From assembly GCA_913056395.1 (NCBI GenBank), contig CAJXMG010000003.1, positions 1 through 64,000 on the forward strand: a DNA stretch of 64,000 nucleotides, read 5' to 3'. Position 1 is the stretch's first letter, and each line of letters begins with the position of its first letter. The stretch is from an uncultured bacterium (lineage in GTDB: Bacteria; Planctomycetota; UBA8108; UBA1146). This document shows positions 1 through 64,000 of this stretch, one piece after another. A program made the position numbers and the translations under genes. The notes beneath the pieces are model-generated. The model ran no database searches and was not told the DNA's origin. It saw only the letters and a program-made list of their open reading frames with translations.

Positions 1-541
1 AGTAGGCGAGCATGCCGCTGATCTTGCTGCCATCCATCAACAGGTCGATGGCGATGCACTCCATGTGCACGTCCATGCCCTGGTGAATGCCGTGGTCCTG
101 CAGGGTGCGGATCAGCTCGAGACCGGTGCGGTCGCCGACGTGGGCGAGGCGCGGGTAACGGTGTCCGCCAAAGTTTCTCTGGTTGATCAGACCGGTACGG
201 GTGCGATCGAAAACCGCGCCCCAGTCTTCCAGTTCACGCACACGCTCGGGAGCATCCTGGGCGTGGATCGCCGCCATCTCCCAGACGTTGAGGAACTTGC
301 CGCCGCGCATGGTGTCGCGGAAGTGAACCTTCCAATTGTCGCGGCCGTCGACATTGCCGAGGGCAGCGGCCATGCCGCCTTCCGCCATCACCGTGTGGGC
401 CTTGCCGAGCAGGCTCTTGGTGATGACGCCGGTGTTGAGACCGAGGTTGGAGGTCTCGATGGCGGCGCGCAGTCCGGCACCGCCGGCACCGACGACGAGC
501 ACGTCGTGTTCGATGGTCTGGATCTCGTTGAGATCAATCAT
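1..541 (-). CDS. sdhA: Succinate dehydrogenase/fumarate reductase flavoprotein subunit, N-terminal part
   Basis: This is the first 180 or so residues of the FAD-binding catalytic subunit that oxidises succinate to fumarate; the rest lies beyond the left edge. The N-terminus carries the dinucleotide-binding glycine motif VVGAGGAGLRAA, followed by the family's KSLLGKAHTVMAEGGMAAA segment, where the conserved His for covalent FAD would lie, and by GHRYPRLAHVGDRTG. The ATG at 541 is preceded by a strong AAGGAGG five bases upstream. It starts 12 bases after the membrane subunit, so the two are one operon; the iron-sulfur subunit would be expected further left. The family assignment is secure; the direction of the reaction in the cell is not shown by the sequence. 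Confidence 0.93.
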   Translation of the reverse strand, partial: MIDLNEIQTIEHDVLVVGAGGAGLRAAIETSNLGLNTGVITKSLLGKAHTVMAEGGMAAALGNVDGRDNWKVHFRDTMRGGKFLNVWEMAAIHAQDAPERVRELEDWGAVFDRTRTGLINQRNFGGHRYPRLAHVGDRTGLELIRTLQDHGIHQGMDVHMECIAIDLLMDGSKISGMLAY

Positions 542-553
542 GGGGCCTCCTTC

Positions 554-1531
554 TTATTGTCCGCTGGCCATGGACCACGTGTTGTAATCGGTGATCCAGC
601 CGTTGCAGACGGCCCAGACATACAAATCGGTAAACATCACCCAGAAGAGACTGATCCAGGCGAGCGGCATGTGACGCTCATTGAGCCAGGTCGAACCCTT
701 CCAGATCGCATAGGTCAATCCGGTGCTGCCACTGTTGCCGTTGGCAAAGCGGTTGAGACGGCCGCCGATGACATGTCTCCACGAGTGGCAACCAAAGGTG
801 TAACCACCGAGGAAAACCACGTTGAGCATCATCACCAGGGATCCCACCCCAAAGCCGAACTGGTAGCCGGCGGGGTCGGTACCCGAGACCGCATTCGAGA
901 CCCACGGTGCGCCACTGGCGTCGACCGGCATCCACAGCGCCAGCCAGAAGTCGTAGGTCAGGATGAAGATGAACGCGACCGCGCCATACATGGCATAGCG
1001 GTGCAGGTTCTGGATCAGCAGCAGCTTCGTTTCACCGTGGTAGGTGCCACTCGACAGCGGACACACCGAGCACCCCGCCGGAGATCCGACGAGGCTACGG
1101 TAGTAGGCCTTGCGGTAGTAGTAGCAGGTGCCACGGAAGGAAGCGGGGAAAAGCAGAATGAAGAACGCCGGCGACAGCGGCAGGGCGATGGGCAGCCAGC
1201 CGACCATGCCCTTCCAGAAATCGATGGCTCCCTGGGGCAGGTTGCCCATCAGCGAGTGGAAGGTCGGCGATCCGGCAAAGAAATCCGGGTTGGCGTAAAC
1301 GAGCGGCGAGTAGAAGGGCGACAGGTATGGAGCCGCGTAGTACTCGGTGCCCATGAAGGCGCGGAAATGAACGTAGACGACGAAGGCGCCGAAGCCGAGC
1401 AGTGTCAGCAGGGGACCCTTCTGCCAGAAGTCATTGCGTTGGGTCTGGAGGGCTTCGGTGACGTGACCTCCCAGAGGTCTCTCACCTTTCCTGGGACCAA
1501 ACTTCGTCTGTTCGCTGGTGGCGGTGCTCAT
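554..1531 (-). CDS. Succinate dehydrogenase membrane anchor, Rieske-motif (mycobacterial Sdh1-like) type
   Basis: A 325-residue integral membrane protein with about five hydrophobic segments (roughly 40-58, 110-131, 178-200, 226-246, 290-308). It sits directly upstream of the flavoprotein gene and should anchor the dehydrogenase and pass electrons to quinone. It is not a classic SdhC/SdhD. It resembles the anchor of actinobacterial Sdh1, which is known to hold a membrane-embedded Rieske cluster. Visible candidate ligands are C154, C157 and H165 (GCSVCPLSSGTYHGET) and C248, H249 and H253 (FGCHSWRH). The FRGTCYYYRKAYYRS stretch is also typical of that family. The ATG at 1531 has GAGGAG upstream. 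Naming as SDH anchor rests on context plus remembered motif similarity. Confidence 0.82.
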   Translation of the reverse strand: MSTATSEQTKFGPRKGERPLGGHVTEALQTQRNDFWQKGPLLTLLGFGAFVVYVHFRAFMGTEYYAAPYLSPFYSPLVYANPDFFAGSPTFHSLMGNLPQGAIDFWKGMVGWLPIALPLSPAFFILLFPASFRGTCYYYRKAYYRSLVGSPAGCSVCPLSSGTYHGETKLLLIQNLHRYAMYGAVAFIFILTYDFWLALWMPVDASGAPWVSNAVSGTDPAGYQFGFGVGSLVMMLNVVFLGGYTFGCHSWRHVIGGRLNRFANGNSGSTGLTYAIWKGSTWLNERHMPLAWISLFWVMFTDLYVWAVCNGWITDYNTWSMASGQ

Positions 1532-1736
1532 GCGGTGCCACTCCTCTCCTCGGTCAGAATTCTCGGGAGTCCGGCGGCGGCCCTGATCGGCCCGGCCGGA
1601 GTTGTCCTGAGGATAACGGGAGTGGCCTCCGAGTTCACCCGAACCGGGTCGGAGAACAGGGGTTTCCTGACCCGTGGTGAGGGTTCAGACTCGTTACCGT
1701 AGAAGCCCTTCACAGGAAGGGACAGAGAGGCACGCA

Positions 1737-4700
1737 TTGCCAAAAGAGACTCCTGACAGGGATCCCGAGAATCCTTCAAAGGTCGTTTTACCTGCTGGTG
1801 GCAAATCTGTCAGCGGTGATCGGGGTCGTTTGGCCGAATTGGCGGTGGCCTCTCTGGATCGGGCTCTCTGGAATCTTCGCAGTATTTTGAAAGCGATCGG
1901 CGAGGATCAGATTGACAGATTGTTCACTGCCCTCGCAGAAGCGGCAGATCCGGACTCAGCCCTCGATTGTCTGGAGCGCACCCTCACCGGCAGTTACGGC
2001 TTTCCCAGGGAACTTCTGGAAGAAGGGCGTCTCGAGCGGCTGACCTTCATCTTCGGAGCCGGTGAGCCGATGGCGGATCTGGCCGAAGGACATCTGGTGG
2101 AGATGACCTCTCCCGGTTTTGCAGATCCCCGCGATCCGATGGTCGAAGCACCCACCATCGGCGGGGCCGATGAAACGGCCCGCTTGCGATCCCTCTCCCG
2201 CTGGCATCGTCGCGAACTGTTGCGGATCGTTTGCTGTGAGTTGGATGGCGGGATCGATGTCGAACAGACCGGTGATGCCCTCAGCGAGCTGGCGGACCTG
2301 ACAGTACGTGCCGCGTTTCAGGTGGTCGGCGCGGAAGATCTGCCGATGGGTGTGGTCGCCCTCGGAAAATGGGGTGGTCGCGAACTCAACTTTTCCAGCG
2401 ACATCGACCTCTACTTCCTGCGCGATGACGATTCCGATCCTGGACCGTGCGAGTTGGCGGCACGGGGAATCTTGCGTGTTCTCTCGGGCCACGCCGGAAC
2501 GATTCCCATATACCGCACCGACCTGCGTTTGCGACCGGGGGGAGTCACCGGGCCTTTGGTGCCCACCATCAGTCAGGCGCGCTCCGAGTTTCATGCGGTC
2601 GCAGGAACCTGGGAGCGGATTGTCCATATCCGCAGTCGTGCGGTTCATGATGGCACCCAGGGAATGAAACGACTTCTCAACGAAGTGGCCCACTTCGTCT
2701 TTCAGCGTCCCTTCGATCTGGAAGAGATCCAGAAACTTCAGGGGTGGAAGGAAGTCCTCGAGAGCAGTCCTGCCGGAAAAGATGATTCGGAACTGAAGGT
2801 CGGTTGGGGGGGCATCCGCGATGTGGAATATCTGGTGCAGTTCCTGCAGTTGTTGCATGGACAGGTGCACCGATCCATCCGCGGAGGCAACATCTACCAC
2901 TCGATTCGCCGATTGGGGGCCATCGGTGCACTGACGCCGGCGGAATCGGCGCGGGTTCTCGACGGCTATCGGTTTTTGCGGCGAGTGGAGCATCACTGCA
3001 TGCTCCAGCATCGGCGCCAGTCCTTTAACTTGCCGGAGGATCCGGTCCTGCAACGGGCACTCTCCCGCTCCCTCGGATTTGCGTCGACGGAAGAACTCTT
3101 CAAAGCCCTCGACCTGCGGCGGGATCGTATCCGCAGCATCCTCGAATCACTCTTCCATACCCTCTTCCGCGGTTACGGCGATGAAAGCTCCGGCGAAGTT
3201 CATGTGATCCTCGCTTTCGAACCGAAACCGGAAGTGATCGATCGGGTCTTTGGTCGATATGCTTTCCGTGATCCGCGCAAGGCTTACCAAATGTTGCGGC
3301 GTTTGGCATTCCCCCGACAGACGGGGCTGAGGTCACCGAGGGCGCGTCACTATCTGGCCGCGCTGTTTCCGGTGTTGCTCGATGCCATCAAGTCGACCCC
3401 CGATCCGGATCAGGCGGCACTGATGTTTGTCCAATGTGTAGAGACACTCGGTGCTCCCGCCATCTTCTACAAGCAGCTCACCGAGCGACCGGAGACGTGT
3501 CGCATCTTTGTCGATCTTTTTGGTCGCAGCCGTTACCTCTCCGAGTTGCTGCTCAATCATCCGGGGGTCCTCGATGAAGTGGTCGACCGTGTACGCACGG
3601 TCCGTCGGGCAACTCTGGAGAGCCTGCTCGATGAGCTGCGCTCGATTCTTGATGGGGTCACTGACGAGAATGAGATCGCCCGTCGTATCCAGGAATTCCG
3701 CGCCCTGCATTTCATCCACATCGGAATCCTTGATCTGAGTGGGCGTCTGCCCCTGGATCGTGTGCTGGTTTCCCTGTCGACGGTTGCCCGCGCCATCCTC
3801 ACGGTGATCGATGAAATCTGTCTCCAGCGGACGAGGGAGTTGCTGGGGGATCTGCAGGTCGATCCGGAAAACCCTGCACGCCATACCATCCTCGCTCTCG
3901 GTCGGTTGGGTGGGGACGAGGTGGGATACGCCAGTGATCTCGACCTGATTCTGGTCCATGACGGTTTCGGAACCACAGCGGATGGACAACCGGAGAGAGT
4001 CTTCTGGTCCCAGCACCTGAAGGCGGTCACCGAGATGATCGGTCGACCGGGAACCGGTGGTCCACTTTACGAAGTCGATCTGAGATTGCGCCCGGATGGT
4101 GCCGGGGGAGCACTGGTCTCCCGCTTCGATGAGTTCCGCGATTACTTTCTGGGTGAACGCTCCCAACTGTGGGAGCACCAGGCTCTCGTGCGCAGCAGTG
4201 CCGCCTGTGGCGATGCTGCTTTGGCAACGGACGTGATGCAGTGGATCAATGAACACCTGGGTCGCCACGTGGAGCCGGAGCAGATTGCGCTGGAATTGGG
4301 TGAGATGCACGAGCGCCGTCGTCAGGCGGGGCGCAAGACCGGGATCGATTTCCGCACAGGTCCCGGGGGATTGATCGACATCGAATTTCTGGTGCAGAGT
4401 CTCGTGCTTCGTCATCACCGCGATCACCCGGAGATTCGTCAGCCTTCCACGGCGGCGGCGATCTCAGCCCTCGCCAAAAGCGGTGTGATCGAAAGCGATG
4501 ACGCGTTGATCCTGCGCACGGCGTACCACTTCCTCAGACTGGTCGAGAATCGCCTGTCGATGATGCACCGGGCCAGTATCAAGGCCGTTTCCGAAGAGGA
4601 TGCCAGTCTTCGTGAGTTGGCGATCCGTATCGGTTTCGAGGCGACTCTGGCGGGTCAACCGGAGGAGCGTTTACGGATCGAATTGGATGTCCACACCGAC

Positions 4701-4748
4701 AGGGTGCAGGAGATCTTCCAGCGGCTCCAACAGCGAAGTGCCAACTAG
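1737..4748 (+). CDS. glnE: Bifunctional glutamine synthetase adenylyltransferase/deadenylylase
   Basis: GlnE switches glutamine synthetase off and on by adding or removing AMP in response to nitrogen status. Both nucleotidyltransferase domains are visible: the N-terminal one around 2365-2412 (GKWGGRELNFSSDIDL) and the C-terminal one around 3898-3963 (GRLGGDEVGYASDLDL). Each is followed by its helical domain (GGIRDVEYLVQFLQ and GGLIDIEFLVQSLV). The length, about 1003 residues, is near the family norm. I place the start at the TTG at 1737 because GAGAGG lies six bases before it; the frame is open back to a GTG at 1674, but that extension is low in complexity and overlaps the divergent promoter zone. 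No glnA or glnB is in view. The stop overlaps that of the next, convergent gene. Confidence 0.95.
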   Translation: MPKETPDRDPENPSKVVLPAGGKSVSGDRGRLAELAVASLDRALWNLRSILKAIGEDQIDRLFTALAEAADPDSALDCLERTLTGSYGFPRELLEEGRLERLTFIFGAGEPMADLAEGHLVEMTSPGFADPRDPMVEAPTIGGADETARLRSLSRWHRRELLRIVCCELDGGIDVEQTGDALSELADLTVRAAFQVVGAEDLPMGVVALGKWGGRELNFSSDIDLYFLRDDDSDPGPCELAARGILRVLSGHAGTIPIYRTDLRLRPGGVTGPLVPTISQARSEFHAVAGTWERIVHIRSRAVHDGTQGMKRLLNEVAHFVFQRPFDLEEIQKLQGWKEVLESSPAGKDDSELKVGWGGIRDVEYLVQFLQLLHGQVHRSIRGGNIYHSIRRLGAIGALTPAESARVLDGYRFLRRVEHHCMLQHRRQSFNLPEDPVLQRALSRSLGFASTEELFKALDLRRDRIRSILESLFHTLFRGYGDESSGEVHVILAFEPKPEVIDRVFGRYAFRDPRKAYQMLRRLAFPRQTGLRSPRARHYLAALFPVLLDAIKSTPDPDQAALMFVQCVETLGAPAIFYKQLTERPETCRIFVDLFGRSRYLSELLLNHPGVLDEVVDRVRTVRRATLESLLDELRSILDGVTDENEIARRIQEFRALHFIHIGILDLSGRLPLDRVLVSLSTVARAILTVIDEICLQRTRELLGDLQVDPENPARHTILALGRLGGDEVGYASDLDLILVHDGFGTTADGQPERVFWSQHLKAVTEMIGRPGTGGPLYEVDLRLRPDGAGGALVSRFDEFRDYFLGERSQLWEHQALVRSSAACGDAALATDVMQWINEHLGRHVEPEQIALELGEMHERRRQAGRKTGIDFRTGPGGLIDIEFLVQSLVLRHHRDHPEIRQPSTAAAISALAKSGVIESDDALILRTAYHFLRLVENRLSMMHRASIKAVSEEDASLRELAIRIGFEATLAGQPEERLRIELDVHTDRVQEIFQRLQQRSAN

Positions 4749-5815
4749 TCGGTCCCGGTTCCCATCAACCACTCAGCGGCACAATTGATCACGTCGTCCG
4801 CGGCAGAGCTGCGGGCCAGATCGTGAACGCAAAGATCCTCGTATCGTGCCAGACGATGCGGTCGTGCCGGATCGAGTGATTCCCGCAGTTTCGGTGCCCA
4901 GCGCAACAATCCGTTGTTGTTGACGATGGGGTCGAATCCGGGGGCGATGGCGTAGGTGGGTGTCCGCACCTCGCGCACCTTGGAGTGGGCCCGTCCCATG
5001 GAGGGCAACAAGCGGCCGAGGAAACACATCGGCAGGAACAATTGCTGCAAGGGGTCCGCCGGGTGCAGTTCCTGTTCGTCCGGCAGATCGCTGACATGGT
5101 GAGACGCCCAGCGTCCATCTGATTGCAGATCGAGGGCCCGGGCAGTCAGTCGCTGAAGGAATGCCAGTGGTTTCAGCGGTGGGAAGGTCGACATGAAGTA
5201 CGCCTTCGCAGCTGCGAGGCGTGAAAGAAGATCGTCTGCAAAGGGCGGCGGTGCGAGGGCAGGAGCGGTGAGCACCAGACCCTTCGGGGCGCTGGCCATA
5301 TCGCGGTCGATTTTTTCCAATGCCCGGATGGCGGCCAGGCCACCCATGCTGTGGGCCCAGATGAAATGGGGGCGACGCGATTCGTTGCCGTCTCCACCAC
5401 TCCACAGGAAGCAGCGCTCCACCGCTTCGATGATGGAATCGAAGCAGGTGCTGTTGAGTTCGCGGGTTCGATTCTGACGAACCGATTCCAGATGCTGACG
5501 ATCGGTCTCGTCCATCTCGCCGATCATCTTCAGGGTCTGGGAGGCATCGGCACTGTCGAGATAGCAACGCATCAGTTGCTGATGGGCATCACTGCCATCG
5601 CCACCGTGTCCAGGGAGGTCCGGCAATCGGCAGGCGAAACCCCTGTCTGCCAGATCGGAAGCGAGGGGCAGCATTCGACCGGCGTGCTCACCGAGTCCGT
5701 GGACGATGAGGATCTCGGAATGAATCTCTCCGGAAGCGGGTGTCAGTCGCCAGTGGGGAACCGGGTGAATGCGGTGCTCCAGATGGTGCTGGCCTCTGCG
5801 GGTTCGGGTTTTCAT
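4745..5815 (-). CDS. Alpha/beta hydrolase, monoacylglycerol lipase/serine aminopeptidase S33-like
   Basis: A 356-residue cytoplasmic alpha/beta hydrolase. HGLGEHAGR near residue 40 gives the oxyanion loop and AHSMGGLAAI near residue 150 gives the nucleophile elbow with catalytic Ser. A longer than usual insertion (about residues 85-135) separates them. No signal peptide is seen. This is the Hydrolase_4 group, which includes monoacylglycerol lipases and lysophospholipases; the actual substrate cannot be read from the sequence. It converges on glnE, and the two stop codons share the tetranucleotide CTAG (4745-4748). The start ATG has only a weak ribosome-binding site. Confidence 0.85.
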   Translation of the reverse strand: MKTRTRRGQHHLEHRIHPVPHWRLTPASGEIHSEILIVHGLGEHAGRMLPLASDLADRGFACRLPDLPGHGGDGSDAHQQLMRCYLDSADASQTLKMIGEMDETDRQHLESVRQNRTRELNSTCFDSIIEAVERCFLWSGGDGNESRRPHFIWAHSMGGLAAIRALEKIDRDMASAPKGLVLTAPALAPPPFADDLLSRLAAAKAYFMSTFPPLKPLAFLQRLTARALDLQSDGRWASHHVSDLPDEQELHPADPLQQLFLPMCFLGRLLPSMGRAHSKVREVRTPTYAIAPGFDPIVNNNGLLRWAPKLRESLDPARPHRLARYEDLCVHDLARSSAADDVINCAAEWLMGTGTD

Positions 5816-5911
5816 CGGTCAGGATCACTTTCCGCTGGGTGTCACGGGCAGGGCTCTCCCTGTCACGCCCCCAAATTACCACGGGGGTGGAAAAAGTGAA
5901 TTCGACCTGAC

Positions 5912-7399
5912 TCAGACAAGGATGTCTTTGACCAGGTTTCCGTGGACATCGGTGAGGCGGAAATCCCGGCCCTGATAGGGGTAGACCAGTCTTTCATGGT
6001 CGATGCCGAGGAGGTGGAGGATGGTCGCATTGAGGTCGTGCACGTGGACCGGATCACGGGTGATGTTGTAGGAGAAGTCGTCGGTTTCGCCGTGGACGTA
6101 GCCCTGTTTGATGCCACCCCCGGCGAGCCACATGCTGAAACAGCGGGGGTGGTGATCGCGGCCGTAGTTCTCCATCGTCAAGGGTCCCTGGCAGTAAATG
6201 GTGCGGCCAAACTCGCCGCCCCAGATGACGAGGGTGTCATCGAGGAGACCCCGCTGTTCGAGATCACGGATCAGGGCCGCACTCGGCTGATCCACATCGG
6301 CGCACTGGCGACGGATCGTTTCCGGCAACAGTTCGTGCTGGTCCCAGCCGCGGTGATAGATCTGCACGAAGCGGACATCCCGTTCGATCATGCGGCGGGC
6401 GAGGAGACAGCAGGAAGCAAAGGTGCCCGGCTTGTCGACGTCGGGTCCGTACATCTGTTTGACGTGTTCCGGTTCATCTTTGGTGTCGACCAACTCCGGT
6501 ACGGAGGTCTGCATCCGGTACGCCATCTCGTACTGGGCGATGCGTGCCACCGTTTCCGGGTCTCCGATGGCATCGACCACCTTGCCATTGAGACGGGCGA
6601 GGGAGTCGAGCATCTGCCGGCGTGTGGTGCGCTCCACTCCCGGGGGATCGGAAAGATACAGCACCGGATCACCGATGGAGCGCAGGGAGACTCCCTGATA
6701 TTCGGAAGGCAACATGCCCGCACCCCAAAGTCGTTCGAAGAGTGCTTGCGCAGAACGGCGTCCGGTCCATGTGGCCTGCATCACCATGAAGGCGGGCAGG
6801 CTTGAGTTCATCGAACCGAGGCCGTAGTTGAGCCAGGAACCGAGACTTGGGCGGCCCGGTTGTTGGCTGCCGGTCTGCATGAAGGTCATCGCCGGGTCGT
6901 GATTGATCGCTTCGGTGAACATCGATTTGATGATGGTGATGCGATCGGCGATGCCGGCGGTATGTGGCAGCAACTCGCTGATCTCCGCCCCGGACGGGCC
7001 GTAGCGGTCAAATTCGAAGCGACTCGGGGCTACCGGAAAACGGGCCTGACCACTGGTCATCGTCGTCAGTCGTTGGCCATCGATAATCGATTCGGGCAGA
7101 TCCTTGTCGAAGAGGTCGACCATCTTCGGTTTGTGGTCGAAGAGGTCCATCTGCGATGGGGCCCCCGACATGAAGAGGGAGATGACCCGTTTGATCTTCG
7201 GCGGGTGATGCGGTTGCAGCAGGCTGCCCGCTCTTCCCAGAGAAGTCAGGTCTGCGGATGGGACATCACCGCCGAGAAGCGGTGACCCTTCGAGACCGGA
7301 GAGGGCTGCGAGACCGAGGGTGGAGCCCACTGTGGCGAGGGAGCGGCCAAAGAACTGGCGCCGGGTTTCCTGAATGTTGATTTCCAGTTCAGGGTCCAT
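5912..7399 (-). CDS. DUF1501 protein, Tat-exported
   Basis: A 495-residue protein of the DUF1501 family (alkaline-phosphatase-like fold, sulfatase relatives), very common in Planctomycetota. The N-terminus shows a twin-arginine signal ([20 protein letters not shown]). Diagnostic family stretches are visible: [18 protein letters not shown] near the start of the mature part, [17 protein letters not shown] near the C-terminus, and the closing region [19 protein letters not shown]. The gene follows the large cytochrome-domain gene after three bases and the two form the usual planctomycete pair. The pair is generally linked to periplasmic breakdown of complex organic matter, but the chemistry of the family is not established. 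Confidence 0.93.
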
Positions 7400-7402
7400 C
7401 GC

Positions 7403-10400
7403 TCAGCCTTTCGTCACGACTTCATCGAGGTTCAGGATCAGGTGGCACAACATCATCCATGCGGCGTGTTCGCCCGCTTCCAGCTCCATGTCCCGTGCCA
7501 TTTCGCCGACAGAGAGCAACTCTTCCGCCTGTTGCGGATCCCTCTCCCAGGTTGAACGCATCGTTTGCAGGTAAGCCTGCAATTCCCCGATCTCTTCGGC
7601 GGAAGGATGGCGGGAGGTGGCCATTCGCCACAGGCGCGTGATGCGTGCCGTGTCATCGAGCGTCGCTGAATCATTGAGCAGGTTGCGGGCCCAGATGCGG
7701 GCTGCTTCCAGGTATTGCACATCATTCATCAGAACCAGTGCCTGCATCGGCGTGTTGGTCCGTTCCCGTTTGACGACGCAGGTTTCCCGGTTCGGCGCAT
7801 CAAAGATGGCCAGATAGGGGGGTGGACTGGTGCGTTTCCAGAAGGTGTACACACTGCGGCGGTAGAGATTCTCACCGGAGTCGCGAACAAAGTTGACGGT
7901 GTTGCTGTCAACGTAACCGACCGCTTTCCACAGACCCTCCGGCTGGTAGGGCTTGACTCCAGGGCCGCCCATCTTTTCCACGAGCAGACCGGAGAGGAAG
8001 AGGGCCTGATCGCGGATCACTTCCGCATCGAGACGGAAGCGGGAGCCACGACCGAGGAGTCGATTGCGCGGATCCTCATCGCGGACCAGGGCATCGGCTC
8101 CGGTCTGCATCCGATAGGTGTCGGTGGTCATGAGTGAGCGAATGAACTGTTTCAGATCCCAGTCGCGGGCGATGAAATCGCGGGCGAGGTGGTCGAGCAG
8201 TTCCGGGTGACTGGGCCATTCTCCCTGCAATCCGAAGTCTTCGGAGGTGCCGACGAGACCGGTGCCAAAAAGCTGCTGCCAGATGCGATTGACGGTCACC
8301 CGTGAGAAGAGCGGGTGTTGCGGATCGACAAGCCAGCGGGCGAGGCCGAGTCGATTGGCGGTTTCACCTTCCGGCAGGGGCGGCAGGAAGGCGGGGACCG
8401 ACGGCGGAATCGGTTCACCGGTGGGCTGGTCGTACTGACCCCGTTTGAGCAGACGGGTTGAACGCATCTCCATCCGTTCCGCCGCGACCAGAGTTGTCGG
8501 AATCTGACCCTTCAACTGATCCAGTTCGGTGCGACGGGATTCGATCTCACCAAGAAGAACCCCGTATTCGGGACTGTGGCGCGAGCGGTAGAAATCGCGG
8601 CGAAGGGTCACGCTTCTTTCATCGGCGGCGGGAACAGGGCCTGTGAGGAGGGACTCCCATTCGAGGGCGTCTCCAAAACCACTGAGGCCAAAGTCATCCC
8701 AGTAGACCTTACCGCCAAACTGGGTGAAGGCGATCCCGTTGATCTTGTCCCCCGCTTTGAGGCCGACCTTTTCCAGATCGAGAAGGAGGCGGACCCACTC
8801 ACCGGTGGGAGGCAGTTCACCCAGAGGACGATGGCCCGGGGTATCGACCCCGGTTCCACCATAGGTGACCCGGTCCTCGCCCCAGAAACCGCGGTGTTCC
8901 CATGAGCCGTTGAGATTGACCTGCAGCATCACCGTTTGCGGGGGAGTGTCTGCGTCGAGATACACCCATGCGTAGAGCTGATCTCCCTGACGCATCGTTC
9001 GCGGTTCGCGAACATGAACGAAGTAGTGCTGAATGATGCGATCCGCATCGGTCTGCTGTAGACGGCTGCGCTTTCCGGAATGGATGCGGTGTTCCGGTCC
9101 CTCGACCCAATTCCAGTCCACCTCCGGGCCGTCATTGACGACCATGCCGGAAGCGGGGACTTCGTCATCGCCCCAGATCCGATCTTCGGATGCGGGCATG
9201 AAATCCTCAGCGACCGCGAGACGCACACGCCCCAGGGCATGCCCGGGATAGCGACTGCCAAAGTGCAACTGGAAGGTGACCTTTACGGGGCCTTCCGTTC
9301 CCCAGGGGTCGTCACTGGCAAAGATGGCGAGTCGTCGTTCCTTGCGATTGAAGCCTTCCACCGCCCAGCCGTCATCGAGGGAAATGTTGCCATCGATGGC
9401 GGCACTGACGGGCCAGTTCGGTTGCTGGTGATCCGCATAGGCGTGGTTCCATGCAATCTTCATCGGCTCGCCGGTGACTTCTCCCGCGTCGTTTACAGCA
9501 ACCGCTTCCCCCTCGATTTCGGTGAGAACGATGTTGCTGTTGCCGGAGCGGCCCGGGCCTTTCCCCGGAAGTGAATCATCGAGAAGACCCTCGATACGCA
9601 GAGCCCGATAGCGACCACCTTCGACGATCATCGAAAAGGTGTAGGTGTCCCGGTCGGGATTGTTGCCGACGGCGAGAAGGGATCCGTCATCGAGTCTTTC
9701 AAAGGTAGCTCCACCAGTGGTGGTGGCACTCTGCGGATCGACGGCAGTCCAGCGATCGGAGTCTGCGAGCCAAGATGCTTCGTATACCGCTTGAGCCTGA
9801 TCCATCTCTGCGTTGGGCTGGGACTTCTGTTCTTCCAGAGAAGCCAGGTCGGTTTCCAGTTCCTGTTGTCGACTTTGCTGCGTTTCGGATGGCACCGAAA
9901 CCACCGGCGGATGGGCCTTGGCATTGCCATCCATCTCCGCCTCGGCGGTGTTGTTGAAGAAGCTGTAGAGACCGAAGTATTCCTCCTGGGAAACCGGATC
10001 AAACTTGTGATCGTGGCACTGGGCACAGCCCAGGGTCAAACCGAGAAAGACGGTACCGAAGGTGTTGGTGCGATCGACCGAATAGATCATGCGGTACTCT
10101 TCGTTGATGGCCCCGCCCTCGCTGGTGGTCGGATGGGCACGGACGAAACCGCTGGAGACTTGATCCTGCAGTGTCGATTCCGGCAGCAGGTCACCCGCCA
10201 ACTGACCGATGACAAATTCGTCATAAGGGGTGTTGGCATTGAAGAGTTCGATGACGCGGTCGCGGTAGGGCCACATCTCGCGATAGTTGTCGAGGTGCAG
10301 TCCATGGGTATCGGCGTAGCGGGCGGCGTCGAGCCAGGTGCGCCCCCAGTGTTCACCGAAGCGGGGTGATGCGAGCAGGCGATCGAGAACCCTTTCCCAG

Positions 10401-11119
10401 GCCCCCGGTTGATCATCCGCAAGGAATGCGTCGATCTCCGCAAGGGTCGGTGGCAGGCCGGTGAGATCGAGGGTTGCCCGACGGATCAGAGTTTCCCTGT
10501 CTGCGGAAGAACGCCACGGAAGGTTGCGATCGGCGAGGGCCTTGCGCAGGAAAGCATCGATGGCGGTGGGAGCATCCGATTCTTCCATGGCAGGCACCGC
10601 ATGCTCGGTGGCGGGTTGGAAGGACCAGTGCGCTTCGTACTGGGCTCCCGCATCGATCCAGCGTCGCAAGGTTTGTTTCTGTTCATCACTCAGAGGTTTG
10701 TGGATCTCCGGGGGAGGCATCTGGTCCCCGGGATCATCACTGGTGATGCGGTGCCAGACTTCACTCTCCTGGGAATCACCGGGAACGATGGCTGCAAAAC
10801 CGGACTCGGGCCGGGTGGCGTAGTCGAAATGATCGAGGCGCAGGCCAGCCTTGCGTGCCGCCGAATCGGGACCGTGACAGGCATAGCAATGATTCGACAG
10901 GATCGGGCGTATGTCGCGGTTGAAAGTGGGAACCGAAGCATCGCTGTTCCTGAGTTTTTCCGTCGCAGGAAGCGTTGCGGAAAAAGCCACTGAAAGTCCC
11001 GCCAAAAGCATCACCAGAAGCCCGCCACCGAGAGAAGCGAATCTCTTCAGTTGACCGGTTTCTTTGACGGACTGGTTGGAGCGGGATCTGTTCATGATGC
11101 CTTTCGCCAAACGATCCAT
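7403..11119 (-). CDS. Planctomycete cytochrome C / DUF1549-DUF1553 (PSD1) protein
   Basis: A 1238-residue exported protein. After a hydrophobic signal segment (about residues 29-48) comes a single c-type heme site, CYACH at 78-82, within the planctomycete cytochrome C domain. DUF1549 follows ([16 protein letters not shown], then [20 protein letters not shown]). A long insert of about 350 residues (roughly 440-800) looks like beta-sandwich, carbohydrate-binding-like material ([27 protein letters not shown]). DUF1553 closes the protein ([20 protein letters not shown] and [20 protein letters not shown]). It is paired with DUF1501 three bases downstream. A second ATG eight codons in is an equally good start. 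The role is inferred as a periplasmic electron-transfer or oxidative polysaccharide-processing enzyme. Confidence 0.93.
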
Positions 11120-11244
11120 GATTATGACATGCTCCGGAGCGTGGGTGAAGATCGCCGCTCGCTGTCCCGGTATCGCAGAACGCTGTCAGGGCGTATCCTT
11201 TTGGAAATACTCTGAATAGGTTTGTTGCCAGGAGATTGACGGCC

Positions 11245-12027
11245 ATGGAAATACTCATCGCAATGCTGCTTTTTTCAATCGGGGGAACCTCTGTAGATGA
11301 CCTTCCCGGTTATCGCGATACCCCCGTGATTCCCGGACAGAAGTGGCGTGTCCATGATGCGAATCGCCCCAGACCAAAGGTCGTCGACCCGGGCAAGTAC
11401 ACTCCCCCGACCCGACCTGCGGAAGCAAAGGTGCTCCTGGGGGAGGATGGGAAACTGGGAGCGTGGACCCAGGGAGGCCGCGACATCGGTTGGAAATGGA
11501 TGGGCGCTGCTCTTCAGGTCCAGCCGGGAACCGGGGACATTTTCAGTCGTGAAGAATTTGGCGACCTGCAGCTGCACATGGAGTTTCGAACTCCCGAGAA
11601 GGTCGTCAGCAGCTCACAGGGGAGAGGTAATTCCGGGGTCTTCCTGATGGGGGTTTTCGAGGTGCAGATCCTCGACAGCTTTCAGAATCCGAGCTACGCC
11701 GATGGACAGTGTGGGGCTCTGTATGGGCAGTGTCCGCCAAGGGTGAACGCCTCCCGTGGACCCGGTGAGTGGCAAAGTTATGACATCTTTTTTACCCGTC
11801 CCCGATATGATGGAGACCAGATCGTGGAACCGGCACGGGTGACGGTTCTGCATAACGGTGTGCTGATCCACAATCAGCAGGCTTTCATGGGGCCTACGCG
11901 ACACCTTCGTACCACTGACTACAAGGGCTATCAGGCAAAACGGGGCCCCATCAAAATTCAGGATCATGGAAACCTGATGCAGTTCAGAAATATCTGGGTT
12001 GTCGATCTGGAACAGAATGGTGAATGA
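11245..12027 (+). CDS. DUF1080 family protein (3-keto-disaccharide hydrolase-like)
   Basis: A secreted protein of about 260 residues with the DUF1080 (3-keto-disaccharide hydrolase) jelly-roll fold related to concanavalin-like lectins and glucanases. Family marks are WKWMGAALQVQPGTGDIFS, FGDLQLHMEFRTP, GRGNSGVFLMGVFEVQILDS, then GEWQSYDIFF and VTVLHNGVLIHN. I choose the ATG at 11245 because AGGAG lies ten bases before it; a TTG at 11236 is too close to that site. The short hydrophobic N-terminus (MEILIAMLLFSIGGTSV) is a likely signal peptide. It is divergent from the cytochrome-domain gene and fits a sugar-scavenging role. Exact activity in this protein is unproven. Confidence 0.9.
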   Translation: MEILIAMLLFSIGGTSVDDLPGYRDTPVIPGQKWRVHDANRPRPKVVDPGKYTPPTRPAEAKVLLGEDGKLGAWTQGGRDIGWKWMGAALQVQPGTGDIFSREEFGDLQLHMEFRTPEKVVSSSQGRGNSGVFLMGVFEVQILDSFQNPSYADGQCGALYGQCPPRVNASRGPGEWQSYDIFFTRPRYDGDQIVEPARVTVLHNGVLIHNQQAFMGPTRHLRTTDYKGYQAKRGPIKIQDHGNLMQFRNIWVVDLEQNGE

Positions 12028-12033
12028 ATCTGT

Positions 12034-13839
12034 ATGAATGATCCCGCACAACTTCAACACTGGTGGCGTTGCATCGAAGAGTCGGTGATCCGGGGAGAAT
12101 CTTCTCCGCAGGGTCTGCCGGATTCGATGGATCCACTTCTCGTCGACCTCGCCCAGGCTGCGGTGTGTGAGGTTCGAATGGATCTGGATCCCATCGCAGA
12201 CTTGCTCACCGAGACCGCAGATCTCGAGCAACCATGGGCTTCAGCGCGAAACCTCATCGACCTGCGTAGCCGCCTGCGCCTCGCTCGCGGTGATGCGGAG
12301 ACCCTTGCTGCCTTGCACAGGGAAGCGGAAGAGTTGATCGAGTCAGATCCGCAAGAACCGACGCTTGCCAGGATTCATCACTTCTTGGGTACCTTGCATA
12401 TTCAGTCGAATCGCCCAGGGTTGGCACTCACGGCTCTGACCCGTTCACTCGAATTGATCGGTGATGCGGCCTGCCGTCCGTGGATCCTCGATGGCATCAG
12501 TCAGTCCTATCTCTACCTCGGTGCCCGAACCGAAGGACGAAGGTCTCTGCGTCGAACAATCATCGATAAGGATCGCGTCGACGATCATCTCGGAATCGCT
12601 ATTTCTTCCGGGTCACTCGCATTGGCGGAGATTCAGTCAGGGCAGCCACAGGAGGCTCTCGAAGTTGTGAAGGAAACCCTCGATCGCCGAGGTGACCATC
12701 TGGCAACACTGTCACGTTTGCGACTCCACACCTTCAGTCTGCAAGCCGCTCTCGAAATGGAGGAGGCTTCCCAGCTTGAAACTCATCTCGCAGATTTGGA
12801 AGAATGTCTCGCTGAGTGCGGCCATGAGTCAGTGCCACCCGTCGGCTTTGCAAGGATGGCTCGGGCCAGGGCCCTTTCACACGCAGGTAAACAGGATGAA
12901 GCGATGGAAGAATTGGATCGTGCGGCCGATTTGCTGCGCCATCCGGAATTGCAGATGCTCATCGATTACTGGCGTGTTGCCTTGACCCCCTCTGGTCAGC
13001 GGCCACAGGAACAGATGCAGCGAATGGATGCTCAGGTGTCCTCAATGGAAAAGGTCACCGAAGGTGAAATCCTTGCGCGCCTTTTGCTGGCGAAGACGGA
13101 TCTGGAATCGGGGAATCGTGATGCAGCGCTGAGACGTCTCGATGACGCCTATGAAAGAGTGGTCGAAACCAATCAGCCCTATTGGATAGAATTGGTCGAC
13201 GACGCCTATCGCGAGATTGACCCCGCCCGTCAGGCTGCAAAGAGTATCGAGCGATTCAGTGGCCGTCCTGCAGAAGAGATGGCGCTGACTACGACAGAAG
13301 AGGCAACAATCATATTCGCCGACCTCGCCGGCTTTACCCAGCGATCGACAGAACTCTCTGCGGAGGAAGTCATGGAAACGGTGCGCAGTGTCTTTGAGTT
13401 GGCGGTTCCGCTGCTGGCTCTCCATCAGGTGCGGCCATTACAGCATCTGGGAGATGGATTGCTGGCCACCTGCCAAGGTGAGAATCATGAATCCCGTGGA
13501 CTGCAGTTTGCCATCGACCTCGTTCAACGAACTTCACTGGCTTCCAGAGTGCGTCGTGAGATGGGAGAGTCGTGGGGACTCGACCTGAGAGCTGGGGTGA
13601 ACTCGGGTCCGGTTGTATTCGGCATGCTCGGTTCCAGTTTCAAACAGGAATGGCTCGCCATCGGCAAGACCACCAATTTGGCTGCGCGACTGCAATCGAA
13701 GGGTGAGATCGGTGAAGTGGTGACGCTACCTGAACTCGCCGAGCGTGTCGGCTTTGATTCTTCAGGTTCTATCCTCAAGCCCTACGACATGAAGGGCTTC
13801 AGCGAGCCGGTTCCGGTCCTGAGAATTCCTGTCGAATAG
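12034..13839 (+). CDS. TPR protein with C-terminal class III adenylate/guanylate cyclase domain
   Basis: A 601-residue soluble protein. Residues 1-400 are helical and TPR-like, with paired motifs such as LARIHHFLGTLHIQSNRPGLALTAL and ARALSHAGKQDEAMEELDRA. The C-terminal 175 residues form a class III nucleotide cyclase domain. Both metal-binding aspartates are present (IIFADLAGFT near 426-435 and HLGDGLLA near 470), and the transition-state Asn and Arg are kept in IGKTTNLAARLQ, so the domain should be catalytic. No membrane segment is seen. The gene starts six bases after the DUF1080 stop with a poor ribosome-binding site. A cyclic-nucleotide-binding-fold gene and a class II phosphodiesterase-like gene occur 10 kb away. 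Whether cAMP or cGMP is made cannot be settled from the sequence. Confidence 0.9.
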   Translation: MNDPAQLQHWWRCIEESVIRGESSPQGLPDSMDPLLVDLAQAAVCEVRMDLDPIADLLTETADLEQPWASARNLIDLRSRLRLARGDAETLAALHREAEELIESDPQEPTLARIHHFLGTLHIQSNRPGLALTALTRSLELIGDAACRPWILDGISQSYLYLGARTEGRRSLRRTIIDKDRVDDHLGIAISSGSLALAEIQSGQPQEALEVVKETLDRRGDHLATLSRLRLHTFSLQAALEMEEASQLETHLADLEECLAECGHESVPPVGFARMARARALSHAGKQDEAMEELDRAADLLRHPELQMLIDYWRVALTPSGQRPQEQMQRMDAQVSSMEKVTEGEILARLLLAKTDLESGNRDAALRRLDDAYERVVETNQPYWIELVDDAYREIDPARQAAKSIERFSGRPAEEMALTTTEEATIIFADLAGFTQRSTELSAEEVMETVRSVFELAVPLLALHQVRPLQHLGDGLLATCQGENHESRGLQFAIDLVQRTSLASRVRREMGESWGLDLRAGVNSGPVVFGMLGSSFKQEWLAIGKTTNLAARLQSKGEIGEVVTLPELAERVGFDSSGSILKPYDMKGFSEPVPVLRIPVE

Positions 13840-13848
13840 AAGCGTCTC

Positions 13849-14256
13849 TTACAGTTCAAAGTCTTCCTCGCGGAAATCGACATTTTCCACCGCTTCGTCA
13901 TCTCTGGCGAGAACGAGGATGGCACCGTGGGGAACGATCAGGTAACTCTCGCCGGCGAATTGGATCTCGATGGCGGCCTTGCGCAGGAACAGGACCTGAT
14001 CCCCGACTTTGGCTTCCAGCGGAATGAAGATGGGGCTGGGGGGTTCAGTGACCTTCCAAGGTTCGTCGCCCACCTCGGCGGGGGGAGTCATCGGAGTACC
14101 GGGCCCCACCTCGACGACCTTACCGCTCTGTACCTCATTCTTTTCGACGGCACTGGCAGGGAGAATCAGTCCTTCCCGCGTACGTTCTTCACCCTGTGTC
14201 GGGGAAACGAGGACACGATCGCCCACGACGATCAGCTTGCTGCCATCTCCAAACAT
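13849..14256 (-). CDS. GroES-like co-chaperonin, extended form
   Basis: A 135-residue protein with the GroES (Cpn10) pattern: VVGDRVLVSP at the start, a mobile-loop-like TREGLILPASA, then SGKVVEVGPG, KVGDQVLF and ESYLIVPHGAILVLA. It is longer than usual GroES (about 95-100 residues). It has an extra 20 or so residues after VEVGPG, rich in Pro and acidic residues, and an acidic tail ending DFREEDFEL. The ATG at 14256 is fixed by GGGAGGT five bases upstream; the open frame runs on further upstream but without support. No groEL is adjacent, so it may serve a chaperonin encoded elsewhere or have another role. It is divergent from the large HEPN-like/TPR gene. Confidence 0.85.
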   Translation of the reverse strand: MFGDGSKLIVVGDRVLVSPTQGEERTREGLILPASAVEKNEVQSGKVVEVGPGTPMTPPAEVGDEPWKVTEPPSPIFIPLEAKVGDQVLFLRKAAIEIQFAGESYLIVPHGAILVLARDDEAVENVDFREEDFEL

Positions 14257-14417
14257 GAGAACCTCCCGCAAAATCACAATCTTTATTGAGTTTGGATCTC
14301 CGAACCGGCGGGTCAAGAGGATATGATGAGGTTCCCTTCCGTGGAGATGAGGCTGTGGCCGGTGATGATTTCGGCTGATCGACGGAAGGTGCCCGTTTCC
14401 CAGTCTCCGGAGGTTTT

Positions 14418-17400
14418 GTGCAGTCAACAGGCGGGAGTACCCCCGACCTTTCTCTTCCCCAGCCGCTGGCACGCATTGTGCCAGTGATGGATCAGGCCCG
14501 AGGTGATGCCCGTTCGCTTCATGCGGCGGCCTTCGCCAGTCTCGAGGCTGTGGTTCGTTGGCAGGGTCTGCTGTTATTGACCGCCCGCTCGCGGTTGTCG
14601 CTGCCGGTGGACCGGGAAAAGCGAGTACAGAATTTCCTCAAGCGTCCCAGTTTTGGTTCGTGGGTCGAGGTGCTGTTGCGCCACGGTGCCCGCGATCACG
14701 ACCGCATTTCACAGGGAACCGGTCCCCTCGGAATCCTCGAAGACCTGAAACAGATTTTAGAAGCTCCGCGGGAAGAATACACGGCGATGGTCAAGGCGAT
14801 CAGCGGTCGCGGGGGCACCAAGCCGCAGCGCTGGATCGATGCCCTTGAACATCTTCCCCACTATCGCAACGACTTCATCGGTCACGCCGGCTTCCTTGCG
14901 GATGATCATTACGAAGAGAAGGCACCGCTCTTTGATGCGGTGGTGACGGCGATCCTCGAGGAGATGGCTCGGGTTGACCAAAACTTGCAGGCACGTTCAC
15001 TGGAGAATGCCGATCAATCCCTTTCCCTGCAGGGGAGTGGCGAGGCAGAAGAGGGTAATGGGGAGATTCCGGAAAAGGTGCAACCGGGAGAGTGTTACCT
15101 GACCCGTTCTTCCGGAGATCTGTTGATCGCCATGGGTGAGTTGACCCATCTACACCAGAATGACGTGTTTCTTTTCGATCGAACTCCGCGAGAGCGTCGC
15201 ACCGAGTTTATCGATTTTGCTTCCGGGGAACGCAGTCGTCGCGATGGTCTCGCACTGCTCGAATCAGGATTCACAGAGAACCTGTCGATGGACCGGATCG
15301 AGGGCAGCAGTGCGGAAGTGGTCACGGGTCGTCTGACCCTGAGATCGCAAGTTTTGCGTTATTCGGTGACGACAGGGGAACGTTTGTGGAGTCGGGTTGT
15401 TCTGCAAAACCAGTCGCCGATCCCCGCCCGTTTTCTGGTTGAGGGTGTCGAGTCTTCGGGTTGGACCTGGTGCGATGACACCTTCGTCGAGGATCAGGAA
15501 GTCGGGCCCAATGAAACCCGGGTTTGGTTTGTGGCAGCGACGGCGGATCATGCGGGTACCATCGCTCCACCGGTGATTCGCGTCACCTCCAGTTTCGATC
15601 CGCGGCCGCAGGTTCTCGAATCCGAGGGGCCTGTAAGGGTCGTCGATGGAGACCTTTTGCCATTGGTCGGCCGCGATGAACAGGCCCAAAAAATAGCCAA
15701 CCATCTCAGCAATCGGGAAACAACCGGAGCAGTAACACTGATCGGTGGAGCCCAGGGGCAGCGTACCGGTGCACTTCTCGATGAAATTGGACGCCTGTGC
15801 CGACAGCAGGGGATGCGCGATTTGCGGGGCACTTTCCGTGGTACCGCCGGCCAACCCTTGAAAGCCTTCAACGACCTGTTGCGGGATTTGGTCGGTATCC
15901 AGAGTGGTGATTCTGCAGCTGAACAGATTCGCGAGACCGCCTCGGTCCAGCTGGAGCAGTGGCTCGGTGAAGATGCCGCAGCCATCGCCTACTTTCTGGA
16001 CGAGTTGACCGGAGAATCTTCTCCGGAAAAGAGCTCGGAGCAGATGCGATCCTTCTGGTGGTTCAAGCTGGTTTCGGCGGTGGCCCGAGAGTTGCCGTTG
16101 CTGATCACCCTTGATGATTACGAAGAGGCGGATCCTGATTCACAAAAACTGTTGCGCGGTTTGCTTGAGCGCTGTCGCCAGGAGGAGATTCCGGCGTCGT
16201 ATGCCCTCACCACCGATCGGGAAGAAGACCAGAAGACGACGGTCCCTGAAGGTTGGCCGGGTGACCCCAAGCCACAGGTCATCGAGATCGGCCGCGTTGC
16301 TATCGGTGAGATCGAGCAGTTGCTGACCCTCGCCTATCCCGGATCTCCAGTGCTCGATGATTTGCCGTGGCTGTCGCAGGAATTGGAGGATCGGGCTGCA
16401 GGAAACATCGGCTTCGCCATCGATCTGGTACGCTCCCTCGGCCCTGCAGATAAAGGCATTTTTGAACCTGGCAAGGAACAGCAATGGAAACTGGTACAAC
16501 CGTTACCTCAGCGAGAAGCGTTTTCCGAGAGCCTGCCAGCACGACGGGGTGATCTGTACAGTGGGTTACTGGATAAGATGCCGCCGGAACAGGTCGCCAT
16601 CTTTGAGACCTCTGCCCTCATCGATGGAGAGATCCCCGTCGAAGCCCTCGAGCGCCTGCACGAGGATGCGGATGTCCTCGATGACGCCCTCGACCGTTTT
16701 GAAACCGATGGCTTCGGTGAGGCGGTCGATACCGATCTGACCATCTATCGCTTCCGCACCGAAACCGCCCGCGATGCAGTCCTCGAACATTTCAATAAGA
16801 GCGGCCGTCGCGCCGCCATGCGCCGCCGCCGCCAATTGGCGGGCGCCCTTGTCGATCTCTACGGTGAGGGGAGTGACCACGCTGGGTCCATCGGTAAGTT
16901 GTACCTCGCCGGTGGCCAGGCTCCCGAAGCTTTGCCGCATCTGCTGGGCGGCATGCTCAAGAGAAAATCTCAGGGGCGTTTTGTCGAGGCCGCGGAACTT
17001 CACGAATGTTTACAACAGGCGATCGAGGCGGGGGCAGAGATTCCGTCTGAGGAGTTGCCCAATTACCATCTGGAATGGGCGGATCTGCAGCTGACATTGG
17101 GAGATATGGACGGTTCCGAAAAAACTCTAGATTCAGGAGATTTCCAGCAACAGCCACGAGATTTAGTAAGAGCTGCAATGCTCCGAGCGAAAATTTTCGC
17201 AACTTCCAGATCGATTCATGACAGCCAAAGGTGCTTACAAGAAATCTCTGATGATATTGAATCGCTGAATGATAAAGAACTCGAGATTCGTTATCGAACC
17301 AACTTGGCAATCGTATTGCTTTTTAAAAATGATTTGCAAGCGGCATTGGAAGAGTCCGATCGGGAACTTGATTTAGTGAAAGAAAAAGGGAGCGATTTTG

Positions 17401-18422
17401 AACTGGCTCGCTGTCTTTCAAACCGGGGGTCAATCTATACGAGAATGGGTAGTAGTCCTGATTTCGGTGCTCAATATTTTGACAAAGCCAGTGAATGCAA
17501 ACTCGAAGCTGCCAATATTTTCAAACGGTTGGGGCGCGTTGATTTGTCACTTATCGCCGAAGATGGATATGCAGCTATTGAGTATACAAAAGGAGATTTG
17601 GATAGCGCAGGGGCAGCGTTTCAAAATTCGATTGATGGATTCAGGCTTCTCCAAAACCGCCACGAACTATCAAGGGGATACTATAATTTGGGGAGAGTGT
17701 ATTGGTTTAAGGGGTGTTTCGATCTTGCACAGGATCGCCTATTCAGGTCGGTAGAAGTTCGTGAGGAGATAGGAGACCAGATAGGCCTGGTTCAATCTTA
17801 CTTAGCTTTGTCAGAAATACATGCTTTTATGGGGGACTGGCAAAGTTCCTCGGAAACCACGGAAAAGGCATTATTGATTTCCGACCAGATCAAGCATAGT
17901 TCTTACCTTCTTCAGGGAAAAATCAGAGGGCAACTCAATCAATTATCCAGTGAACTTGATTTGGAAGTTGAAGATGTGAGTGTTCTCAAACCGGAATCCT
18001 CAGACGAGGTAGAAAATATGGCCCTCTGGTACACACTCGTCTGCAAGTATTCACAGACTACGAACAGTACGATTTCGGCTGAGCTTCAGGCTGAAATAAT
18101 GGAGTTTTCCGATTTATTGTATAGTCCGCCGACGACAGTTTTGCTTTGCCTGTTGACTGCTTCAGTCGCTCCCTTTGTCTCAGATTCTGATGTTGCAAAA
18201 AATCTATTACAGAAGGTCATCGACTATCCCCAGATTCCACCGGGTGCTCCTCTGGATATGGTTCTATCTGCTCGTGCTCTACTGGAGCCCCTCGACTCCC
18301 CAGAGCGAGAATCGTGGGAGTCAAAGGCGATGTTGGCGGTAGAGGAGCGGTCTAAATTGATCGAGCGCCCTTCTGATCGGCGCCGGTTCCTCAAGGTTCG
18401 TATGCGTCGCCTTGACGCATGA
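14418..18422 (+). CDS. HEPN-like / degenerate AAA-STAND ATPase / TPR protein
   Basis: A 1334-residue multidomain protein starting at GTG with GGAGG four bases upstream. Residues 1-190 are helical and contain RNDFIGH (150-156), which matches the HEPN superfamily R-N-x4-H motif. Residues 220-410 look like a beta-rich, DUF11-like domain. From LVGRDEQ (417) an AAA_16/STAND ATPase begins. Its P-loop reads GGAQGQRTG, with Arg in place of the catalytic Lys, but a Walker B-like LPLLITLDDYEEADP follows, so it may bind but not hydrolyse ATP. From about 780 to the end are TPR-like helices (YYNLGRVYWFKGCFDLAQDRL). Base composition turns AT-rich at about 17100, inside the gene. Function is unknown; a sensory or scaffold role, or an RNase switch, is inference. 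Confidence 0.8.
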   Translation: MQSTGGSTPDLSLPQPLARIVPVMDQARGDARSLHAAAFASLEAVVRWQGLLLLTARSRLSLPVDREKRVQNFLKRPSFGSWVEVLLRHGARDHDRISQGTGPLGILEDLKQILEAPREEYTAMVKAISGRGGTKPQRWIDALEHLPHYRNDFIGHAGFLADDHYEEKAPLFDAVVTAILEEMARVDQNLQARSLENADQSLSLQGSGEAEEGNGEIPEKVQPGECYLTRSSGDLLIAMGELTHLHQNDVFLFDRTPRERRTEFIDFASGERSRRDGLALLESGFTENLSMDRIEGSSAEVVTGRLTLRSQVLRYSVTTGERLWSRVVLQNQSPIPARFLVEGVESSGWTWCDDTFVEDQEVGPNETRVWFVAATADHAGTIAPPVIRVTSSFDPRPQVLESEGPVRVVDGDLLPLVGRDEQAQKIANHLSNRETTGAVTLIGGAQGQRTGALLDEIGRLCRQQGMRDLRGTFRGTAGQPLKAFNDLLRDLVGIQSGDSAAEQIRETASVQLEQWLGEDAAAIAYFLDELTGESSPEKSSEQMRSFWWFKLVSAVARELPLLITLDDYEEADPDSQKLLRGLLERCRQEEIPASYALTTDREEDQKTTVPEGWPGDPKPQVIEIGRVAIGEIEQLLTLAYPGSPVLDDLPWLSQELEDRAAGNIGFAIDLVRSLGPADKGIFEPGKEQQWKLVQPLPQREAFSESLPARRGDLYSGLLDKMPPEQVAIFETSALIDGEIPVEALERLHEDADVLDDALDRFETDGFGEAVDTDLTIYRFRTETARDAVLEHFNKSGRRAAMRRRRQLAGALVDLYGEGSDHAGSIGKLYLAGGQAPEALPHLLGGMLKRKSQGRFVEAAELHECLQQAIEAGAEIPSEELPNYHLEWADLQLTLGDMDGSEKTLDSGDFQQQPRDLVRAAMLRAKIFATSRSIHDSQRCLQEISDDIESLNDKELEIRYRTNLAIVLLFKNDLQAALEESDRELDLVKEKGSDFELARCLSNRGSIYTRMGSSPDFGAQYFDKASECKLEAANIFKRLGRVDLSLIAEDGYAAIEYTKGDLDSAGAAFQNSIDGFRLLQNRHELSRGYYNLGRVYWFKGCFDLAQDRLFRSVEVREEIGDQIGLVQSYLALSEIHAFMGDWQSSSETTEKALLISDQIKHSSYLLQGKIRGQLNQLSSELDLEVEDVSVLKPESSDEVENMALWYTLVCKYSQTTNSTISAELQAEIMEFSDLLYSPPTTVLLCLLTASVAPFVSDSDVAKNLLQKVIDYPQIPPGAPLDMVLSARALLEPLDSPERESWESKAMLAVEERSKLIERPSDRRRFLKVRMRRLDA

Positions 18423-18686
18423 TCCGAAGCTGGGCTCGCAAATAGGCGCAATTCCGCTGATTTCCAGGGTTTTTTAGGCCCCTAGGCCAGTCCTGTTGGT
18501 TACGAGAAGCGGATTTAGACTGTAGCATTGATAAGGTGTGAAAATGTGTAACCTTCTTAATAGTTGAATTTCGCCTCTATTACGGATTTCAACGACTTCA
18601 ATGAAGTGTTGGTGCCATGTTCCACCCGTGAATAAATTTTCGAAGTTTCCCGAAATTCGAGGGCCAGAGCCCCAGAGAGGGCAAAG
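18423..18686. other. Intergenic leader region, no gene seen
   Basis: This AT-rich gap separates the large TPR gene from the first dockerin protein. It holds a small palindrome (GGCCCCTAGGCC, about 18477-18488) after a run of T. No convincing terminator or coding frame is visible. The promoter of the downstream secreted protein should lie here, but I cannot place it with confidence. Confidence 0.4.
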
Positions 18687-21686
18687 ATGAACAAGACATC
18701 CCTGACAGTCCTGTCCATTCTGTCCATTATTCTGTTCAACCTTCCCGGTTTCGCTGCAGACCGTATCGATGTCGGTACGACGGCGGCCGTAGGAGGGGAG
18801 CAGGCGATCGTCCCGGTGACCATCGAAAACGATGTGCCACTGGTCGCTTTCTCCTTCGGACTCATCCATGACCCCGCTCTACTGACGCCGGTGTCTTTGG
18901 AGTACGCCGGGCCCATCGTGCCCGATTTCCTGGCGACGACCAGTGAGCCGGAGGGGCACACCATCGGTGTGGTCTTTGACTATCAGTTAAACAACTTGAT
19001 TCCTGCGGGTGGCCCAAGGCTGATCGCCTTTGCCAGTTATCTGGTGACCAATACGGCGTCGGTCAGCAACTTTGCCACCGTGATTCCTGGTACTGTGGGC
19101 AACCCGCCCATCGATCCCGAGTTCAGTGACGGCACCGGTGCACCCATCACACCTTTGGTCGAGGGTGGAGGCATCGGAGTTTTGGCGCCTTTGCCTTCAG
19201 GCAATCCGGCTGATCTCGGTCCGGTCTTGAGGGCGTTGCTCCATGACGAGGTCAACTCTGCGACCCGCTTTGTCACCCTTGATCCTGCCAGTGGTGCAGT
19301 GATCTCGAGTACCCCTCTTTCCTGCGCAGGAAATCCCCGGGATGTGATGGTTGACGTTCGTGGTTTGACTTGGACGGCGACGGACACCTGTGGAATCGTC
19401 GTCTTTGATGCAACGGGCAATCTTGTGGCAGAGGTCGCCACTGGCACCGATCCGTTGGCTCTGATCGGCATCAGTGGTGACCGCATCGGCGTGACCCACG
19501 CCGATGGTACCCTGCAGGTGATCTACCCCGATGGCACCGTCCTCTTTGGTGGAGACGGGGTCGGCGACTCTGCGGAAGATGGCCTATTGGGCGCGGCACT
19601 TTCCCTCGATGGTGGTACTGCTTTCGACGAATACGCCCCAGGATCCGGCAACAGCGCATGGTTAGCTGGAGGAGAGAGACTGGTTCGTCTTCGTCCCAAT
19701 GGCAATGTGGTTGTGGACCGTCTGACCGAACCCGGACAAAGTATTGCTGATTTGGCTCAGGGGCCTAACGGTAGTGTTTTTGTCCTGACAACAAACCGTC
19801 TCGAGCATTTGGCTGCAGACGGAACGCTTATTTCATCTACCGATCTGATTCCTGCACGTCTGGCACTCTCGCTGGCGTCGATTCCAACCAACGCTTCGGG
19901 AGAAGAGGAAGCATTGGTCGGTGTCCTTAGTCAGGGCAGTGGCACCGATACCCTTTTGACCACCTACTCGACCTCAGGGGATGGGTTGGTTCTGATTGAA
20001 GATGGAGTGGTAGCCAACAGTGCAACCGCCATCGAATACGGATTGATTGCCGCATTGAGCAACAGTCCCACCTCGGTGATCAGCGGTGTCGATGCAAATG
20101 GCGATGGAACTGTCAGCGTGGTTTCATCTTCTGGTGTGAGTCAGCAGACGTTCCCCGGGGAACGAGTATTCATCAATGCAGCTTCGACGGCGGTTCCGGT
20201 AACCACCTTCTTCGGTGGTCGGGATTTCGATGGAGACCAGTACAGCAATCTCGATGAGTTGCTGAGTGGATCGAGCGCCATCGATGCGCTTGAGGACCCT
20301 TCGACCCTCATACCAGATTATGTGGCTCCGATGGGAGCACTTACCAGTGTTGTGATTGCTGATAATAACGCCAATGGGTTTGATGAGGTTCTGCTTCAGT
20401 GGAGTTGGGATTCCCCAGCCGCAGCAGACCCGGACTCGTTTGAGATCACCCGAATTACCGATGGAGTAGCAGGGGATCCGGTGACCGTATCTGGAATTGA
20501 CAGGGAATATGTCGATCTGGATCCTCCTGCGGGAACCCATGTCTACGTCGGTGTCGCCAACCGTCAGGGGGGAGCTTCATCGAGCGAAGAGAGTGTTCTG
20601 GTGATCGGAGCCGGTGAGGTGGAGCAGGAAGTGCCCATCGATGTGCCGTACGAGTTTACTGAGATCTACGACATCACCGTCAATCCGACCGCACCGGATG
20701 ATGGTGCGCGTTACTACTGTACCGACTCTGCGAATGGGCAGATTTATGCTCTCGATATCAACCTGATCCCTGTGGCAATTATTCCGAGTCCTTTCCCCGT
20801 TGGGGTACCGTGCACGGGTATCGCGTATGTGCGCTCGGGAGATGGTAACAACGGCTCTCTGGTTATTGGTAATGGTCAGGCTGGAGGACAACTTCATCTG
20901 ATTGAGATAACTCTTAGCGGTGAATTCATCCGAGATTATTTCCTCTTTGCTCCGATACCTTTCAACGGTAATGCCTTGTTTCAGGGAGCAATCTCGGGCA
21001 GTTCTGCTGGAATAGGATACGACGAGGAATCCGGGAAGCTGTACGTCAACGATGTTCAGGGTGGAGTTATCTGGGGTATGTCTCACGGAGGCAGTGGTGA
21101 GATTGATCCAAATAACAGTTTTGATCATCCGAGCGAGGGTTCATCGCAAAAAGGTTGCACGACCAAGCGCTGTCAGCAGAGCAGCAATGGCCTGGTGGGC
21201 TGTAGCAACACCATCCTGCTGACGAGCCAGACGGAAGACGGCACCCTTGAGATCATTGAGGTCACCGTCGACAACGGTGTGGCGACACAGATCGGTGAAG
21301 GTATCAGCATCGCTGGTATCGAAGATCCGGGTGGCATCGTCATTGAGGGTGGCTCGATTACAGTCACCGGAAACAGTGACGGCAGCGTCTACGAAGTTCA
21401 GGCGACAGGGTCCTTCACCCGGGCTGACACCAATGAGGATTTCCTGATCGACATCGGCGATGTGATCACCAGTCTCGATTACTTGTTCTCAGGCGTAGAA
21501 GGGCCCGAGTGCCTGGCCAGACTGGATATCAATGACGATAACCTGCTCGATATCGGTGATCCGATTTACCTTCTGAATGCCTTGTTCGTGAGCGGTTCGC
21601 CGAATCCGCCTGAGCCCTTCGGCAGTTTCGCTGATTTGGTGACAGGGCCGGATCCGACTCCGTCCGTAGTGACACCGTGTCCGTAA
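18687..21686 (+). CDS. Secreted beta-propeller-like protein with FN3 and C-terminal dockerin-type repeats
   Basis: A 999-residue secreted protein. It opens with a signal peptide (MNKTSLTVLSILSIILFNLPGF). A module of about 140 residues follows (VAFSFGLIHDPALL, HTIGVVFDY, VGNPPI), which recurs in two other proteins of this window. Repeated short beta units (PRDVMVDVRGLTWTATD, ADGTLQVIYPDG) suggest a propeller between about 170 and 520. An FN3-like domain (LLQWSWDSPAAADPDSFEI, VYVGVANRQGG) lies near 550-640, then more propeller-like sequence. The C-terminus has two EF-hand-like calcium loops (DTNEDFLIDIGD, DINDDNLLDIGD), a dockerin type I pair. The substrate or partner is unknown. It may be anchored or assembled outside the cell through the dockerin. 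Confidence 0.82.
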   Translation: MNKTSLTVLSILSIILFNLPGFAADRIDVGTTAAVGGEQAIVPVTIENDVPLVAFSFGLIHDPALLTPVSLEYAGPIVPDFLATTSEPEGHTIGVVFDYQLNNLIPAGGPRLIAFASYLVTNTASVSNFATVIPGTVGNPPIDPEFSDGTGAPITPLVEGGGIGVLAPLPSGNPADLGPVLRALLHDEVNSATRFVTLDPASGAVISSTPLSCAGNPRDVMVDVRGLTWTATDTCGIVVFDATGNLVAEVATGTDPLALIGISGDRIGVTHADGTLQVIYPDGTVLFGGDGVGDSAEDGLLGAALSLDGGTAFDEYAPGSGNSAWLAGGERLVRLRPNGNVVVDRLTEPGQSIADLAQGPNGSVFVLTTNRLEHLAADGTLISSTDLIPARLALSLASIPTNASGEEEALVGVLSQGSGTDTLLTTYSTSGDGLVLIEDGVVANSATAIEYGLIAALSNSPTSVISGVDANGDGTVSVVSSSGVSQQTFPGERVFINAASTAVPVTTFFGGRDFDGDQYSNLDELLSGSSAIDALEDPSTLIPDYVAPMGALTSVVIADNNANGFDEVLLQWSWDSPAAADPDSFEITRITDGVAGDPVTVSGIDREYVDLDPPAGTHVYVGVANRQGGASSSEESVLVIGAGEVEQEVPIDVPYEFTEIYDITVNPTAPDDGARYYCTDSANGQIYALDINLIPVAIIPSPFPVGVPCTGIAYVRSGDGNNGSLVIGNGQAGGQLHLIEITLSGEFIRDYFLFAPIPFNGNALFQGAISGSSAGIGYDEESGKLYVNDVQGGVIWGMSHGGSGEIDPNNSFDHPSEGSSQKGCTTKRCQQSSNGLVGCSNTILLTSQTEDGTLEIIEVTVDNGVATQIGEGISIAGIEDPGGIVIEGGSITVTGNSDGSVYEVQATGSFTRADTNEDFLIDIGDVITSLDYLFSGVEGPECLARLDINDDNLLDIGDPIYLLNALFVSGSPNPPEPFGSFADLVTGPDPTPSVVTPCP

Positions 21687-21707
21687 GATGAGGAAGAAAG
21701 AAGAACG

Positions 21708-22094
21708 ATGAGCATCAAGAATGGTTGTTTCGGTTTTCATGTCGTCTTTCGAGTGCCCAACGGCGACGTTGCGCGTCTGGAGACGTTCTTTGAAACCCAT
21801 CAGAGTTTCATGAGAGAAACACACCATGTGGAAGGGGATCAGGAGCCCCTGGTCTTGGCCTACGCGGTCCTGCGTGGGCCGGAATTGAACAATCCCCTCG
21901 ACCCCGATTCGGGGGATACGGGACACACCCTTTTCGGAATCACGGAGATCTACCGGGGTCCGGAAGGGTGTCAGGCGCACATGGAGTTGGGTCAGTCACG
22001 GGAGGCGATGTTCTCCGAACTGATGGCCCTCGCCGATCAGTACATGATCAGCGGACTGATGGGGGTTCCCGTCGAATACTCGATGAACTCCTGA
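21708..22094 (+). CDS. Small protein, possible dimeric alpha/beta-barrel (ABM-like) fold
   Basis: A 128-residue cytoplasmic protein lying 21 bases after one secreted dockerin gene and 48 bases before the next. I do not recognise the family. The pattern FHVVFRVPNGDVARLETFFETHQSFMRE, followed by YAVLRGPEL, GHTLFGITEIY and a helix AHMELGQSREAMFSELMALA, resembles the beta-alpha-beta-beta layout of the dimeric alpha/beta-barrel (antibiotic biosynthesis monooxygenase-like) superfamily. That is inference from secondary-structure rhythm. It has no signal peptide, so it is unlikely to work with its secreted neighbours. Confidence 0.6.
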   Translation: MSIKNGCFGFHVVFRVPNGDVARLETFFETHQSFMRETHHVEGDQEPLVLAYAVLRGPELNNPLDPDSGDTGHTLFGITEIYRGPEGCQAHMELGQSREAMFSELMALADQYMISGLMGVPVEYSMNS

Positions 22095-22142
22095 ATTGGT
22101 ATGACTTTTGACAGCCTTGGCGATGAACAAGGAGCAGAAAAG

Positions 22143-23534
22143 ATGAAAAACAGAAATCACAGCCTTCTCAGCTTATGCATGAGTATGTTGCTTTTGGTAA
22201 TGACTCAGGCTTTGCCGGCACAGGACCCGGTGTTTGAGTTGACGATCTCGGCTCCCGGAGATGTTTATTACAATCCGGGTTCGCCCACAGCCTCTGGATT
22301 TATTGCGTCCTACATTCTTCAGGAGACGCAGACATCCGGGGGGGGGACCGGCGCCGTGGCAGAGGTTTCCGGCTACTCACTGGGAGTGGCTCACGACTCC
22401 ACGCTCTTGGCAGTGGATTCCTTCCTGGTTACTTCGGTTTCAACCACCGGGATTTATCCTGATTTTGATCAGGAGGGAATCTATGCAGACGGTTTCACCA
22501 TGGGTGTGGTTTTCTGCTTTACCGGTTGCTGGGTTTTGAACTACGACGTCCCTGCTCCTTTGGTAGAAGTGGGATACCAGCTCCTGGACGGGCCACTGGG
22601 CACTGCAAGTGCTGCGACGACCACAATCCTTGAGACATCTGAGAATCTCGGGCAGCCTCCGGTCACCAACGTGGCGGTGGTCAATTCGGCATCGATTCCC
22701 ATGCAGGGAGTTCCTGCACAGGTCAATCTGATTCCTTTTGTTCCCGAGTTCCAACTCTCCCTCGAAACTCTCTCAACGGTGTACTACTCGGAGGCGAACC
22801 CCGCTTCAGAGGCCTTCAGTGCCGATGTCATGTTGCAGGAGGTCCTGCTCCCCGGTGGGGGTACAGGTGAGTACTCTGAGGTTCAAGGTGCTTCCTACGG
22901 AGTTGGCCATGATGATGCGCTCATGCAAATCACTGGTGTGACGTCACAAGTCAGTGCACTGGATGGGACCCTCGCCGATTTTGATGAGATAGAAATTCTT
23001 GCCAATGGAATGACCCATGGGTTGGTTTTCAGTTTTCTAGGGTCGTGGTCTCTCTCTTACGAGACTGCAGATGCCCTCTCGACGATCGATTATCAGTTGT
23101 TGTCTGGATCATTGACGGGAAGTTCGACTCCAACAGCCACAACTCTCGAATTCACCGACACGCTGGGTGATCCTCCGGTAGATCTTGCCGTCGTCACTGA
23201 CGGTGCTTCCAATGCACCCACCGTCTTTAACTCCTCCCTCGATCTGGTCCCCTTCACTGGGTCTCGTTTCATCCGTGGAGATGCCACACAGGATGCGAAT
23301 CTTGATTTGGCGGATGGGATCGGCGTTCTTTCCTATCTGTTCCTGGGAGAGCCAACCACGTGCCTGAAAGCCATGGATATGGACCAATCCAATCACGTCT
23401 CCATCTCGGACGGTGTTCAGGTGCTTTGCAGTCTCTTCTGTCCGGGTAGTCCGGCTCCTTCGGGGCCTTACCCCGATTGTGGAGTCGATCTCAACAGCAC
23501 CCTCACATGTGAGAGTTTCAACGCCTGCCCCTGA
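22143..23534 (+). CDS. Secreted protein with two copies of a cohesin-like module and a dockerin-type tail
   Basis: A protein of about 463 residues. I place the start at the ATG at 22143 because GGAG lies seven bases upstream and a clean signal peptide follows (MKNRNHSLLSLCMSMLLLV...ALPAQ). Two similar modules of about 170 residues follow. Each begins VYYNPGSPTASGFIASYILQ or VYYSEANPASEAFSADVMLQ, then GYSLGVAHD or GASYGVGHD, then GFTMGVVFCF or GMTHGLVFSF, and closes with LGQPPV or LGDPPV. The C-terminus has two calcium-loop repeats (DATQDANLDLAD, DMDQSNHVSISD) typical of dockerin type I. It is followed by a strong terminator. The function is unknown; an extracellular structural or binding role is likely. 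Confidence 0.82.
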   Translation: MKNRNHSLLSLCMSMLLLVMTQALPAQDPVFELTISAPGDVYYNPGSPTASGFIASYILQETQTSGGGTGAVAEVSGYSLGVAHDSTLLAVDSFLVTSVSTTGIYPDFDQEGIYADGFTMGVVFCFTGCWVLNYDVPAPLVEVGYQLLDGPLGTASAATTTILETSENLGQPPVTNVAVVNSASIPMQGVPAQVNLIPFVPEFQLSLETLSTVYYSEANPASEAFSADVMLQEVLLPGGGTGEYSEVQGASYGVGHDDALMQITGVTSQVSALDGTLADFDEIEILANGMTHGLVFSFLGSWSLSYETADALSTIDYQLLSGSLTGSSTPTATTLEFTDTLGDPPVDLAVVTDGASNAPTVFNSSLDLVPFTGSRFIRGDATQDANLDLADGIGVLSYLFLGEPTTCLKAMDMDQSNHVSISDGVQVLCSLFCPGSPAPSGPYPDCGVDLNSTLTCESFNACP

Positions 23535-23556
23535 GGTCTTTTATGAGTGAATTGAG

Positions 23557-23606
23557 GTGCCCCGGATCGGCTTGCTCCATGCTAGTTGATCCGGGGCACT
23601 GTTTTG
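23557..23606 (+). terminator. Intrinsic terminator after the second dockerin gene
   Basis: A perfect 12-bp inverted repeat (GTGCCCCGGATC at 23557-23568 and its complement at 23588-23599) with a 19-base loop, followed by TGTTTTG. It lies 22 bases after the stop of the secreted protein and ends that transcription unit. Confidence 0.8.
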
Positions 23607-23693
23607 CCTGCCTTGTTGTTCCCCGGTGATGATTCTTTATGCTATGGAATGCCCCGCGCTCACTCTTTGGCAGTGGGGCGCTGTTGAAGGCAA

Positions 23694-24158
23694 ATGGGAA
23701 GAGACAAGCCCGTGGATGCACCCCGCTTTGAACGATATTCGTCAGTACCCCTCTTTGAAGGTTTGCAGCCGGAAGAGATCGGTGCGCTGTTGGGTTTTTC
23801 GGAGCATGTGGAAGTGGAGCCCGGGACTGTGGTGATTCAGGAGGGGGCAAAGCCCACCGCCTTCTATGTCATCGCAGAAGGTGTCCTCGACGTGGTTCTC
23901 ACGGATCAGGTGGAGGAAGCAAAGGTTCTCGCACGTCTCTCCGATCTCAGTTGCTTTGGGGAGATGGGGCTCGTCTCTGATGAACCTCACAGTGCCAGCG
24001 TGATCGCCGTCGAATCGAGCCGATTGCGAAAGTTCAACATCGCGCGCATGAAGGAACTCCTCGACATGGAAGATCGTACCGTCTATCGCATGGTTCTGGG
24101 GTTGGCGCGCCTCATCGCCCAACGATTAAAGATGAGTGATGACAGAAGGGTCAGCTAG
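23694..24158 (+). CDS. Cyclic nucleotide-binding-fold (CNB) protein
   Basis: A 154-residue protein that is almost entirely one CNB/CRP-type beta-barrel: LFEGLQPEEIGALLGFSEHV, GTVVIQEGAKPTAFYVIAEG, then FGEMGLVSDEPHSASVIA as the phosphate-binding cassette and a C-terminal helix. There is no DNA-binding or kinase domain. In the cassette the usual Arg that contacts the cyclic phosphate is replaced (EPHSASV where EPRxATV is common), so binding of cAMP is uncertain. Its 3' end overlaps the start of a class II phosphodiesterase-like gene, which points to joint expression. The ATG has a close, weak GAAGG; a GTG six codons later is an alternative start. Confidence 0.88.
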   Translation: MGRDKPVDAPRFERYSSVPLFEGLQPEEIGALLGFSEHVEVEPGTVVIQEGAKPTAFYVIAEGVLDVVLTDQVEEAKVLARLSDLSCFGEMGLVSDEPHSASVIAVESSRLRKFNIARMKELLDMEDRTVYRMVLGLARLIAQRLKMSDDRRVS

Positions 24159-24942
24159 ATTGAAAGTCCAGCTCTTACCCTCGACAGTCGGAGTGGCTGC
24201 CGAGCATCAATTGCTCAGTTCCTACCTCATCGATGAAACTCTCTGTTTGGACGTTGGTTCACTGGGGTTCCACAGCAATCTGGATCTTCAGCTGGGAGTG
24301 AAGCACCTCTTTATCACCCACTGCCACAGTGATCACCTTGCGAGTCTGCCCATCTTCCTCGATGCCCATTTTGGTGAGGGTGCGGATGAGCCGGTGCCGG
24401 TAGTGATTCATGCGGAAGAATCGACCGCACGGGCGATTCGCGAGGATGTTCTCAACGATCGACACTGGCCCGATTTCTTCCGCATCAATGATGAGCAGGG
24501 GATGGGTCTCCTTGAGATGCACATCATCGAAGAGGATATACCGGTGACAGTGAGGGATTACCGCATCACACCGGTTCGTGTCGATCACATCGTCGACACT
24601 CTCGCGTTTATCGTTGAAAAGGATGGAGCTGCTTTCGCACTCGTCACCGATACGGGGCCTTCAGACAAGATTTGGGAAGTCTGTGAAAAGGTTCCCGGTC
24701 TGTCGACGGTGATCCTGGAGTTGTCTTTCCCCGATCGCTTGCAATGGCTCGCAGAGATCTCGAAGCATCTCACAACGAGTGATTTTGTCCAGGAACGCAG
24801 CAAACTGCCGCAGGCGGATGATTGTCGATTCCTGGCGGTGCACCTGAAACCGAATCAGTTTGCCGAGATCAAATCCCAATTGGAGAGTCACCAATTGCCC
24901 GGGGTCGATGTGATGGTTCCCGGACACGACTACGAAGTTTGA
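24139..24942 (+). CDS. MBL-fold hydrolase, class II cAMP phosphodiesterase-like
   Basis: A 267-residue metallo-beta-lactamase-fold protein. The metal motif is THCHSDHLAS (HxHxDH), with a further His in VRVDHIVDTLAF, Asp in VTDTGPS and a C-terminal His in PGHDYEV. The layout, with YLIDETLCLDVGSLG before the metal motif and no typical glyoxalase features, is that of class II 3',5'-cyclic nucleotide phosphodiesterases (yeast PDE1/CpdP group). The Leu in HxHLDH is Ser here. The ATG at 24139 overlaps the end of the CNB gene by 20 bases; a GTG three bases upstream is also possible. Together the pair looks like a cyclic-nucleotide sensing and degrading unit. Confidence 0.82.
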   Translation: MTEGSARLKVQLLPSTVGVAAEHQLLSSYLIDETLCLDVGSLGFHSNLDLQLGVKHLFITHCHSDHLASLPIFLDAHFGEGADEPVPVVIHAEESTARAIREDVLNDRHWPDFFRINDEQGMGLLEMHIIEEDIPVTVRDYRITPVRVDHIVDTLAFIVEKDGAAFALVTDTGPSDKIWEVCEKVPGLSTVILELSFPDRLQWLAEISKHLTTSDFVQERSKLPQADDCRFLAVHLKPNQFAEIKSQLESHQLPGVDVMVPGHDYEV

Positions 24943-24966
24943 TTCAAACCTTCTCAGGAGGTACCC

Positions 24967-25860
24967 GTGGATCCCAATCGTCGCCACTTCATGCTCACCG
25001 CCGCTCTGGGAGCGGCTGCCGCCACGACTTCTTCTGTACAGGCGGGTCAGGACGCAGAAGGAACCGGTACCTTGCCGTGGGGCAAAACCCGTTTCGCCGT
25101 CAACATCGAGATGTGGGGATTGGGCGGGGGGCCTGCCCAGGATCGGATCCGTGCTGCCGCTAAGCTCGGATATCCCGCCGTCGAGTTTTGGCCGTGGCGT
25201 AACAAGGATCTGGAACAGATCCGTATCGCCTGTGAAGAGACCGGTATCGAGGTTGCCCAGTTCACCGCCTGGCCCTTTACCCCGGGAATGAATGATCCCA
25301 AAAATCATGATCGCATCGGCAAGGAGATCGCAGAATCCATCGCAGCGGCGAAGAAGATCGGTGCCCGCAAGATGACGGTCATCGCCGGTAACGATCAGCC
25401 TGGAATGACCCAAGAGCAGATGCATGAAAACGTCATCACGGGACTCAAAAAGTGGGCACCGATGGCGGAGGACGCGGGCGTGATGCTGATCCTCGAGCCG
25501 ATGAACATTCGGGTCGACCACAAAGGGCACTGTCTCTACGGTAGCCCTGAAGCGGTGCGGATCTGCCGCGAGGTCGGCTCGCCGATGGTCAAGATCAACT
25601 GGGATCTGTATCACATGCAGATCACCGAAGGAGATCTGTGTCGCCGAATGCGTGAGGGCTGGGATCAGGTCGGCTATCTGCAGCTGGCGGACAACCCGGG
25701 GCGTCGCGAACCGGGAACCGGAGAGATTGATTATTCCCGCGTCTTCAAGGAAGCGTGGGATCTCGGCTACCGCGATTTCATTGGACTCGAATGCTCTCCC
25801 ACCGATGGCAATGCCGAGCGTGCCACCGAACGGGTCAAGGCTGCCGACGCCGCCTGGTAG
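24967..25860 (+). CDS. Tat-exported sugar isomerase/epimerase-like TIM barrel (hydroxypyruvate isomerase group)
   Basis: A 297-residue AP-endonuclease-2-type TIM barrel. The N-terminus is a twin-arginine-like signal (NRRHFMLTAALGAAAATTSSVQA). Barrel metal-ligand regions of the xylose isomerase-like family are seen: LILEPMN, KINWDLYHMQ, YLQLADNPGRREPGTGEI and FIGLECSP. The DNPGRxEPGTGE element is typical of the hydroxypyruvate isomerase subgroup. The GTG start at 24967 is fixed by a perfect AGGAGGT. Family members rearrange small sugars or keto acids; the exported location suggests handling of breakdown products in the periplasm. Its substrate is not known. Confidence 0.88.
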   Translation: MDPNRRHFMLTAALGAAAATTSSVQAGQDAEGTGTLPWGKTRFAVNIEMWGLGGGPAQDRIRAAAKLGYPAVEFWPWRNKDLEQIRIACEETGIEVAQFTAWPFTPGMNDPKNHDRIGKEIAESIAAAKKIGARKMTVIAGNDQPGMTQEQMHENVITGLKKWAPMAEDAGVMLILEPMNIRVDHKGHCLYGSPEAVRICREVGSPMVKINWDLYHMQITEGDLCRRMREGWDQVGYLQLADNPGRREPGTGEIDYSRVFKEAWDLGYRDFIGLECSPTDGNAERATERVKAADAAW

Positions 25861-25863
25861 GCT

Positions 25864-26667
25864 TCAGGGTTTCTGGAACTCCTTGATAAAGGATTTCAGC
25901 GCCTCCAGTGCGGGACCTCTTCTGCGACTGTCGTTGTGGCGACCTCCGGGAATTTCCACAAGGGTCGTGTCGTCGTTCGCCATCGCTTTCAGCTGACGAC
26001 TGTGAGAGATGGGAACGATACGATCTGCGTCGCCGTGAAGAATGAGGGTTGGTGCGACGACTTCCGGAAGACGCTTTTCATTGTCGAGCTTTTGACTAAT
26101 CAGTGGTGAGAACCAACCCAGACCCATCTCTTCCGCCATCGCTTTCGCAGAGAGCAGCGGTGAATCGAGGATCAGGCCACGACGCGGTGATCTTGAAGAG
26201 TAGCTGTGATGAATGGCGGCCACGGTCCCCAGACTGCGGCCGTAAAGGATGATTGGGCCGTCGTGGCTGTCAATGGCGTGACTCACTGCTGCATGGGTAT
26301 CCTTGAAGATCTTTTCTTCACTGGGAGGCCCTCCCGTGGATTTGCCATAACCCCGATAGTCGAAGAGAAGCACGGGCCAGCCCATCTCCTGGAAGTGCTT
26401 TGCCATGGCGAAGCGGTGAGAGATGTTTCCACCATTGCCATGGCAATAGACGATGGTGAAATTCGCATCGGGAACGGGAAACCAGGCAGCGGAGATGTGT
26501 TCGCCGATGGTCATTTCGGTCGCGGTATCGGGAAGTTCGGCGACCCACTCTGAAGTGGGAGCGAAGGTCATTCGCTGTTCAAAATTCCACAATAGCACCC
26601 TCAACAGGACGAGGAATCCAAGGAGGAGCAGCCACCGAAGGCGGGTGTCTTTCAGGAATTTGAACAA
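25864..26667 (-). CDS. Membrane-anchored alpha/beta hydrolase (ABHD17/BAAT-like)
   Basis: A hydrolase of about 267 residues with one N-terminal membrane segment (LRWLLLLGFLVLLRVLL). The catalytic features are YCHGNGGNISHR (oxyanion loop), YGRSLGTVAAI (nucleophile Ser), LHGDADRIVP (acid region) and GGRHND (His). This is the group of acyl-protein thioesterase-like and related hydrolases; the substrate is unknown. I prefer a TTG start at 26667, because GGAGG lies five bases before it and the membrane anchor follows at once; a GTG at 26715 in the same frame lacks such a site. The gene converges on the sugar isomerase-like gene with a three-base gap. Confidence 0.83.
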   Translation of the reverse strand: MFKFLKDTRLRWLLLLGFLVLLRVLLWNFEQRMTFAPTSEWVAELPDTATEMTIGEHISAAWFPVPDANFTIVYCHGNGGNISHRFAMAKHFQEMGWPVLLFDYRGYGKSTGGPPSEEKIFKDTHAAVSHAIDSHDGPIILYGRSLGTVAAIHHSYSSRSPRRGLILDSPLLSAKAMAEEMGLGWFSPLISQKLDNEKRLPEVVAPTLILHGDADRIVPISHSRQLKAMANDDTTLVEIPGGRHNDSRRRGPALEALKSFIKEFQKP

Positions 26668-26806
26668 GCCGGCCTCCAGAGTGTCCACGTTTTGCCATTT
26701 TGGATGATCCCCCACAGGGAAACGGATCGGGGATCTGCTAGACTCGGGGCTTCATGAGATGGTCCTGTCACAGGACTTCAGCATACCTTCGAAAGCGGGA
26801 TGTGAT

Positions 26807-27760
26807 ATGCCCAAACTTCTCTACAGCCTGGTGATCCTTGCACTCACCCTGTTGCCGATCAGTACGTGGGGACAGGGGGGACTTCTCGATGAACTCGAGG
26901 AAGAGGTTCCCTGCTCGGCACAATTGCTCGCGGAGGTTTCTGCTTTTCAGCCGGGAGCTCCCTTCGAGATTGGAGTCTGGGTCGAGCCGCTCCCCGGTTG
27001 GCATGGCTATTGGCACTCTCCAAGGGATGGGGGAGATCCCCCGGAGGTCTTTTGGGATCTGCCTGAGGGCTGGAAAATTTCACCGGCCCGGTTTCCTGCG
27101 CCGGTAAGGATGGTTGAGCCGGGGGACCTGATCGCGTACGGCTACAAAAAACCTTTCATGTTGCTGTACACGGCGACGCCACCTGCCGAACTGCAAGAGG
27201 GTCAGAGCACGATTCACCTCTCCGGAAGTGTGACCTGGCAGGTCTGCAAGACCACCTGTCTTTACGGTGAGAGCGACCTCAGTCTGAAGCTGGAAGCGGC
27301 CTCACAGCCGGTGATCAATCAGGAATCGAGCAAGCGGATTCGGGGCTGGGTCGCATCGATTCCGCTGAAGAAAACACCGAAAGGCTTCCTGGTGGAGCAG
27401 GAGTGGGTCCCGGCAAAGGAAAAGGGCTCCATCGCTGGCCAATGGGTGATTCGCTGGGCCAGAAAAGGGGGCGACCGCAGGCCCGCCATCCCGGTTCGGT
27501 GGCAAGTCTTTCCCCATTCACTGGTTGCGGGGATTCTGGACGAGGCCAAACCGGAGCGCTGGGTTCCGGACTCGAGCATCCACAAAGGCCTGGCGGTCGG
27601 AAATCAGGTCACAATTGTGGTGCGAGACGTCGGAGAGGGCTTCCATTCCGGGCTCTTGGGTGCCACGATGGTCCCCAATCCGGGGAAGGCGAAAGGTCCT
27701 GTCTCCGGCTTCCCGGCGTTCGAGTGCCGGGGGAAAGCGGCAGATCCGGAGAAACGGTAA
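26807..27760 (+). CDS. DsbD N-terminal-domain-like periplasmic thiol-disulfide protein
   Basis: A secreted protein of about 317 residues with signal peptide MPKLLYSLVILALTLLPIS. It matches the N-terminal (alpha) domain of DsbD/ScsB, which receives electrons and passes them to periplasmic partners. Marks are PGWHGYWHSPRDGG, a hydrophobic beta region, and the redox cysteine pair WQVCKTTCLYGE, here CxxxC as in DsbD-alpha. It lacks the membrane part of DsbD, so it must receive electrons from another protein. The start at 26807 is preferred over 26759 because it gives a clean signal peptide. It lies 55 bases before the redoxin gene, and the two are probably one thiol-redox operon. Confidence 0.8.
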   Translation: MPKLLYSLVILALTLLPISTWGQGGLLDELEEEVPCSAQLLAEVSAFQPGAPFEIGVWVEPLPGWHGYWHSPRDGGDPPEVFWDLPEGWKISPARFPAPVRMVEPGDLIAYGYKKPFMLLYTATPPAELQEGQSTIHLSGSVTWQVCKTTCLYGESDLSLKLEAASQPVINQESSKRIRGWVASIPLKKTPKGFLVEQEWVPAKEKGSIAGQWVIRWARKGGDRRPAIPVRWQVFPHSLVAGILDEAKPERWVPDSSIHKGLAVGNQVTIVVRDVGEGFHSGLLGATMVPNPGKAKGPVSGFPAFECRGKAADPEKR

Positions 27761-27815
27761 CGGACCGACCGGAGTATTGCCGCAGTTGGCCGAAACAAAT
27801 GAGTAAGGAGGCTCC

Positions 27816-28424
27816 ATGAAGCCGATTATGACACTGCTGGCCCTGATTCTGGTTCTTTCTCCGCCGCTGTTCTCGGCGGATGACCACAACCACGACGGTT
27901 GCGAGAACTGCACCTGTGGCCAGAAAAGCGAAGACATCAAATCCAGTGCTTCCGATGAACAGGGAAAGTTCAACTTCTCCCTCAAGGATCTCGATGGAAA
28001 GCTCCACGACTCCGCCAAGATGAAGGACAAGATCATCGTTCTTGAGTGGACCGAGAATGGCTGCCCCGCAGTCAAGCCGCTTTACAAGGCAAACAAGGTT
28101 CAGAAGGCCGCGGCAGCCCTCAAGGAAAAGGGTGTGCACTGGTTCTCTGTCTGCTCCACCCACTACAACACCGTGGCAGGGCTGAAGAAGTTCAAGGAAG
28201 CCAACAAGGTTGAGCACAAGATCCTTCAGGATTTCGATGGCAAGTTCGGCAAGAAGATCGGTGCCAAGCGAACCCCTCACGTGTTCGTGATCAAGAATGG
28301 CGAAATCCTTTACCAGGGTGCTTTCGACGATCGTCGCTCCGGTGAAAACTACGTCATGAAGGCCGTGGATGAGATTCTCGCAGGCAAAGAGGTCTCGACC
28401 CCGAGAACTCGGGCGTATGGCTGA
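27816..28424 (+). CDS. Secreted redoxin (AhpC/TSA, PRX-like) with TGA at the conserved C-terminal Cys position
   Basis: A 202-residue redoxin as conventionally read, with signal peptide MKPIMTLLALILVLSPPLFS, a short Cys/His-rich segment (DGCENCTCG) and a peroxiredoxin-like domain (active-site region LEWTENGCPAVKPLY, then TPHVFVIKNGEILYQGAFDD). The start has a perfect AAGGAGG. The reading stops at TGA (28422-28424) in the context R-A-Y-G-TGA-S-I-K-Y-K-K-S-TAG. From memory, members of this family end in a motif close to Y-G-C-S-[VI]-K-[YW], so the TGA stands where a conserved Cys is expected. A hairpin follows at 28439-28459. The gene may therefore encode a 210-residue selenoprotein ending at 28448. 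If not, the protein has lost its last eight residues. Confidence 0.88.
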   Translation: MKPIMTLLALILVLSPPLFSADDHNHDGCENCTCGQKSEDIKSSASDEQGKFNFSLKDLDGKLHDSAKMKDKIIVLEWTENGCPAVKPLYKANKVQKAAAALKEKGVHWFSVCSTHYNTVAGLKKFKEANKVEHKILQDFDGKFGKKIGAKRTPHVFVIKNGEILYQGAFDDRRSGENYVMKAVDEILAGKEVSTPRTRAYG

Positions 28425-28459
28425 AGCATCAAGTACAAGAAGTCGTAGTTGACGACTTC
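28425..28459 (+). promoter_or_regulatory. Candidate bacterial SECIS hairpin after in-frame TGA
   Basis: Fourteen bases after the TGA is a perfect 8-bp stem (GAAGTCGT 28439-28446, ACGACTTC 28452-28459) with a five-base loop AGTTG. The loop G at its second position lies 23 bases after the TGA. As remembered, the general bacterial SECIS model asks for an upper stem of about 4-16 bp, a small loop with a G in the first two positions, and that G some 16-37 bases from the UGA; this element meets those terms. It is separate from the terminator hairpin that follows. Function is inference. Confidence 0.5.
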
Positions 28460-28479
28460 AAAACGGTCTGAATGATCAC

Positions 28480-28521
28480 GCAGGAGCCCGGAAGGTGACC
28501 CTTCCGGGCTCCTGCTTTATT
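28480..28521 (+). terminator. Strong intrinsic terminator after the redoxin gene
   Basis: A perfect 16-bp inverted repeat (28480-28495 with 28500-28515), very GC-rich, with loop TGAC and followed by TTTATTT. It ends the DsbD-N/redoxin unit and leaves room for translation to pass the TGA and reach the TAG at 28446-28448 before the hairpin. Confidence 0.92.
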
Positions 28522-28658
28522 TGGGGTGAGATTCCGGGAACTGTTCCCTGATTTGATTCCGACCTGAAGTTCCGAGAGGGTACTCCATCACCATTGGCTA
28601 GGGTAAAACGCCAATTCCCTGTAAAATGATGATCTACCCCATTGTTCGAGGAGCCTCT

Positions 28659-30791
28659 GTGAACCCCAGGAATTTAGTGATCGTCGCCCTGATTCTGGTC
28701 GGCGTCATCTCTATCGCCTTCATCCTGTTGCCCTCCGGGTCCGATATGCCCGGAGTCGGGAGTGAATATGGCGACTCCTACGGTGGAGGTGATTTCTCCG
28801 GTGTAGGTGGCTCTTCCGGCAATGGAGAATCGGGTTCATCCGACAGCGGTTCCTCTGACACCGCAAACGGCCTTAGCGGCAGAGTCAGCGATGGATCCTA
28901 CGGGGATTCGAGCTCTGGATCAGGCTTCGATCGAAACGGGGGGCAGGGAATTGGTGATCGTCCGGGACTGAACCGCGGTCAAAATAGTGGACGGAGTGGA
29001 AGCTCCTCGAGAGGGACTTCCTCAAGTCTTAATGGTGGTAATGGCCGAAATGGCTCCAACCAAAACAGCTCCTCGCGAAATGGCAACAATCGCGGAAGAT
29101 CCTCCAGTTCTGATGAAAATCGATCAGGGGCCGATTCAGATGAGCGAGTTCGTGTTGGTGGAATGATTTGGGAAGAGTCTAAAAATTCTGCTCTCACGGA
29201 AGTCAATGGACAGTTGGAAGTGGGGATTGATAACCGGACTCTTTCAGTCGATGTCAGAAATGGGTCCTTCGCTTTTGAAACTCCTGCGAGTGCAATGATT
29301 CGCTTCTACAGTGCTGTTCTTGATGACAGACCAGCACGAGTGATTGCACCGTCGACTCCTGTTCGTGCCCAGTCTTCTGGAGCGGTCCGGGTCTTTGTTC
29401 GATACGATGCTCTTGCCACTCTCAATGTGCTTTCTGCAGAAACCGGTCAGCCCCTGACAGGCATCGAGGTTGTCAGGCTGCAGGACTTTCATCGCAGTAC
29501 ACTGGAGCACCCCGGTTGGGCCCTTCCTGCGGACTACCGTCTCGAAGAGAGTCAGTCCCCCGTATCTCTGGATGGACGGCTGGGGATGATTGGCTCTGCA
29601 GTGGTCCTCCACGTCAGGGCCGCGGGACATGAATGGAAGCGTTTGACTGTCGATCTGGTAGCCGGTGGTGAACGGGATGTATTGCTGTTTCCAGCAGCGG
29701 ATCTGAATCTGGTTCTCGATGGTGCGATCTATCGGAATGACATTAAGTTACGCATTCGCCCCCCGGAGTCTTTCGGAATGCCCTACATGGAGATGCCCAT
29801 CGAGGGAGTTTCCTCCCAAATGATCCAGGGATTGCTGAGCGGAACGTGGAACGCCTCTCTGGAATCGGGTCACTGGAATCTGAATCCCACCGTCTACGCC
29901 GAAACCCTCTTTGAAGTGCAGCTCAATGAGCAGAACGTACTTTCGATGACGGTTCCTGATGACGACGAAGATCGTTCGGAGCTGGCAGGGACTGTTTTCG
30001 TACCCAATGGCTGGTATCTCGATAATTTCAGTGTACGTATCCGGCCAACCGGTGCAGGAAGTGATCCCGTCAATGATACTTTGACCCTGCCCAGTGCAGA
30101 GATGGGAGTCGAGGAAATCGGTGGTGGACTTCTCTACACCTGGGGACCTGTCATGGTGAAGTATGGTTCCTACGGAATCCTCGTGTTGCCGGTGGGTGTC
30201 GGAGATCTCTTCGAGGTAGGTGAAGAAGGTGTCCTCAACGCTGATATCGAGCTGCCTCCCCCCGTCGATGTTCAGGTAACCACATTGATTGAAGGTACAG
30301 CTGGAGAGTTGGCAACACCGGGGTTGATTCGTTGGGCTCCGGTTCGTCCCCAGGGAGTGCCCGGGGCGGGGGCGGTGCCTATTCCCTCAATCGAGGACGG
30401 CCTCTTCGAGTTTCAGGCGCCGGTGGGTGACGTCATTATCTCAGTGTCAGATCAGGCATACGTACCGAGACACAAACAGGTCACCGTGACCTTCGACGGT
30501 GAAAACCAATTTGAAATCGAACTGACACCCGCTATGGGAATGTCACTGCTTCTCGACAACAACGGAACCTCGATTCCTTGGGACATCAGTTGGCACCCAC
30601 TGGTTGAGCCACGTGAAAAGATTTTGACACGGGGAAGAACAGGCAGTGGCTATCGGATACTGGTCAAGGAACAGGGCGAGTACATCGTTGATCTTCCAGA
30701 GATGGATGGGTTCTTTCCTGTGGATCCCTTCCCGGTGATGTGTGTCCCCGGGGAAGTTCTGGAAGTGGTGATTCCCCTCGAGGCCGAGTAG
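28659..30791 (+). CDS. Membrane-anchored Ser/Gly/Asn-rich protein with repeated beta-sandwich domains
   Basis: A protein of about 710 residues that I do not recognise. A single membrane segment (LVIVALILVGVISIAFILL) is at the N-terminus. About 130 residues of low-complexity Ser/Gly/Asn/Arg sequence follow, then an extracytoplasmic part made of short beta domains that resemble carboxypeptidase regulatory-like or transthyretin-like repeats (ATLNVLSAETGQPLTGIEVVRL, VFVPNGWYLDNFSVRIRP, VGDVIISVSDQAYVP). I place the start at the GTG at 28659, since GAGGAG precedes it by five bases; an ATG at 28626 is unsupported. The linker would let the domain reach across the cell envelope. The role is unknown. 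Confidence 0.72.
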   Translation: MNPRNLVIVALILVGVISIAFILLPSGSDMPGVGSEYGDSYGGGDFSGVGGSSGNGESGSSDSGSSDTANGLSGRVSDGSYGDSSSGSGFDRNGGQGIGDRPGLNRGQNSGRSGSSSRGTSSSLNGGNGRNGSNQNSSSRNGNNRGRSSSSDENRSGADSDERVRVGGMIWEESKNSALTEVNGQLEVGIDNRTLSVDVRNGSFAFETPASAMIRFYSAVLDDRPARVIAPSTPVRAQSSGAVRVFVRYDALATLNVLSAETGQPLTGIEVVRLQDFHRSTLEHPGWALPADYRLEESQSPVSLDGRLGMIGSAVVLHVRAAGHEWKRLTVDLVAGGERDVLLFPAADLNLVLDGAIYRNDIKLRIRPPESFGMPYMEMPIEGVSSQMIQGLLSGTWNASLESGHWNLNPTVYAETLFEVQLNEQNVLSMTVPDDDEDRSELAGTVFVPNGWYLDNFSVRIRPTGAGSDPVNDTLTLPSAEMGVEEIGGGLLYTWGPVMVKYGSYGILVLPVGVGDLFEVGEEGVLNADIELPPPVDVQVTTLIEGTAGELATPGLIRWAPVRPQGVPGAGAVPIPSIEDGLFEFQAPVGDVIISVSDQAYVPRHKQVTVTFDGENQFEIELTPAMGMSLLLDNNGTSIPWDISWHPLVEPREKILTRGRTGSGYRILVKEQGEYIVDLPEMDGFFPVDPFPVMCVPGEVLEVVIPLEAE

Positions 30792-30808
30792 CGACCTCAA
30801 GGGGAATC
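30770..30808 (+). terminator. Hairpin spanning the stop codon, possible terminator
   Basis: A 14-bp inverted repeat with one mismatch (30770-30783 with 30795-30808) surrounds the TAG stop of the Ser/Gly/Asn-rich protein. Few T residues follow, so it may act as a weak terminator or a stabilising 3' structure between two convergent genes. Confidence 0.45.
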
Positions 30809-30828
30809 TGTTCCGCTCAAGCAAGAAT

Positions 30829-31056
30829 TCAGGAGTGAGAACCGTCGCAGAAGGGTGCGCCGCCTGTATTCTTGCAGGCACACAGGGCGACCTTCTTTGT
30901 TTCAGTCACCTCAAAGACGACTGGCGCCATGTCGCTGCCCGAGTGGCTGCCATCACAAAAGGGATGCTTGGAAGAATGTCCACAGGAGCACCAGGCGTAT
31001 TTGCCCGGTTCCAGTTCGATGACATCGGGTGCATTGTTGACTGATTTTTTTTCCAT
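30829..31056 (-). CDS. Tandem CDGSH iron-sulfur protein (CISD3-like)
   Basis: A 75-residue protein with two CDGSH iron-sulfur motifs: WCSCGHSSKHPFCDGSH and LCACKNTGGAPFCDGSH. Each is C-x-C-x(n)-C-x3-H and should bind a redox-active [2Fe-2S] cluster. The two-motif arrangement is that of the Miner2/CISD3 type. There is no signal or membrane segment, so it acts in the cytoplasm. The gene begins 49 bases after the transglutaminase-like lipoprotein gene stops and may share its transcript. The general role is electron or cluster transfer; the partner is not evident. Confidence 0.93.
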   Translation of the reverse strand: MEKKSVNNAPDVIELEPGKYAWCSCGHSSKHPFCDGSHSGSDMAPVVFEVTETKKVALCACKNTGGAPFCDGSHS

Positions 31057-31105
31057 ATCTAAACCCCTCTATTCGTTCAGGCTTCCGGCCAATGGTCGAC
31101 AGAGA

Positions 31106-32101
31106 TTAAAGTTCCTGCCAATAGCAGGATTTGGTGATGCCTTCAAAGGGTTTGCCATTGATCTCTGCGTATGGATTGACGAAAAAGTTCAACGGTCCAC
31201 CTTTTTGAGCAGGGCTCAGGGTCAGGTCTCTGCCAGTACTCAAAGTGACCCGATTCGCCGTCTGCGATCCGAAGTACTTGTCTTTGTTGGCGACATCTTT
31301 ATCCGCTTCGGAAATGTCGACCGGGACCCAGCCTTTGCCTGGAACGTGGAACTCGGCCCAGCAGTGGTAGCCACCGGTTTTGAAGCGCTCTGCTTGGGGA
31401 GTGTATTTGCCCCACATGCCGATCTGAAAGCGGGATTCGATACCTGCAGCCATGCACAGTGCACTGAAGTAGGTGTGGAAGTCGGTGCAGTTTCCTTCAC
31501 CCACTTCACAGGCGTGGTAAATGTCTCCGCGGCCCCAGCCCTTACCTGCCTTGCTGTAGGCCATCTGGTTCAGGATGTGGTCGTAGAAGCGACGGGCTTT
31601 ACCGAGGATTGTCGGGCTCAGTGCAGCAAGAGCATCCGCTTCTTTTTGGATTTGGGGAGTCACAAAGCAGAGCGTTGATGGCTGAAGGTCGATGGAATCT
31701 GCAGCAGGTTTTTCACCGTTATCTTTGCTGTAATCCATGAGGTCGACGTTATTGACGAATCGCTGAACAGTCGCCTTAAAGGTCAAATTTCCTGATGGTC
31801 TCTTCAGCTTGCCGGTGATGTGAACCATCTTGTTGCCGCGGCTGTCGAAGCGATCCTCTGAAGCAGAGTTCTCCAGCAGATCATCCATTTCGACACTATT
31901 TGCACTGATAATCTGGTGATCGTCGCCTCTGGGGACTGGAACCCAAATCTCGATTTCTTCACCGACGGGGCAATCGGACAGCTCGACGACGTATTCGATT
32001 TCAAAGTTGCGCGATTCTCTGTCTGTATTGATGGCTTTCCCCATCGTTCCGCAACCGGTAAGCACACAAAGTGACAGCATCAACATGAGCAAGTTTTTCA
32101 T
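31106..32101 (-). CDS. Transglutaminase-like lipoprotein
   Basis: A lipoprotein of about 331 residues. MKNLLMLMLSLCVLTGC is a lipoprotein signal with lipobox LTGC. An N-terminal beta domain (FEIEYVVELSDCPVGEEIEIWVPVP) precedes a transglutaminase-like core with the papain-like triad: Cys in EGNCTDFHTYF, His in GYHCWAEFH and Asp in WVPVDIS. In bacteria such proteins are usually proteases or peptide-bond isomerising enzymes, not crosslinkers; the substrate is unknown. The ATG at 32101 follows GGGAGA by five bases; the open frame further upstream has no support. Confidence 0.88.
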   Translation of the reverse strand: MKNLLMLMLSLCVLTGCGTMGKAINTDRESRNFEIEYVVELSDCPVGEEIEIWVPVPRGDDHQIISANSVEMDDLLENSASEDRFDSRGNKMVHITGKLKRPSGNLTFKATVQRFVNNVDLMDYSKDNGEKPAADSIDLQPSTLCFVTPQIQKEADALAALSPTILGKARRFYDHILNQMAYSKAGKGWGRGDIYHACEVGEGNCTDFHTYFSALCMAAGIESRFQIGMWGKYTPQAERFKTGGYHCWAEFHVPGKGWVPVDISEADKDVANKDKYFGSQTANRVTLSTGRDLTLSPAQKGGPLNFFVNPYAEINGKPFEGITKSCYWQEL

Positions 32102-32302
32102 TCTTCTCCCAATCCAGCCCGAAGTCGGGCCATGAAAACTCTCCGAAGGTCTGCTTCGGAAATTCAGAAACATCTGCAGGGGGTGCAGACTCTGAATCGA
32201 CAAAAATAGACGAATCAGGAGTTCAGGAACAGGGGGGGCGTCGTGAAAACCACCTCACGCTGACGAGATTGGAGAGGTGCCCGATTTGAGGTACGGCGAA
32301 TC

Positions 32303-33124
32303 TTAATCGGAAGATGGAACAGGGGGTGGACCCGGGGGCATCGCCGACTCCATAAAAGCCTCCAGATCGAGAACCTTTTCCAGCAGTTGTTGTACGTTTT
32401 CACTGTCCCACCCAGGTCTGCCTCGAAGGTGTGAGCCGATGATCAGTGCGTCTTCAACTCTGGAAATGATTTCAGAGAAGATGCCACGGAAGATGGCGAT
32501 GAAGGGGGCCAACAAAACCCGCTGAAGGGTCGACAGGTCCATGCTTTCGATTCCGGCCTGAAAGAGCAGGTCGATGCCGTTTTTCTGTGCTCTCTTTGTC
32601 GGCATGGCGACGCAGTAGGGTGGCATCTCATCAGGACGGGATTCCGGAGCCTTCAATAGGCCTGGAAGAATCGTCGGGATCGCCTGCTGGAATTTTTCTC
32701 CCATTTCCGAATCTTTTTGAACTCCCTGTGAGGCGGAGAAATCAAAAGCCCGGTTCTCCATATCCCATTGCTCTGCTGAGTTTTTGAAGGCGGTGTCGTG
32801 AAGCTCTTGTCGATCCGGGTGTTCCATATCGATGGCGATATAGACCATCGGGGTCGGTTCCTCCCCCGTCAGCTCGACCAACAGGGATTCTGCCTGATCG
32901 ACCCGGGTAGCGATGTCCCGGGCAGCGTTCTCGGTTCGTGCGTAAACGAGGACCCCTTCAGAATCATAGAGTTGGAACTTCTCCCACACATGGGGGAGGC
33001 TTGTAGCAGACTCGGTTGAAGTCCCGGAATCACTGACCAGATCCACGGATCGGCAGCCTGAGGACCCCAGGAGTACCGTCAAAAAAAGGAGAGCGGTCAA
33101 AAAGCGGTTTGGGAAAGGGTCCAT
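32303..33124 (-). CDS. Lipoprotein of unknown function
   Basis: A 273-residue protein with signal MDPFPNRFLTALLFLTVLLGSSGC; the Cys is a likely lipidation site although the lipobox is not ideal. I do not recognise the rest. It has an alpha/beta segment with a stretch like GVLVYARTENAARDIATRVDQAE, then YIAIDMEHPDRQE, and a helical second half. A Pro-rich C-terminus ends the protein. GGAGG lies shortly before the ATG. It sits between two envelope or quality-control genes on the same strand; no operon link is close. Confidence 0.68.
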   Translation of the reverse strand: MDPFPNRFLTALLFLTVLLGSSGCRSVDLVSDSGTSTESATSLPHVWEKFQLYDSEGVLVYARTENAARDIATRVDQAESLLVELTGEEPTPMVYIAIDMEHPDRQELHDTAFKNSAEQWDMENRAFDFSASQGVQKDSEMGEKFQQAIPTILPGLLKAPESRPDEMPPYCVAMPTKRAQKNGIDLLFQAGIESMDLSTLQRVLLAPFIAIFRGIFSEIISRVEDALIIGSHLRGRPGWDSENVQQLLEKVLDLEAFMESAMPPGPPPVPSSD

Positions 33125-33191
33125 CGTTCCTCCAGGCTGACGGGCGAAGTCATTTTCCTGCAGGAGAAAGACGGGTCAACCTCGGGCTGAT

Positions 33192-33800
33192 TCAGTGAAA
33201 ATCGAGAATTTTCTCGAGTCTGTCGGAGACGGAGGTGGTCTGGAAGATGTCGTATTTGTCTTGAGGAGAGATCTTGGAGATCATGATCAACAGATCGACC
33301 AGTTGAACCGGCGAAGTGCCCTCAGGAAGTTCGATCTGTCCTTCTATCTCCTTCAATACCGACTGCAGGTTTTCCAGATCATTGTCCGGAATCATCAGAT
33401 CCGTCTCTTCGATGGGCTGGTGGTGAGCTTCCGGATAGGACTTGCCGCGATCGACCGGCTCGATGTGAACTCTTCTCTCTCCCAGCACCACGATCAGAAA
33501 ACGCCCATCTTCCAAAGCCTGATAGCGCTGGATTCTGCCGAGGCCGGCGACTGGCTGCACCGGAGCCACGTCCCCCAGTTGCTTCCGGTCCTCACCCAGA
33601 ACTGTGCCGAGGATCAACTCTCCACTGCTGTCGAGGAGGTCACGGGTCATCTCCCGGTAGCGGGGTTCGAACACGTGCAGGGGAATCACCTGACCCGGGA
33701 AAAGGATCAGGTCGGAGAGGGGGAACAAGGGGCACGTCCCCGGGTTGTTGCTCGTGGGGAATCCGAACGATTCTTCAGATTCGTCGAAGGAAAATTCCAA
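33192..33800 (-). CDS. Lon N-terminal (LON substrate-binding) domain protein
   Basis: A 202-residue stand-alone LON domain protein without ATPase or protease. Marks are PLFPLSDLILFPGQVIPLHVFEPRYREM, GTVLGEDRKQLGDVAPVQPV, GLGRIQRYQALEDGRFLIVV and the C-terminal helices. Such proteins are thought to bind unfolded or specific proteins; the exact role is not known. The start is TTG at 33800, supported by AAAGGTGA just upstream. Confidence 0.92.
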   Translation of the reverse strand: MEFSFDESEESFGFPTSNNPGTCPLFPLSDLILFPGQVIPLHVFEPRYREMTRDLLDSSGELILGTVLGEDRKQLGDVAPVQPVAGLGRIQRYQALEDGRFLIVVLGERRVHIEPVDRGKSYPEAHHQPIEETDLMIPDNDLENLQSVLKEIEGQIELPEGTSPVQLVDLLIMISKISPQDKYDIFQTTSVSDRLEKILDFH

Positions 33801-33898
33801 AGTTCACCTTTCACAACCCAAAGATAACAGTGCAAGATCCAGATATCGCTCCGCTGTCGACATCATTTGGCAATATATGATCAGTTTCCGGAGAAATC

Positions 33899-34558
33899 AT
33901 GAAACGCTTGGAAAAGGCACAGAAGATCGCCGGGATCTTGGGAGAACTGTATCCCAATCCACCGGTTCCACTCGATCACTCGAATCCTTTCACCTTGCTG
34001 GTTGCAGTCTTGCTCTCGGCCCAGACCACGGATGCTCGAGTCAATCTGGTGACCCCTGCCCTCTTCAAGGGTTCGGACACAGCAAAAAAGATGTGTCGCT
34101 TGTCAGAGAAGCAGATTCTGGAATACATTCGAACCTGCGGATTGGCCCCCAGAAAAGCCAAGGCTATCTATCAACTGTGCCGCATTCTTGTGAACGAGCA
34201 CGGTGGGGAAGTCCCTGCCGATTTTGAGAGTTTGGAAGCGCTTCCTGGGGTGGGTCACAAGACTGCCAGTGTCGTGATGGCTCAGGCGTTTGGTGTACCG
34301 GCATTTCCTGTTGATACTCACATTCATCGCCTGGCGACCCGTTGGGGTTTGACCAATGGCAAATCCGTAGAGAAGACAGAGGAAGACCTCAAGAAAGTTT
34401 TTCCTGAGGAGAAATGGAATGATCTGCACCTGCAGATCATTTTCTTTGGACGGGAATTCTGCCCCGCCCTTCGTCACGATTTGGCGACCTGCCAGATTTG
34501 TTCATGGGCGGCAACTGCCAAACGCATCCGTGAGGAAGCCCGCAAGAACGGGAAATGA
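33899..34558 (+). CDS. nth: Endonuclease III-like DNA glycosylase/AP lyase
   Basis: A 219-residue base-excision repair enzyme that removes oxidised pyrimidines and nicks the abasic site. The helix-hairpin-helix LPGVGHKTASVV holds the catalytic Lys, and FPVDTHIHRLATRWGL holds the catalytic Asp. The C-terminal iron-sulfur site is odd: cysteines are in FCPALRHDLATCQICSW with spacing C-x9-C-x2-C, and I see no fourth Cys. The usual pattern is C-x6-C-x2-C-x5-C. The cluster may be lost or use another ligand. The ATG follows GGAG. The gene ends at a shared terminator with the convergent dockerin gene. Confidence 0.92.
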   Translation: MKRLEKAQKIAGILGELYPNPPVPLDHSNPFTLLVAVLLSAQTTDARVNLVTPALFKGSDTAKKMCRLSEKQILEYIRTCGLAPRKAKAIYQLCRILVNEHGGEVPADFESLEALPGVGHKTASVVMAQAFGVPAFPVDTHIHRLATRWGLTNGKSVEKTEEDLKKVFPEEKWNDLHLQIIFFGREFCPALRHDLATCQICSWAATAKRIREEARKNGK

Positions 34559-34564
34559 ATTAAA

Positions 34565-34601
34565 AAAAGGGGCCGACTCTGACAGAGAGTCGGCCCCTTT
34601 T
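34565..34601. terminator. Bidirectional intrinsic terminator between nth and the dockerin gene
   Basis: A perfect 16-bp inverted repeat (34565-34580 with 34586-34601) with loop GACAG. A runs on the left and T runs on the right give terminator tails for both strands, so one structure can end both convergent genes. Confidence 0.93.
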
Positions 34602-34621
34602 CATTTCTGATCAAATCAGGC

Positions 34622-35944
34622 TTAGCAACCGTTGTAGCTGCTGCAGTCCTGAGGATCACCGATCTCACCACAGCTGGGGAACGGTGCCGGCGGAGCGGAG
34701 CCACCCTGGAAGATGTAGGAGATCGTCCAAATGGAATCAGCAACGTCGAAAATTCCGTCGCCGTTGGAGTCTTTCGCATCGTTGCAGGTACCCACGGGGC
34801 CGCTATTGAAGATTTCCTGAAGACCCCAGACCACGTCAGCCACATTGACGATTCCATCACCATTGATATCCGCACGGATGTAATCAAGGTTGGTTTGAGG
34901 ATTCAGCGTCAGTGTGCTGTCGGTGGTGGTAACTGCGATGCTGGAGTCATTGGAGGTCACGACATTGAAGATCTGTGGAGTGCCGATCGGCAGCCACTGC
35001 AGAGGAACCGTCAACCCGGTGTCGTCGCCCAAGAGGGCTCCGCTCACGGTCTGTCCGCTGATCTCCACCACTTCCGTGGCGGTGGGGAACTGCAGGTAGA
35101 CAGGAACCTGGAAGGAGTAAACCACACCGGTGGTCCAACCATTGGGCAGAATCTGCGATTGCGCGAAGGCCGGCTGAATGGCATTCACCGCAGTGGCGAT
35201 GTCTGCGCTCAAAGGTGTGATGTAGTTGGTATCGGTGGTGATACTCATGGAGAAACCCTGAGTGTTGGTCGGGTATGTTGCGTTTGAAGAATCTTCCTCG
35301 ATGCTCAGCGCTGCTGTGAAGTTGCCCTCACCGGTAGCCGGATCGTAATTGACGTTGCGATCTTCAGCGTAGTAGTTGAAGACGATGGGCGGAACGTCGA
35401 GAACCTCGACGGTTCCGTCAAGGGAAGACATCGGCAAGGAAGCACCATTGACCACCGCCACGCTGCTGACGGGTGGGGCACCCAGACTGCTGCAAAGACC
35501 AACAGTACCGACTTCTCCCACAGCTCCATTGACGCGGTAATAGGCGGTACCGAAGTCGTAGGTTCCGGCATCGATCACGTCACAGGAGGTGAAGCAGATG
35601 ACGCAACCGACAGTCCAGCCACCGGTTTCAGTGTTCTGCTGGAAAAAGTCAGGGGCACTGCCCTGTTTGAGTGTTTCAACGGTTGAAGACCAATCGACGA
35701 CTTCGTCAAAGTCTCCAGAGGTTCCGACTGGCTCCAGTGCGAGGACGCTCATGCTGTGACAAACGCCAAAGGAAAAGCCCTGAACCCCGGAAGGGTCAGA
35801 GTGGGAGAAACTGAAATCAACAGCGGCCTGTCCCCCCTGGACGACAGAACTGCTACTGAAGGTCATGGTAAAACCACCACCGGCCATGACCGCTGCAGGT
35901 GCAACGAGAAGGGCCAACATGATCAATGCAGCACGAAACTTCAT
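34622..35944 (-). CDS. Secreted protein with two cohesin-like modules and a dockerin-type tail
   Basis: A protein of 440 residues with signal peptide MKFRAALIMLALLVAPAAVMA. It has two modules related to those of the protein at 22143: VQGFSFGVCHSMSVL, GGWTVGCVICF and LGAPPVSSVAVVNGAS in the first, and TQGFSMSITTD with GWTTGVVYSF in the second. The C-terminus has two calcium loops (DINGDGIVNVAD, DSNGDGIFDVAD), a dockerin type I pair, and ends in a Cys-containing tail (SCGEIGDPQDCSSYNGC) like its relative. TAGGAGTG precedes the ATG at 35944. The function is unknown; an extracellular binding or structural protein is likely. Confidence 0.83.
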   Translation of the reverse strand: MKFRAALIMLALLVAPAAVMAGGGFTMTFSSSSVVQGGQAAVDFSFSHSDPSGVQGFSFGVCHSMSVLALEPVGTSGDFDEVVDWSSTVETLKQGSAPDFFQQNTETGGWTVGCVICFTSCDVIDAGTYDFGTAYYRVNGAVGEVGTVGLCSSLGAPPVSSVAVVNGASLPMSSLDGTVEVLDVPPIVFNYYAEDRNVNYDPATGEGNFTAALSIEEDSSNATYPTNTQGFSMSITTDTNYITPLSADIATAVNAIQPAFAQSQILPNGWTTGVVYSFQVPVYLQFPTATEVVEISGQTVSGALLGDDTGLTVPLQWLPIGTPQIFNVVTSNDSSIAVTTTDSTLTLNPQTNLDYIRADINGDGIVNVADVVWGLQEIFNSGPVGTCNDAKDSNGDGIFDVADSIWTISYIFQGGSAPPAPFPSCGEIGDPQDCSSYNGC

Positions 35945-36193
35945 GGGTCTCACTCCTAGAATTTTGATACCCGGATTTGAAACCCGGGCCACACCACCAC
36001 TCAAACCAAGGTTGCAACTTTTCCCGGCAAACCTTGCATAATATTCTCTGACTCAAATACTATTACCTCTGCAGGCTCAATGAAAGTTTCTGTTCAGAAG
36101 GGTCACGAGAGTCCCATACATAATTTGAGCAAATGTCACGTTTTGTCATTTCCGACAGGAATACAAAGTTAGTCTTTATCTAGGATGTAATGA
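35945..36193. other. Divergent promoter region of the dockerin gene and glnS
   Basis: About 250 AT-rich bases between divergent genes. It must hold promoters for both. TAATATT-like and TTGTCA-like elements are present, but I cannot pair -35 and -10 boxes with good spacing. No small gene or RNA is evident. Confidence 0.4.
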
Positions 36194-37909
36194 ATGACAA
36201 CTCCCAATGAAGCCGATGAGAACTCTTCAGAAAAGAAGACTCTCAATTTTATCGAAAAACTGATTCAGTCTGATCTTGAAACAGGGCGGGATCCTGCACG
36301 CCTTCAGTTTCGATTTCCTCCGGAGCCGAACGGGTTTCTGCACATTGGTCACGCCAAGGCGATCTGTCTCAACTTTGGTCTCGTCAGCGACCATGGCGGC
36401 CGTTGCAACTTGCGATTCGATGACACCAACCCTGCCAAGGAAGAACAGAAATTTGTCGACGCCATTCAGGATGACATTCGTTGGCTTGGTTTCGATTGGG
36501 ATGGCCTTCATTACGCCAGTGACTATTTCGGTCAACTTCATGAATGGGCGGTTCAGCTGATTCGCCAGGGCGATGCCTACGTTTGTGATCTCAATGCGGA
36601 AGAGGTCAGGGAGTACCGGGGGACCCTCAATGAACCCGGAAAGGACAGCCCTTTCCGCAATAGGTCGGCAGAAGAAAACCTGGAGCTCTTCGAAGGCATG
36701 AAATCCGGCAAGTTTGCCGAGGGGGAGCGAACCCTCCGGGCCCGAATCGATATGGAGTCTCCGCATATCGTCATGCGTGATCCGGTGATGTACCGCATCC
36801 AGAAGGTTACCCACCACCGAACCGGTGACGATTGGTGCATCTACCCGACCTACGATTGGGCACACGGTCAAAGTGATGCCATCGAGGGGGTCACCCATTC
36901 CCTCTGTTCACTCGAGTTTCGCAATCACCGTCCTCTCTACGACTGGTATCTGCAGAAGTTGGGCCTCGAAGAGGTTCCATCGCAGACCGAGTTTGCCCGT
37001 CTGAATCTTGAGTACACGGTGATGAGCAAAAGACTCCTGCGCCAGTTGGTCGAAGAGGGCCATGTCGAGGGCTGGGACGATCCAAGGATGCCAACGATCG
37101 CCGGGCTTCGCAGGCGTGGTGTGACACCTGAAGCGATTCGCGAGTTCATGAAGAAGATCGGTGTCGCCAAGTTCAATTCAACCATCGAGTTGACGGTGTT
37201 TGAAAACAGCATCCGTGAACACCTGAACAAGGTTGCCCCCAGAAGGATGGCGGTCTTCGATCCCATCAAGTTGGTCATCGAAAACTTCCCCGAAGACCTC
37301 CAGGAACTCATCGAAGTGGAGAATAACCCGGAAGATGAATCGGCAGGGACGCGGCAGATTCCCTTTGAGCGTGAAGTCTGGGTTGAAAAAGATGACTTCC
37401 GCATGGAGCCACCACGAAAGTGGAGACGATTGGCGCCGGGAGCCGAAGTTCGTTTGCGCTACGGTTACTGTGTCACGGTGAAAGAAGTCATCACCGATCC
37501 GGAGACTGGTGAAGTCTCCGAGTTGCGCTGCGACTACGATCCGGAAACTTCCGGAGGTCGTCAGCCGGAGGGCCGCAAGGTTCGGGGCATCATTCACTGG
37601 GCACCGGCTTCCTGTGCCGTGAAAATTCCCGTGACCCTGTACTCACCTCTTTTCACTTCCGAAACTCCGGATCAGCCGCCGGAGGGTCAAACCTTCCTCG
37701 ATCTGATCGATCCCAATTCCAGAGAAGAGGTGGTCGCCCTGGGTGAGCCTTCCCTGCAGGAGGCTTCCGCAGGAGACCGGTTCCAGTTTGAGCGGGTGGG
37801 CTATTTCCATGCGGATCCGGTCCGCAGTGGCGAAGGAGCCCCCCATTTCAATCGGATTGCCGCTCTGCGTGATTCATGGGCCAAGCAGGAAAAGAAGGCC
37901 AACTCCTGA
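36194..37909 (+). CDS. glnS: Glutaminyl-tRNA synthetase
   Basis: A 571-residue class I aminoacyl-tRNA synthetase that charges tRNA-Gln. It has the HIGH motif in PEPNGFLHIGHAKAI and the KMSKS-equivalent VMSKR. The GlnRS/GluRS C-terminal anticodon-binding beta-barrels follow (GAEVRLRYGYCVTVKEV, VRGIIHWAPASCAVKIPV). NLRFDDTNPAKEEQKFVDAI is typical of GlnRS. Length and domain order are normal. The ATG is preceded by TAGGATG. The presence of GlnRS implies direct glutaminylation of tRNA-Gln, though an amidotransferase could also exist elsewhere. Confidence 0.97.
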   Translation: MTTPNEADENSSEKKTLNFIEKLIQSDLETGRDPARLQFRFPPEPNGFLHIGHAKAICLNFGLVSDHGGRCNLRFDDTNPAKEEQKFVDAIQDDIRWLGFDWDGLHYASDYFGQLHEWAVQLIRQGDAYVCDLNAEEVREYRGTLNEPGKDSPFRNRSAEENLELFEGMKSGKFAEGERTLRARIDMESPHIVMRDPVMYRIQKVTHHRTGDDWCIYPTYDWAHGQSDAIEGVTHSLCSLEFRNHRPLYDWYLQKLGLEEVPSQTEFARLNLEYTVMSKRLLRQLVEEGHVEGWDDPRMPTIAGLRRRGVTPEAIREFMKKIGVAKFNSTIELTVFENSIREHLNKVAPRRMAVFDPIKLVIENFPEDLQELIEVENNPEDESAGTRQIPFEREVWVEKDDFRMEPPRKWRRLAPGAEVRLRYGYCVTVKEVITDPETGEVSELRCDYDPETSGGRQPEGRKVRGIIHWAPASCAVKIPVTLYSPLFTSETPDQPPEGQTFLDLIDPNSREEVVALGEPSLQEASAGDRFQFERVGYFHADPVRSGEGAPHFNRIAALRDSWAKQEKKANS

Positions 37910-38035
37910 GATCGGCCTCCCCCGGAGGCTTGACCTTGCACGGGTCCCCTGAGACCCTGAGTTATTGCATTTCCGTGTATGGGCAGAAATTCAGCATTTT
38001 CTCCATCCGGGATGACCCAACCGAAAGGACTCCTC

Positions 38036-39817
38036 ATGAGGACATTGTTCTGGACCCTGGCGATCAGCCTGAGTCTGACAACCGCCACGGTGGCTTCAGA
38101 TCTGGAGAAGCAGAATCTCGAAGGTCAGCAGAAGATCATCGAGATCGGCAAAAATGACAATCGGGTCGTGGATACCCTCGACTACCTCGTCAATGGTATC
38201 GGCCCCCGACTGACGGGCAGCTATCAGGATCACATCGCCTGCAACTGGGCCAAGGATCTCTTCGAAGAGTTTGGCCTCGAGAATGTCGTCATGGAGGAAG
38301 CCGGGGAATTCCCGGTGGGATTCCAGCGCGGCCCCTGGCGTGGACAGATGATTGCCCCTGAGATGATGGATCTCGAGTTCGGCACTCCGGCGTGGTCCGC
38401 CGGAACCCGCGGTGTTGAAGAGGGCAGGGCGATGACCTTCCCCGGTGGCGACACCGAATTCAATGCGGCTGATTACAAAGACGCGTGGATCTTCATGCCT
38501 TCCCAGAGGGGGCGCAGAAACCGCGAAGACCGCCAGCGTGAGCGTGAGTTCCGTGAGCAGTTGCAGGAAGTGGGCATCGGTGGCTGGGTTTACCCCTCCC
38601 GCGGTGAGACCATCACCATTCTTGGAAGCAGTCGTGTTTCCTGGGACAACCTGCCGACGACCCCCCGTGTGACCCTTCGCCGTGATCAGTACGACGCCAT
38701 CGTCGAGCGGATCGAGAAGGGGGAAGAGGTGACCCTGCGGATGGATATTCGCAATCACTTCCAGCCTGGCCCCGTGAAGTTCTACAACGTCATCGGCGAC
38801 ATCGTTGGAACCGAGTTTCCGGATGAGTACGTCATCATCGGGGGTCACATCGATTCATGGGACGGTGCTACAGGAACCACCGACAACGGCATGGGAACGG
38901 CGACCACCATCGAGGCTGCCCGCATTCTTGCCGCTTCCGGTATCAAGCCGCGCAGAACGATTCGCTTCATGCTGTGGAGCGGAGAGGAGCAGGGCTTGCT
39001 GGGTTCCAAGGCATGGGTGGCCAACAATCCCGATGCCATGGACAAGATCTCTGCCGTCTTTGTTTACGACGGGGGACCCAACGCCATCGCCGGAACCTGG
39101 GCCACAGCGGCAATGAAAGAGGACATGCAAAAAGTCTTCGCCCCGATGATGGATCTCAATCCGGACCTGCCCTTCGAGCTCAAGGATGTCGATTCGATTC
39201 CCCGTGGAATCGGATCGGACCATGAGTCCTTCATCGCCAAGGGTGTTCCCGGATTCTTCTGGGATCAGGAAGGCCGTGCCGATACCTGGTACGGAATCCA
39301 CACCCAGAAAGACACCTTTGATCGGGTGATCCCGGAGTACCTGGAGCATTCGACCACCGTCATTGCACTGACCGCCTTTGGTCTTGCCAACCTCGACACT
39401 CTGCTTTCGCGTGAGGGACTGTTCGGTGCCTCCAATGATGATGAGGGCGAAGACAATGATGATGAGGGCGAAGAGCAGCCGCGTCGCCGCAGAATGCTCG
39501 GCGTCTTCCTCGATGAAAACGTCATCGAAGAGGTCCTCCCAGATACTCCCGCGTCCAGAGCAGGCTTCAAGGCCGGAGACAAGGTCATCGAAGTCGGTGG
39601 TGCAGAGGTGACAGACCGCATGAGCCTGGTGCGCGCCATCCGTGCAGAAGGTGAACAGAAGAAGGTCATCATCATGCGCGATGGCAAAAAGATGGAGCTG
39701 ATGGTGGATTGGCAGCCACGGGGTCGCAATCAGGCCCGTCAGGGTGGTGCAACGCCTGAGCCTCCTGCTGCAGAGGAAAAGAAGCCGGAGCCGGCGAAGC
39801 CGCTGGAACTCAGGTAA
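38036..39817 (+). CDS. Secreted M28 zinc peptidase with C-terminal PDZ domain
   Basis: A protein of about 593 residues with signal peptide MRTLFWTLAISLSLTTATVAS. The M28 co-catalytic zinc site is seen in IIGGHIDSWD (His, Asp), TTDNGMG (bridging Asp), WSGEEQGLLGS (catalytic Glu and ligand Glu), YDGGPN and a late His in GIHTQKDTFD. A PA-like insert lies in the first half. After an acidic linker with a duplicated DDEGE unit comes a PDZ domain (LPDTPASRAGFKAGDKVIEV). The C-terminus is Pro/Glu-rich. It is probably a periplasmic amino- or carboxypeptidase. AAAGGA supports the ATG at 38036. A strong terminator follows. Confidence 0.9.
   Translation: MRTLFWTLAISLSLTTATVASDLEKQNLEGQQKIIEIGKNDNRVVDTLDYLVNGIGPRLTGSYQDHIACNWAKDLFEEFGLENVVMEEAGEFPVGFQRGPWRGQMIAPEMMDLEFGTPAWSAGTRGVEEGRAMTFPGGDTEFNAADYKDAWIFMPSQRGRRNREDRQREREFREQLQEVGIGGWVYPSRGETITILGSSRVSWDNLPTTPRVTLRRDQYDAIVERIEKGEEVTLRMDIRNHFQPGPVKFYNVIGDIVGTEFPDEYVIIGGHIDSWDGATGTTDNGMGTATTIEAARILAASGIKPRRTIRFMLWSGEEQGLLGSKAWVANNPDAMDKISAVFVYDGGPNAIAGTWATAAMKEDMQKVFAPMMDLNPDLPFELKDVDSIPRGIGSDHESFIAKGVPGFFWDQEGRADTWYGIHTQKDTFDRVIPEYLEHSTTVIALTAFGLANLDTLLSREGLFGASNDDEGEDNDDEGEEQPRRRRMLGVFLDENVIEEVLPDTPASRAGFKAGDKVIEVGGAEVTDRMSLVRAIRAEGEQKKVIIMRDGKKMELMVDWQPRGRNQARQGGATPEPPAAEEKKPEPAKPLELR
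39433..39474 (+). repeat. 21-bp direct tandem duplication in the M28 peptidase linker
   Basis: Two identical, adjacent 21-base units (39433-39453 and 39454-39474) encode the acidic repeat that links the peptidase and PDZ domains. The exact identity suggests a recent in-frame duplication by slippage. Confidence 0.9.
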
Positions 39818-39838
39818 GAAAATCTGAACTTTCAGAGA

Positions 39839-39882
39839 CACCGGCCGGGGGGTTCACCAACTCCCCGGTCGGTGCTTTTTTG
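39839..39882 (+). terminator. Intrinsic terminator after the M28 peptidase gene
   Basis: A 12-bp GC-rich stem with one G-T pair (39839-39850 with 39863-39874), a 12-base loop and a TTTTTT run. It separates the peptidase gene from the following ABC operon. Confidence 0.9.
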
Positions 39883-39927
39883 TTACCATGGGGATCGGTA
39901 TTCAAGGGTTGAGACGATGGAGCGTTC

Positions 39928-41136
39928 ATGAAATCCACCGGACTTGCAGTTCTTCTGCTTGGTTTGAGCCTGTGCCTGCCGTCTGCGGGCCGGGCCATGG
40001 ATCACGTTCCAGGTCCGCTCAATGTGGAAGTCACCGTTGGTGAAAGTGAAACCGAAGTCTATCTGCTGATCGATGAACTGCTCTTCCGTCACTGGTTCCA
40101 GCTGGAGCCGACCGAGATCCCTGATCTGGATCCGGATTCGGTGGGGGACTGGGGAGAGTTCGGTCAACGCATCGTTACCTGGCTGGAGCGGGAAGCTCCC
40201 CTGCAGGTGGATGGTGTTCAGGTGATCCCGGTCATCGATGATCTTGAATGGCAGGAGGGATTCGATCTCAACGACTTCCTCAACTACGTCGGGATCACTC
40301 TCAAATATCCGACCAAGTCATTGCCCCAGGAGCTCGAATTCCTCTGGAGTCGTTACGATACGGAAGATGGATTTCCCCTCGAATCGGTCTACATGATTCT
40401 GACCGGTGCGGATGACTTTCAGATTCTTCGGTTCAGGGAAGATGACCCTTTTCAGATCTGGAATCCACCCGAGGCTCGGCCCGTCATCGATCCCGAATCT
40501 GTGGCTCCGGGCCTGACCCCTCCCCTGAACCTGAAGCTGGGCTGGTTGCTGGTGATTCTGGCTCTGGCACGATTGGGTTTGGGCACGTTTGATTCATGGG
40601 GTGCCCGGGTTCCGTGGCTGGTTCTTCTGCTGGTTGGGATCGTGGCCCCCCTCGATGTCTCCGTGTCTCATCCGCTGAAACCGGCGATTCAACTGCCGAA
40701 AGCGGAGGATTCGGTCGCTCTCTTCGAAACCCTGCATCGGAACATCTACCGGGCCTTTGACTATGAGGACGAGGGGCAGATTTATGACATTCTGGCCCGA
40801 AGCGTGAATGAAGAGATCCTCCCTGATCTCTATGATGATGTTCATGAGAGCCTGATGATGAAGATTGAGGAGCAGGCGATCTCGAAGGTGGAGACGGTGC
40901 GGAACATCGAATCAAAAGTGGATCTGCCCGAGAACCCAGATCGGCCTGCCTATGATGTCTTCGCCACCTGGGAAGTGATCGGTACGGTGAAGCATTACGG
41001 CCACGGGCATTGGCGCAAGAATGTCTCCCGTGCCCGGTACACCGTGGAGTGGATCGAAGGTCTCGGTTGGCGACTTGCCCACTGTGAACTGATCGATCAA
41101 AGACGCATCGATGATGGTCAGGAGTCTGTCAAATGA
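39928..41136 (+). CDS. Unknown membrane protein, first gene of the exporter-type metal ABC operon
   Basis: A 402-residue protein with signal peptide MKSTGLAVLLLGLSLCLPSAGRA. An extracytoplasmic domain of about 170 residues (ETEVYLLIDELLFRHWFQL) comes next. Two membrane segments follow near residues 190-240 (LGWLLVILALARLGLGTF, VPWLVLLLVGIVAPL). The C-terminal domain contains a His-rich HYGHGHW and closes with GLGWRLAHCELIDQ. I do not recognise it. Its stop overlaps the start of the ATPase gene (ATGA), so it is translationally coupled to the ABC genes. By analogy it may be the accessory or metal-delivery part of that system. TGGAG precedes the ATG. Confidence 0.72.
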   Translation: MKSTGLAVLLLGLSLCLPSAGRAMDHVPGPLNVEVTVGESETEVYLLIDELLFRHWFQLEPTEIPDLDPDSVGDWGEFGQRIVTWLEREAPLQVDGVQVIPVIDDLEWQEGFDLNDFLNYVGITLKYPTKSLPQELEFLWSRYDTEDGFPLESVYMILTGADDFQILRFREDDPFQIWNPPEARPVIDPESVAPGLTPPLNLKLGWLLVILALARLGLGTFDSWGARVPWLVLLLVGIVAPLDVSVSHPLKPAIQLPKAEDSVALFETLHRNIYRAFDYEDEGQIYDILARSVNEEILPDLYDDVHESLMMKIEEQAISKVETVRNIESKVDLPENPDRPAYDVFATWEVIGTVKHYGHGHWRKNVSRARYTVEWIEGLGWRLAHCELIDQRRIDDGQESVK

Positions 41137-41804
41137 ACCAGGGGTTTTCTGTGGAGGTTCGAGACTTCCTGCACCGACATCCCGGTCAGGAGCAGCCGGT
41201 CTCCGTCGAGAAGTTGGCCATCGGTGCCGGTGAGAAAGCGGCCATCATCGGCCCATCCGGCTGCGGCAAGACGACCCTTCTCTCTGCCATCTCAGGGATT
41301 CTGGTTCCGACCTCCGGGTCGGTCATCGTCGGCGATACTGAAGTTTCAAAACTGGGTGAAAAGGAACGAAGAGCCTTTCGCTGTGACCGGATCGGCCTGG
41401 TCTTTCAGGAATTTGAACTGCTGGAGCACCTCGACATCCGTGAGAACGCTTTTCTTCCCCGCTGGCTCGCGGGGCGGGAAGCGAGCAAAGAAGATCAGGA
41501 ACGGTTACGGGAACGAGCTGAACGCTGTGGCATCGCTGATCTCCTGCACAGAAAGCCCCATGCCCTTTCACAGGGTGAACGTCAGAGAGCAGCGGTTTGC
41601 CGTGCGCTGGTCACCTCTCCTCCCCTGATACTTGCGGATGAACCGACAGGAAGTCTCGATCAGGGATCGGGTGAAGCGGTTCTCGATCTGCTCTTCGAGG
41701 AAGCTCAACTCACGGGGTCGACGGTAATCGTCGTGACCCATGATCGTTCCCTTCTCGATCGATTCGATAAAGTTCATGAACTCAGCGGACGGGAGGTCGC
41801 ATGA
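41133..41804 (+). CDS. ABC transporter ATPase, LolD/MacB type
   Basis: A 223-residue ABC ATPase with Walker A IGPSGCGKTTLLSAIS, Q-loop VFQEFELLEHLDI, signature LSQGERQRAAVCRAL and Walker B LILADEPTGSLD, plus the switch His in VVTHDRSLL. The sequence belongs to the LolD/MacB branch, whose partners are FtsX-type permeases. It overlaps by four bases both the gene before and the gene after. Its use with a zinc-type binding lipoprotein, found at the end of the operon, is unusual for this branch. Confidence 0.94.
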   Translation: MNQGFSVEVRDFLHRHPGQEQPVSVEKLAIGAGEKAAIIGPSGCGKTTLLSAISGILVPTSGSVIVGDTEVSKLGEKERRAFRCDRIGLVFQEFELLEHLDIRENAFLPRWLAGREASKEDQERLRERAERCGIADLLHRKPHALSQGERQRAAVCRALVTSPPLILADEPTGSLDQGSGEAVLDLLFEEAQLTGSTVIVVTHDRSLLDRFDKVHELSGREVA

Positions 41805-42976
41805 CCGGCCCCCTGTTGAAACTGGCGTGGAAGTCGCTGATGCATCACAAGGTGCGCAGTTTTGTTCTCGTTCTGTGCATTGGCCTTTTGGGAGTCCTGC
41901 CGTTGGCGGTCGAGGGCTTCCTGCAGCTGTATCGCACCCAGCTGGAATCGCGGGCAGTGGCCACCCCATTGGTGGTCGGGGCTCCGGGAAGTCGATCAGA
42001 CCTGCTGATTCAGTCACTCTATTTCCGCGGGTCGGTCGAGGGATCGATTCCGATGCGCATCGCACGGCAGGTCGCAGAAGCGGGGCGTGTGACTCCGATT
42101 CCTTTGCACATCGAAGGAACCGTTCGAGGTTACCCCCTGGTGGGGACCTCCCCCGACTATCAGAAGTTCAGAAATCTGCGCATGGCAACCGGTGGCCCAT
42201 GGCCCCAGCGACTCTCTGAAGCGGTGATCGGCAGCGAGTTCGCACGCCGGGAAGGACTGACCGCCGGCGATACGGTGCCGACCGATGCCGAAGAACTCTA
42301 TGACCTGGGCGGGGGCTATCCCCTGGTTCTAAAGATTCGTGGGGTTCTCGAACCGACGGGAACTCCTGACGACGAAGCAGTCTTCGTCAGCCTTCAGACT
42401 TCATGGGTGGTCGACGGTGAAGGGCACGGGCACATCGCTATCAACCCGGATGTCGATTTTTCACTGATCCTCGAAAACAAAAGTGACAACGTGACGATGA
42501 ATGCGGCCATCGTCGAGGCGGTCGAAGTCACTCCGGAGAATGAAAACAGTTTCCATTTTCATGGGGATCCCGATGACTTGCCCATCTCCTCATTGTTGAT
42601 TGATGCGGCAACCACCAAGGACCAGACCCTGGCCCGTTCCAACCTGCGGCGCGATGAAGAATTGCTGGTGCTCGACAGCATGAATGAACTGAATGAGCTG
42701 CTCGGCATCGTTCTTCAGGCGAAAGCGATTCTCGATGCCAACTCACTGCTGGTCCTGCTGGCAGCCCTGTTGATGCTCGGCTTGATTGTCACCCTGGATA
42801 TCAAGGTTCGTGAAAGAGAAGTCCGAACCCTCGAGCGGATCGGTGCACCCAGAGGATTCGTGGCACGCCTGCTCTTCACCGAGGTCGCCATCGTGGTCGG
42901 TTCCGGTGCGATCCTTGCCTTTGTCACGGCTCGGGCCCTGATCGCCGGCTTCGCCGGTGGATGGCTCTCTTTCTGA
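41801..42976 (+). CDS. FtsX/MacB-type ABC permease
   Basis: A 391-residue permease. A first membrane helix near residues 20-40 (VRSFVLVLCIGLLGVLPLAV) is followed by a large extracytoplasmic MacB core-like domain (residues about 45-300), then three C-terminal helices (LLVLLAALLMLGLIVTLDI and the AIVVGSGAILAFVTARALI region). The cytoplasmic motif VREREVRTLERIGAPRG between helices is typical of FtsX permeases. The start ATGA overlaps the ATPase stop, with GGGAGG upstream. In the family, such permeases transmit ATP-driven motion to periplasmic partners. Here the partner appears to be a metal-binding lipoprotein. Confidence 0.9.
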   Translation: MTGPLLKLAWKSLMHHKVRSFVLVLCIGLLGVLPLAVEGFLQLYRTQLESRAVATPLVVGAPGSRSDLLIQSLYFRGSVEGSIPMRIARQVAEAGRVTPIPLHIEGTVRGYPLVGTSPDYQKFRNLRMATGGPWPQRLSEAVIGSEFARREGLTAGDTVPTDAEELYDLGGGYPLVLKIRGVLEPTGTPDDEAVFVSLQTSWVVDGEGHGHIAINPDVDFSLILENKSDNVTMNAAIVEAVEVTPENENSFHFHGDPDDLPISSLLIDAATTKDQTLARSNLRRDEELLVLDSMNELNELLGIVLQAKAILDANSLLVLLAALLMLGLIVTLDIKVREREVRTLERIGAPRGFVARLLFTEVAIVVGSGAILAFVTARALIAGFAGGWLSF

Positions 42977-43902
42977 TGAGGTGGGGTGTTGGGATGGGGC
43001 TCTTCGGTGATCGTTGTCTCCTGCTGATTCTGTGGCTGCTGGCTCTCTGCGGCTGCCAGTCTCAAAAACCGGAAACCGTCTCCGTCACCATTGAGGATTC
43101 ACAAACTCCAAAGGTCGTGGCGACACTTTCACCCCATGCATGGCTGGCGAGCATGATCGGTGGCGAGGCGGTGGAAGTGATTCCGTTACTGCCGGCCGGG
43201 AAAGATCCCGGAACCTGGACCCCTGGAGACGGCGAGCTGCAGAAGCTGGCAACCGCCGACCTCATCATCGTCAACGGTTCGATGCTGGAGAAATGGGTTC
43301 AGAGAGTTTCATTGCCCTTCTCGACCCTCGACCTTTCCCGCGCGGTCAGTGATCATTGGCGCGAATATCCAGGGGTCATTACTCACAGCCATGGTCCCGA
43401 GGGAGAACGTTCCTGGGAGGGCACCGATGGCCACTTCTGGGTCGACCCGGCCCTGTTGCTTCTGCAGGGGGAAGCGATCCTCCAGCGTCTGATCCGAGTG
43501 TCGCCCGCTTCTGAGGCGCAGTTTCAGGAGCGCTGGAAATTGGTGAGCGAGACGCTTCGCAACTGGGACCAGCGACTTGCAGCCATCCGTTTACCGGATG
43601 GACACTCCATCGTGGCCACCGAGCCGGCATGGGGTTATCTCGCCTCTCGATTGCAGGCTCCCCTGACCACCATCTCTCCGATGATCGACCAGGAGACGGC
43701 GAGTCTCTCCGAACAGCGCCCGGGTTGTCTCCTGTGGCGAAGTGAACCGGAGGCGGTGTCTTCGCAATCGGCATCTCATCTGGGATTTGTGAATGTGGTC
43801 TGGAACCCTGCGGAAAATCTGGGGGATCGCTGGGCGGAATACCCGCGACTTCAGGAAGCGGGACTCAAGGCCCTCGAAGAAGCTGCTTCAAAGCGTCCTT
43901 GA
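42976..43902 (+). CDS. ZnuA-like metal-binding lipoprotein
   Basis: A lipoprotein of about 308 residues; the signal ends in LLALCGC. The cluster A-I zinc/manganese binding-protein pattern is clear: VVATLSPHAWLASMIGGEAVEVIPLL with the first His, a short His-containing loop (THSHGPEGERSWEGTDGHFWVDP) with the second, and ADLIIVNGSMLEKW. At the place of the usual third His (as in HxAYGYFA) it reads ATEPAWGYLA, so Glu replaces His. The start overlaps the permease stop (TGATG); a further ATG at 42994 with AGGTGGGG upstream is an alternative. Placement after an FtsX-type exporter module, not a ZnuB permease, suggests a zinc system of the kind known as Zrg in Vibrio. Confidence 0.86.
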   Translation: MRWGVGMGLFGDRCLLLILWLLALCGCQSQKPETVSVTIEDSQTPKVVATLSPHAWLASMIGGEAVEVIPLLPAGKDPGTWTPGDGELQKLATADLIIVNGSMLEKWVQRVSLPFSTLDLSRAVSDHWREYPGVITHSHGPEGERSWEGTDGHFWVDPALLLLQGEAILQRLIRVSPASEAQFQERWKLVSETLRNWDQRLAAIRLPDGHSIVATEPAWGYLASRLQAPLTTISPMIDQETASLSEQRPGCLLWRSEPEAVSSQSASHLGFVNVVWNPAENLGDRWAEYPRLQEAGLKALEEAASKRP

Positions 43903-43961
43903 CCGTCCCCTGAGACGGGGAGACGATGAAGCGATACGTTTCATCTCACAGGAGGCTTTCC

Positions 43962-45968
43962 ATGTTGTCCCGCATTCTTCCGTTTCTCCTTTGTCTGATC
44001 TTTTCTTCCTTCCACACCTCTGAAGCGGCTATCGATGTGCCGGCGGTGATCGGCAATCACGCTGTCCTGCAGATGGACAAGGAAGTTCCGATCTGGGGAA
44101 GTGCCGATCCCGGAACCGAGATTACGGTGACCTTTGCAGGACAGATCCTGACGACGTCGGCGGATGAGACCGGAGCCTGGCGTGTAAACCTGGCACCGAT
44201 GGAAGCCAGTGCCGAAGGTCGCAAAATGGTGATCAGTGGCGGAGACGATCGCCGGGTATTCAAGGACATTCTGGTAGGTGTGGTTTGGCTGTGTGGGGGA
44301 CAGTCGAATATGGAGTGGTCGGTTCGCCAGTCGATGAATGCCAAGGAAGAGATCGCTGCCGGCGACCTGCCCTGGCTTCGCTGTATCAAGGCTCCCCACC
44401 TGCTCTCCCGCAAGCCGGAGAAAGACATCGATGCCCGCTGGCGCGTTTCGACTCCGCAGACCGCCGGCAGTTTTACTGCAGTAGGAACCTACATGGCCCG
44501 TCGCCTTCATGAGGAGCTGGGAGTTCCTGTGGGCCTTCTCGATGTGAATTGGGGCGGAACCCGTGCCGAGCCATGGACCGAAATGGGGGCTCTCAAGAGA
44601 CATCCCCGTTTCCGTCAGCGCATTCTCGATCTTGAAGCAGAGATCAAGCGCTGGGGGAATCGTTCCAGGGAAGAGATTGCTTCCCTTTTTGAAGAGCAGA
44701 AGCGTCAGTTTGAGAGCCGTGCCGCTACTTGGTGGGAAAAGAAAATGGCGGATGACGAAGGGCGCAAGGGGAATTGGGCTTCTGCAGAACTGGATGACAG
44801 TGAATGGGAGTCGATGCCGGTGCCCGGCCTTTGGGATGGAAAGAACAGCGACTGGGATGGCATCCTCTGGTACCGCAAAGAGGTCGAGATTCCTGCCGAG
44901 TGGCAGGGGAAAGATCTGCTCCTCGAGCCCGGGGCCATCGACGACGCCGACATCACCTATTGGCAGGGTCAGGAAGTGGGTCGAACCACGAATCAGTATT
45001 CCCTGCGTCGCAGTTACACCATTCCCGGTGACAAGGTGAAGGGTGGATCTGCAGTGATCGCGATCGCGGCTCTCGATACGGGAGGAGCGGGAGGCATCAC
45101 CGGGGCGGCGGATCGCGCCCTCATCAGACTGAAAGATGGCTCCAGTGATTCGACCATCTCCATCGCCGGTGACTGGAAGATTCGTCGGGGAGCGGCCTTC
45201 AGTGGAGATCGTGGGCCCAATGCACCGGCTCCCCCGGATGCACCTGGCATGACGACGACCGATCCGGCCGTCATGTTTAATGCGATGCTGTCTCCCTTCA
45301 TTCCCTACGCGATTCAGGGCGCTATCTGGTATCAGGGAGAATCGAATTCCGGTGAGCCGGAAGAGTACCGCGAGCTGCTGCCGTTGATGATCGGCTCATG
45401 GCGCAATGCCTGGGGTGACAACTTTCCCTTTGGCATCGTCCAGCTGGCCGCCTTCAAGGCAGTCAGTGACAATCCGGTACAGGGCGGTTGGGCCACTCTT
45501 CGGGATGCCCAGGATTTTACCCATCGGGTTGTGAGAAACACCGGTCTGGCCGTGCTCACCGACATCGGTGACGCCCGTGACATTCACCCGGCCAACAAAC
45601 AGGACGTCGGTCGCAGGCTGGCAGACTGGGCTCTGAACCGCTGCCATGGCCGCAGTGATCTGCCTGAATCGGGTCCCTTTTATCTGCGATCCAAAGTGGA
45701 CGGCAATGCCATGGTTCTGGAGTTCACCCACTGTGGTGATGGGCTCGTCGGCCGTCGCGGAAAGCCCATCGATGGCTTTGCGATTCAGGGGCAGGACGGA
45801 CGCTGGCACTGGGGTTTGGCAGAAGTCAGTGGGCCGACGGAGATCCGTGTGACCCACCCGCAGGTGCAAATGCCGAAAGCGGTTCGCTATGCCTGGCAGG
45901 ACAACCCGGTACGCGCCAACGTCGTCTCCAGCTTCGGACTGCCGATGGCGCCCTTCAAAACCGATTGA
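43962..45968 (+). CDS. Sialate O-acetylesterase-like secreted SGNH hydrolase
   Basis: A secreted esterase of about 668 residues (signal MLSRILPFLLCLIFSSFHTSEA). Marks of the sialate O-acetylesterase family are IWGSADPGTEITVTF at the N-terminal beta domain, LCGGQSNMEW with the nucleophile Ser, GLLDVNWGGTRAEPW, IWYQGESNSG and the catalytic DIHPANKQDVGRRLADWAL. A jelly-roll domain (about residues 250-350) is inserted in the catalytic domain. It should remove acetyl groups from sugars in complex polysaccharides. AGGAGG lies five bases before the ATG at 43962. It converges on the DUF1552 gene. Confidence 0.92.
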   Translation: MLSRILPFLLCLIFSSFHTSEAAIDVPAVIGNHAVLQMDKEVPIWGSADPGTEITVTFAGQILTTSADETGAWRVNLAPMEASAEGRKMVISGGDDRRVFKDILVGVVWLCGGQSNMEWSVRQSMNAKEEIAAGDLPWLRCIKAPHLLSRKPEKDIDARWRVSTPQTAGSFTAVGTYMARRLHEELGVPVGLLDVNWGGTRAEPWTEMGALKRHPRFRQRILDLEAEIKRWGNRSREEIASLFEEQKRQFESRAATWWEKKMADDEGRKGNWASAELDDSEWESMPVPGLWDGKNSDWDGILWYRKEVEIPAEWQGKDLLLEPGAIDDADITYWQGQEVGRTTNQYSLRRSYTIPGDKVKGGSAVIAIAALDTGGAGGITGAADRALIRLKDGSSDSTISIAGDWKIRRGAAFSGDRGPNAPAPPDAPGMTTTDPAVMFNAMLSPFIPYAIQGAIWYQGESNSGEPEEYRELLPLMIGSWRNAWGDNFPFGIVQLAAFKAVSDNPVQGGWATLRDAQDFTHRVVRNTGLAVLTDIGDARDIHPANKQDVGRRLADWALNRCHGRSDLPESGPFYLRSKVDGNAMVLEFTHCGDGLVGRRGKPIDGFAIQGQDGRWHWGLAEVSGPTEIRVTHPQVQMPKAVRYAWQDNPVRANVVSSFGLPMAPFKTD

Positions 45969-45989
45969 GTTTTGAGAGCAACGTCAGTG

Positions 45990-47360
45990 TCAGGATTTGA
46001 GCCCCTTCAGCACACCCTGGCTGTCACCGAATCGTGAGATCTGTTGTCCCTCTGCCTGAGCGAGGGAGAGGAACAGATTGCACATGGGGGTGCGATTCGG
46101 GGTGTGGAGGATACGGCCAGTGTCGATCAGGCCGTTGCCCTGGCCGGCGATAATCACCGGCAGGTCGTCGTGGTTGTGGCGGTTGCCATCGGAGATGGCG
46201 GAGCCAAAGACCAGGGTGGTGGAGTCGAGGAGGGAGTGTTCTCCCTCGCGGATCTGCTTCATGCGTTCGACCACGCGAACGAACTCACTCACCTGCCAAT
46301 GATTGATCTTCTTGACCCGTTGAATCTGTTCCTCGTTGCCCTTGTGATGGGTGAGGATGTGATGTCCTTCGCGGATGTCCAGATGGGGGTGGGCCCGGTT
46401 GGAACCCTCGTTGGACCACATGAAGGTGATGACGCGGGTCAGATCGAGACGGAACGCCAACAGCATCAACTCGTTCATCAGGCGCAGGTGCTCCTGATAG
46501 TTGGCGGGACTCAGATCTTCAAACTGGGCGAGGCCCTGTTCCTGCTTCTCGAGGGCGTCCAATTCTTCAAGACGGTCTATGCGACGCTCCAGATCGCGGA
46601 TGCCGGAGAGGAACTCATCGAAGCGTCCCCGATCCGCCTGTCCCAGTTTCTTTTGCATCCGAGCTGCGTCCTCACGGACAAAATCGAGGATGCTTGAACG
46701 TCGCTGGATACGGATCTGGCGGGCGGCGGCAGTTTCTCCCGCAGGTCCCTTGAGGAAGAGGCGCTCAAAAACGCGGCGCGGCTGGATCTCGTGGGGGATG
46801 GGTCGGTCCGGTTGGGCCCAGGCAATATTCGAAGAGTAGGCACAGGAGTAACCGGAATCACAGTTCCCGGATTGGCGCCCCCCTTCGGTGCCCAGCTGCA
46901 GCGATGGAATCAGTGTTTCTCCGGCACTGCTGCGAGCCAAAACCTGATCGATGGAAATACCGGAGCGAATGTCTGCACCGGCGGTCTTGTAGGGGTGGGC
47001 TCCGGTGAGGAAGCAGGCGGACGATCGGGCATGATCACCGGGGCCATCTCCCAGAGCCTGGGCATTGCGATGGGTCAGGCCACGGACGAAGAGGACATCT
47101 TCAAAGACCTTCTCCAGCGGCTTCAGGCTTGAGGAGAAGTGGCGTTGGCCATCCTTTTCATGAATGTGCCAATCGGGCATGTGGACACCGTTGGGGATAA
47201 AGAGAAAGGCTGTTCTGCGGGGAGAGGCGGAGGGCGCTGCGGCGACCGCCTGTGACATCCAATTCCCGGGCACCAGGGATTCGAGCCAGGGCAGGGCCAG
47301 GGCGGTTCCCATCCCGCGCAGGAAAGTTCTGCGGCCCATCGGCTGAGAGTGTGGACTCAT
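45990..47360 (-). CDS. DUF1552 protein, Tat-exported
   Basis: A 456-residue protein of the DUF1552 family, almost confined to Planctomycetota, Verrucomicrobiota and some Myxococcota. It has a twin-arginine signal (GRRTFLRGMGTALALPWLESL). Family segments are FIPNGVHMPDWHI, SSACFLTGAHPYKT, ISIDQVLA, CAYSSNIAW and TFMWSNEGSNRAHPHL. It is the second gene of the DUF1592/DUF1552 pair, 79 bases after its partner. Biochemical activity of the family is not established; the sequence suggests a sulfatase-like fold. Confidence 0.93.
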   Translation of the reverse strand: MSPHSQPMGRRTFLRGMGTALALPWLESLVPGNWMSQAVAAAPSASPRRTAFLFIPNGVHMPDWHIHEKDGQRHFSSSLKPLEKVFEDVLFVRGLTHRNAQALGDGPGDHARSSACFLTGAHPYKTAGADIRSGISIDQVLARSSAGETLIPSLQLGTEGGRQSGNCDSGYSCAYSSNIAWAQPDRPIPHEIQPRRVFERLFLKGPAGETAAARQIRIQRRSSILDFVREDAARMQKKLGQADRGRFDEFLSGIRDLERRIDRLEELDALEKQEQGLAQFEDLSPANYQEHLRLMNELMLLAFRLDLTRVITFMWSNEGSNRAHPHLDIREGHHILTHHKGNEEQIQRVKKINHWQVSEFVRVVERMKQIREGEHSLLDSTTLVFGSAISDGNRHNHDDLPVIIAGQGNGLIDTGRILHTPNRTPMCNLFLSLAQAEGQQISRFGDSQGVLKGLKS

Positions 47361-47439
47361 GACATCCCATTCCAGCGAACAGACTTCGCTTCATTTCCGA
47401 TGAAAACGCCTGTGGGCGAAAAAGGCAAAGGGGAAATTG

Positions 47440-49704
47440 TCACTGTGGGATCTCTCTTTTGCGGAAAGCCTCGGTGAGAACGATCGCCTCGATCAGGTCC
47501 TGAAGAGTGGAATCTGCTTTCAGACCACGGGTCAGGCGACTGACGGTGGGAATGTCTGCAGATTCAAGGGCCCGCCCCAATCCATAGGTCATCAGATGGC
47601 TGACCAGTGAACGGCGGAATCCCTGTTCTTTTTCCACCAGTTCTCTCAAGGCAGCGGGACCGTCTATTTCGGTGCCGTCGGGCAGTTCACCCTTCGTATC
47701 GATGACTCCCTGTCGGTAACGGCCGACCGCATCGAAGCGCTCCATGGCGAAGCCGATGGCATCCATGCGTCGGTGACAGGTGGCACAGGCTGGATCGCGC
47801 CGATGAACTTCCAGCTGTTCCCGCAGGCTCAGATCGGAACCTGATTCTCCTGGTGCGGGCAGATTGCCGGCACCGGGGGGTGCCGGGGGTGGCGCATCAT
47901 CGAGGAGGACTTCCAGAACCCACTTGCCCCTCAGCACCGGTGACGTTCTTTGACGGGTACTGCTCGCCAGCAACACGCTGCCATGGGAGATCAGTCCTCC
48001 CCCTCGCGGCGTGTTGATCTGAACCTTCTGATGGGCGTTGCCCCGCTGACCCGGGAGCCCGTAATGACGCGCAAGCCTGCCGTTGAGGAACGAGTAATCA
48101 GCGGTGAGCAGTTCTCGAACCGGACGGTTTTCACGCAGGATGTGATCAAAGAAGAGAACCGTTTCCTTCTGCATGTCATCGAGGAGAACGTTGCGGAATC
48201 CGGGGAAGATTTTGCGATCGGGGGCACGTTCCTTGAGATCGCGGATTCGCAGCCATTGGGTGGCGAAATCTTCGGCGAGTACTCTGGAACGGGGATCCCT
48301 GAGCATGCGTCGGGTGACCTCCATCAGTTGTGCCGGTTCGGTCAGCTTGCCCTTCTTCGCCAGTGTCAGCAAAGCTTCATCGGGGCAGGTTCCCCAGAGG
48401 AAGTAAGAGAGACGTGTGGCGAGTTCGAAATCGTTGAGCTTTCGAACCTCCCCCGGTTTCAGTCGGGCGGGATCCGGCTCGGTGCGGAGGATGAATCGGG
48501 GCGAAACGATGGCGGCGATGAGGGCACTGCGCAGCAGTTCCTCGGCAGGACTGTTCTCCTTGCTGGCACGGACGGCCAGGTCGACCATATCCTGAATCTG
48601 CCGTGCGCTGACCTTTTGACGCCAGAACCGGGGGAGCCAGCGACTCATGCCCCGCTTCAGTTTCTGCTTCGGGCTGCCTCCTCCACGGAGGGCGAACTTC
48701 TGGAAGGGGGTCGGGCTCAATCCTTCGAGGGGGCCTTCGATGGTCAACTGTACGATGGCTCCGTTGCGATCACGCTGCGAAGGGTCCGGCTCTTCCGGTC
48801 GGTAGTAATCGTTGACGAAGGTCAGTCGAACACTCTGCAGCCCTTGCGGGACACGCAGTTCTACAATTCGCTCTCCGGGTTCGGCACGGGTTTCCGGGAA
48901 GACCAGTGTTTCCCTGAGCTCGGGTCCCACGTCCAGTCGGAAAGCGACCGGGTCGGGACCGGCCTGCTGGCCCCAGCCCTGAACCTTGAAACGATACGTT
49001 CCCCGTTTGGGGAAAAGGTAATCGGTCGAAGCAGTACCACGGCTGAAGAAATGGATGTGATCCCCGGCTTTGCGGTTGCCTCCGGAAGCCTCCAGTTCGG
49101 CGGCAAAATAATCTCTGCGAGGGATTCCTTCATCCTCCGGTGAGATCACGGCGGCAAGAGCGACCTCTTCACCGATGCGGAACAGCTGTTCGACAAAGCC
49201 GGGAGACAGATGCCCACCCTGATTGTCGAAACCGGCACTGGAGGCATCGGCGGGAAGATGACGATCGACATCGATCTCCACTCCGGTCAGATCCTTGAGG
49301 GTTCGTTTCAATTCGGTGCGGCTGAGACGACGGGGTGGAACTGAGCCGGCAGACTCGGGCATGAGCGAGAGCTGATGCCGTTGCCAGGCATCGAGGGCAT
49401 CGATGACCGCCTGTCGCTGATGGGGGTCGGGCCCCTCTTCATCGGCGGGTGGCATTTCTCCCGTACGCAGGACATTGATCAGTGTTTGCCAGTCTGCGGG
49501 ATCGCCTTTTGCCCCGTCCTCGACGACGACCTCGAGGTCGAAGCCACCCTTGACCTTCTCTCCCGAATGGCAGCGATAACAGTGGGCTTCAAAACCGGCG
49601 ACGACCACTTCAGGGAAGGCTGGAGCCTGCAGAGGTGCAGGATCCACAGTCTCTGGAGTACCCGTCAGCCACAGGCTGAGAGAGAAAAAGAGATTCAGGC
49701 CCAT
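47440..49704 (-). CDS. Planctomycete DUF1587/1592/1588/1585 cytochrome-type protein
   Basis: A 754-residue exported protein. After a short signal a cytochrome-like heme motif occurs (HCYRCHSGEKVKGGF; Cys 42, Cys 45, His 46). Next come DUF1587 (SVPPRRLSRTELKRTLKDLTG), DUF1595, DUF1592 (FELATRLSYFLWGTCPDEALL), DUF1588 (HGSVLLASSTRQRTSPVLRGK and the second heme-like CATCHRRMDAIGFAMERFDAVG) and DUF1585 (LVSHLMTYGLGRALE). This is the standard architecture found beside DUF1552. GGAAG precedes the ATG. A periplasmic redox role is inferred. Confidence 0.94.
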   Translation of the reverse strand: MGLNLFFSLSLWLTGTPETVDPAPLQAPAFPEVVVAGFEAHCYRCHSGEKVKGGFDLEVVVEDGAKGDPADWQTLINVLRTGEMPPADEEGPDPHQRQAVIDALDAWQRHQLSLMPESAGSVPPRRLSRTELKRTLKDLTGVEIDVDRHLPADASSAGFDNQGGHLSPGFVEQLFRIGEEVALAAVISPEDEGIPRRDYFAAELEASGGNRKAGDHIHFFSRGTASTDYLFPKRGTYRFKVQGWGQQAGPDPVAFRLDVGPELRETLVFPETRAEPGERIVELRVPQGLQSVRLTFVNDYYRPEEPDPSQRDRNGAIVQLTIEGPLEGLSPTPFQKFALRGGGSPKQKLKRGMSRWLPRFWRQKVSARQIQDMVDLAVRASKENSPAEELLRSALIAAIVSPRFILRTEPDPARLKPGEVRKLNDFELATRLSYFLWGTCPDEALLTLAKKGKLTEPAQLMEVTRRMLRDPRSRVLAEDFATQWLRIRDLKERAPDRKIFPGFRNVLLDDMQKETVLFFDHILRENRPVRELLTADYSFLNGRLARHYGLPGQRGNAHQKVQINTPRGGGLISHGSVLLASSTRQRTSPVLRGKWVLEVLLDDAPPPAPPGAGNLPAPGESGSDLSLREQLEVHRRDPACATCHRRMDAIGFAMERFDAVGRYRQGVIDTKGELPDGTEIDGPAALRELVEKEQGFRRSLVSHLMTYGLGRALESADIPTVSRLTRGLKADSTLQDLIEAIVLTEAFRKREIPQ

Positions 49705-49861
49705 GATCTTCCGTCACATCTGCTGAAACACGGCTGTGGGGAGCACCGGATTGAGTGCTAAGCCCCGTATAGGATGTACATTACATTATCCGCTGGGATC
49801 GGTGTCCTGAACAGGGGCCAGTCCACGCGCTCGGAAATGAAACTGAACAGAAAGGGCAAGA

Positions 49862-50428
49862 ATGACAGACGAAAAGACACCCCCGACAGCAAAGGGCTCG
49901 AAGGGCTTTTCAACGATGAAGAAGATCATACTGGCACTCATGTTGACCCCGATCTTTTTGTTGCTGATCGGCTTTGCCTTGCCCGGCGACTACTCGGTTC
50001 AAAGAACCGTCTTTATCGCTGCGGATGCGGAAGCGATTCATGAGAGTGTTGTCGACCTGAGAGTCTGGCCCGAGTGGACCCCCTGGAATTCCCAGTTGGA
50101 TCCCACTCTGGTCTACACGTATGAGGGTGAGCCGGGAGTGGGTTTCCGTTCCCGCTGGACCGGAGAGAAGGCTGGCAAGGGAACCCTTGAAATCACCAGT
50201 GCTGAACCGGGTCGCGGGATCGTCTACGTGATGAAGTTTGAGGGCTTTCCGCCGATGGATGGAGTGATCGATCTCCAGGCCAACAAGGGTGGAACCACGG
50301 TGACCTGGAAGATGAGCGGAACGATGGATCCTCCTCTGGGAGGGTGGCTCAGCATGACGATGGATTCTGCGCTTGGAGCAGATATCGAAAAAGCCTTCTC
50401 CGGTTTGACGAAAAAATTTACCCCCTGA
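49862..50428 (+). CDS. SRPBCC-fold protein with N-terminal membrane anchor
   Basis: A 188-residue protein with one hydrophobic segment near residues 20-40 (IILALMLTPIFLLLIGFAL) and a START/SRPBCC domain: YSVQRTVFIAADAEAIHESVVDLRVWPEWTPW, YVMKFEGFPPMDGVIDL and TTVTWKMSGTM. The family binds hydrophobic ligands; the ligand here is unknown. The ATG at 49862 has AAAGGG five bases upstream; an ATG at 49916 just before the membrane segment is an alternative start. It lies 18 bases before the methyltransferase gene and may be cotranscribed. Confidence 0.85.
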   Translation: MTDEKTPPTAKGSKGFSTMKKIILALMLTPIFLLLIGFALPGDYSVQRTVFIAADAEAIHESVVDLRVWPEWTPWNSQLDPTLVYTYEGEPGVGFRSRWTGEKAGKGTLEITSAEPGRGIVYVMKFEGFPPMDGVIDLQANKGGTTVTWKMSGTMDPPLGGWLSMTMDSALGADIEKAFSGLTKKFTP

Positions 50429-50446
50429 GATTCTGAAACCTGCACC

Positions 50447-51658
50447 ATGACCCGAACTCCCTTTGTTCCTCTCATCGAACTTCGCAAGCGTGCGGCCCGG
50501 CTGGCCCGTCGGGGTCATCCATGGCTCTATCGGGATGACCTCAGAAACGGGGAGCTGGATGACCCGCGATTTGATCCGGGGATGCTGGTTCGAATCCGCG
50601 ATGACGAAGGCCATGATCTGGGGCTGGGAATCGCTTCGACACGCTCAAAGATTGCCCTTCGACTTTGTGGTCCCTGGAATGCAGAAGAAGTTCCAGGTCC
50701 TGAAGAGTTCCTGCACCATCGCATTCACCGCGCTTCCGAATTGAGGTCGCTGCAGTCGGAGCCTCTGGCTGGCTGTCGATTGGTGCATGGTGAATCAGAC
50801 CTGTTGCCGGGTCTGGTGATCGATCGCTATGCGGACGTCTATGTGATTCAGGCAACCACGGCCTGGATGGATGCCCATTCACCGCTGATTGCCCAGGTTT
50901 TGCAGGATCTGTTTGAGGTGCGTTGCGTGCTCGCCCGCAATGATGTGGGGGTGCGCAAGTTTGAACGGCTGGGAGAAGAGATCGTTCTTTTGGCTGGTGA
51001 GGCGGTGGAACGGGTCACCATCGAAGAGGGGGGAATCCAGCACATGGTTCGTCCCTATGCCGGTCAGAAAACCGGCATGTATCTGGATCAGCGACCCGCT
51101 CGCCAGCGGGTCCGGGAGTTGGCTCAGGGTGCAAAGGTCCTCGACCTGTGCTGCTACCAGGGAGGATTCAGCGTTTCCGCCCTGGCTGGAGGAGCGGAAT
51201 CGGTGACTGCCGTCGATCAGTCGGAGACCGCTCTCGAATTGGCAACGGAGATCTGCCAGTTGAATGGTCATGGCGCTTTGGAAACGATTCAGGGGAACGT
51301 CTTCGATGTGGTCCGTGACCTGCGAGTGGAAAATCGACAGTTTGACCTGATCATTCTCGACCCTCCCGCATTCTGCAAAAGCCGGCGAGAGGTTCAGGGA
51401 GGGATTCGCGGGTATCGCGATCTGAATCGGGCGGCGTTGAGACTGCTGGCTCCGGGTGGGCGACTGGTCACCTGTTCCTGCAGTCATCATCTGAAGCCGG
51501 AGATGTTCGACGACACGCTGAGGCAGTCTGCCCTCGATCTTCCCTACAGGGTGATCGTGGAGGAGCGACTCGGTGCCGGAGATGACCACCCCGTTTCACT
51601 GAGATTCCCTGAATCAGAATATCTGAAGGTCCGCATCCTGCGTCGTTGGGATGGGTGA
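50447..51658 (+). CDS. Class I rRNA methyltransferase, RlmI-like
   Basis: A 403-residue enzyme with an N-terminal PUA-like domain (GHPWLYRDDL, GMLVRIRDDEG), a middle domain (LPGLVIDRYADVYVIQ) and a SAM-dependent methyltransferase domain: KVLDLCCYQGGFSVSAL as motif I, VTAVDQSETAL, and the catalytic motif LIILDPPAFCKS. It corresponds to RlmI/YccW, which makes 5-methylcytosine in 23S rRNA, but related subfamilies exist, so the target site is not certain. The last base of its TGA is the first base of the next gene's ATG. Confidence 0.93.
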   Translation: MTRTPFVPLIELRKRAARLARRGHPWLYRDDLRNGELDDPRFDPGMLVRIRDDEGHDLGLGIASTRSKIALRLCGPWNAEEVPGPEEFLHHRIHRASELRSLQSEPLAGCRLVHGESDLLPGLVIDRYADVYVIQATTAWMDAHSPLIAQVLQDLFEVRCVLARNDVGVRKFERLGEEIVLLAGEAVERVTIEEGGIQHMVRPYAGQKTGMYLDQRPARQRVRELAQGAKVLDLCCYQGGFSVSALAGGAESVTAVDQSETALELATEICQLNGHGALETIQGNVFDVVRDLRVENRQFDLIILDPPAFCKSRREVQGGIRGYRDLNRAALRLLAPGGRLVTCSCSHHLKPEMFDDTLRQSALDLPYRVIVEERLGAGDDHPVSLRFPESEYLKVRILRRWDG

Positions 51659-52305
51659 TGTCCGCTACTCCTGAACTTTTCTCCTGTGGTGACACTCCCG
51701 CTGGAAAGATCGATCTCCCCGATGCAAAGATGGAGTACATCCCGTCTTTCTTTGACGTCGACCGCCAGCAAAGCCTTTATGAAAAGTTGACCTCGGAACT
51801 CGAATGGAGTCAGGGGCAGATCAAACTCTATGGCAAAGAGCATGTCATTCCACGTCTCGAAGCCTGGCATGGAGATCCGGGTGCCCGTTACGGGTATTCA
51901 GGAACGGAACTGGAACCATGTCCATGGACCCCTGCTCTGGAGGAGATACGCCAGCAGCTGATTCGTCATCGATCTGACCTGACCTTCAACTCGGTCCTGG
52001 GGAATTGGTACAGAGATGGGGAAGACGCGATGGGTTGGCACAGTGACGACGAAAAGGAACTGGGACCACAACCCTGTATTGCTTCGATCAGTCTCGGCTG
52101 CGGTCGCGACATCCGATTCCGCCATCGTTTTCAGAAAGACCTGTCGACGGTAAAGATCCATCTTGAGCCGGGCTCCTTGCTCTTGATGGAAGGGACAACC
52201 CAGGAGAACTGGCAGCATGAAATCCCCCGTCGACGGGGGAGAAATGCTCCGGGTGGCCGCATCAATCTGACCTTCAGGACCATTCGTTTCCCCCGAAGCG
52301 GCTGA
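51658..52305 (+). CDS. AlkB-like 2-oxoglutarate/Fe(II) dioxygenase
   Basis: A 215-residue dioxygenase of the AlkB family, which directly reverses alkylation damage on nucleic acids. The iron ligands are in WHSDDE (His, Asp) and WQHEIPRR (His), and the 2-oxoglutarate-binding Arg is in GGRINLTFR. SISLGCGRDIRFRH is a family mark. The substrate-lid region FNSVLGNWYRDGED places it near the ALKBH2/3-like, DNA-repair group. The ATG at 51658 overlaps the stop of the methyltransferase gene (TGATG), indicating translational coupling. It converges with the pseudouridine synthase gene. Confidence 0.94.
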   Translation: MSATPELFSCGDTPAGKIDLPDAKMEYIPSFFDVDRQQSLYEKLTSELEWSQGQIKLYGKEHVIPRLEAWHGDPGARYGYSGTELEPCPWTPALEEIRQQLIRHRSDLTFNSVLGNWYRDGEDAMGWHSDDEKELGPQPCIASISLGCGRDIRFRHRFQKDLSTVKIHLEPGSLLLMEGTTQENWQHEIPRRRGRNAPGGRINLTFRTIRFPRSG

Positions 52306-52309
52306 TTCG

Positions 52310-53221
52310 TTACAGGCTCTCTTTGAGAGCTTTCAGGCACTCATCAAAGTCTTGTGAGGGGGGAACCTGAAAACTCAGGTTTTCTCCGCTCAGGGGATGC
52401 TGAAGCGAAAGCGATTCGGCATGAAGAGCGGTGCGTTGTATCCACGGTGATTTGACTCCGTATTTGTCATCACCGATCAGGGGCATTCCGAGGTGTGCCA
52501 GATGAACCCGGATCTGGTTGCGACGGCCTGTCTCGAGGTGGGCTTCAATCAGGCAGTGGTCATTCCAACGTTGGAGAATCTTCCAGTGGGTGACCGCAGA
52601 TTTACAGGGATCATTTGGACGAGCGATCCGTACTTTGCGGTGACGCTTGTCGGTATGAAGCGGGAGTTGACAGGTTCCGGAATCGGTAGGCGGGTTCCCC
52701 TGACAGATGGCCAGATATCTGCGACGGAATTTGTTGTTCAACAACTGACGCTTGATGTTGTCTCGAGCTTCGGCAGTGCGGGCAACAACGAGGACTCCAC
52801 TGGTTTCCAGATCGAGTCGTTGAACGATAAAGAGGGGTGGGTTCTTGCCACCTTCTTTTCGCAGACGGTGATAGAGTTCTGACTGGAGAGTGATCTCGTT
52901 TTCACCATCTTCGGTGGCGACGGTCAGCAAACCGGCGGGTTTTTGCACGACGATGATCTGCCGGTCTTGATGCAGGATCTCCACTCCTTCGGTGACCTTC
53001 TGGCGATGAACGGTCCGTCTCCGTGGAGCATCCTCTTTTGCGCTGAGTTTTTGACCTGACTTGACCCGAAATCCCGGATCGGTGACGGAATGGCCATCCA
53101 CGGAGACCCCACCACGGAGGATGATTTCCTTGGCTCTTCGGTGAGAGATCTGCAATTGCCCGCGGACTTCCGCCTGCAACGCACGCTGATCTTCCTGAGT
53201 TGTCCATTCCGTATGCGACAA
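52310..53221 (-). CDS. RluA-family pseudouridine synthase with S4 domain
   Basis: A 303-residue RNA pseudouridine synthase. An S4 RNA-binding domain opens it (ISHRRAKEIILRGGVSVDG). The catalytic domain holds motif II RLDLETSGVLVVA with the catalytic Asp, DRQIIVVQKPAGLL before it, and RNQIRVHLAHLGMPLIGDDKYG after it. This is the RluC/RluD branch; the exact uridines modified are unknown. The start is TTG at 53221 with GGGAG about eight bases upstream; no better ATG is near. Confidence 0.94.
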   Translation of the reverse strand: MSHTEWTTQEDQRALQAEVRGQLQISHRRAKEIILRGGVSVDGHSVTDPGFRVKSGQKLSAKEDAPRRRTVHRQKVTEGVEILHQDRQIIVVQKPAGLLTVATEDGENEITLQSELYHRLRKEGGKNPPLFIVQRLDLETSGVLVVARTAEARDNIKRQLLNNKFRRRYLAICQGNPPTDSGTCQLPLHTDKRHRKVRIARPNDPCKSAVTHWKILQRWNDHCLIEAHLETGRRNQIRVHLAHLGMPLIGDDKYGVKSPWIQRTALHAESLSLQHPLSGENLSFQVPPSQDFDECLKALKESL

Positions 53222-53488
53222 AGGTCTGCTCCCTTGAGATTTGAAGCTGGTGAGATTTAAAGCTGGAGGTATGTACAGGTGCGATGTTCGCCAACCTCCA
53301 CAGAATGTCCAGTGGTGCTCGATGTTTTGCCCGGAAATCGCTATCCTTCACAATGCAGGTCTCAGCCCCGGTGGACAGGATTCACCACTTGGGGTCTTGG
53401 AGGCATTGAACCGGCTCTCTTCGGCAGGCTTCGGCTCCCCGGAACAGGGCACAGCAAAGTGCACAAATGATGGTGCACTGGAGGTCGC
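53222..53488. other. Divergent intergenic region, no gene seen
   Basis: About 270 bases between the divergent pseudouridine synthase and radical SAM genes. Short open frames are present but have no ribosome-binding site or recognisable product. It should hold both promoters; I see no clear paired boxes. Confidence 0.4.
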
Positions 53489-55486
53489 ATGACCCAGAAA
53501 CACATGAACCAGAAATCCGCAGCCACTGCCCAGGTGGCACAGCGCAAGGATGTCTCCCCCTATTTGCCGATGACTCGTCAGGAATGCGTCGACCGCGGTT
53601 GGCTTCCCGAGAATGAATCGGATCATGATCCCGCAGTCCACGGACTCGATTTTGTGCTCGTCAGTGGTGACGCCTACGTCGATCACCCTTCTTTTGCCAA
53701 TGCGGTGATAGGTCGCTTGCTCGAGGCGCGGGGACACCGTGTAGCGATTCTTCCCCAGCCGGACTGGAAGAGTGCAGAACCGTTCAGGGTTTTTGGAGCA
53801 CCGAGAATCGCCTGGCTGATTTCCGCAGGAAACCTCGATTCCCATCTCAATCATTACACGGCACACAAGAAGCCCCGCTCCGATGATCAGTACTCACCGG
53901 GAGGGCGCGCAGGTCTCCGTCCCGACGGAGCGACCATCGTCTACTCCCAGCGTTGCCGGGAGGCCTTCAAGGGGGTTCCCATCATTGCAGGGGGTGTGGA
54001 AGTTTCGATGCGGCGGATGGCCCATGTCGATTACTGGCATGAAAAGGTCAAGCGTTCGCTGATTCTCGATGCCCGTGTCGATCTCGCCGTTTATGGCATG
54101 GGTGAGAAAGCCCTGTTGGGGATCATCGATCGCCTTCAGGCCGGGGAGAAGATCGAAGAGATTCACGACATCCCCGGAACCGCCTATGCGATCGGCAAGC
54201 ATGGTCGCCCCCATTTTTATCCGGAAAAAAACTGGCAGCAGGGGACTCCGTGGTGGGAACAGACCGGTGATTTCACCGATTCGATTCTGGAGTTGCCGTC
54301 TTACGATGAGATCCGGGGACACGATGACGTCAGCAAAGAGCGCTTTGCCCGTGCCCAGCACCTTTTTCATCGCGAGCAGAATCCGGACTCTGCACCGATT
54401 CTGGTCCAGCGCCACGGAGACCATACTTTGGTCGTCAATCGACCGATGAAAGCTCTCGAAACAGACGAGCTCGATCGGGTTTTCTCACTGCCCTACAACA
54501 AGGAGCCCCATCCGAGTTACGGCGATGAAACGATCCCCGCCCACGAGACGGTCAAGTTTTCCATCAACATCATGCGGGGCTGTTTTGGCGGCTGTACCTT
54601 CTGCGCCATCACGGAGCACCAGGGCCGAGCCGTTTCTTCCCGCAGTGAAGAGAGTGTTCTTCAGGAGGTCGAGGATCTGAATCGGCTGCAGGGATACAAG
54701 GGGGTCATCAGTGATCTGGGTGGACCCACCGCAAACATGTACCGGATGCGTTGTACCAGGCCGGAGATTGAAGCTCGCTGCCGCCGCCCATCCTGTGTTC
54801 ATCCGACCATCTGCAAATTGCTGGGCACCGACCATGGTCCGGTGAAGCAGTTGATGCAAAAGGTGAGGGATTCGGATGGAGTGAAGATGGTTCACGTCGC
54901 TTCCGGAGTCCGGATGGATCTGGCCAATCTCGATCAGGAGTACATCGACGATCTGGCTGCTCATCATGTCGGAGGACATCTCAAGGTGGCTCCGGAACAC
55001 ATCGATGATGACACCCTGAAACTGATGAAGAAGCCGGGAATGGACACGTACCTCGAATTCGAGGAGAGATTCCAGGAAGCGAGTCACAAGGCGGGCAAGG
55101 AGCAGTACCTGGTGCCTTATTTTCTTTCCAGTCACCCGGGTTGTGAGCAGTCTGCCGCAGTCGACATCGCCGAGTTCCTGCAGGCTCGCCGTCTGCGTCC
55201 CCAGCAGGTGCAGGATTTCATTCCGACTCCGGGAACCCCGGCCACCTGTATGTGGTGGACCGGACTCGATCCGACGCGGATGAAAGAAGTCTTCGTCGAA
55301 AACAAGATGCGCAACAAGCGCAAGCAGCGCGCCATGCTTCAGTGGTGGAAGCCGGAAAATGCTCCTCTGGTCAAAGAACTGCTCCAGGATACGGGCCGCA
55401 CCGACCTGATCGGTAATCATGAGGGGGCTCTTTTGAAGCCGAATGCATCGCATTCATCGTTTCGATATCGAAAAAAGAAAAATTAG
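53489..55486 (+). CDS. YgiQ family radical SAM protein
   Basis: A 665-residue radical SAM enzyme of the YgiQ (UPF0313) family. An N-terminal cobalamin-binding-like domain (LDFVLVSGDAYVDHPSFANAV) precedes the core. The cluster motif is CFGGCTFC in NIMRGCFGGCTFCAITEHQGR. Other family marks are AGGVEVSMRRMAHVDYW, VSDLGGPTANMYRM-like sequence, KVAPEHIDDDTLKLMKKPG and YFLSSHPGCE. The C-terminus is Lys/Arg-rich. GGAGG precedes the ATG by four bases. The biological substrate of YgiQ is unknown. Confidence 0.95.
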   Translation: MTQKHMNQKSAATAQVAQRKDVSPYLPMTRQECVDRGWLPENESDHDPAVHGLDFVLVSGDAYVDHPSFANAVIGRLLEARGHRVAILPQPDWKSAEPFRVFGAPRIAWLISAGNLDSHLNHYTAHKKPRSDDQYSPGGRAGLRPDGATIVYSQRCREAFKGVPIIAGGVEVSMRRMAHVDYWHEKVKRSLILDARVDLAVYGMGEKALLGIIDRLQAGEKIEEIHDIPGTAYAIGKHGRPHFYPEKNWQQGTPWWEQTGDFTDSILELPSYDEIRGHDDVSKERFARAQHLFHREQNPDSAPILVQRHGDHTLVVNRPMKALETDELDRVFSLPYNKEPHPSYGDETIPAHETVKFSINIMRGCFGGCTFCAITEHQGRAVSSRSEESVLQEVEDLNRLQGYKGVISDLGGPTANMYRMRCTRPEIEARCRRPSCVHPTICKLLGTDHGPVKQLMQKVRDSDGVKMVHVASGVRMDLANLDQEYIDDLAAHHVGGHLKVAPEHIDDDTLKLMKKPGMDTYLEFEERFQEASHKAGKEQYLVPYFLSSHPGCEQSAAVDIAEFLQARRLRPQQVQDFIPTPGTPATCMWWTGLDPTRMKEVFVENKMRNKRKQRAMLQWWKPENAPLVKELLQDTGRTDLIGNHEGALLKPNASHSSFRYRKKKN

Positions 55487-55603
55487 AACGAGGCCCACGA
55501 CAAACTATATTATAGCAATATTTTTTGGGTTACGTTATTTATGAAGGTTAGGAATCAGGGTCCGTGGTTAATGTAGCATTATCTACCGATGGGAAGTCCG
55601 TTT

Positions 55604-57259
55604 ATGTTTAAATGGTTTCTTGAAGGAATCGGCAGCCTTATAGGTATTTATGTGGGCGCGTTTATTATTAGCTTTGTTATTGGAGGATGTAATTATTTGA
55701 TAGGAAAGGACACCGGTAGACCAGGTGGTTCCCCAATCAGGTGGTTTGTTACTGGGCAAGCCTTTCAAATCACTGGCTTAAAAAGCGATAGAGCGAAAAA
55801 GATTAGTGAAGAGAGAGTTTTTGAAACTCTGTATAAACAAAATAAGCTTATCGCGGCTTTCTTTGGAGATAAAAACTCAGCATTCGTATTGCGAGGCTAC
55901 AAAACTTCTGATCTACAAGGTCCGAAATGGGTCACTGGATCGAAGCTAAGTGGATTCTATGAAGGGGCTCTTCATTTTGTGGCGAGTGGGGGCTACTCCA
56001 ATAAAAAGATGGAGAATAACCAACGATTAAAGTGGATCAGAGCACTTCTGAAAAAAGGATTAAATGTCAATTTGGTCAATGTAAATGGACAAACCCCGCT
56101 AATGTTGGCAATAAAACATTCAAGTCTAGAGGTTGTTAATTTACTCCTTGAAAATGGGGCAAGCACAGTCATTCGGGACAACTGGGATCAAAGCCCGTTG
56201 TTTTATTCAGCTTATGCATCTGATCAGGGGTTCGATAAATTTAAAGTACTCGCTGAATATGGCTGGGAAATTTCAAATGACGCTGAGTTTTTAAACAGTG
56301 CTGCACAGTTCTCAGGAGATCCGGAGCTTGTCGAGCATTTGATCAAGTCAGGGATTACCTCTAATAGCGATTTAACTTTCTTGGCCTCCCACAATGAGGA
56401 AAGTTTTCAGGTATTCAAGTTATTGTATGACCGTGGTTTGAGAGGGATGAACCCTCGTACTGATGTTACGCCCTTGATGATGGCCTGTAGAGTCCCAGGG
56501 TCAGATGTAATGGTGAATGAAATTCTTTCAATAGGAGTTGACCTAGACAAAAAAGATAAAGATGGGAAGACAGCACTTGCTTACGCATCTGAAAATCCTA
56601 GGGGTTCTAATGTGATAAAAAAGCTATTTGATTTCGGGGCGAGTCCATCTGTTGCAAAGATGATTGGCTGTAATCCTCTGGTCATTGCGGCTTCACAGAG
56701 TTCGGATAGAACTTCTGCAATGAGAGAGCTTCTGAAATCTGGATTTTCGCGTGGAGAAAGAGATCGTGAGGGTTGGACTCCTTTAATGAGGGTTTGTATG
56801 GAAAAACCTTCAATAGAAAATGTAAAATTCCTTATCAAAGGAACTGATTGTTCAGCACGAAACAGGGAAGGCGATAGTGCGTTACATGTTGCAGTAAAAA
56901 ACTCAACAGACACGGGCTTATTGGAACTTCTATTGTCCCATTGCAATCAGAAGGATTTGGATGCCAAGGGTAGGAATGCGCTTCAGATTGCATGTTTGTA
57001 TTCCGATAGCGTTAACGTGGTCGAATCGCTTCTTGAGCATTTTGATGTAAACAGCAAAGATTCGAACGGAAATACCCCTCTAATGTATTCTGTTCAATCC
57101 AGTGCGAATCCTGTTGAGATCACGGAATATTTACTTGCCAAAGGTGCAAAAGCCGAACTAAAAAACAACTCCGGAAAAACGGCTTTGGACCTCGGGCGAA
57201 GAAACAGAAAATTTTCAGAGTCTTCGGCATTCTGGAAGCTAAATGACCTGTCTTATTAA
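55604..57259 (+). CDS. Ankyrin-repeat protein with N-terminal membrane/lipoprotein-like segment
   Basis: A protein of about 551 residues in a strongly AT-rich stretch. A hydrophobic N-terminus (GIGSLIGIYVGAFIISFVIGGC) could be a membrane anchor or, with the Cys, a lipoprotein signal. From about residue 140 to the end there are roughly ten ankyrin-type repeats (NGQTPLMLAIKHSSLEVVNLLLENGA, DGKTALAYASEN, EGDSALHVAVKN, NGNTPLMYSVQSS). Such repeats bind proteins; no catalytic domain is seen. GGGAAG seven bases before the ATG at 55604 supports this start over 55589. Codon use and composition differ from both neighbours, which suggests acquisition from elsewhere or weak constraint. Confidence 0.85.
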   Translation: MFKWFLEGIGSLIGIYVGAFIISFVIGGCNYLIGKDTGRPGGSPIRWFVTGQAFQITGLKSDRAKKISEERVFETLYKQNKLIAAFFGDKNSAFVLRGYKTSDLQGPKWVTGSKLSGFYEGALHFVASGGYSNKKMENNQRLKWIRALLKKGLNVNLVNVNGQTPLMLAIKHSSLEVVNLLLENGASTVIRDNWDQSPLFYSAYASDQGFDKFKVLAEYGWEISNDAEFLNSAAQFSGDPELVEHLIKSGITSNSDLTFLASHNEESFQVFKLLYDRGLRGMNPRTDVTPLMMACRVPGSDVMVNEILSIGVDLDKKDKDGKTALAYASENPRGSNVIKKLFDFGASPSVAKMIGCNPLVIAASQSSDRTSAMRELLKSGFSRGERDREGWTPLMRVCMEKPSIENVKFLIKGTDCSARNREGDSALHVAVKNSTDTGLLELLLSHCNQKDLDAKGRNALQIACLYSDSVNVVESLLEHFDVNSKDSNGNTPLMYSVQSSANPVEITEYLLAKGAKAELKNNSGKTALDLGRRNRKFSESSAFWKLNDLSY

Positions 57260-57288
57260 ATTAGTTTTAGTCAAGAGTCGGAATAGAT

Positions 57289-58161
57289 CTATTGAAGAGT
57301 TTTCCAGATCCGCTGTTTGATGACTCGGTGAATCAGGCTGACGATGGCGAGGACCACCAGCAGTGCCGGTGAGATGGGCCAGTCCCTGACGATGGAGAGC
57401 CAGAAGGTCAGCAGGGTACTGACGACCCCGATCACCGAACAGGTCCATGCGTATCCTGAAAGGGATCTTGCCGCCGGAAAGCTGATGGTCGCAGGGATCA
57501 GCAACAATCCGAGAACCGCCTGGGGGCCGATTTCAGGAACGATCATGCCACTGGCAATTCCTGCCAGGGACAAATGAATCAGAAGCCAGCGCCTTTCCGG
57601 TAGCCCGGAAAGAGCAGCCTGTTCCCGATCGATCGCCGTCAACCAAAGCTCACGTCGATAGTAGATGCCGATGGTGGCGAGAATCAGGCAGCTCGCGATG
57701 ACCCGGTTTCTGCCGTCTTCCAGAATTGAGAGGACGTGTCCATGGTGAAGCCAACGGTGGGAAAACTCGTCATAGATGCTGTCCAGCAGAAGAATCTCCG
57801 CAAGAGCGAGGCTGATGACGAAGAGCAGGGCCGCGCCACTTTCAATCCGCTCACGGGAACCTCTGGAAGAGAGCCAGTAAAGGCCGAGGGCCAGAAACAG
57901 AAAGGCGCAGAGGTTTTGGAAAAAAGTGTGGGGCGGATCCATCGTTTCATAGGCCATGGCAAAGATGGTTGGCCAGATGAAGTAGGCGAAGGCGACTCCC
58001 GATCCGGCGATGCCCGGAACCGCCACGGCAACGAAGGGCATCTTTCTCAAGACGAGAAGGGTCCCGATCGCCGGAAGCACGAGCGCCGCGGCCAACAGCG
58101 AGAAAAAGCCATCGCGAAAGAGTCCGGTCGAGAGTTCCCAGGCTTCGATCAGACTACTCAT
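57289..58161 (-). CDS. Metal (zinc/manganese) ABC transporter permease, ZnuB-like
   Basis: A 290-residue permease of the ABC-3 family with about eight membrane helices. The opening FFSLLAAALVLPAIGTLLVLRKMPFVAVAVPGIAGSGVAFA fits the family. GLPERRWLLIHLSLAGIASGMIVPEIGPQAVLGLLLIPATISF is the conserved late segment. It is the last gene of the operon; its ATG overlaps the ATPase stop (ATGA). It moves the metal ion delivered by the binding protein across the inner membrane. Confidence 0.9.
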   Translation of the reverse strand: MSSLIEAWELSTGLFRDGFFSLLAAALVLPAIGTLLVLRKMPFVAVAVPGIAGSGVAFAYFIWPTIFAMAYETMDPPHTFFQNLCAFLFLALGLYWLSSRGSRERIESGAALLFVISLALAEILLLDSIYDEFSHRWLHHGHVLSILEDGRNRVIASCLILATIGIYYRRELWLTAIDREQAALSGLPERRWLLIHLSLAGIASGMIVPEIGPQAVLGLLLIPATISFPAARSLSGYAWTCSVIGVVSTLLTFWLSIVRDWPISPALLVVLAIVSLIHRVIKQRIWKTLQ

Positions 58162-58841
58162 GAGCTTGGCTCCAATGAGATCTCTCCCGTTGCTGAAAGG
58201 TCGAGGTAGCAGCGTGGCTGGACAGGGATCCAGTTGGAATCATGAGTGATGACCAGAAACAGGATTTCCGAGTTTTCAGCGAGGTCGGTCACCAGCTTCC
58301 CCAGTGATTCCCTGCCCTGCTGATCGACACCATTCATCGGCTCATCGAGAACGATGCAGTTGGCATCGGCGACGAGGGCGCGGGCGATCAGTGCTCTCCG
58401 CTGTTCACCCCCGGACAATCGCGCAAATCGGCGGTTCTCCATCCCGTTCAGACCGACTCGAGTCAGCATTTCAGAGACGACCTGTTTTGCCGGCTTGTCC
58501 TGCGATTTGCCAGGCCTCAATCCCCACAGGGGTGAACCCGTATCGGGGGTGTCCCACATTCCCAACTCGACGATGTCAAAGACGGAAACGGGATAATCTT
58601 CGGTGAGGGGCAGCTGTTGGGGAACCCAGCGACAATGGGGCTGGATGTTCCACCGAACTTTCCCGGAGATGGCGGGAATCAGATTGAGCAAGGTGCGCGC
58701 AAAAGTCGACTTGCCGCAGCCATTGGGGCCACGCATGACATTGAGCCCCCCCGCGGAAACGGAGAAGCTCCAGGGACCGGCCACGGTGTGATCACCGTGG
58801 CCGATCACCAGATCTTCGAGGCGAAACTCAACGTTGCTCAA
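58158..58841 (-). CDS. Metal ABC transporter ATPase, ZnuC-like
   Basis: A 227-residue ABC ATPase: Walker A MRGPNGCGKSTFARTLL, signature LSGGEQRRALIARALV, Walker B CIVLDEPMNGVDQQG and switch His in LVITHDSNW. An insertion (about residues 90-115) precedes the signature. Its start overlaps the end of the binding-protein gene by 14 bases and its stop overlaps the permease start, so the three are tightly coupled. Confidence 0.93.
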   Translation of the reverse strand: MSNVEFRLEDLVIGHGDHTVAGPWSFSVSAGGLNVMRGPNGCGKSTFARTLLNLIPAISGKVRWNIQPHCRWVPQQLPLTEDYPVSVFDIVELGMWDTPDTGSPLWGLRPGKSQDKPAKQVVSEMLTRVGLNGMENRRFARLSGGEQRRALIARALVADANCIVLDEPMNGVDQQGRESLGKLVTDLAENSEILFLVITHDSNWIPVQPRCYLDLSATGEISLEPSS

Positions 58842-59760
58842 CTTTGAGGTTCTTTTCGAAAGTACTGACGATGTGTTCCATGAAGGGAATATAACCCTTC
58901 AGGTTTCCTTTTACAGAACTGTGATGGGGCAAAATGGCGATTTTTGCATCACAGTTGGCGGCGATCTTTCGTGCCAAGTCCTGATTGACGGGTCTCACGA
59001 TAATCAAGCCGACATTGTTTTGTTGGGCTTTTTCAGTGACCTCGGCCAATCGGGTCGCATGAGGCGTCACCCCCGCCTTCGCCTCGATTCGATCGACAAT
59101 TTGCAAATCGAAATCCTTGGCGAAGTAACTCCAAGTGGGGTGGTACTCGATGAATCCCGCACCCTTGAACGGTGCCAGTCGAGTTTTCCAATCCGAGATT
59201 TTTTGATCCAGTTGCTGAAGGTACTCCGCACCCCGCTTTTTGAATTCTTCGCTGTACTGCGGGTATTTGTTGCTCAGGCCTTCGATGATGTTGGCAACGA
59301 TCTGCCGCCCTCGAACAGGGGACAGGTTGTAGTGCGGGTTACCCTTCAAGTGAAGGTCGGGACCGTCCTTGCGGGTTGTTGCAGCCGGAATGTCGAGGGG
59401 CTGAATCCCGGCAGAGCAGTTGATGAAGCCAGGAGTGCCCGGGCGAATCCGGTCATTTCTTGCGGCATTGAGCAACTGTGGTAACCACGCATGCTCCATA
59501 TCAAGGCCGATTTGAACCAGCATGTCTGCCTTGAAAACTGCATTCAGGAGGCGGGGCCTGGGCCGAATATTGTGTAAGTCCTCACTGCCATTGGTCAGGC
59601 TGATCACGGAAACACGATCGCCCCCGACCTGACGGACGATATCCGCCAGATCGGGGGTTGTCGTGACGACCCGGATCGGATCTTCAGCGAAGATCTGACC
59701 GGGCCATGGCAGCAGGAACAGAATCAGGATCGCCAGAACCCCGTTCGAAATCCTGCTCAT
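58828..59760 (-). CDS. Metal ABC transporter substrate-binding protein, ZnuA-like
   Basis: A protein of about 310 residues with signal peptide ISNGVLAILILFLLPWPGQIFA. The cluster A-I pattern is visible: VVTTTPDLADIVRQVGGDRVSV, ADMLVQIGLDMEHAW with the first metal His, LKGNPHYNLSP with the second, IEYHPTWSYFA with the third, and a late segment ILPHHSS. It has no long His-rich loop. The ATG at 59760 lies two bases after the porin stop, with GGAG upstream. It should capture zinc or manganese in the periplasm for the ABC permease. Confidence 0.9.
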   Translation of the reverse strand: MSRISNGVLAILILFLLPWPGQIFAEDPIRVVTTTPDLADIVRQVGGDRVSVISLTNGSEDLHNIRPRPRLLNAVFKADMLVQIGLDMEHAWLPQLLNAARNDRIRPGTPGFINCSAGIQPLDIPAATTRKDGPDLHLKGNPHYNLSPVRGRQIVANIIEGLSNKYPQYSEEFKKRGAEYLQQLDQKISDWKTRLAPFKGAGFIEYHPTWSYFAKDFDLQIVDRIEAKAGVTPHATRLAEVTEKAQQNNVGLIIVRPVNQDLARKIAANCDAKIAILPHHSSVKGNLKGYIPFMEHIVSTFEKNLKVEQR

Positions 59761-59762
59761 GC

Positions 59763-61013
59763 TTACCACTCCAGTCCGTGACCGTGACTTCCGAGCTGAA
59801 CGGTCCACTGCAGGGAAACTGCGGTGAAGTCGACCAGCTCTTCAACACCCTCTTCTTCAAGGACCAGATCCTTGAAGGAGCGAACCTCGAAGCGGAGACG
59901 GTTAAACTCATTGAGCTTTTTGGTGTAGAAGACACCGAAGTCACTGCTCTCCTCGGCGGAGTCCTCAGCGTGCTCGTACTGGTTGAAAGAGAAACCGATG
60001 GTGTTGTTGGAGTCCATGACTCTCTCGGCCATGACGTAGAAACCGGAGGCTTCGGTGTTGGTGACATTGAAGATGTCGTCGGATGGATCTCCGGCAGTTC
60101 CACCGTCATCCAACTCGCCCTCATCCTGATCATTCATGAGTGCCTCAGCCTGGAAACGGAAACCGGAACCATTGGACTCGTCCATGTCCACGTAGGTCAG
60201 GTCTAAGCCCATGACGGACCTGTTGATGTCCTGAATGTCATCCTCATCGACACCAAAGACGCGCTCCGGTGCGGTCATCAGGCTTCCACCCAACTGAAGG
60301 GTGGCGGAATCAGTCACGTCAAAAAGGGTGCTCAGGCGAGCGTTGATGGCAAAGTCTCCGGCCTCGCGCAGGGGGCCTTCTTCTTCCTCTTCTTCATCCT
60401 CGTGATGGTGGTGTCCACCACCGGGGCCGAGGATCACGTGGGCATCGCTGTCAGCAGACTGGAAGATTCCGATGCTTCCGCGCAGGAGAGAAGTGTCGCC
60501 TAGAGGGGACCACCAGTGAAGTTCGGCACCGGTTCCCTTGAGGGTTCCGCCAATGTACTCCTGAAGAACGGAGGGCTTGTCCATCATGGGAAGTTCTGCA
60601 TCGTGAATCGGGCTCAACTTGCCGAAGTCCATGTTGAAACGGCCGGCTTTGATGTGGGAGGTGGGGGTGAGCCAATCGGTGGCCATGACGTAGGCTTCTT
60701 CCAGTTCGACATCTTCATCGTCAAAGAAAATGATGCCGTGGAATTCGTAGGCATTGTCGACGGCTCCGAAGAGACCAATTTCGGCTCCGCGAAGCTTGAA
60801 TCCGTCTGCTCCAGCCTCGATGCCCTCGTCGTCACTCCATGTGGCGACCATGTCTCCGATGAAACTGATGGCGGGGTTGAAGCGATTGTCGAGAACAGTC
60901 GTCTGACCGTAGTCGCCAAGGCCGATGCGGCTGGAGCCATCCTGGGCCTGAAGCGATGTGAGCGGTGCGCCGATACAAATCAGCAACGCAAGAACGAGTG
61001 AAAGGGGTTTCAT
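59763..61013 (-). CDS. Outer-membrane porin-like protein with His/acid-rich metal-binding loop
   Basis: A 416-residue protein with signal peptide MKPLSLVLALLICIGAPLTSLQA and an alternating beta-strand pattern typical of outer-membrane barrels (FISFIGDMVATWSDDEG-like strands, FEFHGIIFFDD-type strands, GRFNMDFGKLSPIHDAELP and a C-terminal strand ending in SHGHGLEW). It resembles porin/OprO-type proteins, not a TonB receptor, as no plug is seen. One loop near residue 205 is GGGHHHHEDEEEEEEG, a likely divalent-metal binding site. The gene lies between a small Cys/His protein and the binding-protein gene, so it probably lets zinc cross the outer membrane. GAGAAG precedes the ATG at 61013. Confidence 0.83.
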   Translation of the reverse strand: MKPLSLVLALLICIGAPLTSLQAQDGSSRIGLGDYGQTTVLDNRFNPAISFIGDMVATWSDDEGIEAGADGFKLRGAEIGLFGAVDNAYEFHGIIFFDDEDVELEEAYVMATDWLTPTSHIKAGRFNMDFGKLSPIHDAELPMMDKPSVLQEYIGGTLKGTGAELHWWSPLGDTSLLRGSIGIFQSADSDAHVILGPGGGHHHHEDEEEEEEGPLREAGDFAINARLSTLFDVTDSATLQLGGSLMTAPERVFGVDEDDIQDINRSVMGLDLTYVDMDESNGSGFRFQAEALMNDQDEGELDDGGTAGDPSDDIFNVTNTEASGFYVMAERVMDSNNTIGFSFNQYEHAEDSAEESSDFGVFYTKKLNEFNRLRFEVRSFKDLVLEEEGVEELVDFTAVSLQWTVQLGSHGHGLEW

Positions 61014-61175
61014 GCTTTTCTTCTCTAAATACAAAAGCATTCAGCTTTTGCGGGATTGAATGGGATTGTGGTTTTATGTCGTGAAACCCTGGAACCAGCA
61101 TCGTCCCAAAGGTTGGACCGGTGCTGTTCAGGGGTCACAAAAACTTTTCAGAATCAAAGTCTTGAAGAAGTGTGG

Positions 61176-61592
61176 CTAGGCACAGGGCGGGCTTCTGCCG
61201 GGACGCTCTTTTTTGACCTGGAAGTCAATGAGAGTCGCGTCAGAAGGAACCTGCAACGCTCCGTGAATCGGTTTCGAAAGCAGAATCTGGACATGCAGCA
61301 GATCGCCATGAGCCGAAGCCAAAGCTTCACAGGTTTGACAGTCAGCGGAACCGGAAGAGTCCGGTTCTTCTGTGGGTGTTTTTTCAGTGGCACAACCCTC
61401 ATGTCCGCAGGTGGAAGAAGCGGCAGAGGTTTGAGGGTGTGAGAGTTGGTGCACCTCAGTGGCCAGTGTGAAATGGATCGTCGCAATCAGAGCCAGCAGG
61501 ATTCCGAATGGGGAATGAAACCCACCCGGTTCAAGCCGGCCTTGTGCAGTTCGATTTGCAAACACCTTCACTGTGGTGAACCTTTCACCCAT
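61176..61592 (-). CDS. Small Cys/His-rich exported protein at the head of the metal operon
   Basis: A protein of about 138 residues. A hydrophobic segment (FGILLALIATIHFTLA) is followed by a His/Cys-rich part: EVHQLSHPQTSAASSTCGHEGC, then SADCQTCEALASAHGD. I do not recognise a family for certain, though small exported proteins with CxxC and His pairs occur in zinc-uptake operons. It is the first gene after the Fur/Zur-like promoter and 163 bases before the porin gene. It could bind or buffer metal. The ATG at 61592 lacks a good ribosome-binding site; a GTG seven codons later follows GAAAGG and may be the true start. Confidence 0.6.
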   Translation of the reverse strand: MGERFTTVKVFANRTAQGRLEPGGFHSPFGILLALIATIHFTLATEVHQLSHPQTSAASSTCGHEGCATEKTPTEEPDSSGSADCQTCEALASAHGDLLHVQILLSKPIHGALQVPSDATLIDFQVKKERPGRSPPCA

Positions 61593-61612
61593 CAAGAAGT
61601 GATGGACTCAGG

Positions 61613-61642
61613 ATCTTAATGATAATCGTTTATCAGGGGCAA
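61613..61642 (-). promoter_or_regulatory. Promoter with Fur/Zur-like operator for the metal-uptake operon
   Basis: On the minus strand TTGCCC (plus 61637-61642) and TAAGAT (plus 61613-61618) are 18 bases apart, a good sigma-70-type pair. Between them lies the inverted repeat TGATAA-N4-TTATCA (61620-61635), which matches the style of Fur-family operators. A repressor bound here would block RNA polymerase. The genes downstream point to Zur (zinc) or Mur (manganese). The -35 box touches the stop of the upstream cytochrome gene. Confidence 0.7.
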
Positions 61643-63853
61643 TCACTTTCGCTCGAATTGCTGATATTCGGTCAGTATTCGGCGAATTGTGGGAGAGTTG
61701 GGCCATTTCTTCAGGGTGTCCTGCAAGACTTTGACCGCTTCCGCTGTGTTTCCAAAGTCGTGGAGAGCAATGGCGTAGACATAGGCGTAGCGCAGGGATT
61801 CAGGGGAGAGGGTGTAGGCCTTTTCGATGGCCTGGAAGCCTTCTTCCCTGCGTTCAGACCGAATCAGCAGTAATCCCCGGGCATGGTGAAGGCCTGCATC
61901 GTCACTGACCTTCGAGATGGCAGAATCCAGTAATTGGATGGCCTCCTGAAGTTTTCCGACACGGGCGAGAAGGTCAGACAGATTGACTGAAGCGGGCCCG
62001 AAGTGGGGCTCTCTCTGAAGCGCTTTTCGATAAAGCGATTCCGCTCGATCCAGATTTCCTGCGGTGTCCTCCAGTTGTGCAAGGTTGACGAGAGCCTCTG
62101 CTCTGTCTGAGTGAATCTCCTGACTGCGGCGGTATTCCTGCAGAGCCTTGTTGAGACTGGGTGGCTTGGGAGACTCCGCACTCTCGGGCCATTGAAGAAT
62201 GACCTCTGCAAGATATTGGGCAGCGGTCAACCTGACCGAACGATCAGGGTCCTCAAGGAATTGAAGTATCCACGACCCGAGTTCATAGGGTGGGTCCGCT
62301 TGCAGCCCGAGCAGGGCACCGCGCCGAACCAGGGGCTCTGATGAGTTCAGGTTTTCAACGATCTTCAGAAGGTCACTCCTTGATCGTAATTCCGGCTCCT
62401 GTCGCAGTCGGGAATATTCGGAAAGCAGAGTCCCGCGTGCGATGGCGGGCAATTCTTCATCATCGAGAGCCAGTCCCAACAGCGTCGAAGAATTGGTTTT
62501 ATTGTTGCGAACCGCATGCAGTGCTTGTCCCCAATGAAACTGTCCGCTAACGCCATTGGGAAACCAATCGCGGATTTTCAGGTCTGCCCAGTTCGCTGTT
62601 TCATCGTAGTGGCACTCGTTGCAGGCATTGGGGGTGCCGATGCTTTCAGTCAGATCAGGTCGTGGAATTCGAAAGGAGTGGTCATGACGGCGGTCGGTGC
62701 CCATGTAGATACGGGATGTCATGTGACAGTCGATGCACTGTGAACCGGGTGTCCCAGCGGCGTGATGGGTGTGCGAGAGACTGTCGTAGCGGGCGGGTTC
62801 ATGGCAGCCGATGCAGAGTGCGTTTCCCTGCAAATACAGCTCTCCGGAGTGGGGGTCATGGCAATCGGTGCAGGTGACCCCCTTCTGGTGCATGCGGCTC
62901 TGAAGGAAGGAACCGTGGACATACACCTCGTCAAGAATTTGACCGTCGGCGTGGTAGAGACCCTCCTCCAGAAGAGACAGTTGGTGAGTCTGGGAAAGTT
63001 CTTTTCCCGGAATCGATCCATCCACGAGAGCGGTTCTCCGCGAGTGACAGCGGGCACAGGTTTCCTGCTCCCGTGAGTGGGGAAGTTCAGGATTGCGAGT
63101 GGCGACCTTTTCACCCTCTGCACGCACCCATTGTCGCTTGCCACTGGATAGAGAAAACGGGAAGCCAAAGTTGGGAGGGGGAGGTGGTTGATCATCTTCT
63201 TTCGACAATCCTCTCACCGATTGAGCCCAATCAAGGTGGTGGCTGCCAGGACCATGACATGCTTCACACGCCACATCGATCTCCTCATAGCGTGTCTTGA
63301 ATTGCTGGGTGCTGGCATCAAAGTTTTTGGTGACACCCGTAGAGTGGCACTCAGCACACATATGATTCCAGTTGTTCAGAGAGCCGGTCCAGTGAAGAGG
63401 ATCTCCAGGTGGAGTCTTCTCACCCGGAAAGAGGGGATACCAGCCCTCCGGTTTTGCACCACTTCCAGTGGACCAGGCGATGGGGTAGCTCTGAAGCTTG
63501 CCCGGTTCCTCTTCGATGAGGACTTGCTGGCAAGGCTCGATGCCAAAAAAGTACTTCACCGGTTTTTGGATTTTCCCTGAAGAATCTTCCACTTCGACAT
63601 GGGGGACTCCGGCGATTTCGATGAAGCGGGAGATCAGTCCTGCGGCCTTGACTTCTTCTCCCTTGAAGGAGGCCACAGCCCCCTTCTCTCCGGGAGCGAG
63701 CATGGCCTTTGCGTGGTGTGAAGTCAGCCAGGAGGAGTGCTCCTGCTGGTGGCATCCGATGCAGGTCTGGCTTCCAACGTGCGTCGGTTCACCGCTCGGG
63801 TTCAAGCCGATCCATGGAGCGATCAAAAGCAGGATAGAAATGTGAATCGTCAT
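61643..63853 (-). CDS. Octaheme c-type cytochrome with HEAT and TPR repeats
   Basis: A 736-residue exported protein (signal MTIHISILLLIAPWIGL). I count eight CxxCH heme sites: CIGCH (31-35), CAECH, CEACH, CARCH, CTDCH, CIGCH, CIDCH and CNECH, in the first 420 residues. This is a cytochrome c554/doubled-CxxCH-type array. A HEAT-like part follows (SEPLVRRGALLGLQADPP, SVRLTAAQYLAEVI), then about four TPRs to the end (ALVNLAQLEDTAGNLDRAESLYRKAL). Such cytochrome-TPR proteins recur in Planctomycetota, with unknown electron partners. It ends next to the metal-operon promoter on the same strand but has a separate role by content. Confidence 0.92.
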   Translation of the reverse strand: MTIHISILLLIAPWIGLNPSGEPTHVGSQTCIGCHQQEHSSWLTSHHAKAMLAPGEKGAVASFKGEEVKAAGLISRFIEIAGVPHVEVEDSSGKIQKPVKYFFGIEPCQQVLIEEEPGKLQSYPIAWSTGSGAKPEGWYPLFPGEKTPPGDPLHWTGSLNNWNHMCAECHSTGVTKNFDASTQQFKTRYEEIDVACEACHGPGSHHLDWAQSVRGLSKEDDQPPPPPNFGFPFSLSSGKRQWVRAEGEKVATRNPELPHSREQETCARCHSRRTALVDGSIPGKELSQTHQLSLLEEGLYHADGQILDEVYVHGSFLQSRMHQKGVTCTDCHDPHSGELYLQGNALCIGCHEPARYDSLSHTHHAAGTPGSQCIDCHMTSRIYMGTDRRHDHSFRIPRPDLTESIGTPNACNECHYDETANWADLKIRDWFPNGVSGQFHWGQALHAVRNNKTNSSTLLGLALDDEELPAIARGTLLSEYSRLRQEPELRSRSDLLKIVENLNSSEPLVRRGALLGLQADPPYELGSWILQFLEDPDRSVRLTAAQYLAEVILQWPESAESPKPPSLNKALQEYRRSQEIHSDRAEALVNLAQLEDTAGNLDRAESLYRKALQREPHFGPASVNLSDLLARVGKLQEAIQLLDSAISKVSDDAGLHHARGLLLIRSERREEGFQAIEKAYTLSPESLRYAYVYAIALHDFGNTAEAVKVLQDTLKKWPNSPTIRRILTEYQQFERK

Positions 63854-64000
63854 GGCTTCAGGATACTCCCGAGTCAGGGGGGTGGGCAGGATTTCAGGAA
63901 GCCGGTCAGGGCTTCAATTCCTGCTGAATTGTCGATATTCCCCACCAAGATCCCCTGTGGTGAGGCCGGTCTTGGGTTACAACATACCCCGATACGGGAA
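63854..64000. other. Right-edge region, no gene assigned
   Basis: About 150 bases upstream of the octaheme cytochrome. A minus-strand frame ending EYRQFSRN resembles the end of a TPR protein but meets a TAA eleven codons earlier than a useful length, so I do not call a gene. Confidence 0.3.

Follow-up and report, generated by a model that had tools for sequence, protein, structure and literature searches.

A 2026 inventory of prokaryotic selenoproteins holds 119 families (PMC13188914), and the selenocysteine (Sec) motifs of its redoxin and peroxiredoxin types include UxxC, UxxU, UxxS, TxxU, CxxU, and UGC; its Table 1 gives, for example, a Redoxin selenoprotein (PF08534, UxxC) and a Prx-like thiol:disulfide oxidoreductase (PF00578, UxxC/UxxU). 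Both this inventory and a list from 2022 (PMC9312934) treat different Sec positions within one domain as different subfamilies. Three sets of solved structures, 2YWI from Geobacillus, 3U5R from Sinorhizobium, and 2CVB/2YWO from Thermus, share with the protein described here the whole-domain fold and a tail motif of the GC[STN]IKW type. At the tail site, however, 2YWI (GCSIKW), 3U5R (GCNIKW), and 2CVB (GCTIKW) carry cysteine and not Sec, and in 2YWI and 3U5R the presumed cis-Pro loop reads ACTP, with a cysteine adjoining the TP that is missing from the planctomycete proteins. The tail cysteine of these structures aligns with residue 203 of a redoxin encoded in a 64,000-nucleotide stretch of planctomycete DNA (the window), where the codon is an in-frame TGA. 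From sequence comparison, we put the probability that this TGA encodes selenocysteine at about 0.94 (Table 1).

Table 1. Features of the redoxin locus, in window coordinates, with the evidence for each.
Feature	Position	Strand	Evidence
DsbD_N-like gene, CxxxC motif VCKTTC, 55 bases before redoxin	26759..27760	+	PF11412, 9e-13
Predicted secreted redoxin gene, 210 residues, putative Sec at 203	27816..28448	+	frame, Pfam, alignment, AlphaFold, fold search
TGA read as probable selenocysteine, residue 203	28422..28424	+	TGA in 16/16 family genomes; Cys elsewhere; sel genes
SECIS-type hairpin, 8-bp stem, loop AGTTG at 28447-28451	28439..28459	+	stability, covariation, folding
Predicted true stop TAG, supplying the conserved loop G	28446..28448	+	frame; TAG preference of Sec genes
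Rho-independent terminator, 16-bp, separate from SECIS	28480..28515	+	terminator search

The redoxin frame passes from its ATG through RAYG to the TGA at codon 203 and continues AGC ATC AAG TAC AAG AAG TCG TAG, the codons beyond the TGA reading SIKYKKS. Residue 203 thus lies eight residues from the C-terminal end, in a predicted tail YGUSIKYKKS. Re-reading the window reproduced exactly the frame given in the original prediction (R-A-Y-G-TGA-S-I-K-Y-K-K-S-TAG) and bore out all that it had said about the sequence itself. The protein has a signal-peptide-like N-terminus and a thioredoxin fold, with Cys83 in a GCP motif. It matches the Pfam families Redoxin (PF08534, 9e-10; 38.9 bits, above the curated cut-off of 26.6) and AhpC-TSA (PF00578, 2e-8), its AlphaFold model has a block-mean pLDDT of at least 90 over residues 51-210, and its best fold matches are 3u5r, 2cvb, and 2ywi. 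A Cys/His-rich N-terminal part, HNHDGCENCTCGQ (window 27885-27926), is confined to a subset of the genomes of the genus and could bind metal.

The TGA and the residues around it are conserved. A protein search (118 relatives) showed that each of the family's 15 other genomes has an orthologue, at 39-99% identity, whose frame contains exactly one TGA, and in 16 of 16 family genomes, among them MAGs from several separate projects, the TGA stands at codon 203; a sequencing error was rejected because separate MAGs have the TGA in common. A search of genome contigs returned only close relatives (Planctomycetota MAGs) and one weak match. In each of the 16 family genes [A/P]YGU leads into a tail with V/I, K/R, and Y/F at fixed places, in most of them as [ST]-[VI]-K-[YF], and more distant planctomycetes have YGCSVKY, YGCTVKY, or FGCSVKY at the same site. 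The family tail had been given as Y-G-C-S-[VI]-K-[YW] in the original prediction, which proposed aligning homologues at codon 203; homologues, solved structures included, carry Y-G-C-[ST]-[VI]-K-[YW], and the alignment places Cys at that codon in other planctomycetes as well as in 2YWI, 3U5R, and 2CVB. Across 29 aligned homologues, only Cys83 and position 203 are Cys or Sec in every row, and the GCP-type cysteine and the tail motif both recur in 2YWI, 3U5R, and 2CVB. A pseudogene tail was considered and rejected.

If the TGA were instead an ordinary stop, the last eight residues would have been lost, and the tail and the hairpin behind it would be leftovers, the hairpin perhaps part of a terminator region. 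TGA does terminate several Cys homologues right after YGCSVKY, and the region, folded as a single sequence, is no more than moderately unusual (z -1.9). Against this, the frame and motif past the TGA are kept in every family genome, compensatory changes in the stem extend past the TAG, and many further families of planctomycetes also have TGA at this codon, only alongside Sec genes. We consider an ordinary stop very improbable; the variant raised in the original prediction, that the last residues were lost recently, is excluded by the close relatives, which keep the tail, always with TGA.

Where Sec lies close to the C-terminus, part of the SECIS must fall past the stop codon, and here the hairpin straddles the TAG. 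It has the form GAAGTCGT-AGTTG-ACGACTTC and begins fourteen bases past the TGA, its stem is perfect, and 23 bases separate the TGA from the loop G at 28448, all of which (8-bp stem, loop, offset, and spacing) the original prediction had exactly right. The stem is closed by the T of the TAG, and the remaining AG makes up loop bases 1-2, so the stop codon itself supplies the loop G. Published limits for bacterial SECIS elements (PMC13188914) are a loop of 3-9 nt, a stem of 4-16 bp, a G within loop bases 1-2, a UGA-to-loop distance of 16-37 nt, and an MFE of -7.5 or lower; with 8 bp, the loop AGUUG, 22 nt from UGA to loop, and -9.4 kcal/mol (-10.9 kcal/mol when the first 11 nt are left out of the fold), the hairpin falls within all of them, in agreement with the SECIS-range spacing first claimed for it. 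When the 60 bases past the TGA are shuffled, about 0.3% of the shuffled sequences form a hairpin of equal stability. For the window RNA alone, a different fold, one that draws in the UGA, is slightly better (-11.8 kcal/mol), and only the consensus favors the hairpin; we rely on the consensus fold because the single-sequence structure is ambiguous. The family consensus is the same hairpin, with double-sided compensatory change at five of seven pairs, the pairs having been counted both ungapped (with added genes of another family) and by the consensus fold of the alignment. What weighs decisively against chance is the recurrence of TGA, tail, and hairpin in 15 other family genomes, with compensatory changes in the stem. 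Within 60 bases downstream of the codon, the bacterial limits were satisfied in 16 of 18 TGA genes as against 0 of 12 Cys genes; four TGA members (L034, L086, L090, and L112) lie outside the simple bacterial SECIS model. The hairpin was also considered as a terminator, a reading that was rejected because a distinct one lies further downstream, where a separate strong terminator had been predicted.

The machinery for Sec insertion is encoded in the source genome (2.77 Mb, 95% complete). A search for selA, selB, selC, and selD had been proposed, and selA, selB, selD, and a tRNA-Sec were all found: selA, selD, and the tRNA gene are neighbors on contig C5, selB is on C13, and ARAGORN types the tRNA as Sec with anticodon TCA (UCA). 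The SelD gene of this cluster (G000:C5:63187-64110, L017) holds one TGA, in ASCAGUAAKL, the known Sec site of SelD; SelD is thus itself a selenoprotein gene of this genome. Reassignment of TGA throughout the genome was rejected on the ground that TGA is an ordinary stop in the Cys homologues of related genomes. Another amino acid could in principle be inserted at low level, giving two protein forms, since UGA is read by near-cognate tRNAs in bacteria, for example as tryptophan. Relatives nearly always have Cys at the site and rarely Met or Thr, however, with Trp or Arg never observed; the hairpin obeys the SECIS rules and goes together with the TGA, and the TGA is restricted to genomes with selA or selB, and we therefore regard such readthrough as extremely improbable. 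Machinery, conservation of TGA and tail, Sec/Cys pairs, and hairpin covariation all support the reading of the codon as Sec.

We searched 392 planctomycete genomes with a profile and then read further stretches. The same codon is TGA in many further genomes, which belong to about fifteen families and include distant forms ending in YGUSIKR; in all, 42 genomes have TGA at the site (16 in the family and 26 further), with the flanking sequence conserved on both sides. At a strict threshold, selA or selB was found in 42 of 42 TGA genomes, and neither in 11 of 26 genomes with Cys only (Fisher p 5e-6, uncorrected for kinship). In seven of the Sec genomes only one of selA and selB turned up; all seven are draft assemblies, and incompleteness is the likely cause. 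A quick tree of 72 rows, built with site 203 left out and containing some long branches, places at least four switches between Sec and Cys on well supported branches and nine by parsimony. Among the Sec genes whose stop could be read, 34 of 42 end in TAG, as compared with 4 of 19 Cys genes (those not picked for an inside TGA), a difference likewise uncorrected for kinship. We think it probable that these genes form a phylum-wide, uncatalogued subfamily of extracytoplasmic redoxins in Planctomycetota, in which Cys and Sec have switched repeatedly and the SECIS of the family overlaps the stop codon, such that the choice of TAG is selected.

Several members depart from the common pattern. In some genomes the redoxin is present twice, either once with Cys and once with Sec or with Sec in both copies (L084 and L109 in G253; L097 and L103 in G337), and distant members (L110-L113, L118-L122, and L140-L143) have TGA at the site within motifs like YGU[S/R][I/V]KR, with Arg for Tyr. 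The source genome encodes one more redoxin of this family (L115, G000:C2:97478-98557), which keeps the first Cys and has Met at the tail site (PYGMAIR). Two related planctomycete genes (L106 and L107) have Thr there, in YGTRVRY and YGTRVKY, which indicates that the C-terminal Cys/Sec can be lost.

If the TGA is read as Sec, SelB with Sec-tRNA(UCA) would bind the hairpin straddling the TAG and decode the TGA, and the product would be a secreted redoxin of 210 residues in which the C-terminal cysteine of the PRX-like redoxin family (2YWI, 3U5R, and 2CVB) has been replaced by Sec. The protein is most likely a thiol:disulfide or selenol oxidoreductase acting outside the cytoplasm, in which Cys83 and Sec203 would form a reversible selenenylsulfide and electrons would pass to or from the adjacent DsbD_N-like CxxxC protein. 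Cys83 stands where thioredoxins have their first Cys, and there is no other invariant thiol, making the Cys83-Sec203 pair the natural reading, one that we hold with modest confidence. Alternatively, Sec203 may be real and the enzyme a peroxidase of the peroxiredoxin type, with Cys83 as the peroxidatic and Sec203 as the resolving residue. The matches to Redoxin and AhpC-TSA in Pfam would fit this, as would Bcp1 and Bcp4 among the fold neighbors. However, the peroxiredoxin motif PxxxTxxC/U is missing; Cys83 sits instead in WTENGCP (the site reads WTENGCPAVKP), a setting that resembles that of the first Cys in the CxxC of thioredoxins, the nearest folds beyond the direct family are ResA-type oxidoreductases, and the fixed neighbor is a DsbD_N-like protein. 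A peroxidase, which would alter the predicted function and leave the Sec assignment in place, is in our judgment unlikely, although a good deal less so than either alternative to Sec at codon 203.

The partnership with the DsbD_N-like protein is about an even call. Its gene lies directly upstream in 13 of 13 other family loci that we examined, even where the remaining gene order is lost, and both cysteines of the CxxxC are kept in all 12 loci in which the motif could be aligned. It is absent at all four of the more distant Sec redoxin loci examined, and the protein would therefore be a partner in the source family at most; the neighbor named in the original prediction holds as a feature of the family and not of the distant Sec members. 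On the other side of the redoxin, the next gene (window 28626-30791) encodes 721 residues with an N-terminal Ser/Gly/Asn-rich stretch; the product has no Pfam match, and the gene is conserved and follows the redoxin in most genomes of the family.

With these proteins, the C-terminal cysteine of the redoxin/PRX-like fold would join the positions at which Sec is found. The annotated versions of dozens of planctomycete proteins probably stop about eight residues early and lack the redox residue. Close relatives that differ at this one site in having Cys or Sec offer a natural test of the benefit of selenium in an extracytoplasmic thiol enzyme, and the overlap of SECIS and stop codon is a clean case of SelB decoding and termination sharing one short RNA.

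The selenoproteins with PF08534 and PF00578 share their Pfam domains with the window redoxin, and discovery through Sec/Cys pairs is likewise common to both, but their Sec lies in UxxC/UxxU, whereas the window redoxin keeps the Cys of GCP and has its putative Sec in a C-terminal YGU[S/T/A][V/I]K. The UGC-containing Prx-like/TlpA-like selenoproteins (cd02966; NF041054, WAxxUGC) are also thioredoxin-fold proteins related to ResA/TlpA; their Sec is in the UGC motif, and the window protein does not match NF041054. The window protein reaches the cut-off of no NCBIfam model, its only match being ResA at 18 bits against a cut-off of 170, and for the other homologue rows no model among the best matches covers the tail motif. 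UXX-star, KCU-star, and SaoC resemble the window redoxin in having Sec near the C-terminus, but they belong to other families (Grx-like, DUF466, and Cys-Cys-COOH), none of them a redoxin with a YGU tail. Sec at such a tail of a redoxin is absent from the table of PMC13188914 and from NCBIfam. Since the inventories separate subfamilies by the position of Sec and place none at the YGU tail, the window redoxin looks, by its sequence, like a new subfamily of a well known kind of selenoprotein.
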